Positions 1 to 61,013 of a stretch of 61,013 bases of DNA are shown here, piece by piece. The stretch covers positions 1 through 61,013 of IMG/VR virus record IMGVR_UViG_3300021962_006641, one strand, 5' to 3'. The DNA comes from a virus. Both the position numbers and the translations under genes were made by a program. Numbering within the stretch: position 1 is the stretch's first letter; each line of letters opens with the position of its first letter. The notes beneath the pieces are model-generated. The model saw only the letters and a list, made by a program, of their open reading frames with translations, did not search any database and was not told where the DNA came from.

Positions 1-360
1 AATGCTTATTGGCAACCCAAGACCTCTGGTATCATTCCTTCCGTGAGTGGTGCTTATGGTTGGAACACTGTGAGTGGTCCTACAACTCCTAATGCTGCTA
101 CCAATAACCAAACTTGGTTTGCTGGTCTTCAGTGGAGCGATGTGTTTGCTAAGGGTAACAGTGCTGGTGTTGCTTATGGTCAACCTGGTAATGCTTCTGG
201 TCTCTCTGAGAAGGCACAAATGCTTGAGATCTTCTACAAGTATCGCGTGAGTGACAACATCAGCATCACTCCTGCTCTGCTGTATGTCACTAACAATCAG
301 GCATTCCAAAATGCATCTGACAACTGGGGTGGTGTAATCCAGACCAAGTTCACATTCTGA
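1..360 (+). CDS. Porin-like outer membrane protein, C-terminal part (5' truncated)
   Basis: The frame is open from base 1, so the gene starts outside the window. The visible 119 residues look like the end of a cyanobacterial OprB-type porin: alternating polar/aromatic beta strands, a turn with LSEKAQMLEIFYKYRVSDN, a strand ISITPALLYVT, and a final residue Phe (QTKFTF), the classic last aromatic of outer membrane beta barrels. Porin genes are known in some cyanomyoviruses and are inferred to be host-derived. It is followed by a good intrinsic terminator, so it ends its transcription unit. A structural virion protein with a beta-sandwich is the main alternative. Confidence 0.7.
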   Translation, partial: NAYWQPKTSGIIPSVSGAYGWNTVSGPTTPNAATNNQTWFAGLQWSDVFAKGNSAGVAYGQPGNASGLSEKAQMLEIFYKYRVSDNISITPALLYVTNNQAFQNASDNWGGVIQTKFTF

Positions 361-403
361 TCGATTTAGTAAGTATTAATACTTATTATTGTCATCATTC
401 TCT

Positions 404-437
404 AACAAGGGTGGGTTTCCCCCCTTGTTTTTTCTTT
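404..437 (+). terminator. Intrinsic terminator after the porin gene
   Basis: Perfect 8-bp stem AACAAGGG / CCCTTGTT (404-411 and 422-429) with a 10-nt loop, followed by a run of T. Confidence 0.85.
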
Positions 438-453
438 AAGTTTGCTATATACT
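425..453 (+). promoter_or_regulatory. Sigma70-like promoter overlapping the terminator, for the hli/petF cluster
   Basis: TTGTTT (425-430), 17-nt spacer, TATACT (448-453). The -35 lies in the 3' arm and T-tract of the preceding terminator. A small palindrome CTGTT-GT-AACAG follows the -10. The match is good at -10 and weak at -35. Confidence 0.5.
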
Positions 454-480
454 GTTGTAACAGTTCTTTACAAAACTACA

Positions 481-675
481 ATGACTGTAACTACTAATGA
501 TCGTGGACAGCAAAATATGTGGGCAAAAGAACCCACTATGTACTACGAAAACTATGGAATGCTAACTCCAAATGAAGTAAAGGAGAGGACTAATGGACGC
601 TGGGCTATGGTCGGTGTTGTTGCTGGGTTCATTTCTTATGCTCTCACTGGTAACCTCTACTTCGGTATCTTCTGA
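481..675 (+). CDS. hli: High-light-inducible protein (Hli), 64 aa
   Basis: Single-helix chlorophyll-binding stress protein that protects photosystems during infection. The diagnostic motif ERTNGRWAMVG (residues 36-46) supplies the Glu and Asn chlorophyll ligands and begins the transmembrane helix that runs to about residue 56. The start at 481 is chosen because it gives the usual Hli N-terminus; an in-frame ATG at 442 would overlap the promoter -10. The soluble N-terminus is hydrophilic. The gene heads a photosynthesis/redox cluster and its stop overlaps the start of the next gene (TGATG). Confidence 0.9.
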   Translation: MTVTTNDRGQQNMWAKEPTMYYENYGMLTPNEVKERTNGRWAMVGVVAGFISYALTGNLYFGIF

Positions 676-761
676 TGACTGAAGCACTTTGGACAATCAC
701 CACGGTTGCATTTTTTGTGATCTTGGGTTATGCTGTTGATCAACTTTCAGAAACTTATTGA
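675..761 (+). CDS. 28-aa single-pass membrane peptide
   Basis: The ATG overlaps the hli stop codon (TGATG). The product starts [20 protein letters not shown] and then has a short polar tail; it is one hydrophobic helix. Size and position between hli and ferredoxin recall the tiny subunits of photosystems or cytochrome b6f (PsbM, PsaM, PetN class), but no specific family motif is recognised. The coupling overlap and intact frame support a real gene; the function is unknown. Confidence 0.55.
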
Positions 762-762
762 A

Positions 763-1053
763 ATGACATTTAACGTTACTCTTCGCTCCCCTGATGGATC
801 CGAACAAACTATCGAATGTGCTTCGGATCAATATATTCTCGACGCTGCTGAAGAAGCTGGTGTTGACCTTCCTTATTCCTGTCGTGCTGGTGCTTGTAGT
901 TCTTGTGCTGGTAAACTAATCGAAGGAACTGTGGATAATGAGGACCAAACTTTCTTAGATGATGATCAAGTTGCAGATGGATTTATCTTGACCTGCACTG
1001 CATATCCTACTAGTGATTGTGTAATCCTTACTGAACAGGAAGAGAACCTGTGA
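763..1053 (+). CDS. petF: Plant-type [2Fe-2S] ferredoxin, 96 aa
   Basis: Soluble one-electron carrier that accepts electrons from photosystem I. The four cluster cysteines have canonical spacing: C40, C45, C48 and C78 (CX4CX2CX29C) within [16 protein letters not shown] and LTC. Length matches cyanobacterial PetF. An upstream in-frame ATG at 730 would add 11 residues that run through the preceding gene, so 763 is preferred. The acidic surface ([11 protein letters not shown]) fits partner docking. In cyanophages such ferredoxins are thought to redirect electrons to biosynthesis; here it is flanked by two hli genes. Confidence 0.93.
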
Positions 1054-1364
1054 TTGGAAATCTTGAACCAGAAGAAACTGTTATGAGTAATAGTGCTGGT
1101 ATGCTAGGGCAGTTTGCAATTGCCCTTGAAAAACTTGGATGGGATCGTGATGATGAACTATCTGTTGAGATTGGTGGAGTAGCAGTCACAGGAACTGCTA
1201 CTCACCCAGATGCAAATCCTAAATGGGCAAAACCTTTTGGAACTGTATCGTATCAGAACGATGCATTTATTGTAATCAAAAACAAATCAAGGAATCCTGT
1301 TATTCCTTCACAACCAAACCCTGAACTTAAACAACATCACCCTTATCAAGGAGAAAAACAATGA
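1050..1364 (+). CDS. Conserved hypothetical protein, 104 aa
   Basis: GTG start at 1050 overlaps the ferredoxin stop, with AGGAAGAG about seven bases upstream; an internal ATG at 1083 is the alternative start. The product is soluble and has a compact beta-rich core ([33 protein letters not shown]) and a polar, Pro/Gln-rich tail. No family recognised. It sits between ferredoxin and the second hli with ATGA overlap, so it is probably co-expressed with the photosynthesis set. Confidence 0.6.
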
Positions 1365-1468
1365 ACGAAAAAGCAGAACGTATTAATGGTTGGGCAGCAA
1401 TGATCGGTATTGTTGCTGCCATGGGCAGTTATGCCTTTACTGGACAAATTATTCCTGGTATTTGGTGA
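1361..1468 (+). CDS. hli: Minimal high-light-inducible protein, 35 aa
   Basis: ATG overlaps the previous stop (ATGA); AGGAG lies just upstream. The motif KAERINGWAAMIG at residues 5-17 is the Hli chlorophyll-binding signature, followed by a single helix to PGIW. It is only 35 residues, essentially the helix alone, with no N-terminal extension, unlike the 64-aa copy 900 bp upstream. Confidence 0.9.
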   Translation: MNEKAERINGWAAMIGIVAAMGSYAFTGQIIPGIW

Positions 1469-1476
1469 GGTAAAAA

Positions 1477-1980
1477 ATGATTAGAGTTCCTGCTATTGAT
1501 TTTATTTTTCGTGAGAACGGAGAGTTTGTAACTCGTTCTTCTGCAGAACTTTTTGGTGGTAAAAGAGTTGTATTATTCTCTCTTCCTGGTGCTTTTACTC
1601 CCACCTGCTCTACTTATCAACTTCCTGGTTACGATGAAAAATATCAGGAGTTCAAAGATTTAGGTATTGATGAAGTTTATTGTATCTCTGTTAATGATGC
1701 ATTTGTCATGAATGCTTGGTCTAAAGAACTTAACATTGAAAATGTAAAACTTATTCCAGATGGAAATGCCAAGTTCACTAGTTCTATTAATCAACTTGTG
1801 GAAAAATCTAATCTTGGTTTCGGTTGGCGCTCTTGGCGCTATTCTGCTGTTGTTAATGATGGTGTTATTGAGATAATGTTTGAAGAGCCAGGAAAAGTTG
1901 GAAACTGTCCAACTGATCCATATGAAGTCAGTGATCCTGATACCGTACTTAAATATCTTAGAAATAATTTTGTGAAGTAA
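1477..1980 (+). CDS. Peroxiredoxin, Prx5/AhpC-TSA type, 167 aa
   Basis: Thiol peroxidase that reduces H2O2 and organic peroxides. Thioredoxin fold with the peroxidatic motif PGAFTPTC (Cys44), the Prx5 pattern GKRVVLFSLPGAFTPTCS, and CISVNDAFVMNAW further on. Length fits the Prx5 subfamily; the reductant (glutaredoxin or thioredoxin) cannot be read from sequence, but a CPYC glutaredoxin is encoded at 10789. It is the last gene of the redox cluster, with a terminator 30 bp downstream. The role would be protection from light-driven oxidants in the infected cell. Confidence 0.9.
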   Translation: MIRVPAIDFIFRENGEFVTRSSAELFGGKRVVLFSLPGAFTPTCSTYQLPGYDEKYQEFKDLGIDEVYCISVNDAFVMNAWSKELNIENVKLIPDGNAKFTSSINQLVEKSNLGFGWRSWRYSAVVNDGVIEIMFEEPGKVGNCPTDPYEVSDPDTVLKYLRNNFVK

Positions 1981-2009
1981 GTCTTATTATCCTAACAAAC
2001 AAAAAAATC

Positions 2010-2051
2010 AAACTCCACTCATGAGTAAATATCTTTGAGTGGAGTTTTTTT
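2010..2051 (+). terminator. Strong intrinsic terminator after peroxiredoxin
   Basis: Perfect 12-bp stem AAACTCCACTCA / TGAGTGGAGTTT (2010-2021, 2036-2047), 14-nt loop, T-run to 2051. The next start codon (2052) directly abuts the T-run. Confidence 0.92.
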
Positions 2052-2222
2052 ATGCCCAGGGGTTCTTTACATAAGATTGACATTCAAGCAAAGGTTTTAA
2101 GATTAAAGCATCAACTTATTGTAGAAAAATCATTTCATCCAGAATGGAATGATTTTGAAAGAAATTCTGCTAATGTAACATTAAACAGAATATTAGATAT
2201 TATTGATGAGTATTCTAACTAA
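2052..2222 (+). CDS. Conserved hypothetical protein, 56 aa
   Basis: Starts MPRGSLHKIDIQAKVLRLKH and is a predicted helical, charged, soluble peptide ending in LDIIDEYSN. I believe short proteins of this N-terminal pattern recur in T4-like cyanophages, but no function is known to me. The start codon follows the terminator T-run with no obvious Shine-Dalgarno site. Confidence 0.6.
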   Translation: MPRGSLHKIDIQAKVLRLKHQLIVEKSFHPEWNDFERNSANVTLNRILDIIDEYSN

Positions 2223-2232
2223 GGAAAACAAA

Positions 2233-2346
2233 ATGGTTAGTATTGTTGAAACCCTACTAAACAATAAAATATTTCTAGGATTTCTTTGTTATGCTCTAGT
2301 GATGTTTCCGATTATTGGAATAGCATATATACACAGAGAAAAATGA
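2233..2346 (+). CDS. 37-aa single-pass membrane peptide
   Basis: AAGGAAA precedes the ATG. One hydrophobic helix (FLGFLCYALVMFPIIGIAYI) with a short basic end (HREK). The stop overlaps the next start (ATGA), typical of translational coupling. Function unknown. Confidence 0.55.
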   Translation: MVSIVETLLNNKIFLGFLCYALVMFPIIGIAYIHREK

Positions 2347-2558
2347 CAGGATCACCAGTTTGGAGTGTAATATTACTTCTTGTATTAGGATTAATCGGTG
2401 TAGGGTACATTATTTTCTACATATTAAGACAAGCATACTTGGAGACACTAGAAGATGCTGAAGAAACTTCTAACGTTGAGCAGTGTATTATTTCTCACGA
2501 TGACTTCAGTGAAAGCAGAATCAGTGATGAAGAAACAACCGACAGTTTCTCCATATAG
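2343..2558 (+). CDS. 71-aa membrane protein with acidic cytosolic tail, overlapping the next gene
   Basis: Starts MTGSPVWSVILLLVLGLIGV, a single N-terminal transmembrane helix to about residue 27, then a strongly acidic, Ser/Glu-rich tail. The last 104 bases are shared out of frame with the signal peptide region of the 2455 gene. The ATGA overlap with the preceding gene supports translation. Because of the long overlap, a shorter or non-functional product remains possible. Confidence 0.5.
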   Translation: MTGSPVWSVILLLVLGLIGVGYIIFYILRQAYLETLEDAEETSNVEQCIISHDDFSESRISDEETTDSFSI

Positions 2559-3204
2559 TTTAGCAGCAATGGGATGTATGATCCTGTTAGAATGCACAGA
2601 AGGAGTAGAACAACTTACACCACAATCAAAACTACTTGAAGATGCTAGTTTTGATCCTTTCCGAGAAGAGATCAAAGCAATCTTAACTGCTCTTGAAAAA
2701 CTAAATGTACCAGTTTATGTTGGACCAGCACGTTACTTTACTCCAAGAACTGTAGGTTTATACAAACCAGAGTATAATAGGTTCTTTGTGAATGAAGAAC
2801 TTGTTAAAGATCCAAGAGAGTTCCTAGGAACGATGAGACATGAAGGATGGCACGTTGTTCAAGATTGTATGGGTGGTGGATTAAAAACATCTTTCATGGC
2901 ACAGGTTCATCAAGATCATGAGATTCCTGCTTGGGTAATGAAAACTACTAGACTTGCTTATGAATCTATGGGGCAATCTCGTGCGATTCCATGGGAAGCA
3001 GATGCTAACTGGGCAGAAGAACAATCAAATGTGACTGCTGAAAAGTTGGAGATGTGTGCCAAAGGACCACTCTGGGAACAGATGAGACCAACACCAATGA
3101 CTATGGATTGGTTGATTGGTTGTGGGTGGATGAAACCTCAAGAGGGTAAGTATCCATATCACCCAAACAAAAAATCAGAATATTGTGTGGAAGGAAAGTA
3201 TTAA
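2455..3204 (+). CDS. Secreted putative zinc metallopeptidase with HEGWH motif, 249 aa
   Basis: N-terminal signal peptide (MLKKLLTLSSVLFLTMTSVKA, cut after about residue 21). The mature part contains HExxH at 129-133 (RHEGWHVVQD) and, about 50 residues later, WEADANWAEE (E181), in the arrangement expected for a gluzincin-type zinc site with a glutamate third ligand. Six or more cysteines suggest a disulphide-stabilised exported enzyme. No named family recognised. Located among small membrane and secreted proteins, so a role at the host envelope is plausible but inferred. A catalytically inactive structural relative is the alternative. Confidence 0.65.
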   Translation: MLKKLLTLSSVLFLTMTSVKAESVMKKQPTVSPYSLAAMGCMILLECTEGVEQLTPQSKLLEDASFDPFREEIKAILTALEKLNVPVYVGPARYFTPRTVGLYKPEYNRFFVNEELVKDPREFLGTMRHEGWHVVQDCMGGGLKTSFMAQVHQDHEIPAWVMKTTRLAYESMGQSRAIPWEADANWAEEQSNVTAEKLEMCAKGPLWEQMRPTPMTMDWLIGCGWMKPQEGKYPYHPNKKSEYCVEGKY

Positions 3205-3326
3205 TGCTATTGGGTAAACTTTTATTGATTGTAGTAGTTCCCTTTGTTCTAGCAACTTTATACTTTGGAACAAAGGGAGGTTACTATGATTCAGATAAAT
3301 ACGACGGAAATGGTACTGCACATTAA
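3204..3326 (+). CDS. 40-aa membrane peptide
   Basis: TAATG overlap with the gene before and TAATG overlap with the gene after. Hydrophobic N-terminal helix LLGKLLLIVVVPFVLATLYF, then a polar Gly/Tyr/Asp-rich tail GGYYDSDKYDGNG. Function unknown. Confidence 0.6.
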   Translation: MLLGKLLLIVVVPFVLATLYFGTKGGYYDSDKYDGNGTAH

Positions 3327-3538
3327 TGAAAAATCTAGCAATCATTCTGTCAGCAACAAGTCTGGCGATTAGTGGAGCACTTTGTTATGGTGCTTATGTA
3401 ACTTATAAAAAAGCAGAAGCAATACTCAACAATCCAGAAGAGTTTGTTGGTAAGGTTGTTGAGAATCAAGTTAATAAAGCGTTTGAAAAACTACCTATTC
3501 CTAAACTAAATACTGGGAGTTTTAAACTTCCATTCTAA
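3326..3538 (+). CDS. 70-aa membrane-anchored protein
   Basis: Starts MKNLAIILSATSLAISGALC: a signal-anchor or cleavable signal peptide, followed by an amphipathic helical region (YKKAEAILNNPEEFVGKVVE) and a Pro-containing tail. Overlaps its neighbours by a TAATG at each end, so it is translated as part of the small-protein operon. No family known to me. Confidence 0.6.
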   Translation: MKNLAIILSATSLAISGALCYGAYVTYKKAEAILNNPEEFVGKVVENQVNKAFEKLPIPKLNTGSFKLPF

Positions 3539-3951
3539 TGCAAGAAAAAGATCCTTACGTTTATCGAATTCGTGCTGTTCATAAGGTAGTTGACGGAGAT
3601 ACTATCGATGCTGACATTGATTTGGGTTTTGATATTTCTCTCACTAAGCGAATTCGCCTTGCTGGGGTTGATACTCCTGAGTCACGCACTTCAGATGCGA
3701 ATGAAAAGAAATATGGACTCGAATCAAAAGAATGGTTGAAGCATCATTTAGAAGGTGCCAAAGATATTATCATCCGTACAGAACTTCCAGATAGTACAGA
3801 AAAGTATGGTCGTATCATTGGTCACTTGTTTATTAATGGGGAAGAAACCTCTTTAAACAATCAAATGATCGCTGAAGGATATGCATGGGAATATGATGGT
3901 GGAACGAAGAAAAAAGATTTCAATGCTTTAAGCGCAAAGAGAAATGCGTAA
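3538..3951 (+). CDS. Thermonuclease-like (SNase family) nuclease, 137 aa
   Basis: Staphylococcal nuclease homologue, a Ca2+-dependent phosphodiesterase on DNA or RNA. Core motifs: VVDGDTIDADID (Asp21), RIRLAGVDTPESR (Arg40, Asp45, Glu48), YGRIIGHLF (second catalytic Arg), and NQMIAEGYAWEYDGG near the C-terminus. There is no signal peptide, so it is probably cytoplasmic and may help degrade host nucleic acid. The C-terminus overlaps the next start by 8 bp. Confidence 0.9.
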   Translation: MQEKDPYVYRIRAVHKVVDGDTIDADIDLGFDISLTKRIRLAGVDTPESRTSDANEKKYGLESKEWLKHHLEGAKDIIIRTELPDSTEKYGRIIGHLFINGEETSLNNQMIAEGYAWEYDGGTKKKDFNALSAKRNA

Positions 3952-4171
3952 AATATTTTTGATAGTTAGATTATCTGCCCTTGCTTGGTCTGCTGCTATG
4001 TTGACTGCGATTGACTCAGTTGGTATTATCAGTCAGGGTGACGTTGAGTTAGATAATAGTGCTAAACAAGTTTACAGTAATATTCTATGGGCAGCATTCT
4101 CTTCATTCTTAACTGAAGCAGTGATTAAAAAGAAAGACGAAAAAGATGATTCTGAGTCTTTCAAAAACTAA
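3944..4171 (+). CDS. Small membrane protein, 75 aa (paralogue A)
   Basis: Starts MRKIFLIVRLSALAWSAAML, with a hydrophobic first segment, a second segment (ILWAAFSSFLTEAVI) and a charged Lys/Asp/Glu C-terminus. The N-terminus resembles that of the 4223 gene (VRLSALAWSAAMLTA against IRVAILSWSAALLTA), so the two are probable tandem paralogues. Function unknown; two-helix topology recalls holin-like proteins but this is not a call. Confidence 0.55.
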   Translation: MRKIFLIVRLSALAWSAAMLTAIDSVGIISQGDVELDNSAKQVYSNILWAAFSSFLTEAVIKKKDEKDDSESFKN

Positions 4172-4175
4172 ATAA
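4168..4175 (+). promoter_or_regulatory. T4-type late promoter candidate
   Basis: CTAAATAA, a cyanophage late-promoter octamer, overlapping the previous stop and about 48 bp before the 4223 start. Confidence 0.5.
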
Positions 4176-4222
4176 AGTGGACATCATCACTAGGACTGAT
4201 GGAAGAAAAAAAAGGTAAATGT

Positions 4223-4540
4223 ATGAGTACTGTTATTCGTGTTGCTATTCTGAGTTGGTCTGCTGCTCTCTTGACTGCTAGTTATGCTGGTCTTCTTGCC
4301 AAGATGGACCCAACTTTTATTGCCACCGTATTTACAGCATCTGCTGCAACCTTTGGTATTAACACAATGAAGAAAGGCGGTGATGAAGATGAAAAAAAAG
4401 ATGAACCAAAAAGAGAAGAGTTTGTAGTTACTCCTCCAGAACCACCAGCACCTGAAGTTGTTGCATCTGTCGAACCAACTCTTGAAGAAAGAGTAGAAGT
4501 TCTGGAAGGTCAAGTACAACCACGTACAGGTGGTGCATAA
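4223..4540 (+). CDS. Membrane protein with Pro-rich tail, 105 aa (paralogue B)
   Basis: Start 4223 (MSTVIRVAILSWSAALLTAS) is chosen over an in-frame ATG at 4199 because it aligns with paralogue A and has AAGG upstream. Two hydrophobic segments (residues about 5-25 and 33-50) are followed by a charged linker, a Pro/Val-rich stretch (VVTPPEPPAPEVVASVEP) and a C-terminal coiled-coil heptad (LEERVEVLEGQV). Function unknown. Confidence 0.6.
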   Translation: MSTVIRVAILSWSAALLTASYAGLLAKMDPTFIATVFTASAATFGINTMKKGGDEDEKKDEPKREEFVVTPPEPPAPEVVASVEPTLEERVEVLEGQVQPRTGGA

Positions 4541-4641
4541 TGGGCAAACCTAAAAATAAAAAAGGTAAGTCTGCAAACGCAAAGCAGAACTCTGGAAACG
4601 CAACTGCTAAGAAAGCAAAGAATGGAGGAAAGAAAAAGTGA
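4540..4641 (+). CDS. 33-aa lysine-rich basic peptide
   Basis: TAATG overlap with the previous stop. Composition is almost entirely Lys, Asn, Gly and Ala (MGKPKNKKGKSANAKQNSGN...), with about a dozen lysines and no acidic residue, like a histone tail. It would bind nucleic acid or acidic partners non-specifically. Ends in a GTG/TGA overlap with the next gene. Low complexity makes coding status less sure. Confidence 0.45.
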   Translation: MGKPKNKKGKSANAKQNSGNATAKKAKNGGKKK

Positions 4642-4823
4642 AAAAGTACATCGCAAAAAAGATGGGTTATAACTCTGAATGGGATTACTTTCAAGACAAC
4701 TATAACGACAGTCCTAAGTGGACCAGAGATAAGTCTAGAGCATTCTTATTCACAGACCCTCAAGTTGCGATGACTCAATCGAATCTGACAGGATTATATG
4801 ATATTGTTTTAGAAGAAATCTGA
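4638..4823 (+). CDS. Conserved hypothetical protein, 61 aa
   Basis: GTG start overlaps the previous TGA, with GGAGGAAAG just upstream. Starts MKKYIAKKMGYNSEWDYFQD; soluble, mixed charge, aromatic-rich. No family recognised. Confidence 0.55.
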   Translation: MKKYIAKKMGYNSEWDYFQDNYNDSPKWTRDKSRAFLFTDPQVAMTQSNLTGLYDIVLEEI

Positions 4824-4835
4824 CTTCATAATACA

Positions 4836-4970
4836 ATGACTCAAATACCAGCAAAGAAAAAACGCAAGGAAGAAAGGGATAATATTTTTCTTGATATTCT
4901 CTATAATATGTTTGTTCAACTTCCTGTTATTGTTATTGCATGGATTATTTCTAAGTTTGATTGGGATTAA
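4836..4970 (+). CDS. 44-aa membrane peptide
   Basis: Basic N-terminus (PAKKKRKEERD) followed by one transmembrane helix (LPVIVIAWIISKF). The last four bases overlap the convergent minus-strand gene. Positive-inside topology suggests the N-terminus is cytoplasmic. Function unknown. Confidence 0.5.
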   Translation: MTQIPAKKKRKEERDNIFLDILYNMFVQLPVIVIAWIISKFDWD

Positions 4971-5827
4971 ATAGAAAACTTTGCTGATAATTTTTTAGCA
5001 ATCTTTTTAGCAGGGGCAAAGAGAGATTTAAATCTCTGTTGCCCCTCTTTTGTAAACTTATCTGCTATAACATCATCAATAATAATCTTGTTATCAATTT
5101 CATAAAGTGCATTGATTTCAACTTGGTCACGAATATATTGCTCTACGTTATCAACTTGATCAACGAGTCTTGTTCCATCTGCAGAATATTCAAACACATC
5201 TATGTGTCCTTTTTCTGCTAAGACATAGTGTAAAACTGGTTTAACTTGTTTGATTTTGATTTTAAATTTGTTCTTCGTTGCTTCTTTGATTAGTGGTTCC
5301 GCAGCATTTTTTAATGCATTAAGAACAGTTGTGGATGCAATAGTTGCAGCAGTTGTGACTACTGCGACAGCACCAGCCGTAGCAACAAGAGAAGGGTCAG
5401 GTAAATTAATATCGATTCCACCGACAGTAAAGGTTGGTTGAGGTTTATTTTCTGCTGGTATTTCAGCAATGGGCGTTTGAGAGGGGGGGGTTTGAGAGAC
5501 TTGAGGCAGTTGAGGAGGGGGGGTAGTATCTGGTAGTCCCCTAGTTTTACCTTCTTGCTCTTGTTGTTTTTGTTTTTCTGCTCTTACAGCAGCATCAAAC
5601 TCTTCTTGAGTTGGAACATTAATGATTGGGTATTTAATAGAGGGATCTGGTGCTTGAAATACTGGTAGTGCCAGACCCCTCACGACTGGTACTTCTGTAG
5701 ATCTAACTACAGGAGGATCTATTGTTGGGATTACACTAGGACCATTAATGCCAATGTTTGGTATTCCATTGGCATTTATTTGTACATTGGTAATTCCCTT
5801 GGCATTGATAGTTGGTATTTCATTCAT
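4967..5827 (-). CDS. Putative membrane/virion protein with Pro-rich linker, 286 aa
   Basis: Last gene of a four-gene minus-strand cassette. N-terminal 60 residues have Asn/Ile/Pro repeats (INAKGITNVQINANGIPNIG), followed by a Gln/Pro-rich linker (residues ~75-130), a hydrophobic Ala/Thr helix (VATAGAVAVVTTAATIASTT, about 148-170) and a charged C-terminal domain. The linker codes on the plus strand as G-runs. The start overlaps the stop of the upstream gene (ATGA). I believe related proteins occur in cyanophages but cannot assign a function. Confidence 0.6.
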   Translation of the reverse strand: MNEIPTINAKGITNVQINANGIPNIGINGPSVIPTIDPPVVRSTEVPVVRGLALPVFQAPDPSIKYPIINVPTQEEFDAAVRAEKQKQQEQEGKTRGLPDTTPPPQLPQVSQTPPSQTPIAEIPAENKPQPTFTVGGIDINLPDPSLVATAGAVAVVTTAATIASTTVLNALKNAAEPLIKEATKNKFKIKIKQVKPVLHYVLAEKGHIDVFEYSADGTRLVDQVDNVEQYIRDQVEINALYEIDNKIIIDDVIADKFTKEGQQRFKSLFAPAKKIAKKLSAKFSI

Positions 5828-6393
5828 TGTGCCGCTGCTTGCTTGACCGATGGATACTTCACAACAACATCAGCACAAATCTTATGATAAGGACTATCAG
5901 GATGAAAACTGATGCCAGACTTTATTGCTTCACCACACTTGAGTAGTCTAACTAACTCAAAGTCAAGTCTTGCCTTATCTGCCTCAGCTTGCTGTCTTTG
6001 TATTTCGACTTTTGCTCTTGTTTTACAGATCTCTTGTAGTGATCCGTCAAGAGGAAAGTTAAATCCTAAACTTACACCGAAGTTTCCATTTTGAGTTTGG
6101 TATGTTGCAGGATCTTGACTACTATTAAAGTTCCCTAACGCAAAGGGAGAAAGGCTCATTGTTGGTCCTTGACAACTAACTCCTCCCCCATATGTGTTGA
6201 GGGCAAACGGTCCCTGTAAGACTTGGACAGCTTGGTTAGTAACATTACCTGTAGCGGAAGCAGAAGGGCCAGCAATATTAGTATTGCTAGGAGCAGATTG
6301 AGCGTAAGCCGTGCCACTGAAGATAACTCCTATTGAGTAAAGACAGACACCGAGTTTGTGGTAGACTGAGTTTCTGTGGTGCGATCGATCCAT
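5824..6393 (-). CDS. Secreted protein, 189 aa
   Basis: Signal-peptide-like N-terminus (KLGVCLYSIGVIFSGTAYAQ, cleavage after AYA). The mature part is Asn/Ser/Gly-rich (ATGNVTNQAVQVLQGPFALN), with a middle strand-rich region and a C-terminal helical segment (residues ~128-155, QRQQAEADKARLDFELVRLL). Three Cys in the C-terminal half may form disulphides. The first 64 bases overlap the 3' end of the preceding gene in another frame. No family assigned; export suggests action at the host envelope or periplasm. Confidence 0.6.
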   Translation of the reverse strand: MDRSHHRNSVYHKLGVCLYSIGVIFSGTAYAQSAPSNTNIAGPSASATGNVTNQAVQVLQGPFALNTYGGGVSCQGPTMSLSPFALGNFNSSQDPATYQTQNGNFGVSLGFNFPLDGSLQEICKTRAKVEIQRQQAEADKARLDFELVRLLKCGEAIKSGISFHPDSPYHKICADVVVKYPSVKQAAAQ

Positions 6394-6695
6394 GTTTCTT
6401 TTGCTACTCCAGGTCCGAGATAGGTTTCACTGAACTGGAATGGAGCACCCTGTGTCATGATACTATAATTTGAATCCTGAGTTGGTCTTCCAGGAATGTT
6501 AATATTAGTTCCAGTCACAGTGTATGATGTGCCAGTTGTATACTCAACTTGACGAATCGTTTCTATGATTTTGGTTGTTGATTCTGTTGTTGCTGTAATC
6601 GTGCCTCTGGTAAAATTAGGCACAACACTTTCAGCATATGCGGGAGTACAGATGACTCCCGCTGCTAAAAGCAAAGCGGGAGTTAAATGTCTCAT
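6330..6695 (-). CDS. Secreted protein, 121 aa, paralogue of the 6692 gene
   Basis: Clear signal peptide MRHLTPALLLAAGVICTPAYA. The mature part is Thr/Ser-rich and beta-like. The segment SYTVTGTNINIPG...GAPFQFSET matches SYSASGTNIQSTS...GQAFSFSES in the neighbouring upstream gene, so the two share a domain. It ends 64 bases inside the next gene. Function unknown. Confidence 0.65.
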   Translation of the reverse strand: MRHLTPALLLAAGVICTPAYAESVVPNFTRGTITATTESTTKIIETIRQVEYTTGTSYTVTGTNINIPGRPTQDSNYSIMTQGAPFQFSETYLGPGVAKETWIDRTTETQSTTNSVSVFTQ

Positions 6696-7153
6696 TTGAA
6701 TACGCTTAACTCAATCGATCTTTGAGCAGTTGCACTTGTACCTGCACCACCAGCAGTAACAGTTGGGACACCAGTTGGGGAAAGAGTACCTGCAAGAGTT
6801 CCTTTTTCACCACCAACTTGGGTTACGCTATCTCCATAAAGATTTGGAGTTCCGATAACGCCATTCGTAACGGTTTGATCAGTTACAACAGCATCTGCAG
6901 CATTGATACTTTCTGAGAAAGAGAATGCTTGGCCTGGAGTATTGATATCGTAGGTTCCAGCACCACCTACACCACCAAACGATGTGGATTGGATATTAGT
7001 TCCTGAAGCGGAATATGAAGCACCGATTCGGGTTGATTGAACAGCAGCACCATCAACTTTCAATTGTACGGAGTCAGTGATTCTTGATGTGATTTCAGCA
7101 GCATTAACTGGGATTGCGAAGAATAACGAAAAGGCTAATAGAAGTCTTTTCAT
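6692..7153 (-). CDS. Secreted Gly/Thr-rich protein, 153 aa
   Basis: Start 7153 is chosen because it begins directly at a textbook signal peptide (MKRLLLAFSLFFAIPVNAAE), with a late promoter 26 bp upstream; the longer frame from 7291 would lie upstream of that promoter. The mature region is Gly/Thr/Ser-rich, probably an all-beta surface or virion protein (GVGGAGTYDINTPGQAFSFS). First gene of the minus-strand cassette. Paralogous to the 6330 gene. Confidence 0.7.
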   Translation of the reverse strand: MKRLLLAFSLFFAIPVNAAEITSRITDSVQLKVDGAAVQSTRIGASYSASGTNIQSTSFGGVGGAGTYDINTPGQAFSFSESINAADAVVTDQTVTNGVIGTPNLYGDSVTQVGGEKGTLAGTLSPTGVPTVTAGGAGTSATAQRSIELSVFK

Positions 7154-7178
7154 TTTTCTTATGTGATAAACACTATTC

Positions 7179-7186
7179 TTATTTAG
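7179..7186 (-). promoter_or_regulatory. T4-type late promoter for the minus-strand secreted-protein cassette
   Basis: Reads CTAAATAA on the minus strand, 26 bp before the ATG at 7153. Confidence 0.6.
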
Positions 7187-7209
7187 TAGGACATCCTTGT
7201 TTAGGGGGC

Positions 7210-7243
7210 TTGACGGGGGCGGCAAACCGTAGTATGATAAATA
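7210..7243 (+). promoter_or_regulatory. Dual psbA promoter: sigma70-like plus late octamer
   Basis: TTGACG (7210-7215), 17-nt spacer, TATGAT (7233-7238); overlapping it, GATAAATA (7236-7243) is a late-promoter octamer. The two would allow both early and late transcription of psbA. Transcripts would carry a leader of about 160 nt. Confidence 0.6.
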
Positions 7244-7244
7244 G

Positions 7245-7410
7245 GTAAACAAATGTGACGGATCTCTAAGATTTGTAACATTGTTAAACACCCATCAACC
7301 GAGACCTATGGGGTGTATAAAAACGTCTCTCATACCCACAGTGGAGGGTGCTGTGGGGAATAATCGTAACGGTTCGTCCCCCCGAACTTTTATCTAACTC
7401 TCTTAAACAA
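7245..7410 (+). ncRNA. Structured psbA leader, PhotoRC-like candidate
   Basis: The untranslated leader contains three inverted repeats: ACACCC/GGGTGT (7288-7293, 7311-7316), CCCACAG/CTGTGGG (7335-7341, 7351-7357, 9-nt loop) and a small GTTCG/CGAAC hairpin just before the start region. None is followed by a T-run, so they are not terminators. PhotoRC RNA motifs are known upstream of psbA in marine cyanobacteria and cyanophages; assignment to that family is inference and needs a covariance search. Confidence 0.5.
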
Positions 7411-8493
7411 ATGACTGCTACACTTTCACGTCAAAAATCACAATCGAATACTTGGGAACAGTTCTGCCAGTGGGTAACTTCAACCGATAACCGTCTTTAT
7501 GTCGGTTGGTTCGGAACTCTGATGATTCCCTGCTTGCTTGCTGCTACCATTTGCTTCATTGTCGCATTCATCGCTGCTCCCCCTGTGGACATTGATGGAA
7601 TCCGTGAACCCGTTGCTGGTTCTCTGATGTACGGAAACAACATCATCTCTGGTGCTGTTATCCCTTCGTCCAATGCTATTGGACTGCACTTTTACCCAAT
7701 CTGGGAAGCTGCTTCCCTAGATGAGTGGCTCTACAACGGTGGACCTTTCCAACTGGTTGTATTCCACTTCCTGATCGGTATCTATGCTTACATGGGTCGT
7801 GAGTGGGAACTTTCCTACCGCCTGGGTATGCGTCCTTGGATCTGTGTTGCCTACTCGGCACCTGTTGCTGCTGCGAGTGCAGTGTTCCTGGTCTATCCTT
7901 TCGGTCAAGGTTCTTTCTCTGATGCAATGCCTCTGGGTATCTCTGGTACGTTCAACTACATGCTTGTGTTCCAGGCAGAGCACAACATCCTGATGCACCC
8001 CTTCCACATGCTTGGAGTTGCTGGTGTGTTCGGTGGTTCTCTGTTCAGTGCAATGCACGGTTCTCTGGTTACTTCCTCGCTGGTTCGTGAAACCACTGAG
8101 TCTGAATCACAGAACTATGGTTACAAGTTCGGTCAAGAAGAAGAGACTTATAACATTGTTGCTGCTCACGGTTATTTCGGACGCCTGATCTTCCAATATG
8201 CTTCCTTCAACAACTCTCGTTCGCTACACTTCTTCCTTGCTGCTTGGCCTGTTGTCGGTATCTGGTTTACTGCCCTGGGCGTATCAACAATGGCGTTCAA
8301 CCTCAACGGGTTCAACTTCAACCAGTCCATCGTTGATTCACAAGGTCGTGTCCTGAATACTTGGGCAGATGTACTTAACCGTGCTGGACTGGGGATGGAA
8401 GTTATGCATGAACGTAACGCCCACAATTTTCCTTTGGATCTCGCTGCTGCTGAAGCAACTCCTGTTGCTCTGACTGCACCTACCATTGGTTGA
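7411..8493 (+). CDS. psbA: Photosystem II reaction centre protein D1, 360 aa
   Basis: Full-length D1, five transmembrane helices, no intron. Ligands and signatures are present: [47 protein letters not shown], and the C-terminal [23 protein letters not shown], with the CtpA cleavage site after DLA. Start 7411 gives the conserved MTATLS N-terminus; the frame is open further upstream but enters the leader. The residue equivalent to position 130 is Glu (the high-light D1 form). Maintains PSII turnover during infection. Followed by a terminator, an endonuclease gene and psbD. Confidence 0.99.
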
Positions 8494-8499
8494 TAAATA
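8492..8499 (+). promoter_or_regulatory. Late-promoter-like octamer at the psbA stop
   Basis: GATAAATA, overlapping the end of psbA and 15 bp before the terminator stem. It could be a chance match because TGATAAATAAA follows naturally from the stop region. Confidence 0.3.
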
Positions 8500-8513
8500 A
8501 ATCATTGTCGTGC

Positions 8514-8541
8514 AAAGGATCCTTCGGGATCCTTTTTTTTT
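8514..8541 (+). terminator. psbA terminator with UUCG tetraloop
   Basis: Nine-bp stem AAAGGATCC / GGATCCTTT around TTCG, then T9. Confidence 0.95.
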
Positions 8542-8548
8542 ATAAATA
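8541..8548 (+). promoter_or_regulatory. T4-type late promoter for the endonuclease gene
   Basis: TATAAATA, exact T4 consensus, 18 bp before the ATG at 8566 and inside the loop of the inverted repeat. Confidence 0.65.
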
Positions 8549-8565
8549 ATAATGCACGACAATGC

Positions 8566-9018
8566 ATGAATACCATGGCAAAAACAACTCAAACCACTGG
8601 CACTAAAACTTGTAGTAAATGTGGTATAACTAAAGATATTAATGATTTCTACAAGAGGGGTGGTAAAACTTCTCCTAATACCAGACACAATCATTGTAAA
8701 GAATGCACTAAAAGTAGAGTTGCTAAAACTTATTGGAATGATCCAAGTGTTTATCAAAACAATCATCTAAAAAGAAATTACGGCATAACTCTCAATGAAT
8801 ATTCTCAGATGCTTGCAGAGCAAAACAACCAGTGTGCTGTGTGTCACACTACTGATCCTGGTGGTAAGCATGGAAAGTTTGTGGTAGATCACTGCCACAC
8901 CACTGGTAAAGTTAGAGGGATACTTTGTAAACGATGTAACATTGCATTAGGGGAGGTTGGTGACAACATCAGCACCCTGGAAAAGATGATTGGTTACTTG
9001 AGCACAAACACTCATTGA
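8566..9018 (+). CDS. Endonuclease VII/HNH-type putative homing endonuclease, 150 aa
   Basis: N-terminal zinc finger (CSKCGITKDINDFYKR...HCKEC) followed by an endonuclease VII-type ββα-metal core: QCAVCHTT...FVVDHCHTTGKVRGILCKRCN (residues about 91-126), then the family tail ALGEVGDN. The catalytic region is VDHCH. The organisation matches the free-standing homing endonuclease F-CphI described next to psbA in Synechococcus phage S-PM2; the equivalence is inferred. Start 8566 (MNTMAK) or 8575; neither has a clear ribosome site. Lies between psbA and psbD. Confidence 0.85.
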   Translation: MNTMAKTTQTTGTKTCSKCGITKDINDFYKRGGKTSPNTRHNHCKECTKSRVAKTYWNDPSVYQNNHLKRNYGITLNEYSQMLAEQNNQCAVCHTTDPGGKHGKFVVDHCHTTGKVRGILCKRCNIALGEVGDNISTLEKMIGYLSTNTH

Positions 9019-9040
9019 CTTCTCTGTTAAGCAATGTTAA

Positions 9041-9048
9041 GATAAATA
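9041..9048 (+). promoter_or_regulatory. T4-type late promoter for psbD
   Basis: GATAAATA, 22 bp before the psbD start. AAAGGAGG (ribosome site) lies between. Confidence 0.6.
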
Positions 9049-9069
9049 TGAGAAATAACAAAGGAGGCT

Positions 9070-10131
9070 ATGACTTCTTCTACTCTTTCACAACCAATTT
9101 CACAAAGGGGGTGGTTTGATGTCCTTGATGACTGGGTTAAACGCGATCGCTTCATATTTGTGGGTTGGTCTGGACTACTACTTTTTCCCACTGCTTATCT
9201 TGCCCTTGGTGGCTGGCTTACTGGCACAACGTTTGTTACAAGCTGGTACACCCACGGGTTGGCGTCTAGTTATCTTGAAGGGGCTAATTTCCTTACGGCA
9301 GCTGTGTCAACGCCTGCAGATTCTATGGGTCATTCTCTTCTTCTACTTTGGGGTCCTGAAGCTCAGGGAGATTTCGTCCGCTGGATCCAACTTGGGGGAC
9401 TCTGGCCTTTTGTGGCACTTCACGGATCTTTCGCTCTGATCGGATTCATGCTTCGTCAGTTTGAGATTGCTCGATTGGTTGGTATTCGTCCTTATAATGC
9501 CATCGCATTCTCTGGTCCTATTGCAGTATTTGTTTCTGTGTTCTTGATGTACCCTCTGGGCCAATCTAGTTGGTTCTTTGCACCCTCGTTTGGTGTAGCA
9601 GCAATCTTCCGTTTTCTTCTTTTCCTGCAAGGATTCCATAACTGGACTCTCAACCCATTCCACATGATGGGTGTTGCAGGTATTCTTGGCGGTGCTCTGC
9701 TCTGTGCCATTCACGGTGCTACAGTAGAAAATACGCTGTATGAAGATGGAGAAAAAGCAAATACTTTTAAGGCTTTTGAACCTACGCAAGAGGAGGAAAC
9801 TTACTCGATGGTTACTGCGAACCGTTACTGGTCACAGATCTTCGGTATTGCTTTTAGTAACAAGCGTTGGTTGCATTTCTTTATGCTCTTTGTTCCCGTC
9901 ATGGGTCTCTGGACAAGTTCTATCGGTATTATTGGACTCGCTCTTAATCTTCGTGCTTACGACTTTGTATCTCAAGAGATTCGTGCGGCAGAAGATCCAG
10001 AGTTCGAGACTTTCTACACCAAGAACATTCTCCTGAATGAAGGTCTACGTGCTTGGATGGCACCTGTTGATCAACCTCACGAGAACTTTGTGTTCCCAGA
10101 GGAAGTCTTGCCAAGAGGAAACGCACTCTAA
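9070..10131 (+). CDS. psbD: Photosystem II reaction centre protein D2, 353 aa
   Basis: Full-length D2, partner of D1 in the PSII core. Signatures: [20 protein letters not shown] near the N-terminus, [60 protein letters not shown] with His ligands of the non-haem iron and special pair, and C-terminal [12 protein letters not shown]. Strong ribosome site AAAGGAGG. Intact, no intron. Probably expressed late from its own octamer, separately from psbA because of the terminator and endonuclease between them. Confidence 0.99.
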
Positions 10132-10140
10132 AAATAAATA

Positions 10141-10167
10141 AAAGGAGTTCTCTGAACTCCTTTTTTT
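10141..10167 (+). terminator. psbD terminator
   Basis: Stem AAAGGAGTTC / GAACTCCTTT with loop TCT, then T7. The next start codon (10168) directly follows the T-run. Confidence 0.95.
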
Positions 10168-10248
10168 ATGACTACTATTCTAGTGTCATTTATAATATTT
10201 GGAATTTTTATGTTCCTGATATCACTTACAGACCACTATCACTACTAA
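10168..10248 (+). CDS. 26-aa membrane peptide
   Basis: ATG abuts the terminator T-run; stop overlaps the next ATG (TAATG). One hydrophobic helix (ILVSFIIFGIFMFLISL) and a short His/Tyr tail (TDHYHYY). Tiny, so coding status rests on the overlap and position. Function unknown. Confidence 0.4.
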   Translation: MTTILVSFIIFGIFMFLISLTDHYHY

Positions 10249-10364
10249 TGATTACTTCTGAAACACCTTACAAACTCGCAGATATTATCAGAGATACCTG
10301 GCCAAATCTTTACTTTCCTAAAAGGGAGAGTAAAGAAACTAAACAAGAAGAAAAAAATAAATAA
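10248..10364 (+). CDS. 38-aa hypothetical protein
   Basis: Starts by TAATG overlap with the previous stop. MITSETPYKLADIIRDTWPN followed by a very Lys/Glu-rich C-terminus. Probably helical. No family known to me. Confidence 0.45.
   Translation: MITSETPYKLADIIRDTWPNLYFPKRESKETKQEEKNK
10356..10363 (+). promoter_or_regulatory. Late promoter candidate before the HNH gene
   Basis: AATAAATA, 20 bp before the ATG at 10383. It lies in an A-rich stretch, so a chance match is possible. Confidence 0.35.
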
Positions 10365-10382
10365 GTACAGTTGCATAAGTTT

Positions 10383-10757
10383 ATGGAACTCTACAATTCT
10401 CCTCAAGCATATTTGTTTAACTTACACGTTACGAAATCGTCAGAAGCTAAACGAATATGGAGGAGAAACATTAGAGAAAAATGGGACCATAAATGTGCAT
10501 ACTGCGAATCTGATGTAGATATAACGATTGATCACATTGTTCCACTTTCAAAGGGTGGACTAGATTTTACAAACAATGTGGTTGCTTGTTGCAAATCTTG
10601 TAACCAATCAAAGGGACACACTCCTATGATGGAGTGGTATGAGAATCAAGAGTTCTTTACTGAAGCAAGAAAGAATGCTATTATCAACTGGATGGAAGCA
10701 AATACTGAAAAACCAGAGAGGTATAGATATCCAGCAAGACGTAACAATGCTTCTTAA
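10383..10757 (+). CDS. HNH endonuclease, 124 aa
   Basis: Metal-dependent nicking or cutting nuclease. Zinc-coordinating CAYCESD and CKSCNQSKG pairs flank the catalytic segment ITIDHIVPLSKGGLDFTNNV (DH, then N), the classical HNH order with zinc ribbons. Start 10383 (MELYNSPQAYL); a TTG at 10371 in frame is possible. It is unrelated in detail to the endonuclease VII-type gene between psbA and psbD, so the psbA-psbD region carries two nucleases of different families. Likely a mobile or homing-type gene; target unknown. Confidence 0.85.
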   Translation: MELYNSPQAYLFNLHVTKSSEAKRIWRRNIREKWDHKCAYCESDVDITIDHIVPLSKGGLDFTNNVVACCKSCNQSKGHTPMMEWYENQEFFTEARKNAIINWMEANTEKPERYRYPARRNNAS

Positions 10758-10788
10758 AAATACTATATAAACAAGTAACTAAAATACG

Positions 10789-11025
10789 ATGACATTTGTA
10801 ATCTATTCAAAAAATGGTTGTCCTTACTGTGACAAAATCAAACAAGTAATGCGACTTGCTGAGTTGAAACATGTTATTTACACCCTTGATGCAGATTTCT
10901 CAAGAGAACAGTTTTATTCTGAGTTTGGGCAAGGATCTACATTTCCACAAGTTCAACTTGATGGACAAAATCTGGGTGGATGTACTGACACTGTTAAGTA
11001 TCTGAAGGAGCAGAATATCGTGTAA
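10789..11025 (+). CDS. Glutaredoxin, 78 aa
   Basis: Thioredoxin-fold oxidoreductase with active site NGCPYCDK near the N-terminus, cis-Pro segment STFPQV, and GGCTDTVKYL for glutathione binding. It would supply electrons to ribonucleotide reductase or the peroxiredoxin at 1477. Length is typical. TAATG overlap with the next gene. Confidence 0.93.
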   Translation: MTFVIYSKNGCPYCDKIKQVMRLAELKHVIYTLDADFSREQFYSEFGQGSTFPQVQLDGQNLGGCTDTVKYLKEQNIV

Positions 11026-11387
11026 TGGAACAAACCTCTGTAAACCAAATCTGTCAAGACGTAAAAAAAGCAATAGACTATGCGTTTAATGGAAAGTTTA
11101 CTTTGAACCTTTACGACTACTTCAGAACTATAGAAATCAAAAGAGATAAAGTTGAACAGTTTTTAGAAAGTGCAACCGCAAACGAAATAACTTTTTTGAT
11201 TCAAGATCTAGATGAATACTTGATAGGAGGATCTGACGACATTCATAAACAACTTAGAGAAGGTTACGGTCACATTCCTAAACCAGAGGCAAGGAAAATT
11301 AAAAACTATTTGAAACAAATGCTTGACGATGCGGAAAGATACCATTATGATAAGAGACCAGGACGCAGACCAAAGCAATCTAAATAA
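11025..11387 (+). CDS. Conserved hypothetical protein, 120 aa
   Basis: Coupled to the glutaredoxin gene by TAATG. Soluble, charged, predicted all-helical, with a distinctive YGHIPKPEARKIKNYLKQML segment and a very basic C-terminus (KRPGRRPKQSK) that suggests nucleic acid binding. I believe relatives exist in other T4-like cyanophages, function unknown. Confidence 0.65.
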   Translation: MEQTSVNQICQDVKKAIDYAFNGKFTLNLYDYFRTIEIKRDKVEQFLESATANEITFLIQDLDEYLIGGSDDIHKQLREGYGHIPKPEARKIKNYLKQMLDDAERYHYDKRPGRRPKQSK

Positions 11388-11574
11388 AAACAAACCCGAA
11401 ATTAATCGGGGAGTTGAACTACTACTTAGAAATAGGAGGAGAAAAAAAGAGGGACCAAAAACTTTTTCGATGAAGTTTGGTAAACTTATTTCTCTTCTTA
11501 ACCGAGAGATTCGCATAGAGTTTGGATTCTTCATCGACATTAAGAAAAAACAAGCATCTATCTCGGGAGAATAA
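11347..11574 (+). CDS. Basic hypothetical protein, 75 aa
   Basis: Start is uncertain: ATG 11347 with GGAAAG upstream is preferred; 11329 is also in frame, and translation from 11470 would keep only the conserved-looking core MKFGKLISLLNREIRIEFGF. Overlaps the 3' end of the previous gene in another frame. Middle region is Arg/Lys-rich (LLLRNRRRKKEGPK). Function unknown. Confidence 0.45.
   Translation: MIRDQDADQSNLNKNKPEINRGVELLLRNRRRKKEGPKTFSMKFGKLISLLNREIRIEFGFFIDIKKKQASISGE
11380..11387 (+). promoter_or_regulatory. Late promoter candidate
   Basis: CTAAATAA overlapping the previous stop. It would start transcripts inside the 11347 gene, favouring the internal ATG (11470) or the gene at 11577. 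A small palindrome CCCGA/TCGGG follows. Confidence 0.35.
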
Positions 11575-11576
11575 AA

Positions 11577-11804
11577 ATGTTAGCAGTAACTCTCACCATC
11601 GGCACTTTAGTTTCTATAATGTTCTTTTTTGTTGGTGGAGTAATAGGATGGATGGCAAAACAACATGTTTATGAAACAAATGTTGTTGCATATACACACC
11701 CTGAGATGTTTGATTCAAATGGGAATGTAATACCTGACGAAATTTTAGCAGTACGATTTGAGAATGACTATGACAGCTACGACGACGAGGAAGAAGAAGG
11801 TTGA
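11577..11804 (+). CDS. Single-pass membrane protein with acidic tail, 75 aa
   Basis: Helix LTIGTLVSIMFFFVGGVIGW at the N-terminus, soluble middle (THPEMFDSNGNVIPDEI), and C-terminus of Asp/Glu/Tyr (DYDSYDDEEEEG). The acidic tail overlaps out of frame with the basic N-terminus of the next gene, because GACGAGGAAGAAG reads acidic in one frame and Thr/Arg/Lys in the other. Function unknown. Confidence 0.65.
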   Translation: MLAVTLTIGTLVSIMFFFVGGVIGWMAKQHVYETNVVAYTHPEMFDSNGNVIPDEILAVRFENDYDSYDDEEEEG

Positions 11805-12339
11805 AAAACCCGTTGATTCTCTTCCAACTAATCCTTTTATTTTTGAGATTTTAGAACTTGCATCTAAGCAACGTTCTAATCAAAAGAAAGTAGAAGTTCT
11901 TAAGATGTATGAGCATGACTCTTTAAAAACAATCTTTATTTGGAACTTTGATACTTCAGTAATCTCCCTCCTTCCTGAGGGAGAAGTTCCTTATTCTGAT
12001 CTCAACGATCAAACAGTTTACTCTGGCACTCTTTCAGACAATCTTATACGGGAAGCATCTGGTGGTGAATCTGCCACTGGACAGGACCTAGATGGGCGAG
12101 GGAAGACCTCTTTACGCAGAGAGTACGCAAACCTCTATCACTACGTTAAAGGGGGCAACGACAGTCTCTCAGGCATCCGTAGAGAGATGATGTTTATCAA
12201 CTTACTTCAAGGTCTTCATCCAAAAGAAGCAGAGGTTGTTGTTCTCACCAAAGACAAACGCTTAACCGATAAGTATAAACTTACTTTGGATATTGTTAAA
12301 GAAGCATATCCAGATATTACTTGGGGAAATAGAAGCTGA
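11770..12339 (+). CDS. Conserved hypothetical protein, DUF6433-like candidate, 189 aa
   Basis: Start 11770 (MTATTTRKKKVEKP) or 11764. Soluble helical protein with SLPTNPFIFEILELASKQ, a middle WNFDTSVISLLPEGEVPY and C-terminal DKRLTDKYKLTLDIVKEAYP. The pattern (helices plus a 'LPEG.VPY' segment) resembles a family found across T4-like phages of marine bacteria that I recall as DUF6433; this name is from memory and unsure. Possible DNA metabolism or regulatory role by context only. TGATG overlap with the next gene. Confidence 0.65.
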   Translation: MTATTTRKKKVEKPVDSLPTNPFIFEILELASKQRSNQKKVEVLKMYEHDSLKTIFIWNFDTSVISLLPEGEVPYSDLNDQTVYSGTLSDNLIREASGGESATGQDLDGRGKTSLRREYANLYHYVKGGNDSLSGIRREMMFINLLQGLHPKEAEVVVLTKDKRLTDKYKLTLDIVKEAYPDITWGNRS

Positions 12340-12593
12340 TGTACATCTTACATCAAAATTGTGATCCAGAACTTGCCAACGATAGGACTTTACCTTACAC
12401 TGCATACATTGTTGAATACAAGGATAATGACTCTACATGTTGGGATATAGTAATCACAAATAAGAGAACCGATATTTTTGATTACTATTGGGATCGATAT
12501 AGAGAAGATTTAGTTGGGTTCAAACAAACAGAGGGAAGGGTGAATCCTAAACTCTGGGATGGAAACAAAAAACAATCAAACAAAAAAAGATGA
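12339..12593 (+). CDS. Conserved hypothetical protein, 84 aa
   Basis: Coupled to its neighbours by TGATG before and ATGA after. Starts MYILHQNCDPELANDRTLPY; aromatic-rich beta/alpha core (CWDIVITNKRTDIFDYYWDR) and a basic tail (GNKKQSNKKR). Looks like a small globular protein. Function unknown. Confidence 0.65.
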   Translation: MYILHQNCDPELANDRTLPYTAYIVEYKDNDSTCWDIVITNKRTDIFDYYWDRYREDLVGFKQTEGRVNPKLWDGNKKQSNKKR

Positions 12594-12805
12594 GTGCTGG
12601 ATTTGGTGGAGCGGGAGATGACCGCACAGGAAAAGACGCAAAGATCACAATCGATCTTGATAATGTTGCTAAACTTACAAAGCAATATAAAAAACTGAAG
12701 AAGTATATGAGATCAAACTATTACGATCTTCTTGTCATGAATGGCACAGAAAAAGTGATAACCAACTTACTAAAAGAAACTGAGGAAGAACAGGAGGATC
12801 TATGA
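12590..12805 (+). CDS. Hypothetical protein, 71 aa
   Basis: ATGA overlap with the previous gene. Gly-rich N-terminus (MSAGFGGAGDDRTGKD), then a probable coiled helix rich in Lys (LDNVAKLTKQYKKLKKYMRS) and an acidic end (KETEEEQEDL). Immediately precedes speD. Function unknown. Confidence 0.6.
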   Translation: MSAGFGGAGDDRTGKDAKITIDLDNVAKLTKQYKKLKKYMRSNYYDLLVMNGTEKVITNLLKETEEEQEDL

Positions 12806-12808
12806 GAA

Positions 12809-13135
12809 ATGGGAAAGCATTATTTACTAAACCTTTATGGTTGTTCCTTTGTCCTTTTGGATGATGAGCGTAGTCTCATAGATTTATTAGAAAATGCTGC
12901 TGTTGCTAGTGGAGCAACAGTTATTCAAACCATTTCAAAAAAGTTTGATCCTCAAGGAGTTACTGTCATTTGTCTATTGTCAGAAAGTCATATTAGCATT
13001 CATACATGGCCAGAAGAAGGTAAAGCAGCAGTTGACGTTTATACTTGCGGCGATTGCAACCCAAAAATTGGGTGTGATATAATCATTCAACAACTTTATG
13101 CTACGAATCATACCTTGAGTTATATCGAAAGGTAA
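12809..13135 (+). CDS. speD: S-adenosylmethionine decarboxylase proenzyme, 108 aa
   Basis: Prokaryotic-type AdoMetDC, which makes the aminopropyl donor for spermidine. It self-cleaves before a Ser that becomes the pyruvoyl group; the signature LLSESHISIHTWPEEGKAAVD (cut between Glu and Ser of SESH) is intact, and CGDC supplies the general acid Cys. Length fits the short bacterial and archaeal class. Carried by many cyanophages, where it probably supports polyamine supply for DNA packaging or PSII stability (inferred). GAGGATCTATGAGAA context gives the ribosome site. Confidence 0.95.
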   Translation: MGKHYLLNLYGCSFVLLDDERSLIDLLENAAVASGATVIQTISKKFDPQGVTVICLLSESHISIHTWPEEGKAAVDVYTCGDCNPKIGCDIIIQQLYATNHTLSYIER

Positions 13136-13137
13136 TG

Positions 13138-13145
13138 CTAAATAA
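13138..13145 (+). promoter_or_regulatory. Late promoter candidate
   Basis: CTAAATAA, 20 bp before the ATG at 13165. Its position supports the shorter start of the next gene. Confidence 0.5.
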
Positions 13146-13164
13146 CCCTATATGGAGACTGCAT

Positions 13165-13491
13165 ATGCTCTCTACACAATATCGCCTTCGCCTTGAAGCA
13201 ATCTGTGATAAGATTGCAAAACATCAAGAGGTGACTTTGGAAGATATGATCTGGGCAGAAAAACTTGCAAAAGCAAATAGAACTGCTGGTACTATGTTAC
13301 GTCAAGCAAGAAGAACTGCTGAAAATCCCGACATGCAAGAGGGGGATATGGATGATTTTTTAAACCAACTTGACATCGGCGGTCTAGGTCACGAGCGTTT
13401 TGGTAAGCGTGGTTTTGATAGTGTCGATGATATGGTAGATTGGTGGACTGAAGGTAGAGATAAACCTGATGATTGGAGACAACGTGATTGA
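13165..13491 (+). CDS. Conserved hypothetical protein, 108 aa
   Basis: Start 13165 (MLSTQYRLRLEAICDK) has GGAG upstream and lies downstream of a late octamer; an ATG at 13135, overlapping the speD stop, is the alternative. All-helical N-terminal two thirds (LAKANRTAGTMLRQARRTAE) and an acidic, Trp-rich C-terminus (DDMVDWWTEGRDKPDDW). I believe homologues are common in T4-like cyanophages. Function unknown. Confidence 0.65.
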   Translation: MLSTQYRLRLEAICDKIAKHQEVTLEDMIWAEKLAKANRTAGTMLRQARRTAENPDMQEGDMDDFLNQLDIGGLGHERFGKRGFDSVDDMVDWWTEGRDKPDDWRQRD

Positions 13492-13494
13492 GTG

Positions 13495-13523
13495 TTGACA
13501 AATCCAGAGATCCCGACTAGATT
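13495..13523 (+). promoter_or_regulatory. Sigma70-like promoter
   Basis: TTGACA (13495-13500), 17-nt spacer, TAGATT (13518-13523), directly after the previous stop and 23 bp before the next ATG. The -35 is perfect, the -10 weaker. A TATAAT at 13529-13534 lacks a -35 at proper distance. Confidence 0.55.
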
Positions 13524-13545
13524 CATATTATAATACTATTAGATT

Positions 13546-13740
13546 ATGGAATACAAACCTTACTCTCCAGAATGGCATAGAAAAAGGATCTTGAAAGAAG
13601 CACTTGATCAGTATTTTAATGCGTATGTAGATAATGATGTTATCTATGAGGATCTAATGAGTATATTGCATGAAAGATCTGAGGCAGCATATAAAATATT
13701 TCAGAAAACTGTAGAACTAGAATCAAAGATATATTCTTAA
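13546..13740 (+). CDS. Hypothetical protein, 64 aa
   Basis: MEYKPYSPEWHRKRILKEAL followed by helical, acidic segments (YFNAYVDNDVIYEDLMSILH). Soluble. Its own promoter upstream suggests early expression. No family known to me. Confidence 0.6.
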   Translation: MEYKPYSPEWHRKRILKEALDQYFNAYVDNDVIYEDLMSILHERSEAAYKIFQKTVELESKIYS

Positions 13741-13777
13741 ATTAATATAAAACTGTAACATTTACAACAGTTTCGTC

Positions 13778-13826
13778 TTGCTATATAGGATGAATAGGAG
13801 TATACTAATCTCCTAACGTTCATCCT
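13778..13826 (+). promoter_or_regulatory. Sigma70-like promoter inside a palindrome
   Basis: TTGCTA (13778-13783), 17-nt spacer, TATACT (13801-13806). The -10 is the loop of an inverted repeat: AGGATGAA-TAGGAG (13787-13800) pairs with CTCCTA (13810-13815) and TTCATCCT (13819-13826), ending at the ATG. It could be an operator, or in read-through RNA a start-blocking hairpin. A second palindrome AACTGT/ACAGTT lies at 13751-13772. Confidence 0.5.
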
Positions 13827-14027
13827 ATGACTAAGGCACTTTTGCTCTTGGCATGGGTTCCACTTTTTACCGTTTCAACGCCACAACCAGAATCATTTCC
13901 AGTGAGTATAAGTTGTGACGCAGCGTGGGAACTAATGGACATCGTTAAAAACAACGATGTAACAAATCAAAAAATGGAAGACCGATTGCTACTAGAACTC
14001 CGAAAGGATGTAGTTCAGAGGTGCTAA
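13827..14027 (+). CDS. 66-aa small protein within riboswitch-like unit 1
   Basis: Hydrophobic N-terminus (MTKALLLLAWVPLFTVSTPQ) looks like a signal peptide or anchor, followed by a helical domain framed by two Cys 37 residues apart (CDAAWELMDI ... DVVQRC). The start codon lies within the predicted P2 stem, so folding would hide it. The C-to-C span has the same length as in the next ORF, so the two are probable tandem duplicates. No ribosome site is visible apart from the palindrome. Confidence 0.6.
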   Translation: MTKALLLLAWVPLFTVSTPQPESFPVSISCDAAWELMDIVKNNDVTNQKMEDRLLLELRKDVVQRC

Positions 14028-14072
14028 CTTAATAGGACGGAAGTAAGCCGACTCGGAACGGGACGTTCATCT

Positions 14073-14228
14073 ATGGAACTACTTTTTTTAACTTGTGTTC
14101 AAGCAAACTTTCTTATTAGTCGAGTGTTGGTTCATAAAGATTTAAACCCACAACAGCGTAATGAGATTGTTTGGGAGATTAAACAAGTTACAAAAAAAGG
14201 TTGTTTTATAGACGCAAAAGCCGACTGA
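14073..14228 (+). CDS. 51-aa small protein within riboswitch-like unit 2
   Basis: Starts MELLFLTCVQANFLISRVLV. A helical stretch between two Cys exactly 37 residues apart (CVQANF ... TKKGC) parallels the preceding ORF. Ends FIDAKAD, with the stop codon embedded in the conserved GCCGACTGAAGGAACGC element. I recall small ORFs ending in the same way before DUF4278 genes in marine picocyanobacteria; that points to a host origin. Confidence 0.6.
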   Translation: MELLFLTCVQANFLISRVLVHKDLNPQQRNEIVWEIKQVTKKGCFIDAKAD

Positions 14229-14266
14229 AGGAACGCTCTTTAACCTAACACTTAAGGAGAACCCTA

Positions 14267-14404
14267 ATGTCTAAAGTCGTTTATCGCGGTGTTGAATACG
14301 ATACGCAAAAGCGTTTAGAGTATCAACAGCAGATGATGCAGCAACCCCAACAATACAACGAAACCTATCGTGGTGTTAAGTATGTAAAGGAGGGGCATAA
14401 ATGA
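14267..14404 (+). CDS. DUF4278 (YRGV-motif) peptide, 45 aa
   Basis: Two copies of the family signature, VVYRGVEYD at residues 4-12 and TYRGVKYVK at 33-41, separated by a Gln-rich linker (LEYQQQMMQQPQQY). DUF4278 peptides are abundant in marine cyanobacteria and are typical of the short ORF downstream of Downstream-peptide RNAs. AAGGAG lies upstream. Overlaps the next gene by ATGA. Function of the family is unknown; expression is probably controlled by the RNA upstream. Confidence 0.8.
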   Translation: MSKVVYRGVEYDTQKRLEYQQQMMQQPQQYNETYRGVKYVKEGHK

Positions 14405-14502
14405 ATACTTACTTCGTTCGATATCTTAAAAGAAAAGCAAAGAAGGAACAACTTCTTCACATTGCACAAGTAAATATGGCGAAGCAACCACAAGTTGCTT
14501 GA
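14401..14502 (+). CDS. 33-aa basic peptide
   Basis: ATGA overlap with the DUF4278 gene and a GGAGG site inside that gene's end. MNTYFVRYLKRKAKKEQLLH, then IAQVNMAKQPQVA. Amphipathic basic helix; possible RNA or protein binder. Followed at once by a terminator, so it is the last gene of the unit. Confidence 0.55.
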   Translation: MNTYFVRYLKRKAKKEQLLHIAQVNMAKQPQVA

Positions 14503-14505
14503 TAC

Positions 14506-14532
14506 AAAGGAGGTTGATCCCCTCCTTTTTTT
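14506..14532 (+). terminator. Intrinsic terminator
   Basis: Stem AAAGGAGG / CCTCCTTT with 7-nt loop TTGATCC and a T-run. Confidence 0.92.
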
Positions 14533-14542
14533 ATGGTATAAT
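14514..14542 (+). promoter_or_regulatory. Sigma70-like promoter built into the terminator
   Basis: TTGATC (14514-14519, the terminator loop), 17-nt spacer, TATAAT (14537-14542). Same arrangement as at 404-453. Would drive the 14564 gene and thyX. Confidence 0.6.
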
Positions 14543-14563
14543 GACTAGAGATAATAATATCTC

Positions 14564-14731
14564 ATGGATAAAAATAAACTTAAAGTTTTAGTTGAAAAAC
14601 TAAAAAAACTTGTCAGTGAGTTAGAATCTGAGATATACTCAGATGTAAGTGCTTACACAAATAATCAAAGTATTCCTATTATGGATTACGATGAAGTTTT
14701 CTATGGCGACGACGACGGTTACCCTGATTAA
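14564..14731 (+). CDS. 55-aa hypothetical protein
   Basis: N-terminal coiled helix (DKNKLKVLVEKLKKLVSELE) and acidic C-terminus (MDYDEVFYGDDDGYPD). Lies between a strong promoter and thyX. Function unknown. Confidence 0.55.
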   Translation: MDKNKLKVLVEKLKKLVSELESEIYSDVSAYTNNQSIPIMDYDEVFYGDDDGYPD

Positions 14732-14734
14732 TCT

Positions 14735-15454
14735 ATGAACTCAATTGTTAAACTTATTTCTGTAACTCAAGGTGCAGGAGATCTTGCAGGTAAATCTGCA
14801 CAAGAAGTGATTACATACACGGCTCGTGTAAGTAATCCAAACAATCAACTTAACTTTGATACTGCTGCTGGATTACTCCGCTACTGTATCAAACAAAATC
14901 ACTGGTCGATTTTTGAGCAGGCAGATATGACTCTGGAGATTAATACTACTAGAGGTATCGCAGCTCAAGTGCTTCGTCATCGTTCATTTACATTTCAAGA
15001 ATTTTCGCAAAGGTATGCAGATACAAAACTTCTGACTGAACTACCTGAAGTTCCTGAACTTCGTAAACAAGATGAAAAGAATCGTCAAAACTCAACGAAT
15101 GATCTTGATGATCATACGAGAGAAAAGTTTGAGGGTATGATTGAGCAGCACTTTGAAGAGGCACAACGTCTTTACGATAAGATGCTTGAGAAGGGCGTGG
15201 CAAAGGAATGTGCAAGGTTTGTGCTCCCCCTGGCAACCCCTACAAGGATCTACATGAAGGGCTCTGTAAGGTCATGGATCCACTACATCGATCTTCGATC
15301 TGCCCATGGTACTCAGAAGGAGCATATGGACATTGCAGAGGCAGCACGATGCGTCTTCATCTGTCAATTCCCCGACATTGCCAAAGCACTTGAATGGACT
15401 AAATCTGAAGATTGTCCAGAATGTTCTGATGCTCCATCACTCATAATCCCCTAA
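14735..15454 (+). CDS. thyX: FAD-dependent thymidylate synthase ThyX, 239 aa
   Basis: Converts dUMP to dTMP using methylene-tetrahydrofolate, NADPH and FAD. The ThyX signature is RHRSFTFQEFSQRY (residues 81-94), with the RHR...S...R core; LPLATPTRIYMKGSVRSWIHY is the second conserved block that binds dUMP and FAD. Length is typical. Common in cyanophages, where it supplies thymidine for AT-rich DNA. Probably read from the promoter at 14514. Confidence 0.97.
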   Translation: MNSIVKLISVTQGAGDLAGKSAQEVITYTARVSNPNNQLNFDTAAGLLRYCIKQNHWSIFEQADMTLEINTTRGIAAQVLRHRSFTFQEFSQRYADTKLLTELPEVPELRKQDEKNRQNSTNDLDDHTREKFEGMIEQHFEEAQRLYDKMLEKGVAKECARFVLPLATPTRIYMKGSVRSWIHYIDLRSAHGTQKEHMDIAEAARCVFICQFPDIAKALEWTKSEDCPECSDAPSLIIP

Positions 15455-15458
15455 ATAT
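15451..15458 (+). promoter_or_regulatory. Late promoter candidate
   Basis: CTAAATAT overlapping the thyX stop, 24 bp before the TTG start at 15482. Confidence 0.4.
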
Positions 15459-15481
15459 TTTACACAAAATGGAGGTGAAAG

Positions 15482-15730
15482 TTGCCAACGTATCCCGTTA
15501 TTAATAAGACTACTGGTGAACAAAAAGAAGTAAAAATGAGTATTCATGACTGGGACCAGTGGAAAAATGATAATCCAGATTGGGACAGAGATTGGTCAGA
15601 TCCATCAACCTGTCCTGCATCTGGAGAGATTGGTGAGGTTTACGACAAACTTAAAAAATCCCATCCAGGTTGGAACGATGTTCTCTACAAGGCATCAAAA
15701 GCACCAGGATCAAAAGTAAAACCAGTTTAA
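15482..15730 (+). CDS. Conserved T4-like phage hypothetical protein, 82 aa
   Basis: TTG start with a strong GGAGGTG site ahead. MPTYPVINKTTGEQKEVKMS, then Trp/Asp-rich (WDQWKNDNPDWDRDWSDPST) and a C-terminal SHPGWNDVLYKASKAPGSK. The N-terminus resembles FmdB-like zinc ribbons in layout but the cysteines are absent except CPASG, so it is not one. I recall close relatives in many marine T4-like phages. Function unknown. Confidence 0.7.
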   Translation: MPTYPVINKTTGEQKEVKMSIHDWDQWKNDNPDWDRDWSDPSTCPASGEIGEVYDKLKKSHPGWNDVLYKASKAPGSKVKPV

Positions 15731-15733
15731 TCC

Positions 15734-16486
15734 ATGACAAGAAAGAGAAAGACAGATCATCCTATTGGTGTAGGTATGACGGCAAAACAAATGAAACGCA
15801 GAAAACCACTTAACAGTGAGTTGTTGGTTGACGTTCAACCGTTAACAGTCAATCAGAAGAACTTCTTCGAACAATATGAAGACGAAAAGCAAGTCATTGC
15901 TTATGGTGCTGCTGGAACAGGCAAAACATTCGTTGCACTTTACTTAGCACTTAGAGATGTTCTTAATGAAAACACTCCTTACGAAAAAGTTTATATCGTT
16001 AGGTCTCTTGTTTCTACTCGTGAAATTGGGTTTCTTCCTGGTGATCATGAAGACAAGTCCTCACTTTATCAGATTCCTTACAAGAACATGGTAAAGTATA
16101 TGTTTGAGATGCCATCAGACGCAGACTTTGAAATGCTCTATGGAAATCTTAAAACTCAGGAGACGATTAAGTTTTGGTCCACGTCTTTTCTACGTGGAAC
16201 AACTCTTGATAATGCAGTGATTATTGTTGATGAGTTCCAAAACTTGAACTTTCATGAACTTGATAGTATAATCACTCGTGTTGGTGAAAATAGTAGAATC
16301 ATTTTCTGTGGTGATGCTACTCAAACTGATTTAATCAAAACAAATGAAAGAAATGGAATCATTGATTTCATGAATATTTTACGCAAAATGGAATCGTTTA
16401 GTCTGATTGAGTTCGGCATCGATGACATTGTTCGTTCTGGACTCGTAAAAGAATATCTCATTGCAAAACAGGAATCTGGAATGTGA
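15734..16486 (+). CDS. phoH: PhoH-like ATPase, 250 aa
   Basis: P-loop NTPase with Walker A GAAGTGKT (residues 58-65), Walker B VIIVDEFQN (162-170) and a downstream FCGDATQTD motif, all in the PhoH/SF1-like arrangement. phoH is a common cyanophage marker gene; whether it responds to phosphate here is not shown, and no Pho box was seen. It is followed by nuclease and replication genes, consistent with a nucleic acid helicase-like role. Stop overlaps the next GTG. Confidence 0.95.
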   Translation: MTRKRKTDHPIGVGMTAKQMKRRKPLNSELLVDVQPLTVNQKNFFEQYEDEKQVIAYGAAGTGKTFVALYLALRDVLNENTPYEKVYIVRSLVSTREIGFLPGDHEDKSSLYQIPYKNMVKYMFEMPSDADFEMLYGNLKTQETIKFWSTSFLRGTTLDNAVIIVDEFQNLNFHELDSIITRVGENSRIIFCGDATQTDLIKTNERNGIIDFMNILRKMESFSLIEFGIDDIVRSGLVKEYLIAKQESGM

Positions 16487-17163
16487 ATTTTAACTTTATT
16501 AATACTGAGTTACCTCAACTTGAACGTGAAACAATCGATGGAGTCAGGTACTACAAAGTGCCTGACAATGGTGAACTTTTAAAACTTGTATCAATCACTT
16601 CTATTACTAGTCACTTTAATAAAGATATATTTGTTAAGTGGAGAAAAAAGGTTGGTAATGAGGAAGCAGAACGTATCACAAAAGCGGCAACGAGTCGTGG
16701 AACTGATATGCATACTTTGGTAGAAAACTATCTCTCTAACCAAAATCTTCCACCAGTTCAACCTTTATCAGATTTCTTATTTAAGATTGCAAAACCAGAA
16801 CTCAATAAGATAAATAACATACGTGCTCTTGAAGGTTCTCTCTATAGTAAACAGTTAGGTATCGCAGGTACAGTGGACTGTATTGCTGATTATGATGGAG
16901 AACTTTCAATCATAGACTTCAAAACATCTAAGAAACCCAAACCACGAGAGTGGATTGAACACTACTTTGTTCAATGTATGGCATATGGATGTATGTTATA
17001 TGAACTGACTGGCATCCCAGTCAAAAAACTTGTAATCATCATGGCTTGTGAAAATGGAGAATGTGTCGTCTATGAAGAACGAAACAAATCAAAGTACATC
17101 AAACTACTCACCCAATACATTAGAAAGTTTGTTGGGGATAAACTGGAACAATATGGAAAATGA
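16483..17163 (+). CDS. PD-(D/E)XK nuclease, RecB/Cas4/MGME1-like, 226 aa
   Basis: GTG start overlaps the phoH stop. Catalytic core: TSRGTDMHTLVENYL (early His motif), GIAGTVDCIADYDGELSIID (Asp, Glu), DFKTSKK (Lys) and a downstream QCMAYGCMLYEL helix (QxxxY), which is the typical RecB-family exonuclease order. Probably a single-strand exonuclease acting in recombination or replication. Placed just before gp33 and gp59, within the replication operon. Confidence 0.88.
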   Translation: MNFNFINTELPQLERETIDGVRYYKVPDNGELLKLVSITSITSHFNKDIFVKWRKKVGNEEAERITKAATSRGTDMHTLVENYLSNQNLPPVQPLSDFLFKIAKPELNKINNIRALEGSLYSKQLGIAGTVDCIADYDGELSIIDFKTSKKPKPREWIEHYFVQCMAYGCMLYELTGIPVKKLVIIMACENGECVVYEERNKSKYIKLLTQYIRKFVGDKLEQYGK

Positions 17164-17410
17164 ACTAGAAAAAGCCCTAGAGAGTAAGTTCTTTTGTCCT
17201 ACTAAGTTTGCTCAAGAGATTGAGTTGATCGTCAAAACAAATACAGAAATGAATTATATTGATGCAATCATCTTCTTTTGCGAAAAGAACAATATTGAGT
17301 TAGAATCTGTGCCGAAGTTAATCTCTAAACCACTGAAAGAAAAGATCAAATCAAATGCGATTGATCTTAACTTTCTAAAGAGAACTTCTCGTGCAAAACT
17401 TGTATTCTAA
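17153..17410 (+). CDS. 33: Late transcription coactivator gp33-like, 85 aa
   Basis: In T4, gp33 bridges RNA polymerase and the sliding clamp to activate late promoters with gp55. Start 17153 (MENELEKALESKFF) overlaps the previous gene by 11 bp; an upstream frame extension is not needed. Length, the helical core MNYIDAIIFFCEKNNIELES, and the segment LISKPLKEKIKSNAIDLNFLKR align by eye with the T4 gp33 pattern (MSYLEATTAFLEENSI ... EKIQSEAIDENLL). This matches the many late octamers seen in the window. Confidence 0.85.
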   Translation: MENELEKALESKFFCPTKFAQEIELIVKTNTEMNYIDAIIFFCEKNNIELESVPKLISKPLKEKIKSNAIDLNFLKRTSRAKLVF

Positions 17411-17413
17411 ATC

Positions 17414-18016
17414 ATGTTCAAAGTGGGACCATTTGATACCTATAAAACATACCTCTCACTAAAAAACCATTTCACTCGCAAGAACTACGATTACCACAAG
17501 TATTGTGGAAAGAGTCGTGCGACTGTACAATCCTTCTATAAAAGGAAGGATCGTTTTTGGTTTGAAAAACTTTCTAGGCAAAAGAGTGATAAGGAAATTC
17601 TAGATTTTTTCATTGCTAACTTTGTGTGTTGCACTGATCCTCAGTCCTTGTGGATTGGGGATATCATTCGCAACGGAGAAACAAACTACAAAGAGTGGCA
17701 AAGAAAAGTTCAATCTCTTTCATATTTGTTTAAAGAAGAATCTACAAACTTGTTTTCTGAAAACAAGGTAGATGATATTTTTGATTGTTCTAAAGGACAT
17801 CCTCCAGTTCTAAAGAAGTTCCTGAGCGGGAACATTAGCCTGGAAACCCTAGTCATATATGATAGAATATTCCTGTTCGGGAACGATTTTGATAAGAAAC
17901 TTTCCGATCCAGTGTGGGAAACCGTCAGTTTAAAAATGAAAAAATATTCACCTTTCCTACATATAGATGTATTCCGTTTTAAAAAAACACTAAAAGAGAT
18001 TGTTGTAGGAGAATAA
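17414..18016 (+). CDS. 59: DNA helicase loader gp59-like, 200 aa
   Basis: T4 gp59 loads gp41 helicase onto gp32-coated forks. N-terminus MFKVGPFDTYKTYLSLKNHF and the following Arg/Lys/Tyr-rich segment YHKYCGKSRATVQSFYKRKD correspond to the gp59 N-domain, followed by ILDFFIANFVCC and a C-terminal all-helical domain. Gene order gp33-gp59-...-gp32 is typical of T4-like phages. TAATG overlap with the next gene. Confidence 0.9.
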   Translation: MFKVGPFDTYKTYLSLKNHFTRKNYDYHKYCGKSRATVQSFYKRKDRFWFEKLSRQKSDKEILDFFIANFVCCTDPQSLWIGDIIRNGETNYKEWQRKVQSLSYLFKEESTNLFSENKVDDIFDCSKGHPPVLKKFLSGNISLETLVIYDRIFLFGNDFDKKLSDPVWETVSLKMKKYSPFLHIDVFRFKKTLKEIVVGE

Positions 18017-18360
18017 TGGGATTCTTTAACTCCGAAATCGTAAGATCAGAAATGGCAAGAATTTCTGAACTTCAAGAAGACATTTATAAAAGTGTCTTTT
18101 CTTTCTATCAAATGGATAAGGAGCAGAAACTTAAGCATATTGAAATGCTTCAAGAACTTCTGGGAGTACAAAAGATCTTGTATACTCGCCTATCTCTTTC
18201 TGATGATCCAGAAGCTATTCAGATGAAGGATCAGATTCTCTTAAGTGCTGAAATGATGGGTCTTCAAAAAGGTGCTGACATGAACACCTTGTTCAAAAAC
18301 ATGGAGTCCATGATCGACCTGATGAAAAACCAGATTGACAAAGCAGGGTCCGACCTGTAG
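18016..18360 (+). CDS. DUF1825-family protein, 114 aa
   Basis: Starts MGFFNSEIVRSEMARISELQ, the family N-terminus found in cyanobacteria (MGFFDSEIVQ-like), with helical core KEQKLKHIEMLQELLGVQKI and SLSDDPEAIQMKDQI. The family function is unknown. It sits between gp59 and gp32, so a role in replication-linked processes is plausible. Probably host-derived. Confidence 0.85.
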   Translation: MGFFNSEIVRSEMARISELQEDIYKSVFSFYQMDKEQKLKHIEMLQELLGVQKILYTRLSLSDDPEAIQMKDQILLSAEMMGLQKGADMNTLFKNMESMIDLMKNQIDKAGSDL

Positions 18361-18409
18361 AATAAATGGGTACACAAAAGCCAAATACGTACAAATCCGA
18401 GGTAATCCT

Positions 18410-19351
18410 ATGTCTTCTTTTTCCGATCTTAAAAAGCAATCTTCTCTGGGTTCTTTGACTTCTAAACTTGTCAAAGAAGTTGAGAAAATGAATAACGTAT
18501 CATCCTCTGTGGATGATCGCCTTTGGAAACCTGAACTGGATAAAACTGGTAACGGTTTCGCTGTGATTCGTTTCCTCCCTGCCCCCGAAGGTGAAGATCT
18601 TCCCTGGGCGAAGATCTACTCTCATGCTTTCCAAGGTCCTGGTGGTTGGTACATTGAAAACTCTCTGACCACTCTCAATCAGAAGGATCCTGTTTCTGAA
18701 TACAATCGTGAACTGTGGAACAGTGGTAGCGATAAAGATAAGGAGACTGTTCGCAAGCAGAAGCGCAAACTGTCTTACTACTCCAACGTTTATGTTGTGA
18801 AGGATCCTGTTAACCCTCAGAATGAAGGTAAAGTCTTCCTGTTCAAGTATGGCAAGAAGATCTTTGATAAAGTCATGGCTGCCATGCAACCTGAGTTTGA
18901 AGATGAAACTCCGATTAATCCCTTTGATTTTTGGGGCGGTGCTAACTTCAAACTGAAGATCCGTAAGGTTGATGGTTATTGGAACTATGACAAATCTGAG
19001 TTTGAATCTCCCAGTGTTCTTCTGGATGATGATGACGCTATGGAAGCAATCTGGAAGAAAGAGTTTTCTCTTGCTGCAGTAGTTGCTCCTGATCAGTTCA
19101 AGGATTATGATGCATTGAAAAAGCGTCTTGATTATGTTCTGGGTAACAAGACTTCTCGTGCTTCTCAGGTTGCTGAAGAAGATGTCTACGAAGAGTTTGT
19201 TCAAACTAAAACTCAGGAAGATAATGTGATGGAAGAACTGGAAAACTCTTATCGTAAGAGTAAAGCACCTGCTCCAGTTCAGCAAGTGTCCTCAGATGAT
19301 GAGGATGAAGATGATGCTCTCAGTTACTTTCAACGTCTAGCAGAATCCTGA
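18410..19351 (+). CDS. 32: Single-stranded DNA-binding protein gp32, 313 aa
   Basis: T4-like gp32 coats ssDNA and recruits replisome partners. N-terminal B region (LKKQSSLGSLTSKLVKEVEK), OB-fold core with PEGEDLPWAKIYSHAFQG and LSYYSNVYVVKDP, and a very acidic C-terminal tail (SSDDEDEDDALSYF) for protein contacts. Start 18410 has GAGG upstream. The T4 zinc ligands are not kept: H72 remains but the three Cys positions read S85, D93 and S96 (T4 H64/C77/C87/C90). Stop overlaps the next ATG. Confidence 0.96.
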   Translation: MSSFSDLKKQSSLGSLTSKLVKEVEKMNNVSSSVDDRLWKPELDKTGNGFAVIRFLPAPEGEDLPWAKIYSHAFQGPGGWYIENSLTTLNQKDPVSEYNRELWNSGSDKDKETVRKQKRKLSYYSNVYVVKDPVNPQNEGKVFLFKYGKKIFDKVMAAMQPEFEDETPINPFDFWGGANFKLKIRKVDGYWNYDKSEFESPSVLLDDDDAMEAIWKKEFSLAAVVAPDQFKDYDALKKRLDYVLGNKTSRASQVAEEDVYEEFVQTKTQEDNVMEELENSYRKSKAPAPVQQVSSDDEDEDDALSYFQRLAES

Positions 19352-19752
19352 TGAAACTCCTTCTAGCAACTCTCGTAGTTCTTTTCCCTACTGCAGCATT
19401 TGCAGACCATAGGTATACTTATTCACAACCTGGATGGTCTTCATCTCAAACTTGTATCAAAAAAGTTTATCGTGAAGAATATGTTCCTGGTACAGTGGAT
19501 AATCCTGGATATGTAAAGCAGTATTATGACGAAGTGAAAGTTCCTTGTGAAAGATCTACTTATCGTCAACCATTAACTACTCCACCTCCAGTTTCTCAAA
19601 ATCGTAACTGTGTTAGAGGATCTATTCTTGGAGGTATTCTAGGTGGTGGTATTGCTGCTGGAGTATCTAAACCAGATGCGATGGTTTGGTCAGTACCAGT
19701 TGGTGTTGTAACAGGTGCAATCGCTGGTTGTGAAGTTCAACGAGGTAATTGA
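19351..19752 (+). CDS. Exported glycine-zipper protein, 133 aa
   Basis: Signal peptide (MKLLLATLVVLFPTAAFADH). Middle region has Cys, Tyr and Arg-rich polar sequence (CIKKVYREEYVPGTVDN); the C-terminus carries a glycine zipper (RGSILGGILGGGIAAGVS ... GVVTGAIAGC), as in the outer membrane lipoprotein/17 kDa antigen class. TGATG overlap with gp32 shows translational coupling. Probably membrane-associated; a role in host envelope change is a guess. Terminator follows. Confidence 0.7.
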   Translation: MKLLLATLVVLFPTAAFADHRYTYSQPGWSSSQTCIKKVYREEYVPGTVDNPGYVKQYYDEVKVPCERSTYRQPLTTPPPVSQNRNCVRGSILGGILGGGIAAGVSKPDAMVWSVPVGVVTGAIAGCEVQRGN

Positions 19753-20436
19753 TTAGAAGGTAAATATTCTTAGGTTCTCGCCACGCTTTAAGGATCTGCT
19801 CACATACTGAGTAGATCCTTTTTTATACGGCATTATCTTACTGAGATCATCAAAGATTAGATTCAGATATTCTGGTTTGATGATTCTGATTCTTCTCTTT
19901 TTATTTTGAAGATCTTCTTCGTACTGAAGATTAGTAACGGGATATGTAATATTCGTGGCAGTTTGTAATGATCCATTTGCTCCACCCACTAATGGATCAA
20001 AATATGTGATTGAAAAATCAGAGGAAACTCGCATTCCTTGAGGAACAATAATACTGCCGATAGTATTCTTTACCTCATAAGTTTCGTAATGATGAACACT
20101 GTTAACAATATCATATGTACCATACTTTTCTAACAAAAAGTTATCAAATGATTTTTGTGTCAAAGGCCATTCATCTTGAACATTGATGATATTATTTGCA
20201 AGCAACACTAACCAATCTAGATTCTCATCATTATAAACTTTATATGCAACGTTATCTGGGCGATCATCATAAAGAACATTGTAATCAGTAAAATATGTAA
20301 CCGTGTTGATTACATCATCACGAAGTTTAACTCTTTTGAATAGATTTTTAGTGGTGATGTAGTCTCCAATATTCTTTGCATTAGCACCTCTGCTAATATA
20401 ATCAAAGTTTGGAACTCTAGAAAAATAACCTGCCAT
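19753..20436 (-). CDS. 53: Baseplate wedge protein gp53, 227 aa
   Basis: T4 gp53 clamps wedges around the hub. N-terminal MAGYFSRVPNFDYISRG, then YITTKNLFKRVKLRDD, a LysM-like middle (YKVYNDENLDWLVLLANNII) and DEWPLTQKSFDNFLLEKYG, characteristic of gp53. Convergent with the glycine-zipper gene; its 3' coding end also encodes the plus-strand terminator. First of the minus-strand structural block in gene order, last in transcription. Confidence 0.93.
   Translation of the reverse strand: MAGYFSRVPNFDYISRGANAKNIGDYITTKNLFKRVKLRDDVINTVTYFTDYNVLYDDRPDNVAYKVYNDENLDWLVLLANNIINVQDEWPLTQKSFDNFLLEKYGTYDIVNSVHHYETYEVKNTIGSIIVPQGMRVSSDFSITYFDPLVGGANGSLQTATNITYPVTNLQYEEDLQNKKRRIRIIKPEYLNLIFDDLSKIMPYKKGSTQYVSRSLKRGENLRIFTF
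19790..19824 (+). terminator. Plus-strand terminator inside the gp53 coding region
   Basis: 13-bp stem (one G-T pair) AAGGATCTGCTCA / TGAGTAGATCCTT (19790-19802, 19808-19820), 5-nt loop CATAC, T-run to 19824. Stops the gp32 operon. Confidence 0.85.
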
Positions 20437-20438
20437 TT

Positions 20439-21479
20439 TTAGAATCCTATTTCGTCTGTTGGAACGTTCGTATACTCATCAGCAAATACTGGTTCAAGTT
20501 CAGTGAATGTCATTGTCATACTGTATGCAGTCATAGTGCTTTTTGAATCATTAAACGTTGAATATGTTCCTGCTGGAGTATAATCAACTGATAGATTCTG
20601 TAAGGCACATTCTTTGATTCTATTGATACTGGGGTGAAGTCCATTTGCTGTTGAACTTTTATATTGAATCCTAAAAACATTAGGAGACTTTAAGAATACA
20701 TTAATTGAAGTTCTTTTAACTGCCATATTCTGTTTGAAGAATCGAATGATTCTTCTAATTTGAGTTGCTTCATCTGGATTTCTTGCTGACATTATAAAAG
20801 TGAACGAAAATGGTCTCAGTTCAGGTCCTTGAAATAAAAGTTCTAAGTTAGGGTTAGCGATAGATCCTCCTAGACGAGAGAGTAATCCAGTTGCAGAAGA
20901 TGCTTTTTCCGCAAACATATAATCAATCGCTTTTCTAACTTCTGGATCTGTTATTGTTGAAGTTAAACTTTTTACTGCTGCATCAGCATCGTCTCCAGTG
21001 ATTGCTTTTGCAGAGAGACCAGCTGCCGCAACTTGTAACGGAGTTAATGTTTGTCCAGTCCAGTTAACTAAATTTTGATCTTGGATTTTATTTTGAATAG
21101 GAAGTATTACAGTTGGACTTAGTGGTTTAAAGTTTCTTTGTGAAAATCCAACGTTTCCTCCTGTAAGATTAAAGTCAGTTTTCCCATATTCAAGAGCAGT
21201 AAACAAAATATAATCTTGTTTAGATGGCCAGTTAGTATTTGGATACCTTAATGAACCTGCTGTTATTCCTTGAGCACCTTGTTGAGCAAGACTTTGAGAT
21301 GCATTACTTGCTATAGTCTCTGAGTTAGGTGAAAGACTTACTCCTTGTTGAGCAAGTTCATATCCTGTTGACCCAACGTTTATTGTCGTTGGAAATGGAT
21401 ATGATTGACTGGGACTAGGAGTACTAGACAGAGTAATACCCTGAGCAGCAGCAGTGAATCCATTAAAACTAGATGGCAT
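20439..21479 (-). CDS. 48: Baseplate tail-tube cap gp48, 346 aa
   Basis: Part of the hub on which the tail tube starts. N-terminal Ser/Gln/Gly-rich low-complexity segment (residues 1-65) precedes a globular part with PNLELLFQGPELRPFSFTFI, MSARNPDEATQIRRIIRFFK and KSPNVFRIQYKSS, which is the tube-like fold of gp48/gp54. The C-terminus has SMTMTFTELEPVFADEY. Assignment to gp48 rather than gp54 rests on order and the second tube-cap gene at 22683. Confidence 0.85.
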   Translation of the reverse strand: MPSSFNGFTAAAQGITLSSTPSPSQSYPFPTTINVGSTGYELAQQGVSLSPNSETIASNASQSLAQQGAQGITAGSLRYPNTNWPSKQDYILFTALEYGKTDFNLTGGNVGFSQRNFKPLSPTVILPIQNKIQDQNLVNWTGQTLTPLQVAAAGLSAKAITGDDADAAVKSLTSTITDPEVRKAIDYMFAEKASSATGLLSRLGGSIANPNLELLFQGPELRPFSFTFIMSARNPDEATQIRRIIRFFKQNMAVKRTSINVFLKSPNVFRIQYKSSTANGLHPSINRIKECALQNLSVDYTPAGTYSTFNDSKSTMTAYSMTMTFTELEPVFADEYTNVPTDEIGF

Positions 21480-21484
21480 TTTTC

Positions 21485-21814
21485 CTATCCGTTAGTTGCT
21501 AAGTCAATCAAAATAGTATCTTTAAGATCTTGAGTTGCACTTTTAGTGATTCTATTGCCACTTCTTTCTCTGTATTTTGCAGCCTCTGCTGGAGGTTGTC
21601 CAATACTAGGTACAAGTTTCACTAGATCTGTTACTGATTCACCAGGTGCATATTCTTTCCATTGAAAATTAACACTTGTTTTGGATACAAAAGTAGGAAC
21701 ACTTTGTCCTTTTGCAGTCCATGTAGACTCACCAGTTTCAGTAGTGACAGTTAAAGTGCCAGGTATAGTGATACCACTAATCACGTATGGCATATTTTTA
21801 GATATGTCTGGCAT
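21485..21814 (-). CDS. Hypothetical structural protein, 109 aa
   Basis: Late octamer on the minus strand 22 bp upstream. Beta-rich N-terminal half (GITIPGTLTVTTETGESTWT, VPTFVSKTSVNFQWKEYAPG) and polar Thr/Lys C-terminus. Position among gp48 and gp4 suggests a virion or assembly protein. Not recognised. Confidence 0.6.
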   Translation of the reverse strand: MPDISKNMPYVISGITIPGTLTVTTETGESTWTAKGQSVPTFVSKTSVNFQWKEYAPGESVTDLVKLVPSIGQPPAEAAKYRERSGNRITKSATQDLKDTILIDLATNG

Positions 21815-21835
21815 TTTCAGATAGATCTTTTTTAC

Positions 21836-21843
21836 TTATTTAT
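21836..21843 (-). promoter_or_regulatory. T4-type late promoter (minus strand)
   Basis: ATAAATAA read on the minus strand, 22 bp before the 21814 start; overlaps the stop of the upstream gene. Confidence 0.5.
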
Positions 21844-22201
21844 TGACGATTTTTTCATAAGAAAGTTCTCTTAGATATCCAATCTCTTTTGGATGAACTA
21901 AGTGAAGTCTTCCTACCACTTCATTCCAAGCATATTGTCTAGGTTGCCTCCAATGATAGTTGATGCCACGAAATCCCCATGAATGAATACTGGTCACAGC
22001 AACTAGGGGATATTGGTCATAAACAATCTCTGGGCTCTTAGGAGAGTATATGAATGTATAATATTGCCCTACGTCAGGTATGAACTCTTGTTCTGTAAAA
22101 AGTTCAATAATATTTTCCATGATAAAGTCAGCATCATTTGAGTTACCAACTTTATCTTTGAGTTCGAGTGTTCGATCTAACTCTAAACCTTCTAGTGCCA
22201 T
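21836..22201 (-). CDS. Conserved phage hypothetical protein, 121 aa
   Basis: Contains QYYTFIYSPKSPEIVYDQYP and GFRGINYHWRQPRQYAWNEV: a 'YYTF.Y.P ... YD.YP ... G.N.HW' pattern that recurs in T4-like phages next to gp4 or gp2-type head genes. Probably a virion or DNA end-protecting neighbour, not assignable. Overlaps gp4 by 10 bp. Confidence 0.6.
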   Translation of the reverse strand: MALEGLELDRTLELKDKVGNSNDADFIMENIIELFTEQEFIPDVGQYYTFIYSPKSPEIVYDQYPLVAVTSIHSWGFRGINYHWRQPRQYAWNEVVGRLHLVHPKEIGYLRELSYEKIVNK

Positions 22202-22644
22202 TGCTTGATTCCAAGTTCTTTTTCTGTGATAACTCTGAACTGAATCGCATGATCTTTACAGAACTCGTCTGCAGCTTTCCACTTTGCTTGATTTACTGCC
22301 CAAGTTTTAGTTTCATATATGAATGATTTTGTGACTCTATTACCTTTCTTCGGAGGTTTTGTTTGTTTTTCTGGTTTGATTTCAACTAGGTAAGTTTTAG
22401 TTCCACCATTTTGTTCTTTTACCTTAATCAAAAAGTCTGGGTAATAGCGATGAACTTTATGGTCTAAAGGAGACAAATATGGAATGGCAACTTCTTCACT
22501 TGCCCATTGTACAATATCTGGATTTAAGTCTGCCCAGTGACAAAACTTTCGTTCCCATGAAGAACGACAAACTATGTTGTTGGGATTGCCAACATATTTT
22601 TCAGGATTAGATGGTTTGTATCGTGACTTTAAACTTTCTCCCAT
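22192..22644 (-). CDS. 4: Head completion protein gp4, 150 aa
   Basis: T4 gp4 (gp50/4) closes filled heads. N-terminus SLKSRYKPSNPEKYVGNPNN, CRSSWERKFCHWADLNPDIV and HRYYPDFLIKVK ... YLVEIKPEKQTKPP, the conserved core with a nuclease-like D...ExK arrangement. First gene of the minus block, driven by the late promoter at 22673. Confidence 0.92.
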   Translation of the reverse strand: MGESLKSRYKPSNPEKYVGNPNNIVCRSSWERKFCHWADLNPDIVQWASEEVAIPYLSPLDHKVHRYYPDFLIKVKEQNGGTKTYLVEIKPEKQTKPPKKGNRVTKSFIYETKTWAVNQAKWKAADEFCKDHAIQFRVITEKELGIKQWH

Positions 22645-22672
22645 TTGTCACATACATAATATATCAGTAGTA

Positions 22673-22681
22673 CTATTTATA
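22673..22681 (-). promoter_or_regulatory. T4-type late promoter (minus strand) before gp4
   Basis: TATAAATAG on the minus strand, exact T4 octamer, 29 bp before the gp4 start and abutting the divergent gp54 start. Confidence 0.65.
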
Positions 22682-22682
22682 G

Positions 22683-23585
22683 ATGGCAATAGTAGGCCCA
22701 AAGAAATATACTATGTCAGATTTGAAGGCTAGAATCCTTCAACCATCTCTGACATCTCATTATCAAGTCTCCTTTCCTGTCCCAACAAGAGTAATGGCCT
22801 ACCTTGGGCAAAGGGGAGTAAATGTTACTGCGATTAATATTGAAGATTATATAACTATCCCTTGCACTGAAGCATCTCTTCCTGGTTCTCGTCTTGCAAC
22901 TCATGAGTTAAATGACGACTACACTGGAGTTACTCTTAGACATGCATATAGAAGACTGTATGATGAGACATCAAGTTTTACTTTTTACGTTGATGCTCAA
23001 AAGTATTATGTGATTCGTCTTTTTGAAGGGTGGATGGGATATACTATGTTAGAGGGTGTTACTTCAGCAGGAAATTATGTTAACTCTAGAAGATTTGAAC
23101 TAGATTATAGTCATAGAGTTGCATTTCCAGATCATTATAAAACTAATGAGTTATCTATTATAAAATTTGAGAGAGATTATCAGCAAGGAACTGGAGGAAC
23201 TCCATCTGGATCTCTTACATACAGTTTTACTGATGCGTATCCAATCAATGTTGCTGCTGCACCTATTTCCTATGATTCATCTCAACTTTTAAAATGCACA
23301 GTTGATTTTAACTTTAGTAGATATTTGATTGACACTGCAAATCCACAACCTGTGGCACCACCAGCTCCAACTCTTCCACCACCAACTTCAAACCCAGCAC
23401 CACCTCCACCACAAGAGTTCAACTATAATCCAACAGTTATTACTAATGAATACTATAACAATGGTATTGAAGGAACGAATAATAATCAATCACAATCATT
23501 TGGTAGGAATGCTCAGAACGCAACTAACTTTGCCGACTTTACTGATGGTAGTGTGAGTGGTCCATTTGGACAGGCAGTTGGATAA
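22683..23585 (+). CDS. 54: Baseplate tail-tube initiator gp54-like, 300 aa
   Basis: Tube-fold protein above gp48. Core: PSLTSHYQVSFPVPTRVMAY, TIPCTEASLPGSRLATHELN, TGVTLRHAYRRLYDETSSFT and IKFERDYQQGTGG, typical of gp54/gp19-type tail-tube subunits. The C-terminal 75 residues are a low-complexity Pro/Asn extension (PAPTLPPPTSNPAPPPPQEF), absent from T4 gp54. gp19-like tube protein is the alternative. Confidence 0.8.
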   Translation: MAIVGPKKYTMSDLKARILQPSLTSHYQVSFPVPTRVMAYLGQRGVNVTAINIEDYITIPCTEASLPGSRLATHELNDDYTGVTLRHAYRRLYDETSSFTFYVDAQKYYVIRLFEGWMGYTMLEGVTSAGNYVNSRRFELDYSHRVAFPDHYKTNELSIIKFERDYQQGTGGTPSGSLTYSFTDAYPINVAAAPISYDSSQLLKCTVDFNFSRYLIDTANPQPVAPPAPTLPPPTSNPAPPPPQEFNYNPTVITNEYYNNGIEGTNNNQSQSFGRNAQNATNFADFTDGSVSGPFGQAVG

Positions 23586-23612
23586 TAAAAAAGAGGGTCC
23601 GAAGACCCTCTT
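23585..23612 (-). terminator. Minus-strand terminator with UUCG loop
   Basis: Stem AAGAGGGTC / GACCCTCTT (23591-23599, 23604-23612); read on the minus strand the loop is TTCG and is followed by T7. Weakly bidirectional. Confidence 0.85.
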
Positions 23613-23751
23613 ATGTTTGAGTAGAATATTCTACATCTCCTTCATTTGGTACGGGGAATCCTCCCTTTATTGAGTTTAAAGAGTGATAGCATGAAAACAA
23701 AGAGAATGGTATAATAGTAACTGAAAGTGCTATAATCAAAACTCGTTTCAT
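23611..23751 (-). CDS. 46-aa membrane peptide
   Basis: ATGA overlap with the upstream minus gene. Starts MKRVLIIALSVTIIPFSLFS followed by Cys-Tyr-His and a polar tail; signal anchor with a weak lipobox-like FSC. Ends in the terminator stem. Function unknown. Confidence 0.55.
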   Translation of the reverse strand: MKRVLIIALSVTIIPFSLFSCYHSLNSIKGGFPVPNEGDVEYSTQT

Positions 23752-23993
23752 TTGTCTTTTTTAAGTCCTTGAGAGAGACCAATAGCACTGACAACTCCAG
23801 TAAGACCGTAAATGCCTCCCCACAATCCCAACCAGAGAGAGTTGTTACGGTGAATTTGAGATGCTTCTGGAGAAACTTTATGATACTTATATGCAGCATC
23901 ATACTCTTGTACATACCAAACAAAACATGCTCCAGTTGCTACAGTGGTAACTGAAAGAGCAGACATTAGGTAGAAGTTGAGAAGTGCCTTCAT
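23748..23993 (-). CDS. Two-helix membrane protein, 81 aa
   Basis: Two hydrophobic segments, LMSALSVTTVATGACFVWYV and LGLWGGIYGLTGVVSAIGLS, joined by a polar loop (QEYDAAYKYHKVSPEASQIH), ending basic (QGLKKDK). Holin-like by topology only. An isolated minus-strand pair between gp54 and gp26 with its own promoter and terminator. Confidence 0.6.
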   Translation of the reverse strand: MKALLNFYLMSALSVTTVATGACFVWYVQEYDAAYKYHKVSPEASQIHRNNSLWLGLWGGIYGLTGVVSAIGLSQGLKKDK

Positions 23994-24014
23994 GAGGTTG
24001 TTTTAACTGTGTTT

Positions 24015-24023
24015 ATTATAGCA
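24015..24023 (-). promoter_or_regulatory. Extended -10 promoter (minus strand)
   Basis: TGCTATAAT on the minus strand, 22 bp before the 23993 start; no good -35. A GTGCCA/TGGCAC inverted repeat lies at 24051-24072. Confidence 0.4.
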
Positions 24024-24078
24024 TCGCATTTCGCCTCTTTGATACCCTATGTGCCACTTTACAATCTGGCACAACACC

Positions 24079-24086
24079 CATAAATA
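24079..24086 (+). promoter_or_regulatory. T4-type late promoter for gp26
   Basis: CATAAATA, 28 bp before the gp26 start. Confidence 0.6.
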
Positions 24087-24113
24087 ATCACACTGAACAT
24101 TCTATAGGACATT

Positions 24114-24830
24114 ATGCCTTTACCAAAGATTTCGACACCAACTTATGAACTTGAGTTGCCTTCGACAGGAAAACCAGTAAAATATAGACCGTTCTTAGTA
24201 AGAGAAGAGAAACTTCTTGTTCTTGCTATGGAATCAGAAGATACCAAACAGATTACCGAAGCAGTAAAAGAAGTTATTAAAAACTGTATTCAGACAAGAG
24301 GTATTAAAGTAGAGTCTCTTCCTACTTTTGATATTGAATATCTCTTCCTTAACATTCGTGGTAAGTCTGTTGGAGAAGAACTTGAAGTTAATCTCATCTG
24401 CCCTGATGATGAAGAGACTACTGTTCTAACTAAGATTAGTGTTGAAGACATTAAAGTTAGAAAAGATACTGACCACACTCCAAAGATTAAAATTGATGAT
24501 ACGATTGTCATGGAGATGAAGTATCCATCTCTAGATGAGTTTATTAGAGATAACTTTGATGTTCAATCAAGTACAATGGATAAGTCATTTGAACTTATTG
24601 CATCATGTATTGATAAAATCTACACTGAAGAAGAGGTGTGGTCCGCTGGTGATGTTACAAAAAAAGAACTGATGGAGTTTCTAGATCAAATGAACTCAAC
24701 ACAGTTCAAAAAAGTTGAGAAGTTTTTTGAGACTATGCCAAAACTTATGCATGAAGTCAAGATCAAAAACCCAAATACTGGAGTAGAAAGCACTATCGTT
24801 CTGGAGGGTCTTTCTAGTTTTTTCGCCTAG
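24114..24830 (+). CDS. 26: Baseplate hub protein gp26, 238 aa
   Basis: T4 gp26 acts in hub assembly. Pattern: MPLPKISTPTYELELPSTGK, VKYRPFLVREEKLLVLAMES, then DIEYLFLNIRGKSVGEELEV and LICPDDEE, followed by a helical C-terminus (FLDQMNSTQFKKVEKFFETM). This is the widely conserved gp26/baseplate family, also found in other T4-like phages. First gene of the hub operon. Confidence 0.93.
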   Translation: MPLPKISTPTYELELPSTGKPVKYRPFLVREEKLLVLAMESEDTKQITEAVKEVIKNCIQTRGIKVESLPTFDIEYLFLNIRGKSVGEELEVNLICPDDEETTVLTKISVEDIKVRKDTDHTPKIKIDDTIVMEMKYPSLDEFIRDNFDVQSSTMDKSFELIASCIDKIYTEEEVWSAGDVTKKELMEFLDQMNSTQFKKVEKFFETMPKLMHEVKIKNPNTGVESTIVLEGLSSFFA

Positions 24831-24832
24831 CA

Positions 24833-25006
24833 ATGTGCTATACAGATCTTGAGAACTATTATAGACTCAATTTTGCCTTGATGCAGTTCCATAAATATTC
24901 ATTGACTGAGATTGAAAACATGATGCCTTGGGAAAAGGATGTTTATGTTATGATGTTGATGGAACATTTAGAAGAAGAAAAACTAAAAGCACAACAGCAG
25001 AAATAA
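24833..25006 (+). CDS. Baseplate hub assembly protein, gp51-like, 57 aa
   Basis: MCYTDLENYYRLNFALMQFH, YSLTEIENMMPWEKDVYVMM, LEEEKLKAQQQK: a small acidic helical protein directly after gp26, where T4 has gp51 and other phages have the tape-measure chaperone. The PWE...Y..M pattern supports that role. Much shorter than T4 gp51, so the name is by position. Confidence 0.65.
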   Translation: MCYTDLENYYRLNFALMQFHKYSLTEIENMMPWEKDVYVMMLMEHLEEEKLKAQQQK

Positions 25007-25009
25007 AGA

Positions 25010-28000
25010 ATGGTCGAGGCAGGTAAAAGTACATATCAAGGTAAGAACGAAAGTGACCTCATTGAAGAAAAAATCGATGAGGTCATTCTTCGTGCTTTGG
25101 GTCTTGATGATGTATTTGACCTTGACTACGGAACATATAAGACTCTCTTAAAAGAGAGAATGATGGCTGACCGTATGGGTCAGAAGATGGATTCAAGTGA
25201 AGTAGAAGCAGTAACGAATGAATATAAAAGAGTAAAAACAAAAACTGGTAGATTTCGTTTAAACAAAAAGAAAGTAACTGCCAGCGCGTTTAAAACCAAA
25301 AAAACAGGTCCAACAACTGCACCAATCACAGCAGCGTCAAGAATATTACCTGGATCAACATTTGCACCAGCACAAAAACTTATTGCACCAGAAAAAGAAA
25401 CTGCTATTGTTCAAGCACCTCAACAGCAGACTTCTATTGCAAAGACGAAACAAGCATATACATATAACTTCTCAAAGATAGAAGGTGCTTTAGATGATAT
25501 TAATAAGAATTTAAAAGGATCTTTCTCCTTTGAAAAAGAAAAAGAGAAAAAGAAAAAGCAAGAAGAAGGGAGAAAAAAGAAAAAAGAGAGAGAATCAAAC
25601 TTAGAAAAGACGATTGGTGCTATTGCAAAGATTGGTAAAAAGATTCTTCAACCCCTCAAAGGTCCACTAGATTACATTATAAACTGGATCACATATACGT
25701 TCTTAGGAAAAGTAGTACACAATCTTCTGAACTGGATGTCTGATCCAGACAATGCCAAGAAGATGATGTCTCTTGGTAGATTTTTTAAAGATTGGTGGCC
25801 TGCTTTAGTAGGAGCATATTTAATTTTTGGTAATAGTCTTGGTAGATTTGTATCTAGACTTATCTTTACTGTTGGCGCATTCACCACTAAAATGTTGGTT
25901 GGTGCGATACCAAAACTTTTAAGAGTTGTTAGAACACCTTTAGGTGCTGGTGCTTTATTGTTTGGAGCAGGGGCAGCAATCCCGATGCTCATGCCAGAAA
26001 CTGTTGATGAGCAAGAAAGAAAAACAAGTAAGGCAGTAAAAGAGCAGGGTCAAGACAAGGTTAGAACTGAACTTGAAAGAAAAGCAAATAAACCAAACTT
26101 CTTTGAAAGACTTACGGGACAAGATGCAGAGGCAAAAGAACAACTCTATAAAATGGATACAGGACAAACAAAGTCCTATGGATTCCGTAAAGGTGGAAAG
26201 GTAACTACAGCAAGTGGAACAGATATTAAAGGTGCTGGTGTTGATACTCAACTGATTGCTGCTCGTCCTGGTGAAGTTGTAATCAATAAAGAAACTGTTG
26301 ATGCACTAGGAGCAAACTTTTTCTTAGCACTGAATAAAAAGTATGGTGGATCTAATGCAAATAAACCAAAGTTAGCAAAGAATATTCAGACTGCTGCTGG
26401 TGGTGGATTAGTTCTTCCTGCTTTTGCTAATGGTGGAAGAATCAGAGATGATTATGATGGTCCAGATCCGAGAGATTCTCCCACTGGTTCCTTTGCTAAT
26501 GATCCAATCGGAGCATTGATGAGAATATACAATAGAGAAAGTGAAAAATATTTCCCACGGGGTTCTGGTGAACGTAATATGCCACCAGAATCTGATTCAA
26601 AACCGACTCCATCATCACGTCAACCAAAACCTGGCGGTGGATCAACTGGATCTTTACTTAATGATCCATTTGGTGCTGCTAAAAGAGTTTATGATAGGTA
26701 TTTTCCAAGTAACCAATCTTCAGGCACCATTCCACCTCCTCTACCTCCATTAAAAGATGGAAAACCAACTACTTCTGGATCAACTCCTAAACAAGAAGAA
26801 CCAGGAATAGCAGAAAAGATTTTAAAGAGTTCAACTTTTAGAGATTCTGGATTGCAATATTTGAGATCTATGATGGGCGGGATCGGTGGACCAGTTACTG
26901 AAACACAACTATCAAAAGAATCCAAAGATGAACTTACAAAAGCAATAGAAAGAGCGAGAAAAAGAACTAGTAGAGAGCTTGCTATTGCAACACAAGATCT
27001 TGCAAAAGCTAAAAAGGAAAAGTGGTCAAATCTTGCTGAAGTTCAAGGCGTTTATGATCGATTAAAACGAGGTGAGATAAGAGTAGAATATGAAGATTAT
27101 TTTGAAAAAGGTAAAATATCTCCTGCTGCTGAAGACGCAAAAAGTATTCTCGGTAAGTTTTGGGCAAGAGCAAGTACTGATGGTGGATATAGGGTTGTAA
27201 ACGAGAAGTATGATTTTGTTGATATGCCTGATCCTTGGGCTGTTATAAGGGGAGATTCTAGAGGAATCTCAAAAGTTGATGCAAATAAAGCAAAAAGATC
27301 AATAACATTAAGAGAAAGATTGCAAGCATTTTATCAAATAAATCCTTTTGCAAGAGATATGGAAGTTGATATGGTTCTTGGGAAGAAGAAAGGAGACCCA
27401 CTAAGAACTATACAAAATACAGCAACAATGATGATTAGATCTAATCCTCTAGTCAACGATGCATTTTATCTTGCAGATCAACTGCGTGGTAAACCACAAC
27501 CACCAATGAGTGAAAAAGAAAAAATGAATCAAAAGAGATTAGAATCTCAACGTCCATGGTGGGATAAAATGGGATGGTTTGGTGGTGCATCTGCTGAAAA
27601 ACAGAGACAACAAAAAAATAAACCAGTGTATGGTCCTGGAGGATCTGCAACTGGTTCTGGTAGAGGTCAAGCACAACAGAAACCAAAACCAAAACCAAAA
27701 CCAAAACTTAATAAAGCACAGCAGATTTATGGAGCAAGTACACCATCAATCACTAAGACTAAACCACCACAGAGAGCATGGTATGATCCTCGTGGATGGG
27801 TAGGAAAGCAAGGAGGTGGGGAGATCACAGAGTCAACTGGCATGAATATGCCTGGTGCCGCTGCTGATAGACAGTTGATTGCAACTCAACCAGGGGAGTA
27901 CATTCTTCCAGTTGATGCAGTAATGAAACTTGGTGGACCTAATACAATCGATAGATTAGTTGCCACTCTTGATTCAAATTCTACACCAGCAAAGATGGGT

Positions 28001-28204
28001 GCAAGAAAACTAAAACCAATCCCTGGTCCACCATCAGTTGCTGGTAGATCTGGGATGATGACTTTACCACCAATCACAAGTGGATCTTCTTCAGGTGTTG
28101 GAGGATCTGGAAAAGGTGAAAGAAAACAAGTTCCAAGTTTTTCTGCGACTTCTCCATACACAGGAGAAAGAAAAAATAACGCAGATATTTACGGTATCAG
28201 ATAA
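25010..28204 (+). CDS. Tail tape-measure/hub protein candidate, 1064 aa
   Basis: N-terminal domain (residues ~15-100, LGLDDVFDLDYGTYKTLLKE and basic VKTKTGRFRLNKKK), a Lys/Glu coiled stretch (~165-200), then a hydrophobic region of about 110 residues (YIINWITYTFLGKVVHNLLN ... GAGALLFGAGAAIPML) as in tape-measure proteins. The C-terminal half is low-complexity and Gly/Pro/Lys-rich and contains two copies of a module around 'QLIA..PGE' at residues ~413 and ~955. Probably determines tail length, functionally like T4 gp29. No enzymatic domain seen. Confidence 0.65.
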   Translation: MVEAGKSTYQGKNESDLIEEKIDEVILRALGLDDVFDLDYGTYKTLLKERMMADRMGQKMDSSEVEAVTNEYKRVKTKTGRFRLNKKKVTASAFKTKKTGPTTAPITAASRILPGSTFAPAQKLIAPEKETAIVQAPQQQTSIAKTKQAYTYNFSKIEGALDDINKNLKGSFSFEKEKEKKKKQEEGRKKKKERESNLEKTIGAIAKIGKKILQPLKGPLDYIINWITYTFLGKVVHNLLNWMSDPDNAKKMMSLGRFFKDWWPALVGAYLIFGNSLGRFVSRLIFTVGAFTTKMLVGAIPKLLRVVRTPLGAGALLFGAGAAIPMLMPETVDEQERKTSKAVKEQGQDKVRTELERKANKPNFFERLTGQDAEAKEQLYKMDTGQTKSYGFRKGGKVTTASGTDIKGAGVDTQLIAARPGEVVINKETVDALGANFFLALNKKYGGSNANKPKLAKNIQTAAGGGLVLPAFANGGRIRDDYDGPDPRDSPTGSFANDPIGALMRIYNRESEKYFPRGSGERNMPPESDSKPTPSSRQPKPGGGSTGSLLNDPFGAAKRVYDRYFPSNQSSGTIPPPLPPLKDGKPTTSGSTPKQEEPGIAEKILKSSTFRDSGLQYLRSMMGGIGGPVTETQLSKESKDELTKAIERARKRTSRELAIATQDLAKAKKEKWSNLAEVQGVYDRLKRGEIRVEYEDYFEKGKISPAAEDAKSILGKFWARASTDGGYRVVNEKYDFVDMPDPWAVIRGDSRGISKVDANKAKRSITLRERLQAFYQINPFARDMEVDMVLGKKKGDPLRTIQNTATMMIRSNPLVNDAFYLADQLRGKPQPPMSEKEKMNQKRLESQRPWWDKMGWFGGASAEKQRQQKNKPVYGPGGSATGSGRGQAQQKPKPKPKPKLNKAQQIYGASTPSITKTKPPQRAWYDPRGWVGKQGGGEITESTGMNMPGAAADRQLIATQPGEYILPVDAVMKLGGPNTIDRLVATLDSNSTPAKMGARKLKPIPGPPSVAGRSGMMTLPPITSGSSSGVGGSGKGERKQVPSFSATSPYTGERKNNADIYGIR

Positions 28205-31200
28205 TGGCATTAGTAGGATTTTTACCACCTAGTTCTTATAATACTGGAAGTGCTCTTGTTAGAGCATCGACTCGTAAAGTCGTGATTAAAAAATCTAATG
28301 ATGAATCTTTTAAAGGTGCAATAACTAAGTCTTTTAAGAAATCAGACATTGCTACAACAGAAAAAAAGAGTGGTGCTTTAGTTTATAGTGGAAACAAAAA
28401 GGATGATACTGAAGAACAAATCATAAGAGTAAAGGTTAAGGTAATAAAACTGCGTGATATTTTTAAGAATAGATATGTCTATGATAAGATAAAGGATAAA
28501 AAAGAAACTAGAGATAAAACAAATGATGACAAGAAAAAAAGAGAAAAAGAGTTAGAAGGAAAAAAGAAATCTAATAAGTTTAATATTGGAAAGTTAGGTG
28601 CTTTGATGCCTAAGACTGGTATATTTGATTGGATTACTAACTTTTTACTTTATACTATTCTAGGGTATCTGAATAATCGTTTTGAAATCATACCAAAACT
28701 AGTTGGATTGATTCCTCTCATTGAGAAGTCAATGAACTTTATTGTTAACATTGGTGGAATTTTATTAAATGGATTAACAACTTTTATTGATTTTGGGTAT
28801 GGATTAGTTGACAAGACAAAGGGATTCATTAAAGCAATCGGTGGTGATGGTGCAGCAAAAGTATTTGATAAGTTTTTAGGTACATTAAATACTCTCTTTA
28901 ATCTGGCATTAATCGCCGCAATGATTAATGCTGGTGGTGGATTTGGTGGAAAAGGAAAAGGTGGAGGAGCACCTAAAGGGGGAGTTAAACCAGGAGGAAA
29001 ACCTAGAGTAACTACAAGTGGTGGTCGAACTGCTGGTAAACCTGATATAAGAAATCCTCTCAGACAAAAACCAAAAGTAACCACAGGAACAGGTGGTGGG
29101 AAAGGATCTAGATTACCAAAACTTCCAAAAGGAATAAAAGCAAAAGGAGCTGGACTTCTTGGAATGGCGTTCCTCATTCCAGATCTTATTGAATCTGGAA
29201 TGTTAGCAAAGGAAGGTAGGGGAAAGGATGGACTCAGAACACTTATCAATGCAGTTAGTGGGACAGGAGCAGGCATGGCCGCTTCTGCTGCTACACTTGC
29301 TGGCGCTGGGGCATTAGGATTAACTGGTGTTGGATTACCAGCTGCTATTGCTCTAGGTATTGCATCTCTTGGTGTCGGAACAGTAGCAGGAACTGCCGCA
29401 TATAATGCATCTGATGCTGGTCTCAGAAAGATGGGATTAGTAGATACAGATCCTAAAACTGGAAAACCATATCAGTATGCGTATGGAGGGATGATTGGTA
29501 AGGCAGGTGCAGGATTACCCATTCTTGGTGGAATGATGAGTCTTCCACCAATGCCTAAACTCACATTACCAAATCTTGTACCAACTCTGATAGGCAATGC
29601 TATTGGTGGAGTTAAAAAACTACTTAGTTTCTTTGGTGTAGGAACCGAGGATGAAGCAAAATCTTCAAGTGAACCACTAATCAATCTCGCAAATAAAGTA
29701 AAAGATATTCCTTTGATTGGTGGTGCAATGTATGCTGCACTACAACTTGCTTTAGGAATGAGAGTTGATCGCAATGTATTAAAGTATGTTGGTGCTCAGT
29801 TTACAAACTTTTCAAACTTAGATGCATTTAAAGGTATCAGTGCATCTACATCAAGACTGTCATCAGCATTAAAGTTTGAAGAGGGTGGTCAGGTTACATC
29901 TACTGTTGTTTCGTTATCACAATCTGATAACATGAAATCAGTGAACTCTCTTGCAACTTACTTAGATAGAGAAATAGGTTCTATAGAACTAGAAGTAATT
30001 GATAAAGAACCACCTCCTGCTTCTGGTCAAGCAACAGGAACAAGTCCTAGAGATAGAGATATAAATGCAAGAGGAGGATTTGATCCTCGTTATGATACTC
30101 CTGGAGGCGCAACTTTTGGTGGAGCTAATCTATCCAAACTACAAAAACAAGCACTCGCTATCCTTTCTAAGTACGAATCTGCTGGATCTGGAGGATATAA
30201 TGCTGTTAACCAGATAGGAATTGCTGGAGGTAGAGGTGTTGCTGGATTTTCTGGCGATTTTCGTAAAATGAAACAACATAGAGGTAGAGCATTAACTGAG
30301 TTAACGATACAAGAAATCCTTAACTTACAGGCAGAAAAACCTGGAATGTCAAATGATGAATGGATTAAACAAGGTAGATTACATGCAGTAGGTCGTTATC
30401 AGTTTATTGGAAATACTTTACCTGGAGTTGTAAAAAGAGCAGGAATACCAACAAATGCTAAATTCACTCCTGAAGTCCAAGATTTACTTGGAATGCAGTA
30501 TTTGAAAGAAAGAGGTATTGGTGCTTGGGTTGGCCCATCAGATAAAGCAACTCGTGAAGAAAGAGCACTCATAGAAAGAGCGAGAAGAGAACCTATTAAG
30601 TATCAACCACAAATTGCAACTGGTTCATCATCTAATCCAGGATTTAATCTTTTAAATCCTTCAACATGGTTTGGCGGCAAAGGAGGTAAAAAATTTCCAT
30701 TACCAAAGGGAATGATTGGTACTGGAGAAGGTCAAGTTTTTGGAGCTCCGAGATCTTATGGTGGACATGCTGGTGTTGATGTTGTTGAAAGACCACCATG
30801 GGGAGGAGATCCTAAACTTCCAGTTGTTGCATATCGTGATGGTACAGTTATTAGTGGTTCACCAGGATATTCATACAAAAGGTCTGGGTATACCTCCAAC
30901 TTATCAATTGATCATGGTGGTGGTTTAAAAGTAACCTATCTTCATATGACTCCAGGATTGAAACCAGGAGATAAAGTTTCTGCTGGACAAAATATTGGAA
31001 GACTTATAGACTTAGGAAACCAAACACACTTACACTTTCAGGCATATCAAGATAATAAACTCATAAATCCAACTGGATTATTGAGAGGTGCCGCACAAGG
31101 TGGTGGATACATTGGCAAAAATCCAAAAGTATATAAAGGTATAAATGAATCGGCATCATATGAACAATCTGGAGTTCTTCTGATGATTCAACCAATGATC

Positions 31201-31314
31201 ATTGAAAAGCAATCAGATAGATCAATATCGTATGGATCTAATCTAAGCAAAACAACTTTTGCTGGAAATGGCAGTGTAAATAGTGGATATAACCCTGCTG
31301 CAAGTCGAGGATAA
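28204..31314 (+). CDS. Tail hub/tape protein with transglycosylase and M23 peptidase domains, 1036 aa
   Basis: Overlaps the previous stop (TAATG). N-terminal basic region and hydrophobic segments (IFDWITNFLLYTILGYL) resemble the preceding gene. Residues ~650-790 form a lambda endolysin-type transglycosylase: KYESAGSGGYNAV with a catalytic Glu, LHAVGRYQFIGNTLPGVVK, QDLLGMQYLKERG. Residues ~850-950 form an M23 (LytM) metallopeptidase: YGGHAGVDVV (His, Asp), GLKVTYLHM and THLHFQA (HxH). Both would cut peptidoglycan during DNA entry. Gly/Lys-rich linkers separate the domains. Confidence 0.88.
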   Translation: MALVGFLPPSSYNTGSALVRASTRKVVIKKSNDESFKGAITKSFKKSDIATTEKKSGALVYSGNKKDDTEEQIIRVKVKVIKLRDIFKNRYVYDKIKDKKETRDKTNDDKKKREKELEGKKKSNKFNIGKLGALMPKTGIFDWITNFLLYTILGYLNNRFEIIPKLVGLIPLIEKSMNFIVNIGGILLNGLTTFIDFGYGLVDKTKGFIKAIGGDGAAKVFDKFLGTLNTLFNLALIAAMINAGGGFGGKGKGGGAPKGGVKPGGKPRVTTSGGRTAGKPDIRNPLRQKPKVTTGTGGGKGSRLPKLPKGIKAKGAGLLGMAFLIPDLIESGMLAKEGRGKDGLRTLINAVSGTGAGMAASAATLAGAGALGLTGVGLPAAIALGIASLGVGTVAGTAAYNASDAGLRKMGLVDTDPKTGKPYQYAYGGMIGKAGAGLPILGGMMSLPPMPKLTLPNLVPTLIGNAIGGVKKLLSFFGVGTEDEAKSSSEPLINLANKVKDIPLIGGAMYAALQLALGMRVDRNVLKYVGAQFTNFSNLDAFKGISASTSRLSSALKFEEGGQVTSTVVSLSQSDNMKSVNSLATYLDREIGSIELEVIDKEPPPASGQATGTSPRDRDINARGGFDPRYDTPGGATFGGANLSKLQKQALAILSKYESAGSGGYNAVNQIGIAGGRGVAGFSGDFRKMKQHRGRALTELTIQEILNLQAEKPGMSNDEWIKQGRLHAVGRYQFIGNTLPGVVKRAGIPTNAKFTPEVQDLLGMQYLKERGIGAWVGPSDKATREERALIERARREPIKYQPQIATGSSSNPGFNLLNPSTWFGGKGGKKFPLPKGMIGTGEGQVFGAPRSYGGHAGVDVVERPPWGGDPKLPVVAYRDGTVISGSPGYSYKRSGYTSNLSIDHGGGLKVTYLHMTPGLKPGDKVSAGQNIGRLIDLGNQTHLHFQAYQDNKLINPTGLLRGAAQGGGYIGKNPKVYKGINESASYEQSGVLLMIQPMIIEKQSDRSISYGSNLSKTTFAGNGSVNSGYNPAASRG

Positions 31315-31317
31315 ACA

Positions 31318-32658
31318 GTGAGCACTCCAAACAAGGTAACAGAGTCTGGAAGTATAGAAAAGTTTATTATCGTGTCTGACTACACGGATAATCTTGATAT
31401 TTCTATGGGTGTAGTCGAGTTGCATTACTATGAGTCAATGCTTGATACAACAGTTCGTGTCTCTGCCAAAGTAGTTGATAGTGGTCTTAGGAAAGCTGCC
31501 ATTCAAAAGAAAGTAGGTTATGAAGCAGCATTAGAAAATGATGAAGTTTTTGAAGCACCTGGAGACGATAACACTACTATCACTGGTGGGGAAAAAGTTG
31601 AACTTAGCTTTAGTGATAATCAAGGAACTACCTTGTCCTTTCCAGAACTAAGAGTACAAGCAACTAGAGACATCTCAGAAAACAGTCAGTTTAGTACATT
31701 TACGATTGATCTTTTTTCAAAAGAAGCAATCACTAATGAATACGTTGACACGAGAGTTGTTCTTCGATATGAAGGAAAAATATCAGATTCTGTGAGGAAA
31801 ATTATAACAAGTAATCTTCAAACTCCAAATGAAATAGAGATTGATACGACAATCAATGAATGGGTATTTAATGGTAATAATGAAAAACCATTTTATAAAC
31901 TATTGGGACTAGCAACTAGAAGTGTGCCTGAAGACGTTCCTAATGCACTTGGCAACATCGCAGGATACTTTTTCTTCGAGACAGCATCCGAAGGAGGAGG
32001 AAAAAAGTATTTGTTTAAGTCCATTGATAAGTTGTTCTCTCAAGGACCAAAGAGAACATTGACTTATACTGATACTCCTGGAGGAACTATTTTAGATTAC
32101 TCTTTTATGTCTACGATGGATGTGAAAGAAAAGATTTCTAACTCAGCATATTCAAGTAGTAAGTTAATATCTCATACTCCATGGAACCAAGAGTATAAAG
32201 AAGATGCATCAACTAGCAAAAAACAGGAAGAAAATGGTATACTTGGTGGTAGGGAGTTTCCAAAAATGGCAAAGGATTTGGATTTGCCAAACAAAGCAAC
32301 TAACATAAGCAAGCAAATCCTTGATACGGGAACTTTACCACCTGGTGCTAATCTTGGAGCACAACTGCCTAAAGCAAAGCAAGTTATCTTTGACACTGCT
32401 CAGATCATGAGACAAGCAAGACAAAGATATAATCAGTTGTTTACAAATAAGTTGACTGTTACTATTGCAGGTGATTTTTCTCTTAGAGCAGGTGATTTAG
32501 TTACAGTGCAGTTCCCTGAAGTAGACTGGGAAACGAACGGATCAATAAGTAATCTGAAAAGTGGGATATATATGATAGTAGATGTGTGTCATTTGATTAG
32601 AACGGAAGACACTTTTACGAAGTTAAATCTAATCCGAGATTCAGTATTTAAAAAGTAA
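31318..32658 (+). CDS. 27: Baseplate hub protein gp27-like, 446 aa
   Basis: GTG start three bases after the previous stop. Domain order fits a gp27-type hub ring: beta-rich N-terminal half (FIIVSDYTDNLDISMGVVEL, STFTIDLFSKEAITNEYVDT), a middle NEWVFNGNNEKPFYKLLGLA, and C-terminal KLTVTIAGDFSLRAGDLVTV, which is the classic gp27/gpD-like end strand (rAGDlV.V). Located before gp5, as in T4. Sequence identity to T4 is not obvious, so the call rests on pattern and position. Confidence 0.75.
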   Translation: MSTPNKVTESGSIEKFIIVSDYTDNLDISMGVVELHYYESMLDTTVRVSAKVVDSGLRKAAIQKKVGYEAALENDEVFEAPGDDNTTITGGEKVELSFSDNQGTTLSFPELRVQATRDISENSQFSTFTIDLFSKEAITNEYVDTRVVLRYEGKISDSVRKIITSNLQTPNEIEIDTTINEWVFNGNNEKPFYKLLGLATRSVPEDVPNALGNIAGYFFFETASEGGGKKYLFKSIDKLFSQGPKRTLTYTDTPGGTILDYSFMSTMDVKEKISNSAYSSSKLISHTPWNQEYKEDASTSKKQEENGILGGREFPKMAKDLDLPNKATNISKQILDTGTLPPGANLGAQLPKAKQVIFDTAQIMRQARQRYNQLFTNKLTVTIAGDFSLRAGDLVTVQFPEVDWETNGSISNLKSGIYMIVDVCHLIRTEDTFTKLNLIRDSVFKK

Positions 32659-32662
32659 AACT

Positions 32663-32875
32663 ATGGAAAGTATCGATCAACATATTCAAAAAGATAAAGA
32701 TGAACTGAACGATCCTCAGATTTCATCTCAACGTCGTCGTCATATTGAAGGTGAGTTAGAACAACTTGAAGCGTATAAGCAACGTCATCCAGAGGATCAG
32801 CATGATCCAACCTCACTTGAACTTTATTGTGATGCAAATCCAGAAGCACCAGAGTGTCTAGTTTATGATGACTGA
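32663..32875 (+). CDS. CP12-like protein, 70 aa
   Basis: CP12 inhibits the Calvin cycle by binding GAPDH and phosphoribulokinase. The C-terminus DPTSLELYCDANPEAPEC-LVYDD carries the CP12 signature (LE.YC..NPE..EC.VYDD) with the redox Cys pair. The N-terminal half is a charged helix (DKDELNDPQISSQRRRHIEG) and lacks the cyanobacterial AWD.VEEL core and N-terminal Cys pair. CP12 is an established cyanophage auxiliary gene. Here it lies between gp27-like and gp5 genes, ending in a TGATG overlap with gp5. Confidence 0.85.
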   Translation: MESIDQHIQKDKDELNDPQISSQRRRHIEGELEQLEAYKQRHPEDQHDPTSLELYCDANPEAPECLVYDD

Positions 32876-35694
32876 TGGCAAATAATTTTAACAGTGAAGT
32901 CCTAAGTGACGGGAACTTTTATTGGTTCCATGGACAGATTGTTGACGATTCAACATGGCAAAAGAACATTATTGAGAAAGGACATGTTCCCCCAGATAGA
33001 CCTGGATGGGGACATCGATATAAAGTAAGAATTTTTGGTCAACATACTCCTAATAAAAAACTAGAACCACCTGATGAACAACTTCCTATGTGTGAAGTTC
33101 TTCTTCCAGTAACTGGTGGAAGTGGTATCTACGGTTCAAAACAAACACCTAACTTGTCACAAGGTGATTATGTTATTGGATTCTATAAGGATGGTGTAGA
33201 ACAAAACGAACCTGTGATCTTAGGTTGCTACTCAACTGGTGCCCAAACTAACTTGTTTCCTGGAGATCCTCCAGCAGGATTTATTCCAAGAACAGGTTAT
33301 AAAGGTTTGTCTGGAGATAAAGTAGTTCATCGTAAAGACCAAGTTGGTGATACAGGAAAACCAAGAGAAAATACTGACGATCCAAATCAACAACCTGCAA
33401 GTAACTTTGATCAGGAAGATGATTTTGAGAAAGAAACTCAAATACAAAATAACTGTGAAAGTAAGAACTCCGAAATGAAAGGAGTTCAGTTAGCAATAAA
33501 AAATCTACTAAAATCAGTTAACAAAGCAAAGAAAGCAACACAAACAGTTCAAGGTGCTTTGGGAGCATTCAATGCCGCTGGTGGTCCAGATTTTATAACA
33601 AATGAACTAAACAAAGCATCTCAACTTATTTCTGGGTTTGTAAAAAGTATCCTGACAAGAATACGTGGATATGTTAATCTAAAAATAACAAATGCTATCA
33701 AAGATGTCACAGCATTAACATTTCCAAACCAACGACAAAAACTACAAAAAGCATCTGAAACTGGACTTAATACCTTTTATTGTGTTATAGAAAAACTTAT
33801 AGATCGACTTCTTAGTTTAGTAAATAGTCTTCTTAAGGATTTAATTGATAAGTTTGTTAATGCTCCACTTTGTGCTGCTGAACAGTTCATTGGAGATTTG
33901 CTTGGCAATCTCATGGGAGATCTGATCAACGGTATCTCTTCTGCACTAGCTCCAATCACTTCTCTTGTAGGTTCTATTGCAAATCAAGTGAGTGGTATAG
34001 CAGATGGTGTAATGAATGCTTTGAATATTGCATCAAATATTCTCCAGTTCTTCTCTTGTGATAATGAACAACTATGCCCTGATTATGATTCATGGACATG
34101 GGGATCTGGTGCTCAGAGTCTCCCATCTCCATCAGCAGCACTAGGCAAAAAGTTAGAAGAATATTCCTCAAATATCAATATCCCTGGAGGAGGTTCTGCT
34201 CCACCATGTAATACAAGTGGAATACCTTGTGGTCCTCCACAGATTCAGTTTGTAGGTAATAGTGTAAGCCCAGCAACTGGAAATCTAGTTGTTTCTGCTG
34301 CTGGTGCCATTTTAGGTGTTGATTTAACTGGATCTGGTAGTGGATATACAAGTCCTCCATTGGCAGTTGTTGTTGATATGTGCGGACTAGGACAAGGTGC
34401 AGTTCTTGAAACTGAAATTGATCCTCTACTAACTGGTCCAAGTTTAGTTCCAGTTGCAGTTGGGTCAAATGGTGGATCTCCAGTTTCTGTTGGTGGAACT
34501 GGTGGAACTCCAGTTACAACTCCTGATGGAACTCCAGTAACTGCAGGTGGAACTGGTGGTACTCCAGTTGTTGTACCATCAACTACAACCACAACTCCTG
34601 GAATTACAACCACTGGTACAGGAGGAACACCAATCGTAACAACAAGTGGAACACCATTAACAGTTGGTGGAACAGGTGGAACTCCAGTTTATGCAGGCGG
34701 AAGTGGTGGAACTCCAGTTACCACTCCTAATGGAACACCAGTAACTGCTGGAGGAAATGGTGGTACATCACTAACAACAACAAATGGAACTCCGATTGTA
34801 ACTCAGTCTTCTCCTGGAGGAGTTACTAGTGTCCAGGTAGTTGATCCTGGATTTGGATATTTACCTGCACCAAATGGAAGTGTTGGTGGAAATGGAGATG
34901 TATTTGCCAATAATAATGATGCTATCTACACCTCATCAAATGGAAATATAGATTCTTATCCACCAGGAACAACGATTGCTGTTACAGAGGGTGGAACTTT
35001 AGGTTTACCATCTGGTACGACTGCAGAAGTATATGATAATGATGGCAATCTTGTACAAACAGTGGTTGGAACAGGATTATTAACTCCAACTGTAATCGAT
35101 TTTGGCGGACAAATATATAGTCTGTATGAATCGTTGACTGATGGTAATTTAAATAACATTCCATCACAATCTCCAGATAACTGGTTGCTACTACCAAGTG
35201 ATTTTGAAGTATCAGAATCAACTCCATTGTGGGATAGTACTTATTCTTACTCTGACGGAAACGTTGTTAAGTACAACTCAACAGCATCATCTGGAACTGT
35301 GACTATTCCAGATACAACAAATGAAAACATTACAGTGATTGGTCAATCTTCTAATCTTTCTAGTGGAAATACATATCCAGTTGTTCTTTGCTTAGAAGAA
35401 GTAGTGATTGATAACCCTGGGTATCTTTATGATCCAAGCGATAATATTTTTATCACACCAAGTAATGGCACTCAACTTGAAGTTAAGTATGATCAGTTTG
35501 GTAGAGTGACTAAAGTTGATGTTATCAAAAAAGGATGTGGATTTACAGATATCCCTGAAATTGGTATAATATCATTGACAGGATATAATGCTAAACTAAG
35601 ACCAATCCTACGTCCACGTAGAGTTGGAGAGGATGAACAACTTCCAGATGGAATAGAAGTTATTTCTGTAGTAGATTGTGTAGGTAAAGTTTAA
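32875..35694 (+). CDS. 5: Baseplate hub spike gp5-like, lysozyme-less, 939 aa
   Basis: N-terminal OB-fold as in T4 gp5 (FYWFHGQIVDDSTWQ, RYKVRIFGQHTPNKKLEPPD, QLPMCEVLLPVTGGSGIYG, VIGFYKDGVEQNEPVILGCY; residues ~13-125). Then a polar linker, a helical stretch (~200-390), a Gly/Thr/Pro/Val repeat tract (~530-650) and C-terminal modules with PGFGYLPAP, DNPGYLYDP and KKGCGFTDIPEIG. No T4 lysozyme domain is seen. Overlaps cp12 and is followed without gap (TAATG) by the needle candidate. Confidence 0.85.
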   Translation: MANNFNSEVLSDGNFYWFHGQIVDDSTWQKNIIEKGHVPPDRPGWGHRYKVRIFGQHTPNKKLEPPDEQLPMCEVLLPVTGGSGIYGSKQTPNLSQGDYVIGFYKDGVEQNEPVILGCYSTGAQTNLFPGDPPAGFIPRTGYKGLSGDKVVHRKDQVGDTGKPRENTDDPNQQPASNFDQEDDFEKETQIQNNCESKNSEMKGVQLAIKNLLKSVNKAKKATQTVQGALGAFNAAGGPDFITNELNKASQLISGFVKSILTRIRGYVNLKITNAIKDVTALTFPNQRQKLQKASETGLNTFYCVIEKLIDRLLSLVNSLLKDLIDKFVNAPLCAAEQFIGDLLGNLMGDLINGISSALAPITSLVGSIANQVSGIADGVMNALNIASNILQFFSCDNEQLCPDYDSWTWGSGAQSLPSPSAALGKKLEEYSSNINIPGGGSAPPCNTSGIPCGPPQIQFVGNSVSPATGNLVVSAAGAILGVDLTGSGSGYTSPPLAVVVDMCGLGQGAVLETEIDPLLTGPSLVPVAVGSNGGSPVSVGGTGGTPVTTPDGTPVTAGGTGGTPVVVPSTTTTTPGITTTGTGGTPIVTTSGTPLTVGGTGGTPVYAGGSGGTPVTTPNGTPVTAGGNGGTSLTTTNGTPIVTQSSPGGVTSVQVVDPGFGYLPAPNGSVGGNGDVFANNNDAIYTSSNGNIDSYPPGTTIAVTEGGTLGLPSGTTAEVYDNDGNLVQTVVGTGLLTPTVIDFGGQIYSLYESLTDGNLNNIPSQSPDNWLLLPSDFEVSESTPLWDSTYSYSDGNVVKYNSTASSGTVTIPDTTNENITVIGQSSNLSSGNTYPVVLCLEEVVIDNPGYLYDPSDNIFITPSNGTQLEVKYDQFGRVTKVDVIKKGCGFTDIPEIGIISLTGYNAKLRPILRPRRVGEDEQLPDGIEVISVVDCVGKV
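34462..34815 (+). repeat. Gly-Gly-Thr-Pro-Val coding repeat tract in gp5
   Basis: About ten imperfect copies of 'GGTGGTPV.......GTPV' (codons GGTGGAACTCCAGTT). Encodes a stiff, low-complexity segment of residues ~530-650. Confidence 0.8.
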
Positions 35695-36296
35695 TGGCTG
35701 ACGGAAAAAAGAAAACCTTTAGATCCGTTGAGTACGGAACTACAGATGGTCAACTTAGATTTGGACATCTGCATGGAAAACCAGATTCAGATGTTCAATC
35801 AGATGTGATGCTCCAAGCATCGGATCCATTGCATTATATGACAATGGATAAAGATGGTAAGAGAGCAGGATGGACAGTAAATCGTTGTCCAAACGTTTGG
35901 GAACTTAAGTGTGGTGATAATACACCAGACAAGAAACCAGCTTTATATGTCGAAGCGATTAATGGAGACATTGTTTTGAATGCCCCGAATGGTCGTATCA
36001 GACTTCAAGCTCTTGACATTGACATTCTTGCAACTGGACCAGATACAAAGAGAGGTGTCATTGACATCAAATCAAACCAAGCGATTAATCTGGACAGTAA
36101 TAAAATTGATTTCAAAGCAAAGGCATCTTTGAAAATGGTTTCCAGTGGTGCGGGGGAAATGGCATTCAATCAGTCATTGAAAATGTATTATGGATTTGCT
36201 CAGGCAGTATCTGGAACCGTAGGTACTGCAGGTAAAGACTCTAAGTTTGGAGTCGCTAAAGATTACCATAAGAGATATACTGATAATCTAGTATAA
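35694..36296 (+). CDS. Membrane-piercing needle/spike candidate, 200 aa
   Basis: Central stretch of short strands with regular polar/hydrophobic alternation (ALYVEAINGDIVLNAPNGRI, RLQALDIDILA, GVIDIKSNQAINLDSNKIDF, KASLKMVSSGAGEMA), as in the triple-stranded beta helix of gp5 C-domain and VgrG. It starts in a TAATG overlap with gp5, so this may be the gp5 needle split onto a separate polypeptide. No metal-binding tip seen. Confidence 0.6.
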   Translation: MADGKKKTFRSVEYGTTDGQLRFGHLHGKPDSDVQSDVMLQASDPLHYMTMDKDGKRAGWTVNRCPNVWELKCGDNTPDKKPALYVEAINGDIVLNAPNGRIRLQALDIDILATGPDTKRGVIDIKSNQAINLDSNKIDFKAKASLKMVSSGAGEMAFNQSLKMYYGFAQAVSGTVGTAGKDSKFGVAKDYHKRYTDNLV

Positions 36297-36309
36297 GAGG
36301 AAAAATAAA

Positions 36310-37089
36310 ATGCAGTTTGATGATGCTTCCGTAGGAAAAAGATTATTTGTTGGCGAAGGAAGTCCTATTTGTTTAGGTCTTGGTCCAACAGAAATTCGTG
36401 GATCTTCTTTTATTGAAGGACCACAGGTTATTGGAGATCCAGGTAGTTTCCCTATTGTAGCTGCCACTTTGATGGTAGGTAAAACTGAAAATCCAGATTC
36501 TCCAACTCCCATTATTCCTGGTGCGGTGTGTGGATTTAATCATAGTCCATACTCTCTTGCCGTTGATGGGGATGCAGCAATCTTTCAGAACTTAACTTTG
36601 AATGGACAAGTCGAAGTAGGAACTCACGTTCTTGCTCAAGGGGAAGTTATTTCTAGATACGGTGGAGGATTCCATATCCTCTCAATGAAGAAAAACTTTG
36701 ATATTCCCCACCCATCTAGAGAAGGGTGGAGACTCAGGCACACTTGTCCTGAGGGACCTTATAATGACGTTTATATCAGAGGAAGAGTTACCAGCAAGAA
36801 GGAGATTGAACTTCCAGATTATTGGAAAGACTTTGTAGATATTACAACAATCACGGTAAATCTCACGCCAATCGGTGCTCATCAGCATGTGATTGTAAAG
36901 AGAATCGATGAAGAAAAGGTGTACTTACAGTCACAAGGTAACATGCCTATTGACTGTTTTTATCACATCTATGCAGAAAGAAAAGATGGTGATAGACTGA
37001 TTCCAGAATATCCTGGAACAACACCTCAGGATTATCCAGGCGACAACTCTCAATATTCTGTTGTCGGTTGGAACTATGATGTTCGTTAG
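36310..37089 (+). CDS. Hub-tip/virion protein A with 'HP.R.GWRLRH' C-terminal domain, 259 aa
   Basis: N-terminal 100 residues: VGEGSPICLGLGPTEIRGSS and AATLMVGKTENPDSP, a short-strand Gly/Pro pattern possibly PAAR-like. C-terminal domain (residues ~120-255): ILSMKKNFDIPHPSREGWRL, RHTCPEGPYNDVYIRGR, IELPDYWKDFVDITTITVNL, a beta-rich module shared with the next two genes and the 58942 fibre. Role: virion tip or fibre, inferred from position. Confidence 0.65.
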   Translation: MQFDDASVGKRLFVGEGSPICLGLGPTEIRGSSFIEGPQVIGDPGSFPIVAATLMVGKTENPDSPTPIIPGAVCGFNHSPYSLAVDGDAAIFQNLTLNGQVEVGTHVLAQGEVISRYGGGFHILSMKKNFDIPHPSREGWRLRHTCPEGPYNDVYIRGRVTSKKEIELPDYWKDFVDITTITVNLTPIGAHQHVIVKRIDEEKVYLQSQGNMPIDCFYHIYAERKDGDRLIPEYPGTTPQDYPGDNSQYSVVGWNYDVR

Positions 37090-37104
37090 TAAGGAGTGAG
37101 TTAA

Positions 37105-37941
37105 ATGGCAGAATCAGATTTTGCAAATATTGGAGGATCAGAGGCAGCAGCAGAATCAAAAGGAGCAAACAAAACAAGTACTCCAAGTCAATCTTCTAAT
37201 GGTCCAGAGACTGGATTTGAAACTAGAACTAAGGGTCAGCAAGACTGTGCAGAACCAACTATTGTTGGTCAACCAGGAATGAGATATGACTATGTTGCAA
37301 AGGTTCACAATGAAGATAATGATTTTGATGGTGATCTCAAAAAGTTAGTTGGTGAACAATGCCAGCCTTGGTATTATTATAATATGAAGGCAGGAAACTT
37401 TTGGGCAGAGCAAAACATTCGTGCTACTGGTAACATTCAGGCAACTGGAGAGGTCTCAAGCCTCGGAGGTGCTCATGTTCTTTCCATGAAAAAGAACTTA
37501 CCATTTGATATGGTTCATCCAACAAAACCTGGTTGGAGATTGCGTCATGTATGCCTAGAAGGACCAGAGATTGGTGTATATCTCCATGGAAAAAACAAAG
37601 GTAAGGTGATTGAACTACCTGATTACTGGAGAGGTCTTGTAAGAGAAGAAACTATCAGTGTTCATTTGACACCGATTGGAAAACCATATGTTTTGTTTAT
37701 TGAAAAAATTGAGGATAACAAAGTTTACATTGGGACAAACTGGGAAACTTCTGGAGTTGATATTGAATACAACTATGTGATTCATGCATCACGAGTTGAT
37801 GATGATCTGATTGTTGAGTATGAAGGAGAGTCTCATCTTGATTATCCTGGTGGTAACGAAGGGTATTCGTTTAACTATGAACATAACTATGTTCATAACC
37901 TGATTAAGGAAACGATTAGAGAAGAGATGAGGAAAAACTAA
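37105..37941 (+). CDS. Virion protein B with the same C-terminal domain, 278 aa
   Basis: Variable, low-complexity N-terminus (ESKGANKTSTPSQSSNGPET), a middle YDYVAKVHNEDNDFDGDLKK, a fibre-like NIRATGNIQATGEVSSLGGA, then the shared C-terminal domain (ILDMVHP-type region FDMVHPTKPGWRLRHVCLEG, VIELPDYWRGLV, TISVHLTPIG). Overlap-free but only 15 bp from gene A. TAATG overlap with gene C. Confidence 0.65.
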   Translation: MAESDFANIGGSEAAAESKGANKTSTPSQSSNGPETGFETRTKGQQDCAEPTIVGQPGMRYDYVAKVHNEDNDFDGDLKKLVGEQCQPWYYYNMKAGNFWAEQNIRATGNIQATGEVSSLGGAHVLSMKKNLPFDMVHPTKPGWRLRHVCLEGPEIGVYLHGKNKGKVIELPDYWRGLVREETISVHLTPIGKPYVLFIEKIEDNKVYIGTNWETSGVDIEYNYVIHASRVDDDLIVEYEGESHLDYPGGNEGYSFNYEHNYVHNLIKETIREEMRKN

Positions 37942-38678
37942 TGGCAATCGGAACATTTTTTCATGCAGAACCAAATAATGGTCCTAATAAGTCTCAAGTA
38001 ACTGGAGCTGGTCCTAATAATATTACAGATTCTCAGTATCCAAGTTGTGGGATTTCAACACAACGTGGAGATCATCAGATCTTAGCATGTAGTGGATATA
38101 GTGGTAATCTTCTAATAAACGGAAACTTTACTGCTCAGGGAACCACTCATACTCTTGCATCTGTAACTATTGCTTCTAACAGTGTTACTGCAACAACATT
38201 TAATGGTAACCTCAACGGAGTTGCAAGTGGTAATAAGGTTCTTCCATTTGATATTCCTCATGTAAAGCAAAAAGGAAAGAGAATCCGTCACATTATTGCA
38301 GAAGGTCCAGAAGCAGGTATATACATTCGTGGTAAACTTAAAGGTTCCAACAAGATTGAACTTCCAGAATACTGGGATGGACTTGTTGATCCAGAATCAA
38401 TCACAGTAACTTTAACACAGATTGGATATTCCCAAGATTTAATCGTAAAAGGTGTTGAAAATAATGTAGTAAATATTGTATCTGGAAACGCAGCAAATAT
38501 TCATTGTTATTATGAAGTATGGGCTGCAAGATGGTTGAATCCTATGAACCATGAAGAAAAACTTCATGTCGTTTATGAGGGCGAAACTCCAGACGATTAT
38601 CCTGGTGGTAATCAAAACTTCTTGATTGGTGGATGGGACTATGATAGAAGAAATCCTCAGTGGGGGACACCTGAGTAA
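37941..38678 (+). CDS. Virion protein C with the same C-terminal domain, 245 aa
   Basis: N-terminal part Asn/Gly/Ser-rich with fibre-like GNLLINGNFTAQGTTHTLAS; then FDIPHVKQKGKRIRHIIAEG, AGIYIRGKLKGSNKIELPEY, TVTLTQIGYSQDLIVKG. Third in a tandem of three related genes. Last gene of the hub operon, followed by an early-type promoter. Confidence 0.65.
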   Translation: MAIGTFFHAEPNNGPNKSQVTGAGPNNITDSQYPSCGISTQRGDHQILACSGYSGNLLINGNFTAQGTTHTLASVTIASNSVTATTFNGNLNGVASGNKVLPFDIPHVKQKGKRIRHIIAEGPEAGIYIRGKLKGSNKIELPEYWDGLVDPESITVTLTQIGYSQDLIVKGVENNVVNIVSGNAANIHCYYEVWAARWLNPMNHEEKLHVVYEGETPDDYPGGNQNFLIGGWDYDRRNPQWGTPE

Positions 38679-38692
38679 CTGGCACAGTGGAC

Positions 38693-38721
38693 TTGACATC
38701 CCATCGTTCGTGTCCTATACT
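38693..38721 (+). promoter_or_regulatory. Strong sigma70-like promoter for the tRNA island
   Basis: TTGACA (38693-38698), 17-nt spacer, TATACT (38716-38721), 25 bp before the ATG at 38746. Best consensus match in the window. Confidence 0.75.
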
Positions 38722-38745
38722 ACTAAGGTAATCAAAACAAAGCAA

Positions 38746-38937
38746 ATGCAAGAAGAGTTTCTGACACGTTGTGTTGTCGATGCTGCTAAGCGAACCGTCT
38801 ATCTTTATTCTAGTGAAGGATCGACAAAAGAAGTTGTGTGTGAAACTCCTGATGAGTTCCTAAATGTGTTAAAGTTTGTTCGTGAAAATCTTGACGAAGA
38901 AACTCTTGCATTCTCTGAACCTCTTGTTGCTTCATGA
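38746..38937 (+). CDS. Conserved hypothetical protein, 63 aa
   Basis: Start 38746 is taken because the upstream frame runs across the promoter. MQEEFLTRCVVDAAKRTVYL, YSSEGSTKEVVCETPDEFLN, VRENLDEETLAFSEPLVAS: small alpha/beta protein, soluble. Immediately upstream of tRNA-Leu, likely co-transcribed with it. Confidence 0.65.
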   Translation: MQEEFLTRCVVDAAKRTVYLYSSEGSTKEVVCETPDEFLNVLKFVRENLDEETLAFSEPLVAS

Positions 38938-38946
38938 TTACAGTGT

Positions 38947-39028
38947 GCTCAAGTGGCGGAATTGGTAGACGCGCTGGGTTTAGGTTCCAGTAGATTTATC
39001 TGTGGGGGTTCAAGTCCCTTCTTGAGCA
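38947..39028 (+). tRNA. tRNA-Leu (anticodon UAG)
   Basis: Acceptor GCTCAAG/CTTGAGC, D-arm GGCGGAATTGG, anticodon stem CTGGG/TCCAG with loop TTTAGGT, long variable arm (TAGATTTATCTG), T-loop TTCAAGT, discriminator A; CCA is not encoded. Confidence 0.95.
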
Positions 39029-39036
39029 CTCTTTAT

Positions 39037-39107
39037 GCGGGCATGGTGTAGCGGTAACACGCCATCCTTCCAAGTTGGAATCACGGGTTCGATCCCCGTT
39101 GCCCGCT
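39037..39107 (+). tRNA. tRNA-Gly (anticodon UCC)
   Basis: Acceptor GCGGGCA/TGCCCGC, anticodon loop CTTCCAA, T-loop TTCGATC. One T-T mismatch in the anticodon stem. CCA not encoded. Confidence 0.92.
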
Positions 39108-39109
39108 TT

Positions 39110-39164
39110 CCAAAAATGAAGTTTAGTTTCATTTTTGGTCGAAAAAATTTCCCCAGAAATTTTT
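39110..39164. repeat. Two tandem palindromes after tRNA-Gly
   Basis: CCAAAAATGAA / TTCATTTTTGG (39110-39120, 39128-39138) and AAAAATTT / AAATTTTT (39143-39150, 39157-39164). Neither is followed by a good T-run, although a T6 lies at 39175-39180. Confidence 0.75.
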
Positions 39165-39186
39165 GCCCTATTACTTTTTTCAAAGT

Positions 39187-39393
39187 ATGAATCCTTACAA
39201 AATCAATAAGAACGCATTAGTAGAAGTGCCTGTAAAGACAACCCCTGATAATGTTCGTGAAGCAAATGAAGGATTATTTCATGCAAAGATGACTCTACCT
39301 GCTGCTGCAAAACATTGTGGGATGACACAAAAAGAAATGAAGTTGACATTCTTTGAGTATCTGAAGTATAATCCTAAAACCTACGAGGGTTGA
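39187..39393 (+). CDS. Hypothetical protein with HTH-like segment, 68 aa
   Basis: Start 39187 (MNPYKINKNALVEVPVKTTP). The C-terminal part LPAAAKHCGMTQKEMKLTFF has the spacing of a helix-turn-helix, ending EYLKYNPKTYEG. Could bind DNA. Lies between tRNA genes. Confidence 0.6.
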   Translation: MNPYKINKNALVEVPVKTTPDNVREANEGLFHAKMTLPAAAKHCGMTQKEMKLTFFEYLKYNPKTYEG

Positions 39394-39399
39394 TTTTTT

Positions 39400-39472
39400 G
39401 GGAGTGTAGCCCAGCGGAAGAGGCAGTGGACTTAAAATCCATCCAGGGTGGGTTCGAATCCCACCACTCCTA
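39400..39472 (+). tRNA. tRNA-Leu (anticodon UAA), short variable loop
   Basis: Acceptor GGGAGTG/CACTCCT, anticodon loop CTTAAAA, T-loop TTCGAAT, discriminator A. The variable loop is short, whereas Leu tRNAs usually have a long arm. Confidence 0.9.
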
Positions 39473-39480
39473 TTCTCTGT

Positions 39481-39488
39481 TATAAATA
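39481..39488 (+). promoter_or_regulatory. T4-type late promoter candidate
   Basis: TATAAATA, exact octamer, 23 bp before the 39511 start. Confidence 0.55.
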
Positions 39489-39510
39489 AAAAACAGAGTT
39501 ATAGTCCGTT

Positions 39511-39873
39511 ATGCTATTCAACGAATGCACCAATAGTCAATCTCAAGGTAATGTTGGTATGGGGCAAGCAATTGCTCACTACACTCAAAAAGGATATACT
39601 GTTAGTATTCCTTTAAATGATTGCCAAGAGTATGATTTGGTTGTAGAATACCCTGACGGATTAAAAAAAGTTCAAGTAAAAACGACAAAATCAAAAGCAC
39701 AATCTGGAAAATACGTTGTTGGATTACGCACTATGAGTGGGTATAAAGACAAATATTCTTACAAGATTGGTTCTTATGATATTTTGTTTGTAGTTACTGA
39801 ACTTGGTAAAACATATGAATATACTTCAAAACAACTTGAAGGATATAAAAATTGTATTACCTTACCTATCTGA
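39511..39873 (+). CDS. PD-(D/E)XK endonuclease-like protein, 120 aa
   Basis: Core of the fold: AIAHYTQKGYTVSIPLNDC, YDLVVEYPDGLKKVQVKTTK (Asp, then Q/E-x-K), KSGKYVV-type strand and DILFVVTE, similar to archaeal Holliday-junction-resolvase-like or restriction-type PD-(D/E)XK proteins. Its position in a tRNA cluster suggests a homing or selfish nuclease, by analogy with phage tRNA islands. Confidence 0.7.
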   Translation: MLFNECTNSQSQGNVGMGQAIAHYTQKGYTVSIPLNDCQEYDLVVEYPDGLKKVQVKTTKSKAQSGKYVVGLRTMSGYKDKYSYKIGSYDILFVVTELGKTYEYTSKQLEGYKNCITLPI

Positions 39874-39883
39874 GGTTCTACCC

Positions 39884-39891
39884 CTAAATAA
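39884..39891 (+). promoter_or_regulatory. Late promoter candidate
   Basis: CTAAATAA, 18 bp before the 39909 start. Confidence 0.45.
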
Positions 39892-39908
39892 TCAAAAATA
39901 GGTTATCT

Positions 39909-40178
39909 ATGAAATACCGCATAGATACTGCTTACTGCTGGTACAACAGAGGAAAAGAGATTGTTTTAATGTATTTCATTGAAAATATCCCTTTTACATT
40001 TGATGAACTACCACACAAAGACATGTATACAACTGATATGGTAGAATCAGCAAATAAAAACCTAATGTATGAACCAGAAGACCTCTATCAAAACTCATAT
40101 TATTTGATTTTAGAAGAGTGTCATCCACTTATGTTTGAGTTAGATCTGGAAAATCCAGAGTTACTACCTGTAGATTAA
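39909..40178 (+). CDS. Hypothetical protein, 89 aa
   Basis: MKYRIDTAYCWYNRGKEIVL, IPFTFDELPHKDMYTTDMVE, EECHPLMFELDLENPELLPV: soluble, acidic alpha/beta protein. Directly precedes tRNA-Thr with one base between them. Function unknown. Confidence 0.6.
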   Translation: MKYRIDTAYCWYNRGKEIVLMYFIENIPFTFDELPHKDMYTTDMVESANKNLMYEPEDLYQNSYYLILEECHPLMFELDLENPELLPVD

Positions 40179-40179
40179 T

Positions 40180-40251
40180 GCCCTTGTAGCTCAGTGGTAG
40201 AGCAACGGTTTTGTAAACCGTTGGTCGCTGGTTCAAATCCAGTCGGGGGCT
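40180..40251 (+). tRNA. tRNA-Thr (anticodon UGU)
   Basis: Acceptor GCCCTTG/CGGGGGC (two G-T pairs), anticodon stem ACGGT/ACCGT with loop TTTGTAA, T-loop TTCAAAT, discriminator T. Confidence 0.94.
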
Positions 40252-40269
40252 CTGAGTTCTATAACTCCA

Positions 40270-40425
40270 ATGTCACTTATTTCGCAAAAAGATAGAGAAA
40301 ATGTTATCGAGTCTCTTGACTTCTACCTCTTTAGTAAAGGAAACGATTTTTCCGAAGAAAGACGAGCAGAACTCAATGCACTTCTCAACTGGGTACGACT
40401 CGAATATTTCAAACATGAAAATTAA
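40270..40425 (+). CDS. 51-aa hypothetical protein
   Basis: MSLISQKDRENVIESLDFYL, FSEERRAELNALLNWVRLEY: helical soluble peptide. Overlaps the next gene by 11 bp. Function unknown. Confidence 0.55.
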   Translation: MSLISQKDRENVIESLDFYLFSKGNDFSEERRAELNALLNWVRLEYFKHEN

Positions 40426-40588
40426 TCTTTGGTATTGTGCCCAAATGAAACAGTGGCGCTGGACATTAGTAGATAGTCATAGACCTGTTATTCGCCAAGA
40501 ATCTGGACAAAGACCATTTCTTCGTGATGCTATGAATGATGTGGCAAATACTGTAGAGTATATGTTAGAATGTAATCAGTCAGAGTGA
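40415..40588 (+). CDS. 57-aa hypothetical protein
   Basis: Starts MKINLWYCAQMKQWRWTLVD, then RPVIRQESGQRPFLRDAMND and an acidic helix. The long frame upstream (from 40301) is a shadow of the 40270 gene. Trp-rich beta hairpin at the N-terminus. Function unknown. Confidence 0.6.
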   Translation: MKINLWYCAQMKQWRWTLVDSHRPVIRQESGQRPFLRDAMNDVANTVEYMLECNQSE

Positions 40589-40602
40589 CCCTTCCGTTAT
40601 AT

Positions 40603-40610
40603 GATAAATA
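40603..40610 (+). promoter_or_regulatory. T4-type late promoter for the 1641-aa fibre gene
   Basis: GATAAATA, 32 bp before the start; flanked by a CCGTTAT/ATAACGG inverted repeat (40593-40599, 40615-40621). Confidence 0.55.
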
Positions 40611-40641
40611 ATCTATAACGGAAACTATAATCATTAATAAG

Positions 40642-43600
40642 ATGGGTCTCAGCAGACTGGATAACTTTCTTAAGAATACAAAAGGTGAAATTCTTTACGT
40701 TGATCCAAACAATCTGGATTCAACAGATAGTGTAGAAAATCAAGGCAACTCGCTTGCAAGACCCTTCAAGACATTACAAAGGGCACTGATTGAAGCTGCA
40801 AGATTCTCTTATCAAAGAGGAGTTGATAATGATAGATTTGGAAAAACAACTATCATGCTCTATCCTGGAGAGCATCTTGTTGATAACCGTCCTGGGTGGA
40901 TTCCCATTGCAACAAATAACTATCGTCTGAGAAGTGGTGCAACTTCAGGCAACCTGTCTCCTTTCGATAGTACAACAAACTTTGATCTAAGAGACGACGA
41001 TAATATTCTCTACAAACTGAACTCCATTTACGGTGGAGTTATCGTCCCTCGTGGTACTTCTATTGTTGGTATGGATCTTCGTAAAACGAAGATTATTCCA
41101 AGGTATGTACCTGATCCAGAAAATAATCAAATCGAAAGATCTGCGATTTTTAGAGTAACTGGTGCTTGTTACTTCTGGCAGTTCTCGTTCTTCGATGGTG
41201 ATCCAACTGGTATCGTATATAAAGATTATACAACAAACAAGTTTGTACCTAACTTTTCTCACCACAAACTTACATGCTTTGAGTATGCTGATGGTGTGAA
41301 TAACGTCGATATTGACGATGATTTTATTTCAGGTTCTGATGGTGCATTTACCAAGACTGACTTGGATATGTACTATGATAAAGTTGGTAGAGTCTACGGT
41401 ACACTCAGTGGTCGTGCTATTTTCCCTGAGCAAGTAAGTCAAACTCTTGATATTCAGAAGAAAGTTGATGAATATCGTATTGTTGGTTCACAGGGTGCAG
41501 AAGTTGGAATCAGCAGTATCTTCGCTGGTAACAGCACTACATCATCAACAACCGTCACTGTTCAGTTAGAAAGCGAACTTCCTGACCTTGATGTTGATAC
41601 TCCGATTCGTGTTAATGGAGTAATACCTTCTGGATATGATGGAGTTCATACTGTAACTGAAGTTGTAAGTTCAACTCGTGTAAAATACTTAGTTCAAAAT
41701 CCTCCAGCAAATGCAAAACCAAGTGCTGCCGATGTTGCTGGTGCTACTCTGAATATTCTTGTTGATACTGTAACTTCCGCGTCTCCATATATCTTCAATA
41801 TTTCCTTGCGTTCAGTTTTTGGCATGAATGGTCTTCATGCTGATGGAGATAAGGCAGCAGGATTTAAATCAATGGTTGTGGCACAGTTCACTGGTATTGG
41901 TCTGCAAAAAGATAACAATGCTTTTGTGAAGTATAATACAACCAATGGTTTATGGGAAGATCAGTTTGCAGCTGGAAACCAGAATCTATCGTCTGATTCT
42001 AGAGCAAGATTTAAACCATCATATGAAAACTTCCACATTAAAGCAAGTAACAACGCATTCCTTCAGTTAGTTTCAATCTTCTCGATTGGATTTGGAAAAC
42101 ATTATATTGCAGAAAGTGGTGGTGATATGTCAATCACCAACTCTAACTCTAACTTTGGTGCAATCGCACTTAACTCTAAAGGTTATCAGGAAACTGCTTT
42201 TGCAAGAGATGATGTAGGATATATTTCACATATCATTCCACCAAAAATGATTGAAGGTGGAGCAATCACTGTTGAATTTGATGCTATTGATATTGGTGTA
42301 ACAACAACTGCAGCTGCAGCAAGTAATCCAGGTATCGGTACAACCAGTCGTTTATATCTACTGAATAGAAAGAACATCAAGGATGCTCCAGATTCTGTAA
42401 TCGATGGATATAGAATCGGTACAAAGACAAATGACTATCTTAAGGTAAATCTTTCGATTGCTGGATTCACTACTGATCATTCGGCAAAAATCGTGATGCC
42501 AGATACTCAAGATGATGCAGTTAAATGTTCTGGGGAAAAGTCATACAGAGTTCAAAGAACCAGTTCTGGTATTAGTAGTATCTCTACAAATATTGTTACT
42601 CTTGAAACGGATCATCGTTTTATAAATGGAGAATCGATTCGTATTCTGAGTGATAACGGACATTTACCTGATGGTTTAGAACCAAATACAGTTTATAATG
42701 TCATTACAATCAGTCCATCAACTCCTCTGAATACAAAGCAAATCAAAATTGCACAGACATTCGGAGATGCAATCAATGATAATGCTCTTACCATCAACTC
42801 AAAAGGTGGTTATTTAAGAGTTGTCAGTCGTGTAAGTGATAAGAAAGCAGGAGATATTGGTCATCCAATACAATATGATACAAGTAGAGGTCAGTGGTAC
42901 ATTAACGTTTCTTCTGCTTCCACAGAAAACTCTATCTACACTAAGTTAGTTGGATTTGGTACAACCACATTTGGAACGGCGACTTCAAGAACTTATATTG
43001 AAAGGCAAAATGATCCAAGAGCATTTGGAGATACTGTTTACAGAGTCAGATACATTTTACCAAAGGATTCATCAACAGTAGCAAGACCTCCAGTTGAAGG
43101 ATTTGTATTACAGGAATCAAACTCAACTATTCCTTCATCCACCAACGAAATCCAGAAATATTTTAGTGGACCATCTTCTGTTAAAACTTTAACAAACTCT
43201 GCTGAACTCAGGATTCCACGATTTATTGCGGATGTTTCTTGGGTAGGAACTGCGGCAACATTTAGAACTGAACTTCCTCATGATTTAAGTATTGGCAATA
43301 CCGTTGAAATCAAAAACGTAGTTAGTACAGCAAACACAACAGGTGCTGCTAAACTTGGTTTTAATGGTGAGTTCGTTGTAACTTCGATAAGAAGTAGAAA
43401 GGAGTTTACTGTAACTATTCCTACAGCACCTGGAACATTTACAAATGATACTTCTACCAGAAATACAAACTTACCATACTTCAGAAAGAAGAAGTATAAC
43501 GGCACTTACGTTATTTACAGAACAAGAGAAATTCAAGAGTATGTACCACAAAAACAAGATGGTATCTATGATCTCTTGGTTATCAATGCAGATAATACTC

Positions 43601-45567
43601 CTGTCGTAAGTCCATTTACATCACAACGTTATTCGCAACCAGTTGTTAATCTTTATCCTCAGGTTAACAGAGATAATCCAAAGTCAGATCCACCAGCAGC
43701 AGATTGCTTTGCATCTTCGGATATTATTGGTGAAGTTGTTATCAATGACCCACAAAATTCAATTACTGCAGAAACTCTTGGTAAAGGTCTGATTGATCAA
43801 GGAGTTGGTATTGGTATTTCTAATATTGTTTCAAACGCAACTGGAACTGCACATACCATTACAACCAGAATAGAGCATGGTTTTAATAGAGCAACTAAAC
43901 TTTCTGTTTCAACTCCTGGTGCTGGATATGGATCTGGTGGTTCTGGAAGAATCTACAATGCAAGACTTGAGGGAACATCATCTGCAGGAAAGAATGCAAC
44001 TGCAGTTATTACTGTAAATGCTTCTGGATCGATCACATCTGCAGAGATCATGGATGGAGGAAGTTCCTATAGTGTAGGTGATTCTCTTAATGTTGTAGGT
44101 GTTGGAACTACATCAGGATTTACTGTTGGTGTTGTAAGTGTAACTCAGATTTACAACAATCTAAATGAGGTAATCTCTTTACAAGGAATCACTGGTTCTA
44201 GAAATAATGAATACAATCAGCAGTATAGAGTTACTTCTATTGTTCCTGGTGATCCATATAGGATTCAAGTTGCAAGTGCATCTACAGTATCTGCTCCTTC
44301 AGTTGGATCAGCATCAGGTGTCGGTGCAACAGATGTAGCATCTGCATTTGTTTATACAGTTGGTAAAGGTATTCTTGTTAATACACTTTCCTATAATCAG
44401 GGAACTGGTGTTGGTATCATCACATGTAGAGAAGCACATGGTTTCTTTGTAGATAATAAAGTTCGTATTGTTGGTGCAACAAACGACTTCTACAACAGAG
44501 AATATGTAATCAAATCAGTTGGAACTACAACATCATTTACGATTGATATTGGTATTGGAACTGTTACACATCCCGCCTCTGGAACAATCTATGCACTTCC
44601 TACAGGATTTAGTGCTCAGGGTGGAAACACAACAGATGATAATGAAAACACTGCAGGAAGAATGGTAGCAGCATATGCTGGTATTACCACAACATTAATC
44701 AATATGGGCGCAAGTGGTTCAGCAGCATTGACAACAGATCAAATCGAAATCGACACTGATTATCTTGATATTAAGATTGGGGATTATCTACAAATTGATG
44801 AGGAGATTGTAAGAGTTAAAGAAACTGTTACAAGTGATATTATTAAGGTATTCCGTGGTGTCATGGGAACCAGAAGAGCAGATCATGCTGCTGGTGCTGT
44901 TGTTAAGAGAATCTCTCCAAAACAGATTGAACTTAGAAGAAACTCTTATCTACGTGCATCTGGACATACTTTTGAATATCTTGGTTTTGGTCCTGGTAAC
45001 TACTCGACTGCTCTACCACAACGTCAAGATAGAATCCTTTCTGGTTCTGAAGAGATTCTATCACAAGCACATAAAGAAGATGGTGGTGTAGTTGTCTACA
45101 CTGGTATGAATAATGATGGTAGTTTCTATATCGGAAACAAGAAAGTCAGTTCTGCCACAGGAAAAGAAGCAACATTTGATGCTCCTATTCCTACTGTTAC
45201 AGGTGAAGAACTTGGTTCAAACCTAAACATTGGATTTGACGTTTTAACTCCTGTTGAAGCAACAATCACAAGAGGTATTCGTGTTGAAGGTGGTATCGAT
45301 CAGTCTGTAACTTCAAGATTTGATGGTCCAGTTGTGTTTAACAATAAGATTACATCAAACTCTGTAAAAGGCATTGAAGCACAATCTATCTACATTCAAG
45401 GTGATAGTACTGTTTCTAGAAAGTATACGGTTGGTATTGCAACCCCATCTATTGCTGGAAATCCAGGTGATGTTGTATACAATGCAAATCCAACAAATGG
45501 AGGAACAGTAGGTTGGATTTATACTATCAATAATGAATGGAAAACCTTTGGAAATATTAGCAGTTGA
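40642..45567 (+). CDS. Large virion/tail fibre protein with beta-helix N-terminus, 1641 aa
   Basis: N-terminus LYVDPNNLDSTDSVENQGNS, LARPFKTLQRALIEAARFSY and TTIMLYPGEHLVDNRPGW is the pattern of pectin-lyase-like parallel beta-helix tail proteins (residues ~18-220). The remainder is strand-rich with many Gly/Thr/Val turns, a module with GAGYGSGGSGRIYNARLEG plus ITSAEIMDGGSSYSVGD, and C-terminal GDSTVSRKYTVGIATPSIAG. No enzymatic motif seen. It heads the fibre cluster under its own late promoter, likely a baseplate-associated long fibre or tailspike. Confidence 0.7.
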   Translation: MGLSRLDNFLKNTKGEILYVDPNNLDSTDSVENQGNSLARPFKTLQRALIEAARFSYQRGVDNDRFGKTTIMLYPGEHLVDNRPGWIPIATNNYRLRSGATSGNLSPFDSTTNFDLRDDDNILYKLNSIYGGVIVPRGTSIVGMDLRKTKIIPRYVPDPENNQIERSAIFRVTGACYFWQFSFFDGDPTGIVYKDYTTNKFVPNFSHHKLTCFEYADGVNNVDIDDDFISGSDGAFTKTDLDMYYDKVGRVYGTLSGRAIFPEQVSQTLDIQKKVDEYRIVGSQGAEVGISSIFAGNSTTSSTTVTVQLESELPDLDVDTPIRVNGVIPSGYDGVHTVTEVVSSTRVKYLVQNPPANAKPSAADVAGATLNILVDTVTSASPYIFNISLRSVFGMNGLHADGDKAAGFKSMVVAQFTGIGLQKDNNAFVKYNTTNGLWEDQFAAGNQNLSSDSRARFKPSYENFHIKASNNAFLQLVSIFSIGFGKHYIAESGGDMSITNSNSNFGAIALNSKGYQETAFARDDVGYISHIIPPKMIEGGAITVEFDAIDIGVTTTAAAASNPGIGTTSRLYLLNRKNIKDAPDSVIDGYRIGTKTNDYLKVNLSIAGFTTDHSAKIVMPDTQDDAVKCSGEKSYRVQRTSSGISSISTNIVTLETDHRFINGESIRILSDNGHLPDGLEPNTVYNVITISPSTPLNTKQIKIAQTFGDAINDNALTINSKGGYLRVVSRVSDKKAGDIGHPIQYDTSRGQWYINVSSASTENSIYTKLVGFGTTTFGTATSRTYIERQNDPRAFGDTVYRVRYILPKDSSTVARPPVEGFVLQESNSTIPSSTNEIQKYFSGPSSVKTLTNSAELRIPRFIADVSWVGTAATFRTELPHDLSIGNTVEIKNVVSTANTTGAAKLGFNGEFVVTSIRSRKEFTVTIPTAPGTFTNDTSTRNTNLPYFRKKKYNGTYVIYRTREIQEYVPQKQDGIYDLLVINADNTPVVSPFTSQRYSQPVVNLYPQVNRDNPKSDPPAADCFASSDIIGEVVINDPQNSITAETLGKGLIDQGVGIGISNIVSNATGTAHTITTRIEHGFNRATKLSVSTPGAGYGSGGSGRIYNARLEGTSSAGKNATAVITVNASGSITSAEIMDGGSSYSVGDSLNVVGVGTTSGFTVGVVSVTQIYNNLNEVISLQGITGSRNNEYNQQYRVTSIVPGDPYRIQVASASTVSAPSVGSASGVGATDVASAFVYTVGKGILVNTLSYNQGTGVGIITCREAHGFFVDNKVRIVGATNDFYNREYVIKSVGTTTSFTIDIGIGTVTHPASGTIYALPTGFSAQGGNTTDDNENTAGRMVAAYAGITTTLINMGASGSAALTTDQIEIDTDYLDIKIGDYLQIDEEIVRVKETVTSDIIKVFRGVMGTRRADHAAGAVVKRISPKQIELRRNSYLRASGHTFEYLGFGPGNYSTALPQRQDRILSGSEEILSQAHKEDGGVVVYTGMNNDGSFYIGNKKVSSATGKEATFDAPIPTVTGEELGSNLNIGFDVLTPVEATITRGIRVEGGIDQSVTSRFDGPVVFNNKITSNSVKGIEAQSIYIQGDSTVSRKYTVGIATPSIAGNPGDVVYNANPTNGGTVGWIYTINNEWKTFGNISS

Positions 45568-45589
45568 TGTAGTCTTCAATCTAAATACT

Positions 45590-45597
45590 TATAAATA
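45590..45597 (+). promoter_or_regulatory. T4-type late promoter
   Basis: TATAAATA, exact octamer, 40 bp before the 45637 start; CTAAATAC lies 9 bp upstream. Confidence 0.6.
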
Positions 45598-45636
45598 ATC
45601 CAGAGCAAAGTCCCTTTAAGAAGGCAAAGTAGCAAA

Positions 45637-46269
45637 ATGTCAGTATTACAAGTAGATACTATCAGAGATAGAAGTGGTAACGGTTCACCAACTCTTGACA
45701 AAGGTGTAGTCGTTTCTGGCGCTTCTACATTAGGTTATGTGAGAGTCATTCCTGGTAATCACGGTGCTGGTGGTATCATCACCGCGACTGCAGGTATCGT
45801 AACTTTCTACGGTGATGCTCAATACATGTCCAACGTAGGTCTTGCAGTTACCTACATTGATAATAATGTTACCATCGCTGGAACAATCACAGTTTCGGAA
45901 CTGGTTCTAACTGGTGGTGGTGGAGTTGGTGGTGGTGCTGGAATCGCAGCATCAACTGTCAATATCTCTGGTATTTCTACTCTTAACGGAGTTCAGATTA
46001 ACGCTGGTATTGTAACTGCTGCTCCTGGATCTGGATTCTCAACTGTCAGATATTATGGCGATGGTGCTGGTTTAACCAGACTGATGGCAGAGCATCTTCT
46101 TGTTCATCGTAGACCTGCAACTAATAGATGGTCTCTCGGTCAGAACATTACTCAGATTGCACTTACCAACAATCCAGATACTCAAACTGGTACGTTCTCT
46201 GTAACCGCAAGAACTGGAATCGTAACAGTAGCATACGGAATGGCTGGACAACCACCTCTGTCTATCTGA
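45637..46269 (+). CDS. Fibre-associated virion protein, 210 aa
   Basis: N-terminus VLQVDTIRDRSGNGSPTLDK is the common fibre attachment pattern ('V.TI....G..SPTL..G'). Middle and C-terminal parts (GLAVTYIDNNVTIAGTITVS, ELVLTGGGGVGGGAGIAAST, VHRRPATNRWSLGQNITQI) are nearly repeated in the 54256 gene. Short and Gly/Thr-rich; probably a trimeric distal or adaptor fibre subunit. Confidence 0.65.
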   Translation: MSVLQVDTIRDRSGNGSPTLDKGVVVSGASTLGYVRVIPGNHGAGGIITATAGIVTFYGDAQYMSNVGLAVTYIDNNVTIAGTITVSELVLTGGGGVGGGAGIAASTVNISGISTLNGVQINAGIVTAAPGSGFSTVRYYGDGAGLTRLMAEHLLVHRRPATNRWSLGQNITQIALTNNPDTQTGTFSVTARTGIVTVAYGMAGQPPLSI

Positions 46270-46281
46270 TAACCATTATAT

Positions 46282-46289
46282 CATAAATA
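46282..46289 (+). promoter_or_regulatory. T4-type late promoter
   Basis: CATAAATA, 44 bp before the 46333 start. Confidence 0.5.
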
Positions 46290-46332
46290 AAATTAATACC
46301 TAACGAGGGGATAGTGAACCTCAGGAGATCTA

Positions 46333-49300
46333 ATGGCCGTCAATAAGAACTTTGTAGTTAAGCACGGTTTAGAAGTAAAAACTGATCTTCTCTACGCTGA
46401 TGCACAGTTAGCAAGGGTTGGTGTTGGAACCACTCTTGCATTTCATAAACTTCACGTTAATGGCACCACTAAAATCGAAGATGATCTCCAAGTTGTTGGA
46501 GTCACCTCGTTAGGTACAAACACAAAGATTATTAACGGCACCTTAGAAGCAGGAAATACAGGTGTTGGTACTTACGGACAATTTTTAATCGCAACAGGTG
46601 CTGGTATTGCATGGACCACAGCACCAAATCTTAGAAAACAAGAAATATTCACTGCATTAGAAGGTCAGAAACAGTTTAACTTTGCTCATACTCTTGGATT
46701 TCTTGACGTATTCTTAAACGGTGTTAAGTTATCTACATCAGAATACACAGAAACTGCGGCATTTGTAACGTTACTCAACGGTGCAACTGCTGGAGACACA
46801 GTTGAACTGATTGGGTATTATCTTTATGACAACATTGGTGCTGCAAACACCACTGGCATTCAAGGCATTACAGTTCTTGAAGAAAATACAATCACAGGAA
46901 CTCCCTCCAATGTTACATCTATCAACTTTGTTGGTGCTCATGTAACTGCTGCAGGAACTGGTGCTGGAGTTACTGTTACATTCTTAGGTGCTGGTGTAGG
47001 TATTGCATCCTCAGGTACTCAGATTGGTTATGGATTTACTAATCTAAACTTTATAGGTGCTGGAAATACATTCCAAATCAACGGACAATCTATTGATATC
47101 TCAATCAATAGTGGTGCTGAAAACTTCTGGATGAAGAATACAGCATATTCTTCTGGTATTGTTACAACTGGTAGAGTTGGTATTGGTTCAACATTACCAA
47201 TCACCGCAGAAGGTTTGGATACTAGGGGAGTTGTTAAGACAGATTCGCTGTTCGCAACTAAAAAGACTTTAGATAAGAATGTTGAAACCTTTGCTGGTTA
47301 CAACATGTTTGCAGCAGGATCACTTGCCATTGGTGCTGGTAAGTCGATTACTGTTGTTGATGATGCAACTTTAACGATTCTTGATGTTATTGAAACTCCT
47401 GTTAATGCAACTCTTGGAGTTTTCAGAAATGGAACTAATGTTGGTTATGGAATCACTAGAATCAACTTTACTGGTGCAAACAACTTTGTAACTAGTGCAT
47501 CTGCAACTGGTGTTGATGTTAAGATTGATAGTGGAGTTGGAATCTATTCTGGTGGTCAACCAATTGCATTTGGTATCACTGCACTTAACTTTGTGGGGGC
47601 AGCAAATACTTTTGGTGTTGATGGTAGTCAGATTAATATCTCAATTAATAGTGGATCAGGTGGATATTTTACTCAAAATCAAAACGGTATTCATACTACA
47701 GGTAGAGTTGGTATTGGATCAACTCTACCTCATACGGGTGCTGCTCTTGATGTTGATGGTGTTATCAAAACACACACATTCTTCGCTAACAAAGCAGTTG
47801 TTGATCAAGATGTAACCACGATTGCTGGTTACAACATGTTTGGTGCTGGACCAATCACAGTTGCAAGTGGAAAAATCATCAGTGTTATTGATGATTCTAC
47901 TCTCTCAGTTCTTGATGCATACACTGTCCCTGGTGGATCTCGTTGGGCAAGTAATACCACTGGCATTCACACATCAAGAAATGTTGGTATCGGAACTAGC
48001 ACATGTAATGGTGCAGCAGATCCAAACAATACATTCATTCTGAACGCTGGTATTGTTACTGCCAACTACTATTACGGTGATGGTAGATTTTTAAGAAATG
48101 TTGGTGTTGCTGTATCTACTGCTGCTCCTTCAAATCCTGAGAGTGGTAACTTATGGTGGAGTGAAGTATTAGGTCGTGGATTTATTTACTATGGTGCTGC
48201 AAATGCATGGGTAGATTTTGCACCTACTGGAGGAGGTGGTGGAGGAACCATTTCAGTAACTGGCACTGGTGGCAGCGGCGGTGGTTTCTTCAGCAATACA
48301 CAAACAAACTCTGGCATTCATACTACATCACTTAATGTTGGTATAGGAACAACCAATCCAAGATTCCAACTAGAAGTTGGACCTGTTGGTGCTGCAGGAA
48401 CTTCATTATGGGTAAATGGAAATGCAAGAGTCACAGGCATCTTAACAGTTGGTTCTTCATCTATTGTTTTGGATGGAGTTTCTAATCAAATCAGAATAGG
48501 ATCTGGAGTTGTCATCGATTCTAACGGATTAGGATCTGTCACAACGTTAAGTGTGTCTGGCATTACGACTCTTGGTATAGTTACTGCTGGAAACATTTAT
48601 TCGACTGGTATTATCACTGCAACTTCATTCAGTGGTAACGCTACTAGCGCAACAACAGCGACTTATGCATCAACTGCTGGTATTGCAACTTACACTGATA
48701 CCGCAGGAATTGCAACGTATTCTGCATCTGCAGGCATTGCAACCTATGCATCAACTGCTGGTATTGCTACTTATACTAACACTGCAGGCATTGCAACCTA
48801 TGCATCAACTGCTGGAGTAAGCACATATGCATCTATTGCTGGTATTGCAACTTATGCATCAACTGCTGGTATTTCAACAGTTTCTCAAGGTCTCACTGGC
48901 ACACCAAATATCTCAGTAGGAGTCTTAACCGCAACTTCTACAATCATTGGATCTGGAGTTACGATTAATGCTGGAGGTATTAATGCAAGTGGCATAATTA
49001 CTGCTTCTACTTTTATTGGAACGTTCGCTGCTAACAACTTAGTTGGCGCACTTCCTGCTCTTGATGGTTCACTACTTACTGGAGTTGTTGCTGCTGGTAC
49101 TGGTGTTATTGTTAATGATGATGATGCTTTAGTTGGAACAGCAGGTACAATCAACTTTGGTGCAAACCTATCAGTATCTCCTGTTTCTGCTGGAGTTGTT
49201 ACAGTCACTGCTACTGGTGGTGGACAATCTTATTGGATAGGAACAACAGTAGGTATTCATACATTTTCTAATGTTGGTGTAGGAACTACAAATCCAACGA

Positions 49301-50073
49301 GCACTCTTACAGTAAAAGGACATACTTCTCTTGAAACATTAAATGTTTCTGGAATAACTACAACAACAGGTCTTATTGTTGCAAATATAGCAAACTTTGA
49401 TGGAGTTGATGCACTTTTATATTATAACAATGAGCAAAAGTTTTCGACAGTAACTGATGGCATTCGTGTTATTGGTTTAAACAGAATCGTAACAGATGGT
49501 TTTGGAACTGGAGATTATAATGATGGTGGTATTAGAATCACCACAAATTCAACAGACCAAGCAGACATTTATCACCAATCTGCTGGGCTTCTTCACATTG
49601 ATAATTATAGAGCAACTGGGGGAAGTATAGCATTAAGAGTTAATGCTAGTGGTTCAGGTTCAGTAACTGAACAAGCAAGAATCACAAGTTCTGGAGTTGG
49701 AATCGCAACCACAAATCCAGTAAGCACTTTCCAAGTTGAAAGATTTGGAACTCAGACTGGATTTGGAACCGTCGCAGCATCTGCAGGTATTACTACCTTC
49801 ATTGATTCCTTCACAATCTCTTCTACTAACTTCAGAACTGCTGAATATACAGTTCATGTAGAAAGTGCATCTAGTATTCAAACTCAAAAAGTTCTTGTAA
49901 TGCAGAATGGATCTACTGCATACTCGCAAGAATGGGCAGTGATGTCTCATCCTGACTTACTTGTTTCTATCGGAGCTACTGTTACTTCTGGTGCTGTCAG
50001 GTTAACTGTAACTCCAGAAACAGGAGTCTCTGGCATCATAACCTATAGATTTACCAGAAACACAATGCTCTAA
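46333..50073 (+). CDS. Tail fibre protein, 1246 aa
   Basis: Head domain with repeats ('GRVGIGSTLP....LD..GVIKT', 'FVGA..TFQI.G.SIDISINSG') and a shaft with a tract of short repeats of the form 'TYASTAGIA' (48655-48885). Distal part contains GGGGGGTISVTGTGGSGGG and NVGIGTTNPRFQLEVG-type trimer repeats, ending in a beta-rich C-terminal domain (SASSIQTQKVLVMQNGS). All features indicate a trimeric host-recognition fibre. Only one base separates it from the protease gene. Confidence 0.8.
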   Translation: MAVNKNFVVKHGLEVKTDLLYADAQLARVGVGTTLAFHKLHVNGTTKIEDDLQVVGVTSLGTNTKIINGTLEAGNTGVGTYGQFLIATGAGIAWTTAPNLRKQEIFTALEGQKQFNFAHTLGFLDVFLNGVKLSTSEYTETAAFVTLLNGATAGDTVELIGYYLYDNIGAANTTGIQGITVLEENTITGTPSNVTSINFVGAHVTAAGTGAGVTVTFLGAGVGIASSGTQIGYGFTNLNFIGAGNTFQINGQSIDISINSGAENFWMKNTAYSSGIVTTGRVGIGSTLPITAEGLDTRGVVKTDSLFATKKTLDKNVETFAGYNMFAAGSLAIGAGKSITVVDDATLTILDVIETPVNATLGVFRNGTNVGYGITRINFTGANNFVTSASATGVDVKIDSGVGIYSGGQPIAFGITALNFVGAANTFGVDGSQINISINSGSGGYFTQNQNGIHTTGRVGIGSTLPHTGAALDVDGVIKTHTFFANKAVVDQDVTTIAGYNMFGAGPITVASGKIISVIDDSTLSVLDAYTVPGGSRWASNTTGIHTSRNVGIGTSTCNGAADPNNTFILNAGIVTANYYYGDGRFLRNVGVAVSTAAPSNPESGNLWWSEVLGRGFIYYGAANAWVDFAPTGGGGGGTISVTGTGGSGGGFFSNTQTNSGIHTTSLNVGIGTTNPRFQLEVGPVGAAGTSLWVNGNARVTGILTVGSSSIVLDGVSNQIRIGSGVVIDSNGLGSVTTLSVSGITTLGIVTAGNIYSTGIITATSFSGNATSATTATYASTAGIATYTDTAGIATYSASAGIATYASTAGIATYTNTAGIATYASTAGVSTYASIAGIATYASTAGISTVSQGLTGTPNISVGVLTATSTIIGSGVTINAGGINASGIITASTFIGTFAANNLVGALPALDGSLLTGVVAAGTGVIVNDDDALVGTAGTINFGANLSVSPVSAGVVTVTATGGGQSYWIGTTVGIHTFSNVGVGTTNPTSTLTVKGHTSLETLNVSGITTTTGLIVANIANFDGVDALLYYNNEQKFSTVTDGIRVIGLNRIVTDGFGTGDYNDGGIRITTNSTDQADIYHQSAGLLHIDNYRATGGSIALRVNASGSGSVTEQARITSSGVGIATTNPVSTFQVERFGTQTGFGTVAASAGITTFIDSFTISSTNFRTAEYTVHVESASSIQTQKVLVMQNGSTAYSQEWAVMSHPDLLVSIGATVTSGAVRLTVTPETGVSGIITYRFTRNTML
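48655..48885 (+). repeat. Imperfect 30-bp tandem coding repeats
   Basis: About eight copies encoding variations of 'ATYASTAGI' (TDTAGI, SASAGI, TNTAGI, ASIAGI) in the 1246-aa fibre. Confidence 0.85.
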
Positions 50074-50074
50074 T

Positions 50075-51994
50075 ATGAAAACAACTTTTAATCCATTTGA
50101 ATCCAGACAAGTTCATCTAAGCAGATATTTAAGTGATGATCCTCAACCATACGAAATCTGTGTACATTCTGCTGATGATTGGCAATATGTTCATGACATC
50201 TTAACACAGGATGGAACACTAGAAGATAACATTCCAACTAGATCATGTGAGTGTATATCTGAAAAGTGCTGTTCTCCAACAAGAAGTGTTTATATGTTAT
50301 CTGATGATGAAGTAGCAAACCTTATCAATCATGAAAAAATTAGATGGATTACTAAAGCATCGCTACACAATCCTGATGTTATTGAGCAAAGAAAGTTAGA
50401 TAAAGATTTATTTCCCCATCTATTCACTAACAGATATAAGTCCAACAAAGAAGCAGTAAGAAGCGAACCTAATACATTATCTACAACAAATCTTAACTAT
50501 ACCCAATGGGGTCTTTTGAGATCACAGCAGAAATCAAATGCTTTTGTTGGTGTAGGTACAACTTCTTTATCTTCTGATATTCAGTTTACATTGACTGGAA
50601 AGCATGTTGATGTTGTAATCATGGACACTGGAGTTCGTTGGGATCATCCAGAGTTTTTGGGCATTGGATATACATCAGTTCCTGTTGGAGTCGCAACAAC
50701 ATCGGTAAGTAGAGTTAGAGATATCTTGATTCATGGTGCTTCTGAATATGGTATTAACTGGGCATCTGAAGGATTAGTTGCTCCAGGTACAGGTTCTCTT
50801 GCAAACTATACTATTGCAAATGCACTACAATCTGCATCATTTAATGGTTCTTGGCATGGTTCACATGTAGCGGGTACTGCTGCAGGAAATAACTTTGGCG
50901 CTGCATTTGAAGCAAATATTTGGAGTATTGCTTGTGTCGATAGAGATGATGTAGGATTTACTGATCCTTCTGACGGATTTGATTATATCAAAGTTTGGCA
51001 TAAGAATAAACCAATCAATCCTGAAACTGGTAGAAGAAATCCAACCATTGTCAATGGTAGCTGGGGGTTTACTGAGTTTGTTCAATACACTGCATCATAT
51101 AATGTATCTTTTAGAGGTAAGACATATTCATCAGTAGATGTGGAAGCAAGTGGTACGTTTCTTCCTGCAGTATACTGGATGAATAACTATGGTGAGTATT
51201 ATTGGTTTACTTCATCCTTTGCAACGTCACAAACAAAAGCAGATGAAATCTTTGATGATCCAGACTGTGCTGATATAATTTTTGTTTTTGCTGCAGGAAA
51301 CTCTGGATATGGTAATGGTAAGCAAGATATTACAACAGGATTTGATTATAACAACACATTTTCAAGTGCAACCTATGCATTAGGATCTGGAGGATTATAT
51401 GATCAAGGTCTAGGAGCAAGTTCTCTACATTATAATCGTTCAGGTACTCCTGCTATTACTCATAATGGACTACCTGATGCACCAATCATTGTAGGAGCAC
51501 TAGATTATCATGCCGATACAACATCAGGATTCACCTCAGAAAGATCTGCAGATTTTAGTAATAAGGGTCCACGTATTGATGTTTGGGCACCTGGTGATGC
51601 AATATTAAGTCCTTGGTCTAGTGGCATCAAAGATCCAAGAAATAGAAACTATTATAATCAGTATCTTGGTGGAACTAGTATGGCAACTCCAAATGTATGT
51701 GGAGTTTTAGCATTATACTTACAAGCATATCCAAATGCGGATAGAGTAGCAGCTAGACAATGGTTAGCAACTCGTGGCACAGTTGGAGTCGGAACCTTTT
51801 TCAGAGATCGTTATACACATGAAGCAAATGGTCCTTCTGTGGGTGCTGGAACCTCAGTAGATTACTGGGCAAATGATTATGAACCTCGTGGTGCTGCACA
51901 TAATATTCTTTATAATCCATTTGCTAATAATCTTCAACCAAATGTTTCAGGGAATATCACTATCACTGGTGACATTTCTATTAAACAACTATAA
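50075..51994 (+). CDS. Subtilisin-like serine protease (S8), 639 aa
   Basis: Complete catalytic triad: Asp184 (VVIMDTGVRWDHPEF), His264 (WHGSHVAGTAAGNNFG), Ser535 (LGGTSMATPNVCGVLALYLQ), plus the oxyanion Asn409 (FAAGNSGYG). Residues 1-150 precede the enzyme with a Cys-rich part (RSCECISEKCCSPTRS), and the C-terminus ends in a fibre-like GNITITGDISIKQL. No signal peptide, so it is likely carried on the virion with the fibres. It could process fibres or cut host surface proteins. Embedded between fibre genes. Confidence 0.95.
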   Translation: MKTTFNPFESRQVHLSRYLSDDPQPYEICVHSADDWQYVHDILTQDGTLEDNIPTRSCECISEKCCSPTRSVYMLSDDEVANLINHEKIRWITKASLHNPDVIEQRKLDKDLFPHLFTNRYKSNKEAVRSEPNTLSTTNLNYTQWGLLRSQQKSNAFVGVGTTSLSSDIQFTLTGKHVDVVIMDTGVRWDHPEFLGIGYTSVPVGVATTSVSRVRDILIHGASEYGINWASEGLVAPGTGSLANYTIANALQSASFNGSWHGSHVAGTAAGNNFGAAFEANIWSIACVDRDDVGFTDPSDGFDYIKVWHKNKPINPETGRRNPTIVNGSWGFTEFVQYTASYNVSFRGKTYSSVDVEASGTFLPAVYWMNNYGEYYWFTSSFATSQTKADEIFDDPDCADIIFVFAAGNSGYGNGKQDITTGFDYNNTFSSATYALGSGGLYDQGLGASSLHYNRSGTPAITHNGLPDAPIIVGALDYHADTTSGFTSERSADFSNKGPRIDVWAPGDAILSPWSSGIKDPRNRNYYNQYLGGTSMATPNVCGVLALYLQAYPNADRVAARQWLATRGTVGVGTFFRDRYTHEANGPSVGAGTSVDYWANDYEPRGAAHNILYNPFANNLQPNVSGNITITGDISIKQL

Positions 51995-51997
51995 ATA
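51990..51997 (+). promoter_or_regulatory. T4-type late promoter
   Basis: TATAAATA, exact octamer, overlapping the protease stop, 16 bp before the 52013 start. Confidence 0.6.
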
Positions 51998-52012
51998 CCT
52001 CTAAAAAGACAG

Positions 52013-52348
52013 ATGGCAGACAAAAAGTTTGGAGTAAGGCAGATAGATCTTGTTGGCACTTCTGGTGCTACAAATATCGAATCTCCCAACACAATTAATC
52101 TTAAGTCAAATCAAGTTGCCATTAGCACTGATTTAAGTGTTGGTGGAAATGTGGTTTCTAACTTGATTGTCAGCTCAGGATTTTCAGTCGGTATTGGAAC
52201 TACGATTCCTCAAACTAATCTTGATGTTAATGGTGGCATAAAAGCAGGTATTAATACTGCACATGGAGTAATCTTGACTGCAGCAAACGGTACAAGGTAT
52301 AGATTATTTGTACAAAACAACGGTACTTTAGCAACCGTTGCTATCTAA
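52013..52348 (+). CDS. Small fibre-like protein, 111 aa
   Basis: Shaft motifs 'VGIGTTIPQTNLDVNGGIKA', 'INLKSNQVAISTDLSVGGNV' and a C-terminal beta strand pair GTRYRLFVQNNGTLATV. Lacks an independent receptor domain; likely an accessory or distal fibre subunit. Confidence 0.65.
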   Translation: MADKKFGVRQIDLVGTSGATNIESPNTINLKSNQVAISTDLSVGGNVVSNLIVSSGFSVGIGTTIPQTNLDVNGGIKAGINTAHGVILTAANGTRYRLFVQNNGTLATVAI

Positions 52349-52354
52349 TAAATA
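52347..52354 (+). promoter_or_regulatory. Late promoter candidate
   Basis: AATAAATA, overlapping the previous stop, 24 bp before the 52378 start. Confidence 0.45.
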
Positions 52355-52377
52355 CCTAAAAGACATAGTAACTAAAA

Positions 52378-52809
52378 GTGGCAATATCCTTTCCATCTAG
52401 TCCATCTATCGGTCAAATATTTACTGATGCTACCTCTGGTAATCAGTATCAGTGGAATGGAACAGTCTGGGTTGGAAGATCTCCGATCACGATTAGTGGA
52501 AATAATGTTGGAATAGGAACAACGATTCCACTGTTTCCACTTACAGTTGGATTCAGCACTCTTGGATATGATCCTATTGCTGGAACTGCTGCAACATCTC
52601 TTTATGTCCAAGGAAGTGTCACAGTCACTGATAGATTAACAGCACATAAAGTTGTAGGAGCAACCACATTTACTTCCATGCCATCTGGTGATTTAGGAGA
52701 TTTTAGTTCACCAGCTGCAGATGCTTTTGATGTTGAACTAAGTGCAAACTATGATTTAAAGTTTGATCCTCCAGGAACTCTTCGTAGCAATGACCTTGGA
52801 GTTCTATGA
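52378..52809 (+). CDS. Small fibre-like protein, 143 aa
   Basis: GTG start. N-terminus AISFPSSPSIGQIFTDATSG, WNGTVWVGRSPITISGNNVG ('W.GT.WV' fibre-tip motif), then VGIGTTIPLFPLTVGF and a short C-terminal domain. Typical modular tail-fibre fragment. Confidence 0.65.
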   Translation: MAISFPSSPSIGQIFTDATSGNQYQWNGTVWVGRSPITISGNNVGIGTTIPLFPLTVGFSTLGYDPIAGTAATSLYVQGSVTVTDRLTAHKVVGATTFTSMPSGDLGDFSSPAADAFDVELSANYDLKFDPPGTLRSNDLGVL

Positions 52810-52820
52810 TTCTGTCCACG

Positions 52821-52828
52821 CTAAATAA
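52821..52828 (+). promoter_or_regulatory. Late promoter candidate
   Basis: CTAAATAA, 19 bp before the 52847 start. Confidence 0.5.
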
Positions 52829-52846
52829 CTAGAAAGATAAAAGAAA

Positions 52847-54229
52847 ATGCCTACCGAAGTTCAATTTAGAAGAGGCACTACAGCTCAAAACAACGCCTTC
52901 ACTGGTGCTGCTGGTGAACTCTCAGTAAATATTACAAATAAATCGTTGAGAGTCCACGACGGATCTACCGCTGGTGGTTTTGAGTTAGCAAAAGCAGACC
53001 TCTCTAATACGACTGGTCTTGGCACAGTTTCAGCAGCTAATGTTGCTATTGGATCCACGATTGTTATTTCTGCTGGATTCCAACTTCAAAACATTCAATC
53101 TCTTGACGCAACAACAACGGCAACGATTGAGAGTGCGGTTGCTGCTGCACCAAATAATTTTACGAGTCTCAATATTAGTGGAATCGGAACTATAGTTGAA
53201 AACTTCAATGTTGGAACTGGAGGAACAGTTCTTACAGCACTTTCTGGATCAGGTGTTGTAGGTGTCAATAGCACTGCTCCAACTGCTACTCTAGATGTTG
53301 TAGGAACATCAAAGATTTCTGATACGATTACTATTGGATCAGCAACTACGATTGCAGCAAATAATCTTAAGGTAGGTCAAACTGTAGAAGTTACTAGTAG
53401 TGCTCTTAAGTTTGCTGGTGTAGAAGTATTAAACACAACTGGTGTTTTCTTCCCAACTGGAATCATCACAGCACAAACATTTGTTGGTAATCTCACTGGA
53501 GTTGCGTCTTCAGCAACCACATTACAAGCAACTTCTTCAGTTAATACAACTGGAATCATCACAGCATCACGATTCAGTGGAGAACTTGTAGGTGCAGCAG
53601 TCACTACAGTGGGTGGTTTGCACCAAAATACTGGCATTGCAACGATTGCTCAAGTTGTTGGCAATCTAACAGGATCTGTGAACTCTGGTCTTGCAACTGT
53701 TACTACTGTTCTTGGTGTAACTGGTATTACTACTTTAAGTGGTCCAGTTGCGATTGCAGGAGTTTCTACATTCTTCTCTAATGCAAGATTTGAAGACAAT
53801 GTAAAAACAGTCTTTGGAAGTGGTGGTGACTTAGAAATCTATCATGATGGTAGCAACAGTTTTATTGCTGATGTTGGTGGCGGAAGTCTTCAACTTAATG
53901 CAACACCAGATATTAGATTCTTAAACAACTCCACTGGCATTTCTACAGTTGGTGCTGGCGGTTTTGATATCGCTGGTGGTATTGCTCTTGGAGTTTCTGG
54001 TATTGCAACGATTCCTCAACTCAGAGTTGGCACTGCACTAACTGCAAATGCTTCTGGTATTCAGATTGCTGGAGGAACTAATATCGGATCTGCATCTGGT
54101 ATCATTACAGCACCTGGAGGATTTATCAGTGGTGTTGGTCAAACTTCGGCGGTTATGATTACTTTCTCAGGTAATCAGTTGACCTTTACTGTTGCTGGAG
54201 TTGGTTCAACAACTCTTGCTCTTGCCTGA
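52847..54229 (+). CDS. Tail fibre with Mtd-like N-terminus, 460 aa
   Basis: N-terminus PTEVQFRRGTTAQNNAFTGA, AGELSVNITNKSLRVHDGST: the attachment domain also found at the start of major tropism determinants and many phage fibres. The rest is trimeric shaft (e.g. ITAQTFVGNLTGVASSATTL, NTTGIITASRFSGELVGAAV), DNVKTVFGSGGDLEIYHDGS (a recurring cyanophage fibre motif), and a C-terminal strand domain. No reverse transcriptase or repeat pair typical of diversity-generating elements was seen. Confidence 0.75.
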   Translation: MPTEVQFRRGTTAQNNAFTGAAGELSVNITNKSLRVHDGSTAGGFELAKADLSNTTGLGTVSAANVAIGSTIVISAGFQLQNIQSLDATTTATIESAVAAAPNNFTSLNISGIGTIVENFNVGTGGTVLTALSGSGVVGVNSTAPTATLDVVGTSKISDTITIGSATTIAANNLKVGQTVEVTSSALKFAGVEVLNTTGVFFPTGIITAQTFVGNLTGVASSATTLQATSSVNTTGIITASRFSGELVGAAVTTVGGLHQNTGIATIAQVVGNLTGSVNSGLATVTTVLGVTGITTLSGPVAIAGVSTFFSNARFEDNVKTVFGSGGDLEIYHDGSNSFIADVGGGSLQLNATPDIRFLNNSTGISTVGAGGFDIAGGIALGVSGIATIPQLRVGTALTANASGIQIAGGTNIGSASGIITAPGGFISGVGQTSAVMITFSGNQLTFTVAGVGSTTLALA

Positions 54230-54255
54230 TAAGTAGTATCAAAGGTTCATAAGAA

Positions 54256-55050
54256 ATGCCAAATCCCAGAGAACTATCACAGTTTGGTTCGTTTTTAGAG
54301 ATTGATGATACCACAAAAAACATTGGTATCGCAACATCTGGGACTCCATTTGTTGGTATAGGAACACTAATCCCTCAGGAAAAACTACACGTAGTTGGAA
54401 ACCTGAGGGTTGACGGTATCGCAGATTTTGATAACTTAACGGTTGGAGTTGCAACTTTTGCAACTATCAACAATCCTAACTTAACGGTACAAAATCTCAC
54501 TGTAGGCACTGCAGCAACGTTTGCAAAGTTAAGAACTACAGATATAAACGCAACAGGTATTGTAACAGCTGGTATAGTTACTGGTGCAACATATTATGGT
54601 GATGGACAATATCTTCAAAATGTAGGTCTTGCAGTTACTTATATTGATAATAACGTAACGATTGCAGGAACTATTACTGTTAATGAGTTAGTATTAACAG
54701 GTGGAGGAGGAGTTGGTGGTGGTGCTGGTATTGCTGCATCTACTCTAAACATCAGTGGTATTTCTAGTATTGGAGGAGTTAAAATCTCTTCTGGTATCAT
54801 TACAGCAGGAGCAGGAACTACTACAGTAGTTTACTATGGTGATGGATATAATCTTTCAAACATTCAATGTTCTGCACTTACAGGATTTCAAGTTGCGATT
54901 CATAGAAGACCTGCAACAGGAAGATGGTCATTTGGACAGAACATTACTAAGATAACTGTTGCTGCAAATGATACATTCCAAGTTACAACACGTACTGGAA
55001 TCGTAACAGTATCTATTGGAAATGCTGCTGTACCACCTCTGACTGTCTAG
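54256..55050 (+). CDS. Fibre-associated virion protein, 264 aa
   Basis: N-terminus PNPRELSQFGSFLEIDDTTK, then GIGTLIPQEKLHVVGNLRVD. From about residue 115 it repeats the 45637 protein closely: YIDNNVTIAGTITVNELVLT, GGGGVGGGAGIAASTLNISG, IHRRPATGRWSFGQNITKIT and the C-terminal 'TRTGIVTVSIG' strand. So it pairs a different N-terminus with the same C-terminal module. Confidence 0.7.
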   Translation: MPNPRELSQFGSFLEIDDTTKNIGIATSGTPFVGIGTLIPQEKLHVVGNLRVDGIADFDNLTVGVATFATINNPNLTVQNLTVGTAATFAKLRTTDINATGIVTAGIVTGATYYGDGQYLQNVGLAVTYIDNNVTIAGTITVNELVLTGGGGVGGGAGIAASTLNISGISSIGGVKISSGIITAGAGTTTVVYYGDGYNLSNIQCSALTGFQVAIHRRPATGRWSFGQNITKITVAANDTFQVTTRTGIVTVSIGNAAVPPLTV

Positions 55051-55053
55051 TAA

Positions 55054-55061
55054 GATAAATA
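55054..55061 (+). promoter_or_regulatory. T4-type late promoter
   Basis: GATAAATA, 65 bp before the 55126 GTG. A near-perfect palindrome AGAGGGATATATATTCCTCT follows at 55074-55093. Confidence 0.5.
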
Positions 55062-55125
55062 CCTTCATAACACAGAGGGATATATATTCCTCTTATTGAT
55101 GGTATATACCAGGGGTTCGTAGTAA

Positions 55126-58100
55126 GTGGCAGATCCAAAAATTCGTATTAAAAGATCAGCAGTAGCTGGTCGTATTCCCAGTGTAGATCAGGTTCCTTTA
55201 GGTGAACTCGCACTTAACACATGGGATGGTCATCTGTATGCTTCCAAAAATGTAGGATTAGGAACAACAGTTGTTGCAATCAACCCCTGGTTAGTAGGAA
55301 CGGGAACAAATACATATAACTCATATTTTACTGCTGGAAATATTGGTATTGGGTCAACAACCCCAACTTCAAAACTACACGTTGTAGGTGACACATACGT
55401 TTCTGGTGTTGTTACCGCCAACGCTGGTTTTAATCTTGGTATATCATCTGGTGGATCAGTTATCACCTCTGGTCCGATTAAGACTTTAAACTTTATTGGT
55501 CTAGGAAATACTTTCTTAATCAATGGAACCACAGTAGATATTAGTATTCAAGGTGGTAGTGGTGGAGAGATTGGTGTTCAAGCAAATGGTTCTGTCGTTG
55601 GTTATGCACAAACAACACTAAACTTTGTTGGATCTGGTGTTACTGGCGTTTCTATTGGTACTACAACAACGATTACCATTGAACCTGGTCTTGTAGGTGC
55701 CGCAAAGTCTGTTACATCATTTACTGCAACTGCTGGACAGACAACTTTTAATGTTAACTACAGTCAAGGACAGGAAAACGTATTCCTAAACGGTGTTAGA
55801 CTCTCTGAGTCACAATATACTGCTACTAGTGGTTCATCAATTATTTTAAATGACCCTGTTGGTGATGGAGATTCTATTGATATTGTTGTATATTTAAGAG
55901 GTTCAGACCCTAATAGAAACGTAGAGGTCACACTTCTTCCACCTTTCAACGGAATCACAACTGCCTTTACAATGTATAAAGGTACAACAAGTTATTTGTT
56001 TGATCCGATTGATGAAAGACAAATCGTTGTATCCCTTGGTGGTGTTGTTCAGCAACCTGGAGTTGCTTATACTGTAGGCACAGGTTCTTCTATTTTCTTT
56101 TCATCTGCACCTGGTGCTGGTGTAAGCTGCTTTATCACTGCATTATATTCTAATACTGTTGGTGTTCCCACTGATGCAGTTAAACTTAATAAACAAACAT
56201 ACACCCCAACAGGAATCCAAACAACATTCACAGTTACTGAAGGATATCGTTCTGGTTATCTTGATGTATATCGAAATGGTATTCGTCTTGTAGATGGATC
56301 AGACTTCACTGCATCAAATGGATCTACTTTTGATCTAGTCACTCCTGCAACTGGTGGAGATGTCGTTGACATTATTGCGTATCAAACACTCAACATCCAA
56401 TATTCAGAGTTTGCTGGTCTTTCTACAAATGTGGATGGTGGATATGGAAGTTTAACTAATCTTCAGGTATCTGGTATATCAACTCTTGGAAATGTTTTAA
56501 TCGGAGTTGGTGGCACAGATCTTCTTGTAAAGGGCAATGCAAGAGTTACTGGTATTCTTACTGTTGGACCTGGAAGTATTACTTTTGATGGTATTAATAA
56601 TAAAATCACTGGTATCACAGAAACTCAGACAACAAATACATTAGTCACTGGAATCGCAACTTTTTCAAATGGTCCAGTTGTGATTGGACAAGGATCAACT
56701 GACACAAGTAATGCACTTCAAATCATTAAAACTCTTGGAGGAGCAATACAAGTTAGGGGAGAAGTAAACTCTATTGGATCTACAAGTTTAATGTTTGATT
56801 GTCCAAGAGGTCAAGCAAGAGTGATGGCAACAGGACCTGATGCATCAACAAAAGGAACTCTGACATTCATTACAATGTCATCAAATGCTACACAGTATGT
56901 TGAAGCAATGAGAATCACAAAAGATGCTCGTATTGGTATTGGTAATACAGATCCAGATAAACCATTGGTTATTAAAGCACCAAATCCTGGGAACTACATT
57001 ACAGAAATAAGTAACACACAAAACTCAATCAATGCAAATGGTCTTTATGTAAATACAGTTAACACAGCTGCAACAACTCAACCATTGAATGTTCAAGGAT
57101 CTTTGATTGTAGATGGTGCTGGTAATGTTGGAGTTGGTTCAGATAGACCTACCTTAAGATTAGACACTCTCATTACTACTGCAAATCTTTCATCTGGAAC
57201 TGTACTGACTTCTCATCCTATAGCACAATTTATTAACTCTGCAGCAGGGCAAAGAGGTTTAGAAATTGGATCACCTTCTGGTGGTATGGGAGGCCCAGTA
57301 TACTTAAAAGTTTCTGGTACTGCAAATCGATTTGCAGTTTTAAATCAAAATAATAATGAAAATTTAACGATTTTAGATACAGGCACTGTTGGTATAGGAA
57401 CAAGTAATCCAGGAGTTGCCTTTGCAGGACAAGGAACAGAAAAACTTCAAATTACTGGTGGAAATCTTAGATTAAGTTCTGGACGAAAAGTAAATAGAAG
57501 TTATCCATTGATTTTATCTACAATGGAAAGTTCCAATAATATGGAACTAATATTTCAGCAAGAAGGATCCTCTTATTATTCAATACAATCAGTCAATCAA
57601 TCTGTTGAGTATACTCCATTATCACTTCAACCAGCAGGTGGTAGTATTGGCATAGGAACAACAAATCCAAGAGCAAGTTTTCAAGTTTCTTCAGCACCGA
57701 CTCCCAATGGTCAGATCTTTGCAATGTTTGGTAATCAAAATGATAGAAAACAATCAGATTATCAAAGGGCTTATGGAACCAATCGTCCTGTTATTATTAT
57801 TGGTAATAATAATAGAGCAACTGATGGTGCTTATGGATTATTAGGGTTATATAGTGGAGATACTACCCCTTCAACTAGTACATATTTGGGAATAGTTGAG
57901 TTTGCTATGCCTGAAAGCGGGAAAACAAACCCAAACGCATCCTTAAAAGCATTTATCGGTGGACAATCAATAGGAAGTGGGGGAGCTACGGGAGGATTTG
58001 GTGGTGCAATTGTTTTCAGTTGCCTTTCCGATAATGGTGGAGGAGTTCCTACAGAAAGATTTAGAGTTAGTCCAGATGGAGTTACTTTCAATGGAGATAC

Positions 58101-58503
58101 TGCAGCAGCAAATGCACTAGATGATTATGAAGAAGGTACATGGACACCAACTTTAATAAATGGTGGTACTATGGGAATCGGTGCTGCGACATATACAAAA
58201 ATAGGTAGGTTAGTTACAGTTTATACATATCTCACAAATGTTCAACCAACTAATAATGGAGGTACGTTTGCTATCGGCAATCTTCCATTTGCACAAATGG
58301 GTGGAAATAGTTTTAATGGAGGTTCTATTCTTTATACTGACACTGGAGTTTTAACTGGTTGGAGACCATTAGTATGGACAGGTGATAGTTTTGTATATTT
58401 TCATGTAGTTACTGGAAGCGGTGTAATTCGTACAAATGCTAACTGGGTTACTGTAAACAATAATGGACCATTGATATTTACAGTAAGATATTACGCAGCA
58501 TAA
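55126..58503 (+). CDS. Tail fibre protein, 1125 aa
   Basis: GTG start (MADPKIRIKRSAVAGRIPSV) followed by VPLGELALNTWDGHLYASKN, the Mtd_N/fibre-attachment pattern. Long shaft with repeated 'GIGTTNP....V.G' heads, two modules of the 'FLNGVRL.....Y.A..GS.I' type, and a C-terminal domain LDDYEEGTWTPTLINGGTMG, ATYTKIGRLVTVYTYLTNV, the widespread fibre tip ending VRYYAA. Probably a main receptor-binding fibre. Confidence 0.8.
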   Translation: MADPKIRIKRSAVAGRIPSVDQVPLGELALNTWDGHLYASKNVGLGTTVVAINPWLVGTGTNTYNSYFTAGNIGIGSTTPTSKLHVVGDTYVSGVVTANAGFNLGISSGGSVITSGPIKTLNFIGLGNTFLINGTTVDISIQGGSGGEIGVQANGSVVGYAQTTLNFVGSGVTGVSIGTTTTITIEPGLVGAAKSVTSFTATAGQTTFNVNYSQGQENVFLNGVRLSESQYTATSGSSIILNDPVGDGDSIDIVVYLRGSDPNRNVEVTLLPPFNGITTAFTMYKGTTSYLFDPIDERQIVVSLGGVVQQPGVAYTVGTGSSIFFSSAPGAGVSCFITALYSNTVGVPTDAVKLNKQTYTPTGIQTTFTVTEGYRSGYLDVYRNGIRLVDGSDFTASNGSTFDLVTPATGGDVVDIIAYQTLNIQYSEFAGLSTNVDGGYGSLTNLQVSGISTLGNVLIGVGGTDLLVKGNARVTGILTVGPGSITFDGINNKITGITETQTTNTLVTGIATFSNGPVVIGQGSTDTSNALQIIKTLGGAIQVRGEVNSIGSTSLMFDCPRGQARVMATGPDASTKGTLTFITMSSNATQYVEAMRITKDARIGIGNTDPDKPLVIKAPNPGNYITEISNTQNSINANGLYVNTVNTAATTQPLNVQGSLIVDGAGNVGVGSDRPTLRLDTLITTANLSSGTVLTSHPIAQFINSAAGQRGLEIGSPSGGMGGPVYLKVSGTANRFAVLNQNNNENLTILDTGTVGIGTSNPGVAFAGQGTEKLQITGGNLRLSSGRKVNRSYPLILSTMESSNNMELIFQQEGSSYYSIQSVNQSVEYTPLSLQPAGGSIGIGTTNPRASFQVSSAPTPNGQIFAMFGNQNDRKQSDYQRAYGTNRPVIIIGNNNRATDGAYGLLGLYSGDTTPSTSTYLGIVEFAMPESGKTNPNASLKAFIGGQSIGSGGATGGFGGAIVFSCLSDNGGGVPTERFRVSPDGVTFNGDTAAANALDDYEEGTWTPTLINGGTMGIGAATYTKIGRLVTVYTYLTNVQPTNNGGTFAIGNLPFAQMGGNSFNGGSILYTDTGVLTGWRPLVWTGDSFVYFHVVTGSGVIRTNANWVTVNNNGPLIFTVRYYAA

Positions 58504-58506
58504 ATA
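58499..58506 (+). promoter_or_regulatory. T4-type late promoter
   Basis: CATAAATA overlapping the previous stop, 41 bp before the 58547 start; GGAGG precedes the ATG. Confidence 0.5.
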
Positions 58507-58546
58507 ATCTCACCATAAATCTGTTTCAACTGGAGGTTGATCCTAA

Positions 58547-58810
58547 ATGGCATTTACAGAAAGACACGAACATAAACTGGAAATCATTCCACCATATAAT
58601 ATTATTCAATGTCGTAGGGCAGATATTATTGAGAAAGATGGTAAGGAAGTTGGTAGATCTTATCATCGACATGTAAGACATCCTGGTGATGATGTGTCAG
58701 AAGATTGTGCAGAACTTCAAGCAGTTGCTGCGGCACTCTGGAATGATGAAGTTATCGCTGCTTATCAAGCATCAAAACAAATCACATATACAGACATCAC
58801 CTCAACCTGA
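58547..58810 (+). CDS. Conserved cyanophage hypothetical protein, 87 aa
   Basis: MAFTERHEHKLEIIPPYNII, then QCRRADIIEKDGKEVGRSYH, RHVRHPGDDVSEDCAELQAV and an alanine-rich helix AVAAALWNDEVIAAYQASK. Soluble, beta then alpha. Small proteins of this type recur among cyanophage fibre genes in my recollection; function may be fibre assembly or adapter, inferred from position only. Confidence 0.65.
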   Translation: MAFTERHEHKLEIIPPYNIIQCRRADIIEKDGKEVGRSYHRHVRHPGDDVSEDCAELQAVAAALWNDEVIAAYQASKQITYTDITST

Positions 58811-58941
58811 GAAATAATATTTACTGGATAAATACTTATAAAATTGGAAAATGGGTCTCAATGATCGATGGTATAAAAAATAAGTATCCAAAACCTGATT
58901 GAAAAAAGTTATAAATAACTAAAAATAAAGACACAGGAAAA
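58811..58941 (+). promoter_or_regulatory. Intergenic region with two late promoters and a 10-codon frame
   Basis: GATAAATA at 58827-58834 and exact TATAAATA at 58910-58917, the latter 32 bp before the next gene. Between them an ATG at 58851 opens a 10-codon frame (MGLNDRWYKK) that ends at a stop. Confidence 0.55.
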
Positions 58942-60960
58942 ATGGCGGATCGTTACCCATTAGTTGTTGACAGTTCAACTGGAACAGTAAAAGAGTTGCC
59001 TACTGGCGACAACTTAAATTTGAATGGAAGTGCTGTTGTAAATGCCACAGTATCTGGAGAAATAACTCTTACTCCAACAAGTGGCACTACGAATGCAGTA
59101 ACTGTCAATGGAACTTCCCCCTATGACACGGTAATCACTGGTGTTGGATCAGTTGGTATCAATACTTCTCTTCCAAATGCACCTCTTCAAATCAATCTTC
59201 CATTTCAACCAAATGGTTCAGTTCTTGGACCATCTACAGTTGGATTCCCAACTGTTCCAACGGTAGTTGGACATCATGGTGGACTCGCCATTGGTTCAAC
59301 TATAGGACCACAGATTTGGGGTGCGTCTATTACAGGTATTATTGGTGGTGGTAGTGATGGTGCTCGTGATGGAGGTGGTATAGAAATTGGTGGTGGACCA
59401 TCAGTAAATAAGGGTACTTGGATCAGTCTAGCTGGTGCTAATAGAGGTGATGGATGGGCAAACTTCTTACAAGTCGCTAACGGTCCTCAAGGCAACTTCT
59501 ATAATCGTCTTAGAATTAATCCAAATGGAAATATTTCATTGGGATCTTCTCTTGGAATTGCAACTGATGTAGGAACTCGTGTTGCTGCTGGTTATGGTAC
59601 AACTGCATTTTCTATTGATGCAGGTGTCCTTCAAGTTTATACTAAACCAGCAATCGGTGATACTTGGGGATTTATTAGACCACCAGCAGTAGACCTTGGA
59701 TTTACTGGATTTGCTACAGTTCCAGTTTCACAACAACAAATTTATTCTTGGACATTTGGTGATGGATATACTGGTCCAAATGCTTGGGGTAAACCACTCA
59801 CCGCATATCTACATCACGTTAACTATGTTGATTCATCTCTCAACGGTTCTGGTTTAGAAATCGGTGCAGGACCTGCTAATGACCGTGGTGTATGGTTAGG
59901 TCTTGGTGGTGCTGCTAGAGGTGATGGTAAGGCAAACTGGTTCACTCTTGCTTCAGGTGCTTCAGGAAACTTCAAGCAAAGAATGGCAATCAATGGAAGT
60001 GGCGACACTTACATTGGACCTGGCGGTATTGGAGCAACTTCAATTCTCATTGATAATGCTACAGGATCAGTAACTATTGGTAGTAGCTCCGTTGTAAGTT
60101 ATCTGACTCCATCTGGTGGTGAACATAAGTTAAAAGTTGTTGGATTTTCAACATTTACTGATAACGTGCATTTTGGTAATGATTGGGTTGTTTCTGGAGG
60201 GGGTGACGGTATTTTTGGTCTTTATTACAGATCTCATCTAGATCCCGTATTTGGTCCAAGTGGACAAAGTTCTCAATGGGGATTTGTTAGAGCAACTGGT
60301 GCAGGAACAACTGCAGTAAGACTCTCAGCTCCTGGTTATCTAAGCAGTGGTCCATACATTACACTCGGAACAAGTAATGTCGAAGTTACTGGTGCTCTAA
60401 ATGTCACTGGTGCTCTTTCTAAAGGTTCTGGATCGTTCCGTATTGCTCACCCACTTTTACCTGGTAAAGATCTTGTTCACTCCTTCGTTGAAGGTCCTAA
60501 GTGTGATCTGATTTATAGAGGTAAGTCTACTTTAGTTGCTGGTAGTGCAACTGTTGAAATGGACTCTGAAGTTGGGTTAACTGCTGGTACTTGGGATGCT
60601 CTTACAAGAGATCCCCAGGTATTCGTAGTAAACAACTCTGGATGGACTGCTGTTAAAGGATCTGTTTCTGGTTCGACTTTGACAATCACCGCACAAGATC
60701 CTACATGCACTGATGAAATAGATTGGATGATTGTTGCAGAACGTCAAGACGATAATATTAAGAATGCTGATTGGACTGATTCAGAAGGTCGCCCAATCCT
60801 TGAACCAGATTCTTTACCTCAAGTAGAAAATGGTATAGTTGAGATTGAAACAAGTTCTAACTTAGAAGCTGAAGTAAGTGGATATTGTGATACAAAACAT
60901 GATTGTACACCAGAATGCTACTATGATCCTTTAACTGATTCAGTAGTTCATAACGAATGA
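58942..60960 (+). CDS. Tail fibre protein with shared 'HP.L.G..L.HS..EGP' C-terminal domain, 672 aa
   Basis: N-terminus MADRYPLVVDSSTGTVKELP, a common fibre attachment start. Two related internal domains (GGGIEIGGGPSVNKGTWISL and SGLEIGAGPANDRGVWLGLG). After about residue 495 the C-terminal part FRIAHPLLPGKDLVHSFVEG, PKCDLIYRGKST is a divergent copy of the domain in the three hub-tip proteins (36310-38678), then VFVVNNSGWTAVKGSVSGST. Ends acidic. Terminator follows. Confidence 0.75.
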   Translation: MADRYPLVVDSSTGTVKELPTGDNLNLNGSAVVNATVSGEITLTPTSGTTNAVTVNGTSPYDTVITGVGSVGINTSLPNAPLQINLPFQPNGSVLGPSTVGFPTVPTVVGHHGGLAIGSTIGPQIWGASITGIIGGGSDGARDGGGIEIGGGPSVNKGTWISLAGANRGDGWANFLQVANGPQGNFYNRLRINPNGNISLGSSLGIATDVGTRVAAGYGTTAFSIDAGVLQVYTKPAIGDTWGFIRPPAVDLGFTGFATVPVSQQQIYSWTFGDGYTGPNAWGKPLTAYLHHVNYVDSSLNGSGLEIGAGPANDRGVWLGLGGAARGDGKANWFTLASGASGNFKQRMAINGSGDTYIGPGGIGATSILIDNATGSVTIGSSSVVSYLTPSGGEHKLKVVGFSTFTDNVHFGNDWVVSGGGDGIFGLYYRSHLDPVFGPSGQSSQWGFVRATGAGTTAVRLSAPGYLSSGPYITLGTSNVEVTGALNVTGALSKGSGSFRIAHPLLPGKDLVHSFVEGPKCDLIYRGKSTLVAGSATVEMDSEVGLTAGTWDALTRDPQVFVVNNSGWTAVKGSVSGSTLTITAQDPTCTDEIDWMIVAERQDDNIKNADWTDSEGRPILEPDSLPQVENGIVEIETSSNLEAEVSGYCDTKHDCTPECYYDPLTDSVVHNE

Positions 60961-60984
60961 TTGATTAAAATATAATCCACCAAT

Positions 60985-61013
60985 ACCCTTCAGGAAACTG
61001 AAGGGTCTTTTAT
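60985..61013 (+). terminator. Intrinsic terminator with GAAA tetraloop
   Basis: Stem ACCCTTCAG / CTGAAGGGT (9 bp) around GAAA, then CTTTT; the window ends inside the T-run. Confidence 0.9.

What the first reader, a model, noticed from the sequence alone, without database searches (positions are those of the whole stretch)
8503..8564. Inverted repeat encloses a terminator and a late promoter ahead of the psbA-linked endonuclease
Perfect 12-bp arms (8503-8514, 8553-8564) flank the psbA terminator and an exact TATAAATA. The right arm ends two bases before the endonuclease ATG. Read-through RNA from psbA carries both arms and could bury the start codon; RNA starting at the internal late promoter lacks the left arm and would be free. 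This copies the logic known for T4 I-TevI, where an early-transcript hairpin blocks translation and a late promoter bypasses it, but in an unrelated gene and with a terminator added.
Basis: partly seen in the sequence, partly recalled or inferred. Interest (0 to 1): 0.8.

Follow-up and report, generated by a model that had tools for sequence, protein, structure and literature searches.

The report
Homing endonuclease switch behind phage psbA
Between the photosynthesis gene psbA and a DNA-cutting "homing" gene of a cyanophage lies a compact switch (stop signal, late promoter, and an inverted repeat that could fold over the cutter's start in read-through RNA), and the start of the cutter's own RNA resembles the DNA site its relatives cut, which hints that the cutter represses itself.

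Summary
The gene downstream is an F-CphI-type (Endo VII, DHHRN) homing endonuclease.

Terminator and late promoter are conserved in most psbA-linked F-CphI genes. The arms are not. They occur only in a small group (window plus four other contigs), where the whole 69-bp spacer is identical although flanking genes are mostly 64-83% identical. With no variation there is no covariation. In that group, opening the start region costs 11.7-15.4 kcal/mol in read-through RNA against 0.6-8.2 in 50 armless relatives, and 0.5-4.1 in late RNA. The lock is plausible but unproven. The conserved start is ATG 8575, not 8566, and there is no Shine-Dalgarno to bury.

A different feature is more general. The late RNA's predicted first base opens a repeated GCACGA leader. 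In two endonuclease subfamilies such leader repeats match the psbA homing site (14-mer and 13-mer; 0 of 400 shuffles; 113 control leaders reach at most 11). This suggests an I-TevI-like operator, in an enzyme family where I found no report of one. For the window itself this match is weak (10-mer, p about 0.1).

The parts
7411..8493 (+). psbA (photosystem II D1), intronless
   Evidence: Pfam Photo_RC E=3e-89; ORF
8404..8430 (+). psbA segment equivalent to the F-CphI homing site / group I intron insertion site (insertion point between 8415 and 8416)
   Evidence: S-PM2 exon junction lies at the same codons; F-CphI targets this site according to PMC6083498 and PMC5931967
8503..8514 (+). left arm of the inverted repeat
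   Evidence: identical in L028, L031, L033, L035
8514..8541 (+). psbA intrinsic terminator (stem 8514-8522/8527-8535, then T-run)
   Evidence: stem sequence differs with pairing kept among relatives (by inspection)
8541..8548 (+). T4-type late promoter octamer TATAAATA, overlapping the terminator T-run; predicted RNA start at 8554
   Evidence: conserved position in most psbA-F-CphI spacers; S-PM2 late promoter NATAAATA (PMC2984593)
8553..8564 (+). right arm of the inverted repeat
8554..8559 (+). first GCACGA leader repeat, at the predicted +1
   Evidence: conserved in armless relatives; 10-mer TAATGCACGA matches the psbA homing site
8564..8569 (+). second leader repeat, GCATGA here, GCACGA in arm-bearing relatives
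8575..9018 (+). F-CphI-type free-standing homing endonuclease (Endo VII / DHHRN), conserved start ATG 8575; alternative in-frame ATG 8566 is private to the window
   Evidence: Pfam Endonuclease_7 E=1e-24; about 50% identity to F-CphI; D105, H106, H108, R114, N122 present

Best explanation
The segment is the control cassette of a psbA-targeting, F-CphI-type homing endonuclease gene. (1) psbA transcripts end at the terminator. (2) The T-run of that terminator overlaps a late promoter, so the endonuclease gets its own late RNA, predicted to begin at 8554. (3) The leader carries two CACGA repeats; in the family these resemble the psbA homing site and probably serve as an operator through which the enzyme shuts off its own promoter. 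(4) In this small group an inverted copy of the first repeat and its flank also lies upstream of the terminator. Any psbA RNA that escapes termination then folds into an extended hairpin covering the segment just 5' of the endonuclease start (-22 to -11 from ATG 8575) and is poorly translated, while late RNA lacks the left arm and stays open. Shown: the anatomy, its conservation, the predicted energies, and the homing-site match in two subfamilies. Inferred: promoter activity, repression, and translational blocking.
For: Terminator plus TATAAATA conserved across diverse psbA-F-CphI loci, including samples not selected for the motif. Predicted +1 is the G of the first GCACGA in the TATAAATA spacers compared (octamer at -13 to -6 is T4 knowledge). 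Cost of opening the start region in read-through RNA is 11.7-15.4 kcal/mol in 5 arm-bearing loci against 0.6-8.2 in 50 armless loci, and 0.5-4.1 in late RNA of arm-bearing loci. Spacer 69/69 identical among arm-bearing loci whose psbA 3' ends are 76-83% and endonuclease genes 64-77% identical, for all but one closely related pair, L028/L031. Leader repeats match the psbA homing site: CACGA type 14-mer, CCATACC type 13-mer, 0 of 400 shuffles each; 41 HEG-negative spacers reach at most 9 and 72 ORF leaders at most 11. HEG+ intronless psbA lacks the GAGCGT form of the site (0/26) that HEG- psbA has in 19/59, Fisher p = 5e-4, not corrected for phylogeny. I-TevI has both a late-promoter hairpin and a homing-site-like operator (PMC2988022).
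Against: Arms absent from most relatives, and invariant where present, so no covariation supports the pairing. No Shine-Dalgarno lies in the leader. The left arm persists in three HEG-loss alleles without the right arm (found by an exact left-arm search, so biased). In the window itself the homing-site match is only a 10-mer with p about 0.1, and the L008/L013/L115 leaders show no match beyond CACGA. Arm-bearing endonucleases do not form a supported clade, so the identical spacer may reflect exchange of the cassette rather than selection on the arms. No RNA data exist for these phages.
Confidence: 0.5

Rival explanations
1. The arms act on DNA, not RNA: two inverted GCACGA-containing sites flank the promoter and are bound by the endonuclease or another regulator, so the RNA hairpin is incidental.
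For: GCACGA is conserved at the late start in relatives that have no arms and matches the psbA homing site; the left arm is an inverted copy of it.
Against: Perfect 12-bp symmetry extends beyond the 5-6 bp motif conserved in the family; armless relatives use direct, not inverted, repeats.
Confidence: 0.2
2. The arms are a by-product, for example of a single template-switch mutation that copied the leader in inverted orientation; the identical cassette then spread among phages by recombination, with no selected role for the pairing.
For: One invariant version only; arm-bearing endonucleases are scattered in the tree; left arm retained after right-arm loss; terminator-promoter cassettes that mediate shuffling are reported in T4-like phages (PeSLs, cited in PMC4503421).
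Against: A neutral insert should drift between phages whose flanking genes are mostly 64-83% identical, unless exchange is very recent.
Confidence: 0.25
3. The hairpin is an RNA processing site: read-through psbA-endonuclease RNA, or an antisense RNA like CfrI of S-PM2, is cut in the long stem, separating and protecting the psbA message.
For: In S-PM2 the CfrI antisense RNA is annotated across this spacer (PMC2984593); the stacked stem is about 20 bp.
Against: S-PM2 has no arms; no processing data; no CfrI-like promoter was identified in the window (by eye only).
Confidence: 0.05

Closest known systems
I-TevI / I-TevII / I-TevIII, T4 segB and Aeh1 mobE late-promoter hairpins (PMC2988022)
   Same: Late promoter inside a hairpin that only longer upstream transcripts can form; homing endonuclease genes; T4-type phages.
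   Different: Here the loop also holds a psbA terminator, no Shine-Dalgarno is present, the enzyme is of the Endo VII type, and the hairpin occurs in only one small group.
I-TevI autorepressor operator (Edgell et al. 2004, as reviewed in PMC2988022)
   Same: A copy of the homing site lies at the late promoter of the endonuclease's own gene.
   Different: Repeated two to three times at and after the predicted +1; enzyme family F-CphI / Endo VII; inferred from sequence only.
F-CphI and its psbA locus in cyanophage S-PM2 (PMC6083498, PMC5931967)
   Same: Homologous enzyme (about 50% identical), same place between psbA and psbD, terminator, TATAAATA and GCACGA leader.
   Different: S-PM2 psbA has the group I intron; S-PM2 has no arms; the window psbA is intronless with a changed homing-site codon pair.
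PeSLs of T4-like phages (Comeau 2014, Arbiol 2010; known here only through PMC4503421)
   Same: Terminator stem-loop joined to a promoter as a compact cassette near exchangeable genes.
   Different: The promoter here is late, not early.

Membership tests
F-CphI (DHHRN) homing endonucleases | Endo VII catalytic domain with D-H-H-R-N residues | tested here: met
   Pfam PF02945 E=1e-24; D105, H106, H108, R114, N122 present and conserved
F-CphI (DHHRN) homing endonucleases | free-standing gene next to psbA | tested here: met
   same arrangement in S-PM2
F-CphI (DHHRN) homing endonucleases | cleaves intronless psbA at the intron insertion site | not testable with these tools
   Indirect only: HEG+ intronless psbA lacks GAGCGT at the site
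Collaborative homing as in S-PM2 | group I intron in psbA protects the carrier | tested here: not met
   window psbA is uninterrupted
I-TevI-type translational hairpin with late-promoter bypass | late promoter placed so that late RNA lacks the 5' arm | tested here: met
   TATAAATA 8541-8548, predicted +1 8554, right arm starts 8553
I-TevI-type translational hairpin with late-promoter bypass | hairpin sequesters the ribosome binding site | tested here: inconclusive
   stem covers -22 to -11 of the conserved ATG 8575, opening cost raised, but no Shine-Dalgarno is present
I-TevI-type translational hairpin with late-promoter bypass | pairing conserved among relatives | tested here: inconclusive
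   identical in five loci, absent in 50 others, no covariation
I-TevI-type translational hairpin with late-promoter bypass | upstream transcripts read through into the endonuclease | not testable with these tools
   needs RNA data
I-TevI-type autorepressor | homing-site-like operator at the endonuclease promoter | tested here: inconclusive
   met for two subfamilies (14-mer and 13-mer); window itself only a 10-mer, p about 0.1
I-TevI-type autorepressor | enzyme binds the operator and represses transcription | not testable with these tools
   needs gel shift and reporter assays
PeSL cassettes | early promoter joined to a stem-loop terminator | tested here: not met
   promoter is of the late type

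The most novel reading that the evidence does not exclude
Endo VII-type homing endonucleases that target psbA control themselves by tandem decoys of their own target site at the transcription start. This would have arisen separately in two subfamilies, which copy opposite strands of neighbouring parts of the same psbA site, and one group would reuse an inverted copy of the decoy as an RNA lock around a terminator, so that one sequence acts as operator in DNA and as lock in RNA.
Probability: 0.3. Interest if true: 0.75.

Novelty: new variant of a known kind. Interest (0 to 1): 0.55.

Why it matters
Homing endonucleases are hard to tolerate unless held in check. In T4 the checks are a hairpin and an operator at a late promoter. 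If the same two solutions arose in an unrelated enzyme family next to a phage photosynthesis gene, that supports such control being a general requirement for selfish genes in lytic phages. The homing-site match would also let one read the likely target of an uncharacterised endonuclease from its own promoter, a directly testable prediction (here, for the CCATACC subfamily).

Tried and rejected
Arm conservation as proof of RNA pairing: rejected, because the arms are invariant or absent. A generic late-gene leader or ribosome-binding role for GCACGA: not supported, since GCACGA occurs only 15 times in the window and among 72 ORF leaders the only one with the homing-site 10-mer TAATGCACGA has the window endonuclease's own leader sequence. 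Rfam: no family covers the spacer; only PhotoRC-II, upstream of psbA, passes its threshold. Isolated phages: no isolate listed carries the arms. An I-TevI-like operator for the palindrome subfamily (L110, L146) is only suggestive (10-mer, p 0.02; 9-mer, p 0.1). The IMG/VR scan with TTTTTTATAAATA-GCACGA selects for the motif, so conservation claims rest on the endonuclease- and psbA-based searches. The S-BM4 psbA allele cut by F-CphI was not among the records listed. The two PeSL papers are not held in the library. In alignment A1 one row is a four-base stub given by mistake; A3 replaces it.

Full report
What is there. The window is a virus record of 61,013 bases, a cyanophage judged by its psbA-psbD neighbourhood. 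psbA (7411-8493) is followed by an 81-base spacer up to the conserved start codon at 8575 and by an ORF that Pfam assigns to Endonuclease_7, about 50% identical to F-CphI of cyanophage S-PM2. F-CphI is a characterised free-standing homing endonuclease with the Endo VII catalytic motif that targets psbA at an intron insertion site (PMC6083498; PMC5931967). The catalytic residues are present. A 12-bp repeat of this geometry is expected 0.49 times per shuffled window, 0.05 times if G/C-rich, so alone it is only moderately unusual.

Start codon. In all arm-bearing relatives the triplet at 8566 is ACG; the shared start is ATG 8575, and the protein alignment agrees. The right arm therefore ends ten bases before the start. 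The leader has no Shine-Dalgarno sequence.

Conservation. Searching IMG/VR with the endonuclease and with psbA gave psbA-endonuclease spacers not selected for the motif. Nearly all F-CphI-type ones have a terminator, then TATAAATA or a close variant, then CACGA-type repeats, then ATG. Terminator stems differ in sequence while keeping pairing (for example GGAACTC/GAGTTCC, GGATCC, GGGACCC, GAGACC, read by eye), which supports the terminator as an RNA structure. The arms occur only in the window and four other contigs (L028, L031, L033, L035; L034 duplicates L033, and L026, also fetched as L005, L109 and L198, is a contig identical to the window here). There the spacer is identical over 69 positions, apart from T-run length, while psbA 3' ends are 76-83% and endonuclease genes 64-77% identical for all but one closely related pair, L028 and L031. 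The arm-bearing endonucleases are not a supported clade, so cassette exchange is as possible as selection. Three further alleles (L128 and its near copies, L135, L178) keep the left arm but have lost the right arm and all or most of the endonuclease gene; these were found with an exact left-arm pattern, so their intact arm is partly a selection effect.

RNA lock. From the psbA stop onwards, freeing the 30 bases around the start costs 11.7-15.4 kcal/mol in arm-bearing loci and 0.6-8.2 in 50 armless ones; in predicted late RNA of arm-bearing loci it costs 0.5-4.1 (similar, where one armless locus, L115, reaches 13.2 through pairing with psbA coding sequence). The right arm lies beyond the terminator T-run, so it cannot help termination; it can only act in RNA that has already read through. 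This fits a fail-safe lock, but it is a prediction. The logic is known for I-TevI, I-TevII, I-TevIII, segB and mobE (PMC2988022).

Homing-site resemblance. With the octamer at -13 to -6 (T4 knowledge), +1 is 8554, the G of GCACGA, and the same spacing holds in the TATAAATA relatives compared. The repeat resembles the psbA homing site, which begins ATGCAYGAR. In L050 the match to psbA at the insertion site is 14 bases (ATGCACGAAAGAAA), against 8 elsewhere in psbA; in L071 it is 14 against 9. A different subfamily (L116, L167, L177) has a tandem repeat TTCCATACCA after its promoter, matching 12-13 bases on the other strand of the same psbA region (AACTTCCATACCA at -25), against 9-11 elsewhere. 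No shuffled leader out of 400 reached this for L050, L071, L116 or L177; for L167 the fraction was 0.003. Of 41 HEG-negative spacers none exceeds 9, and of 72 ORF leaders none exceeds 11. For the window itself the match is a 10-mer with p about 0.1, so the operator claim is made for the family and carried over to the window by homology. I-TevI shows the precedent: 15 of 20 bases shared between operator and homing site (PMC2988022).

Self-protection. Intron-bearing psbA with a recognisable exon 1 end always has GAGCGT before the intron (31 of 31); intronless psbA with an endonuclease never does (0 of 26), against 19 of 59 without one (Fisher p = 5e-4). This fits protection of the carrier by synonymous changes, but the sequences are related and the test is not corrected for that.

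Verdict. The late-promoter and terminator parts are well supported, the read-through lock is plausible for this small group, and the leader is probably an operator that copies the homing site. The kind is known; the enzyme family and the combination are, as far as I found, not reported.

Noticed in passing
window 7276-7371 +: PhotoRC-II RNA (RF01717, 79.9 bits) upstream of psbA.
   Followed up: no
window 10371-10757 +: A second endonuclease, of the HNH type (HNH_5), after psbD.
   Followed up: no
L110, L146, L148, L119, between the psbA terminator and the next endonuclease gene: A different Endo VII-type endonuclease has a TATAAT box enclosed in a palindrome TTAAAGTTAT..ATAACTTTAA (TTAAACTTAT..ATAAGTTTAA in L119, symmetry kept), in three of them behind TTGACT; looks like an operator over an early-type promoter.
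   Followed up: partly
L128 3584-3690, L135 3582-3690, L178 3590-3700: Endonuclease-loss alleles that keep the left arm and the 5' half of the terminator; L128 and L135 retain a 3' remnant of the endonuclease gene.
   Followed up: partly
psbA homing-site codons in 85 intronless and 40 intron-bearing loci: Synonymous codon use at the homing site differs between psbA genes with and without a linked endonuclease (GAGCGT 0/26 against 19/59).
   Followed up: partly
L047, leader of the F-CphI-type gene: Three instead of two GCACGAAAGAAA-type leader repeats.
   Followed up: no
window 2010-2047: The only other 12-bp perfect inverted repeat in the window (AAACTCCACTCA, loop 14).
   Followed up: no
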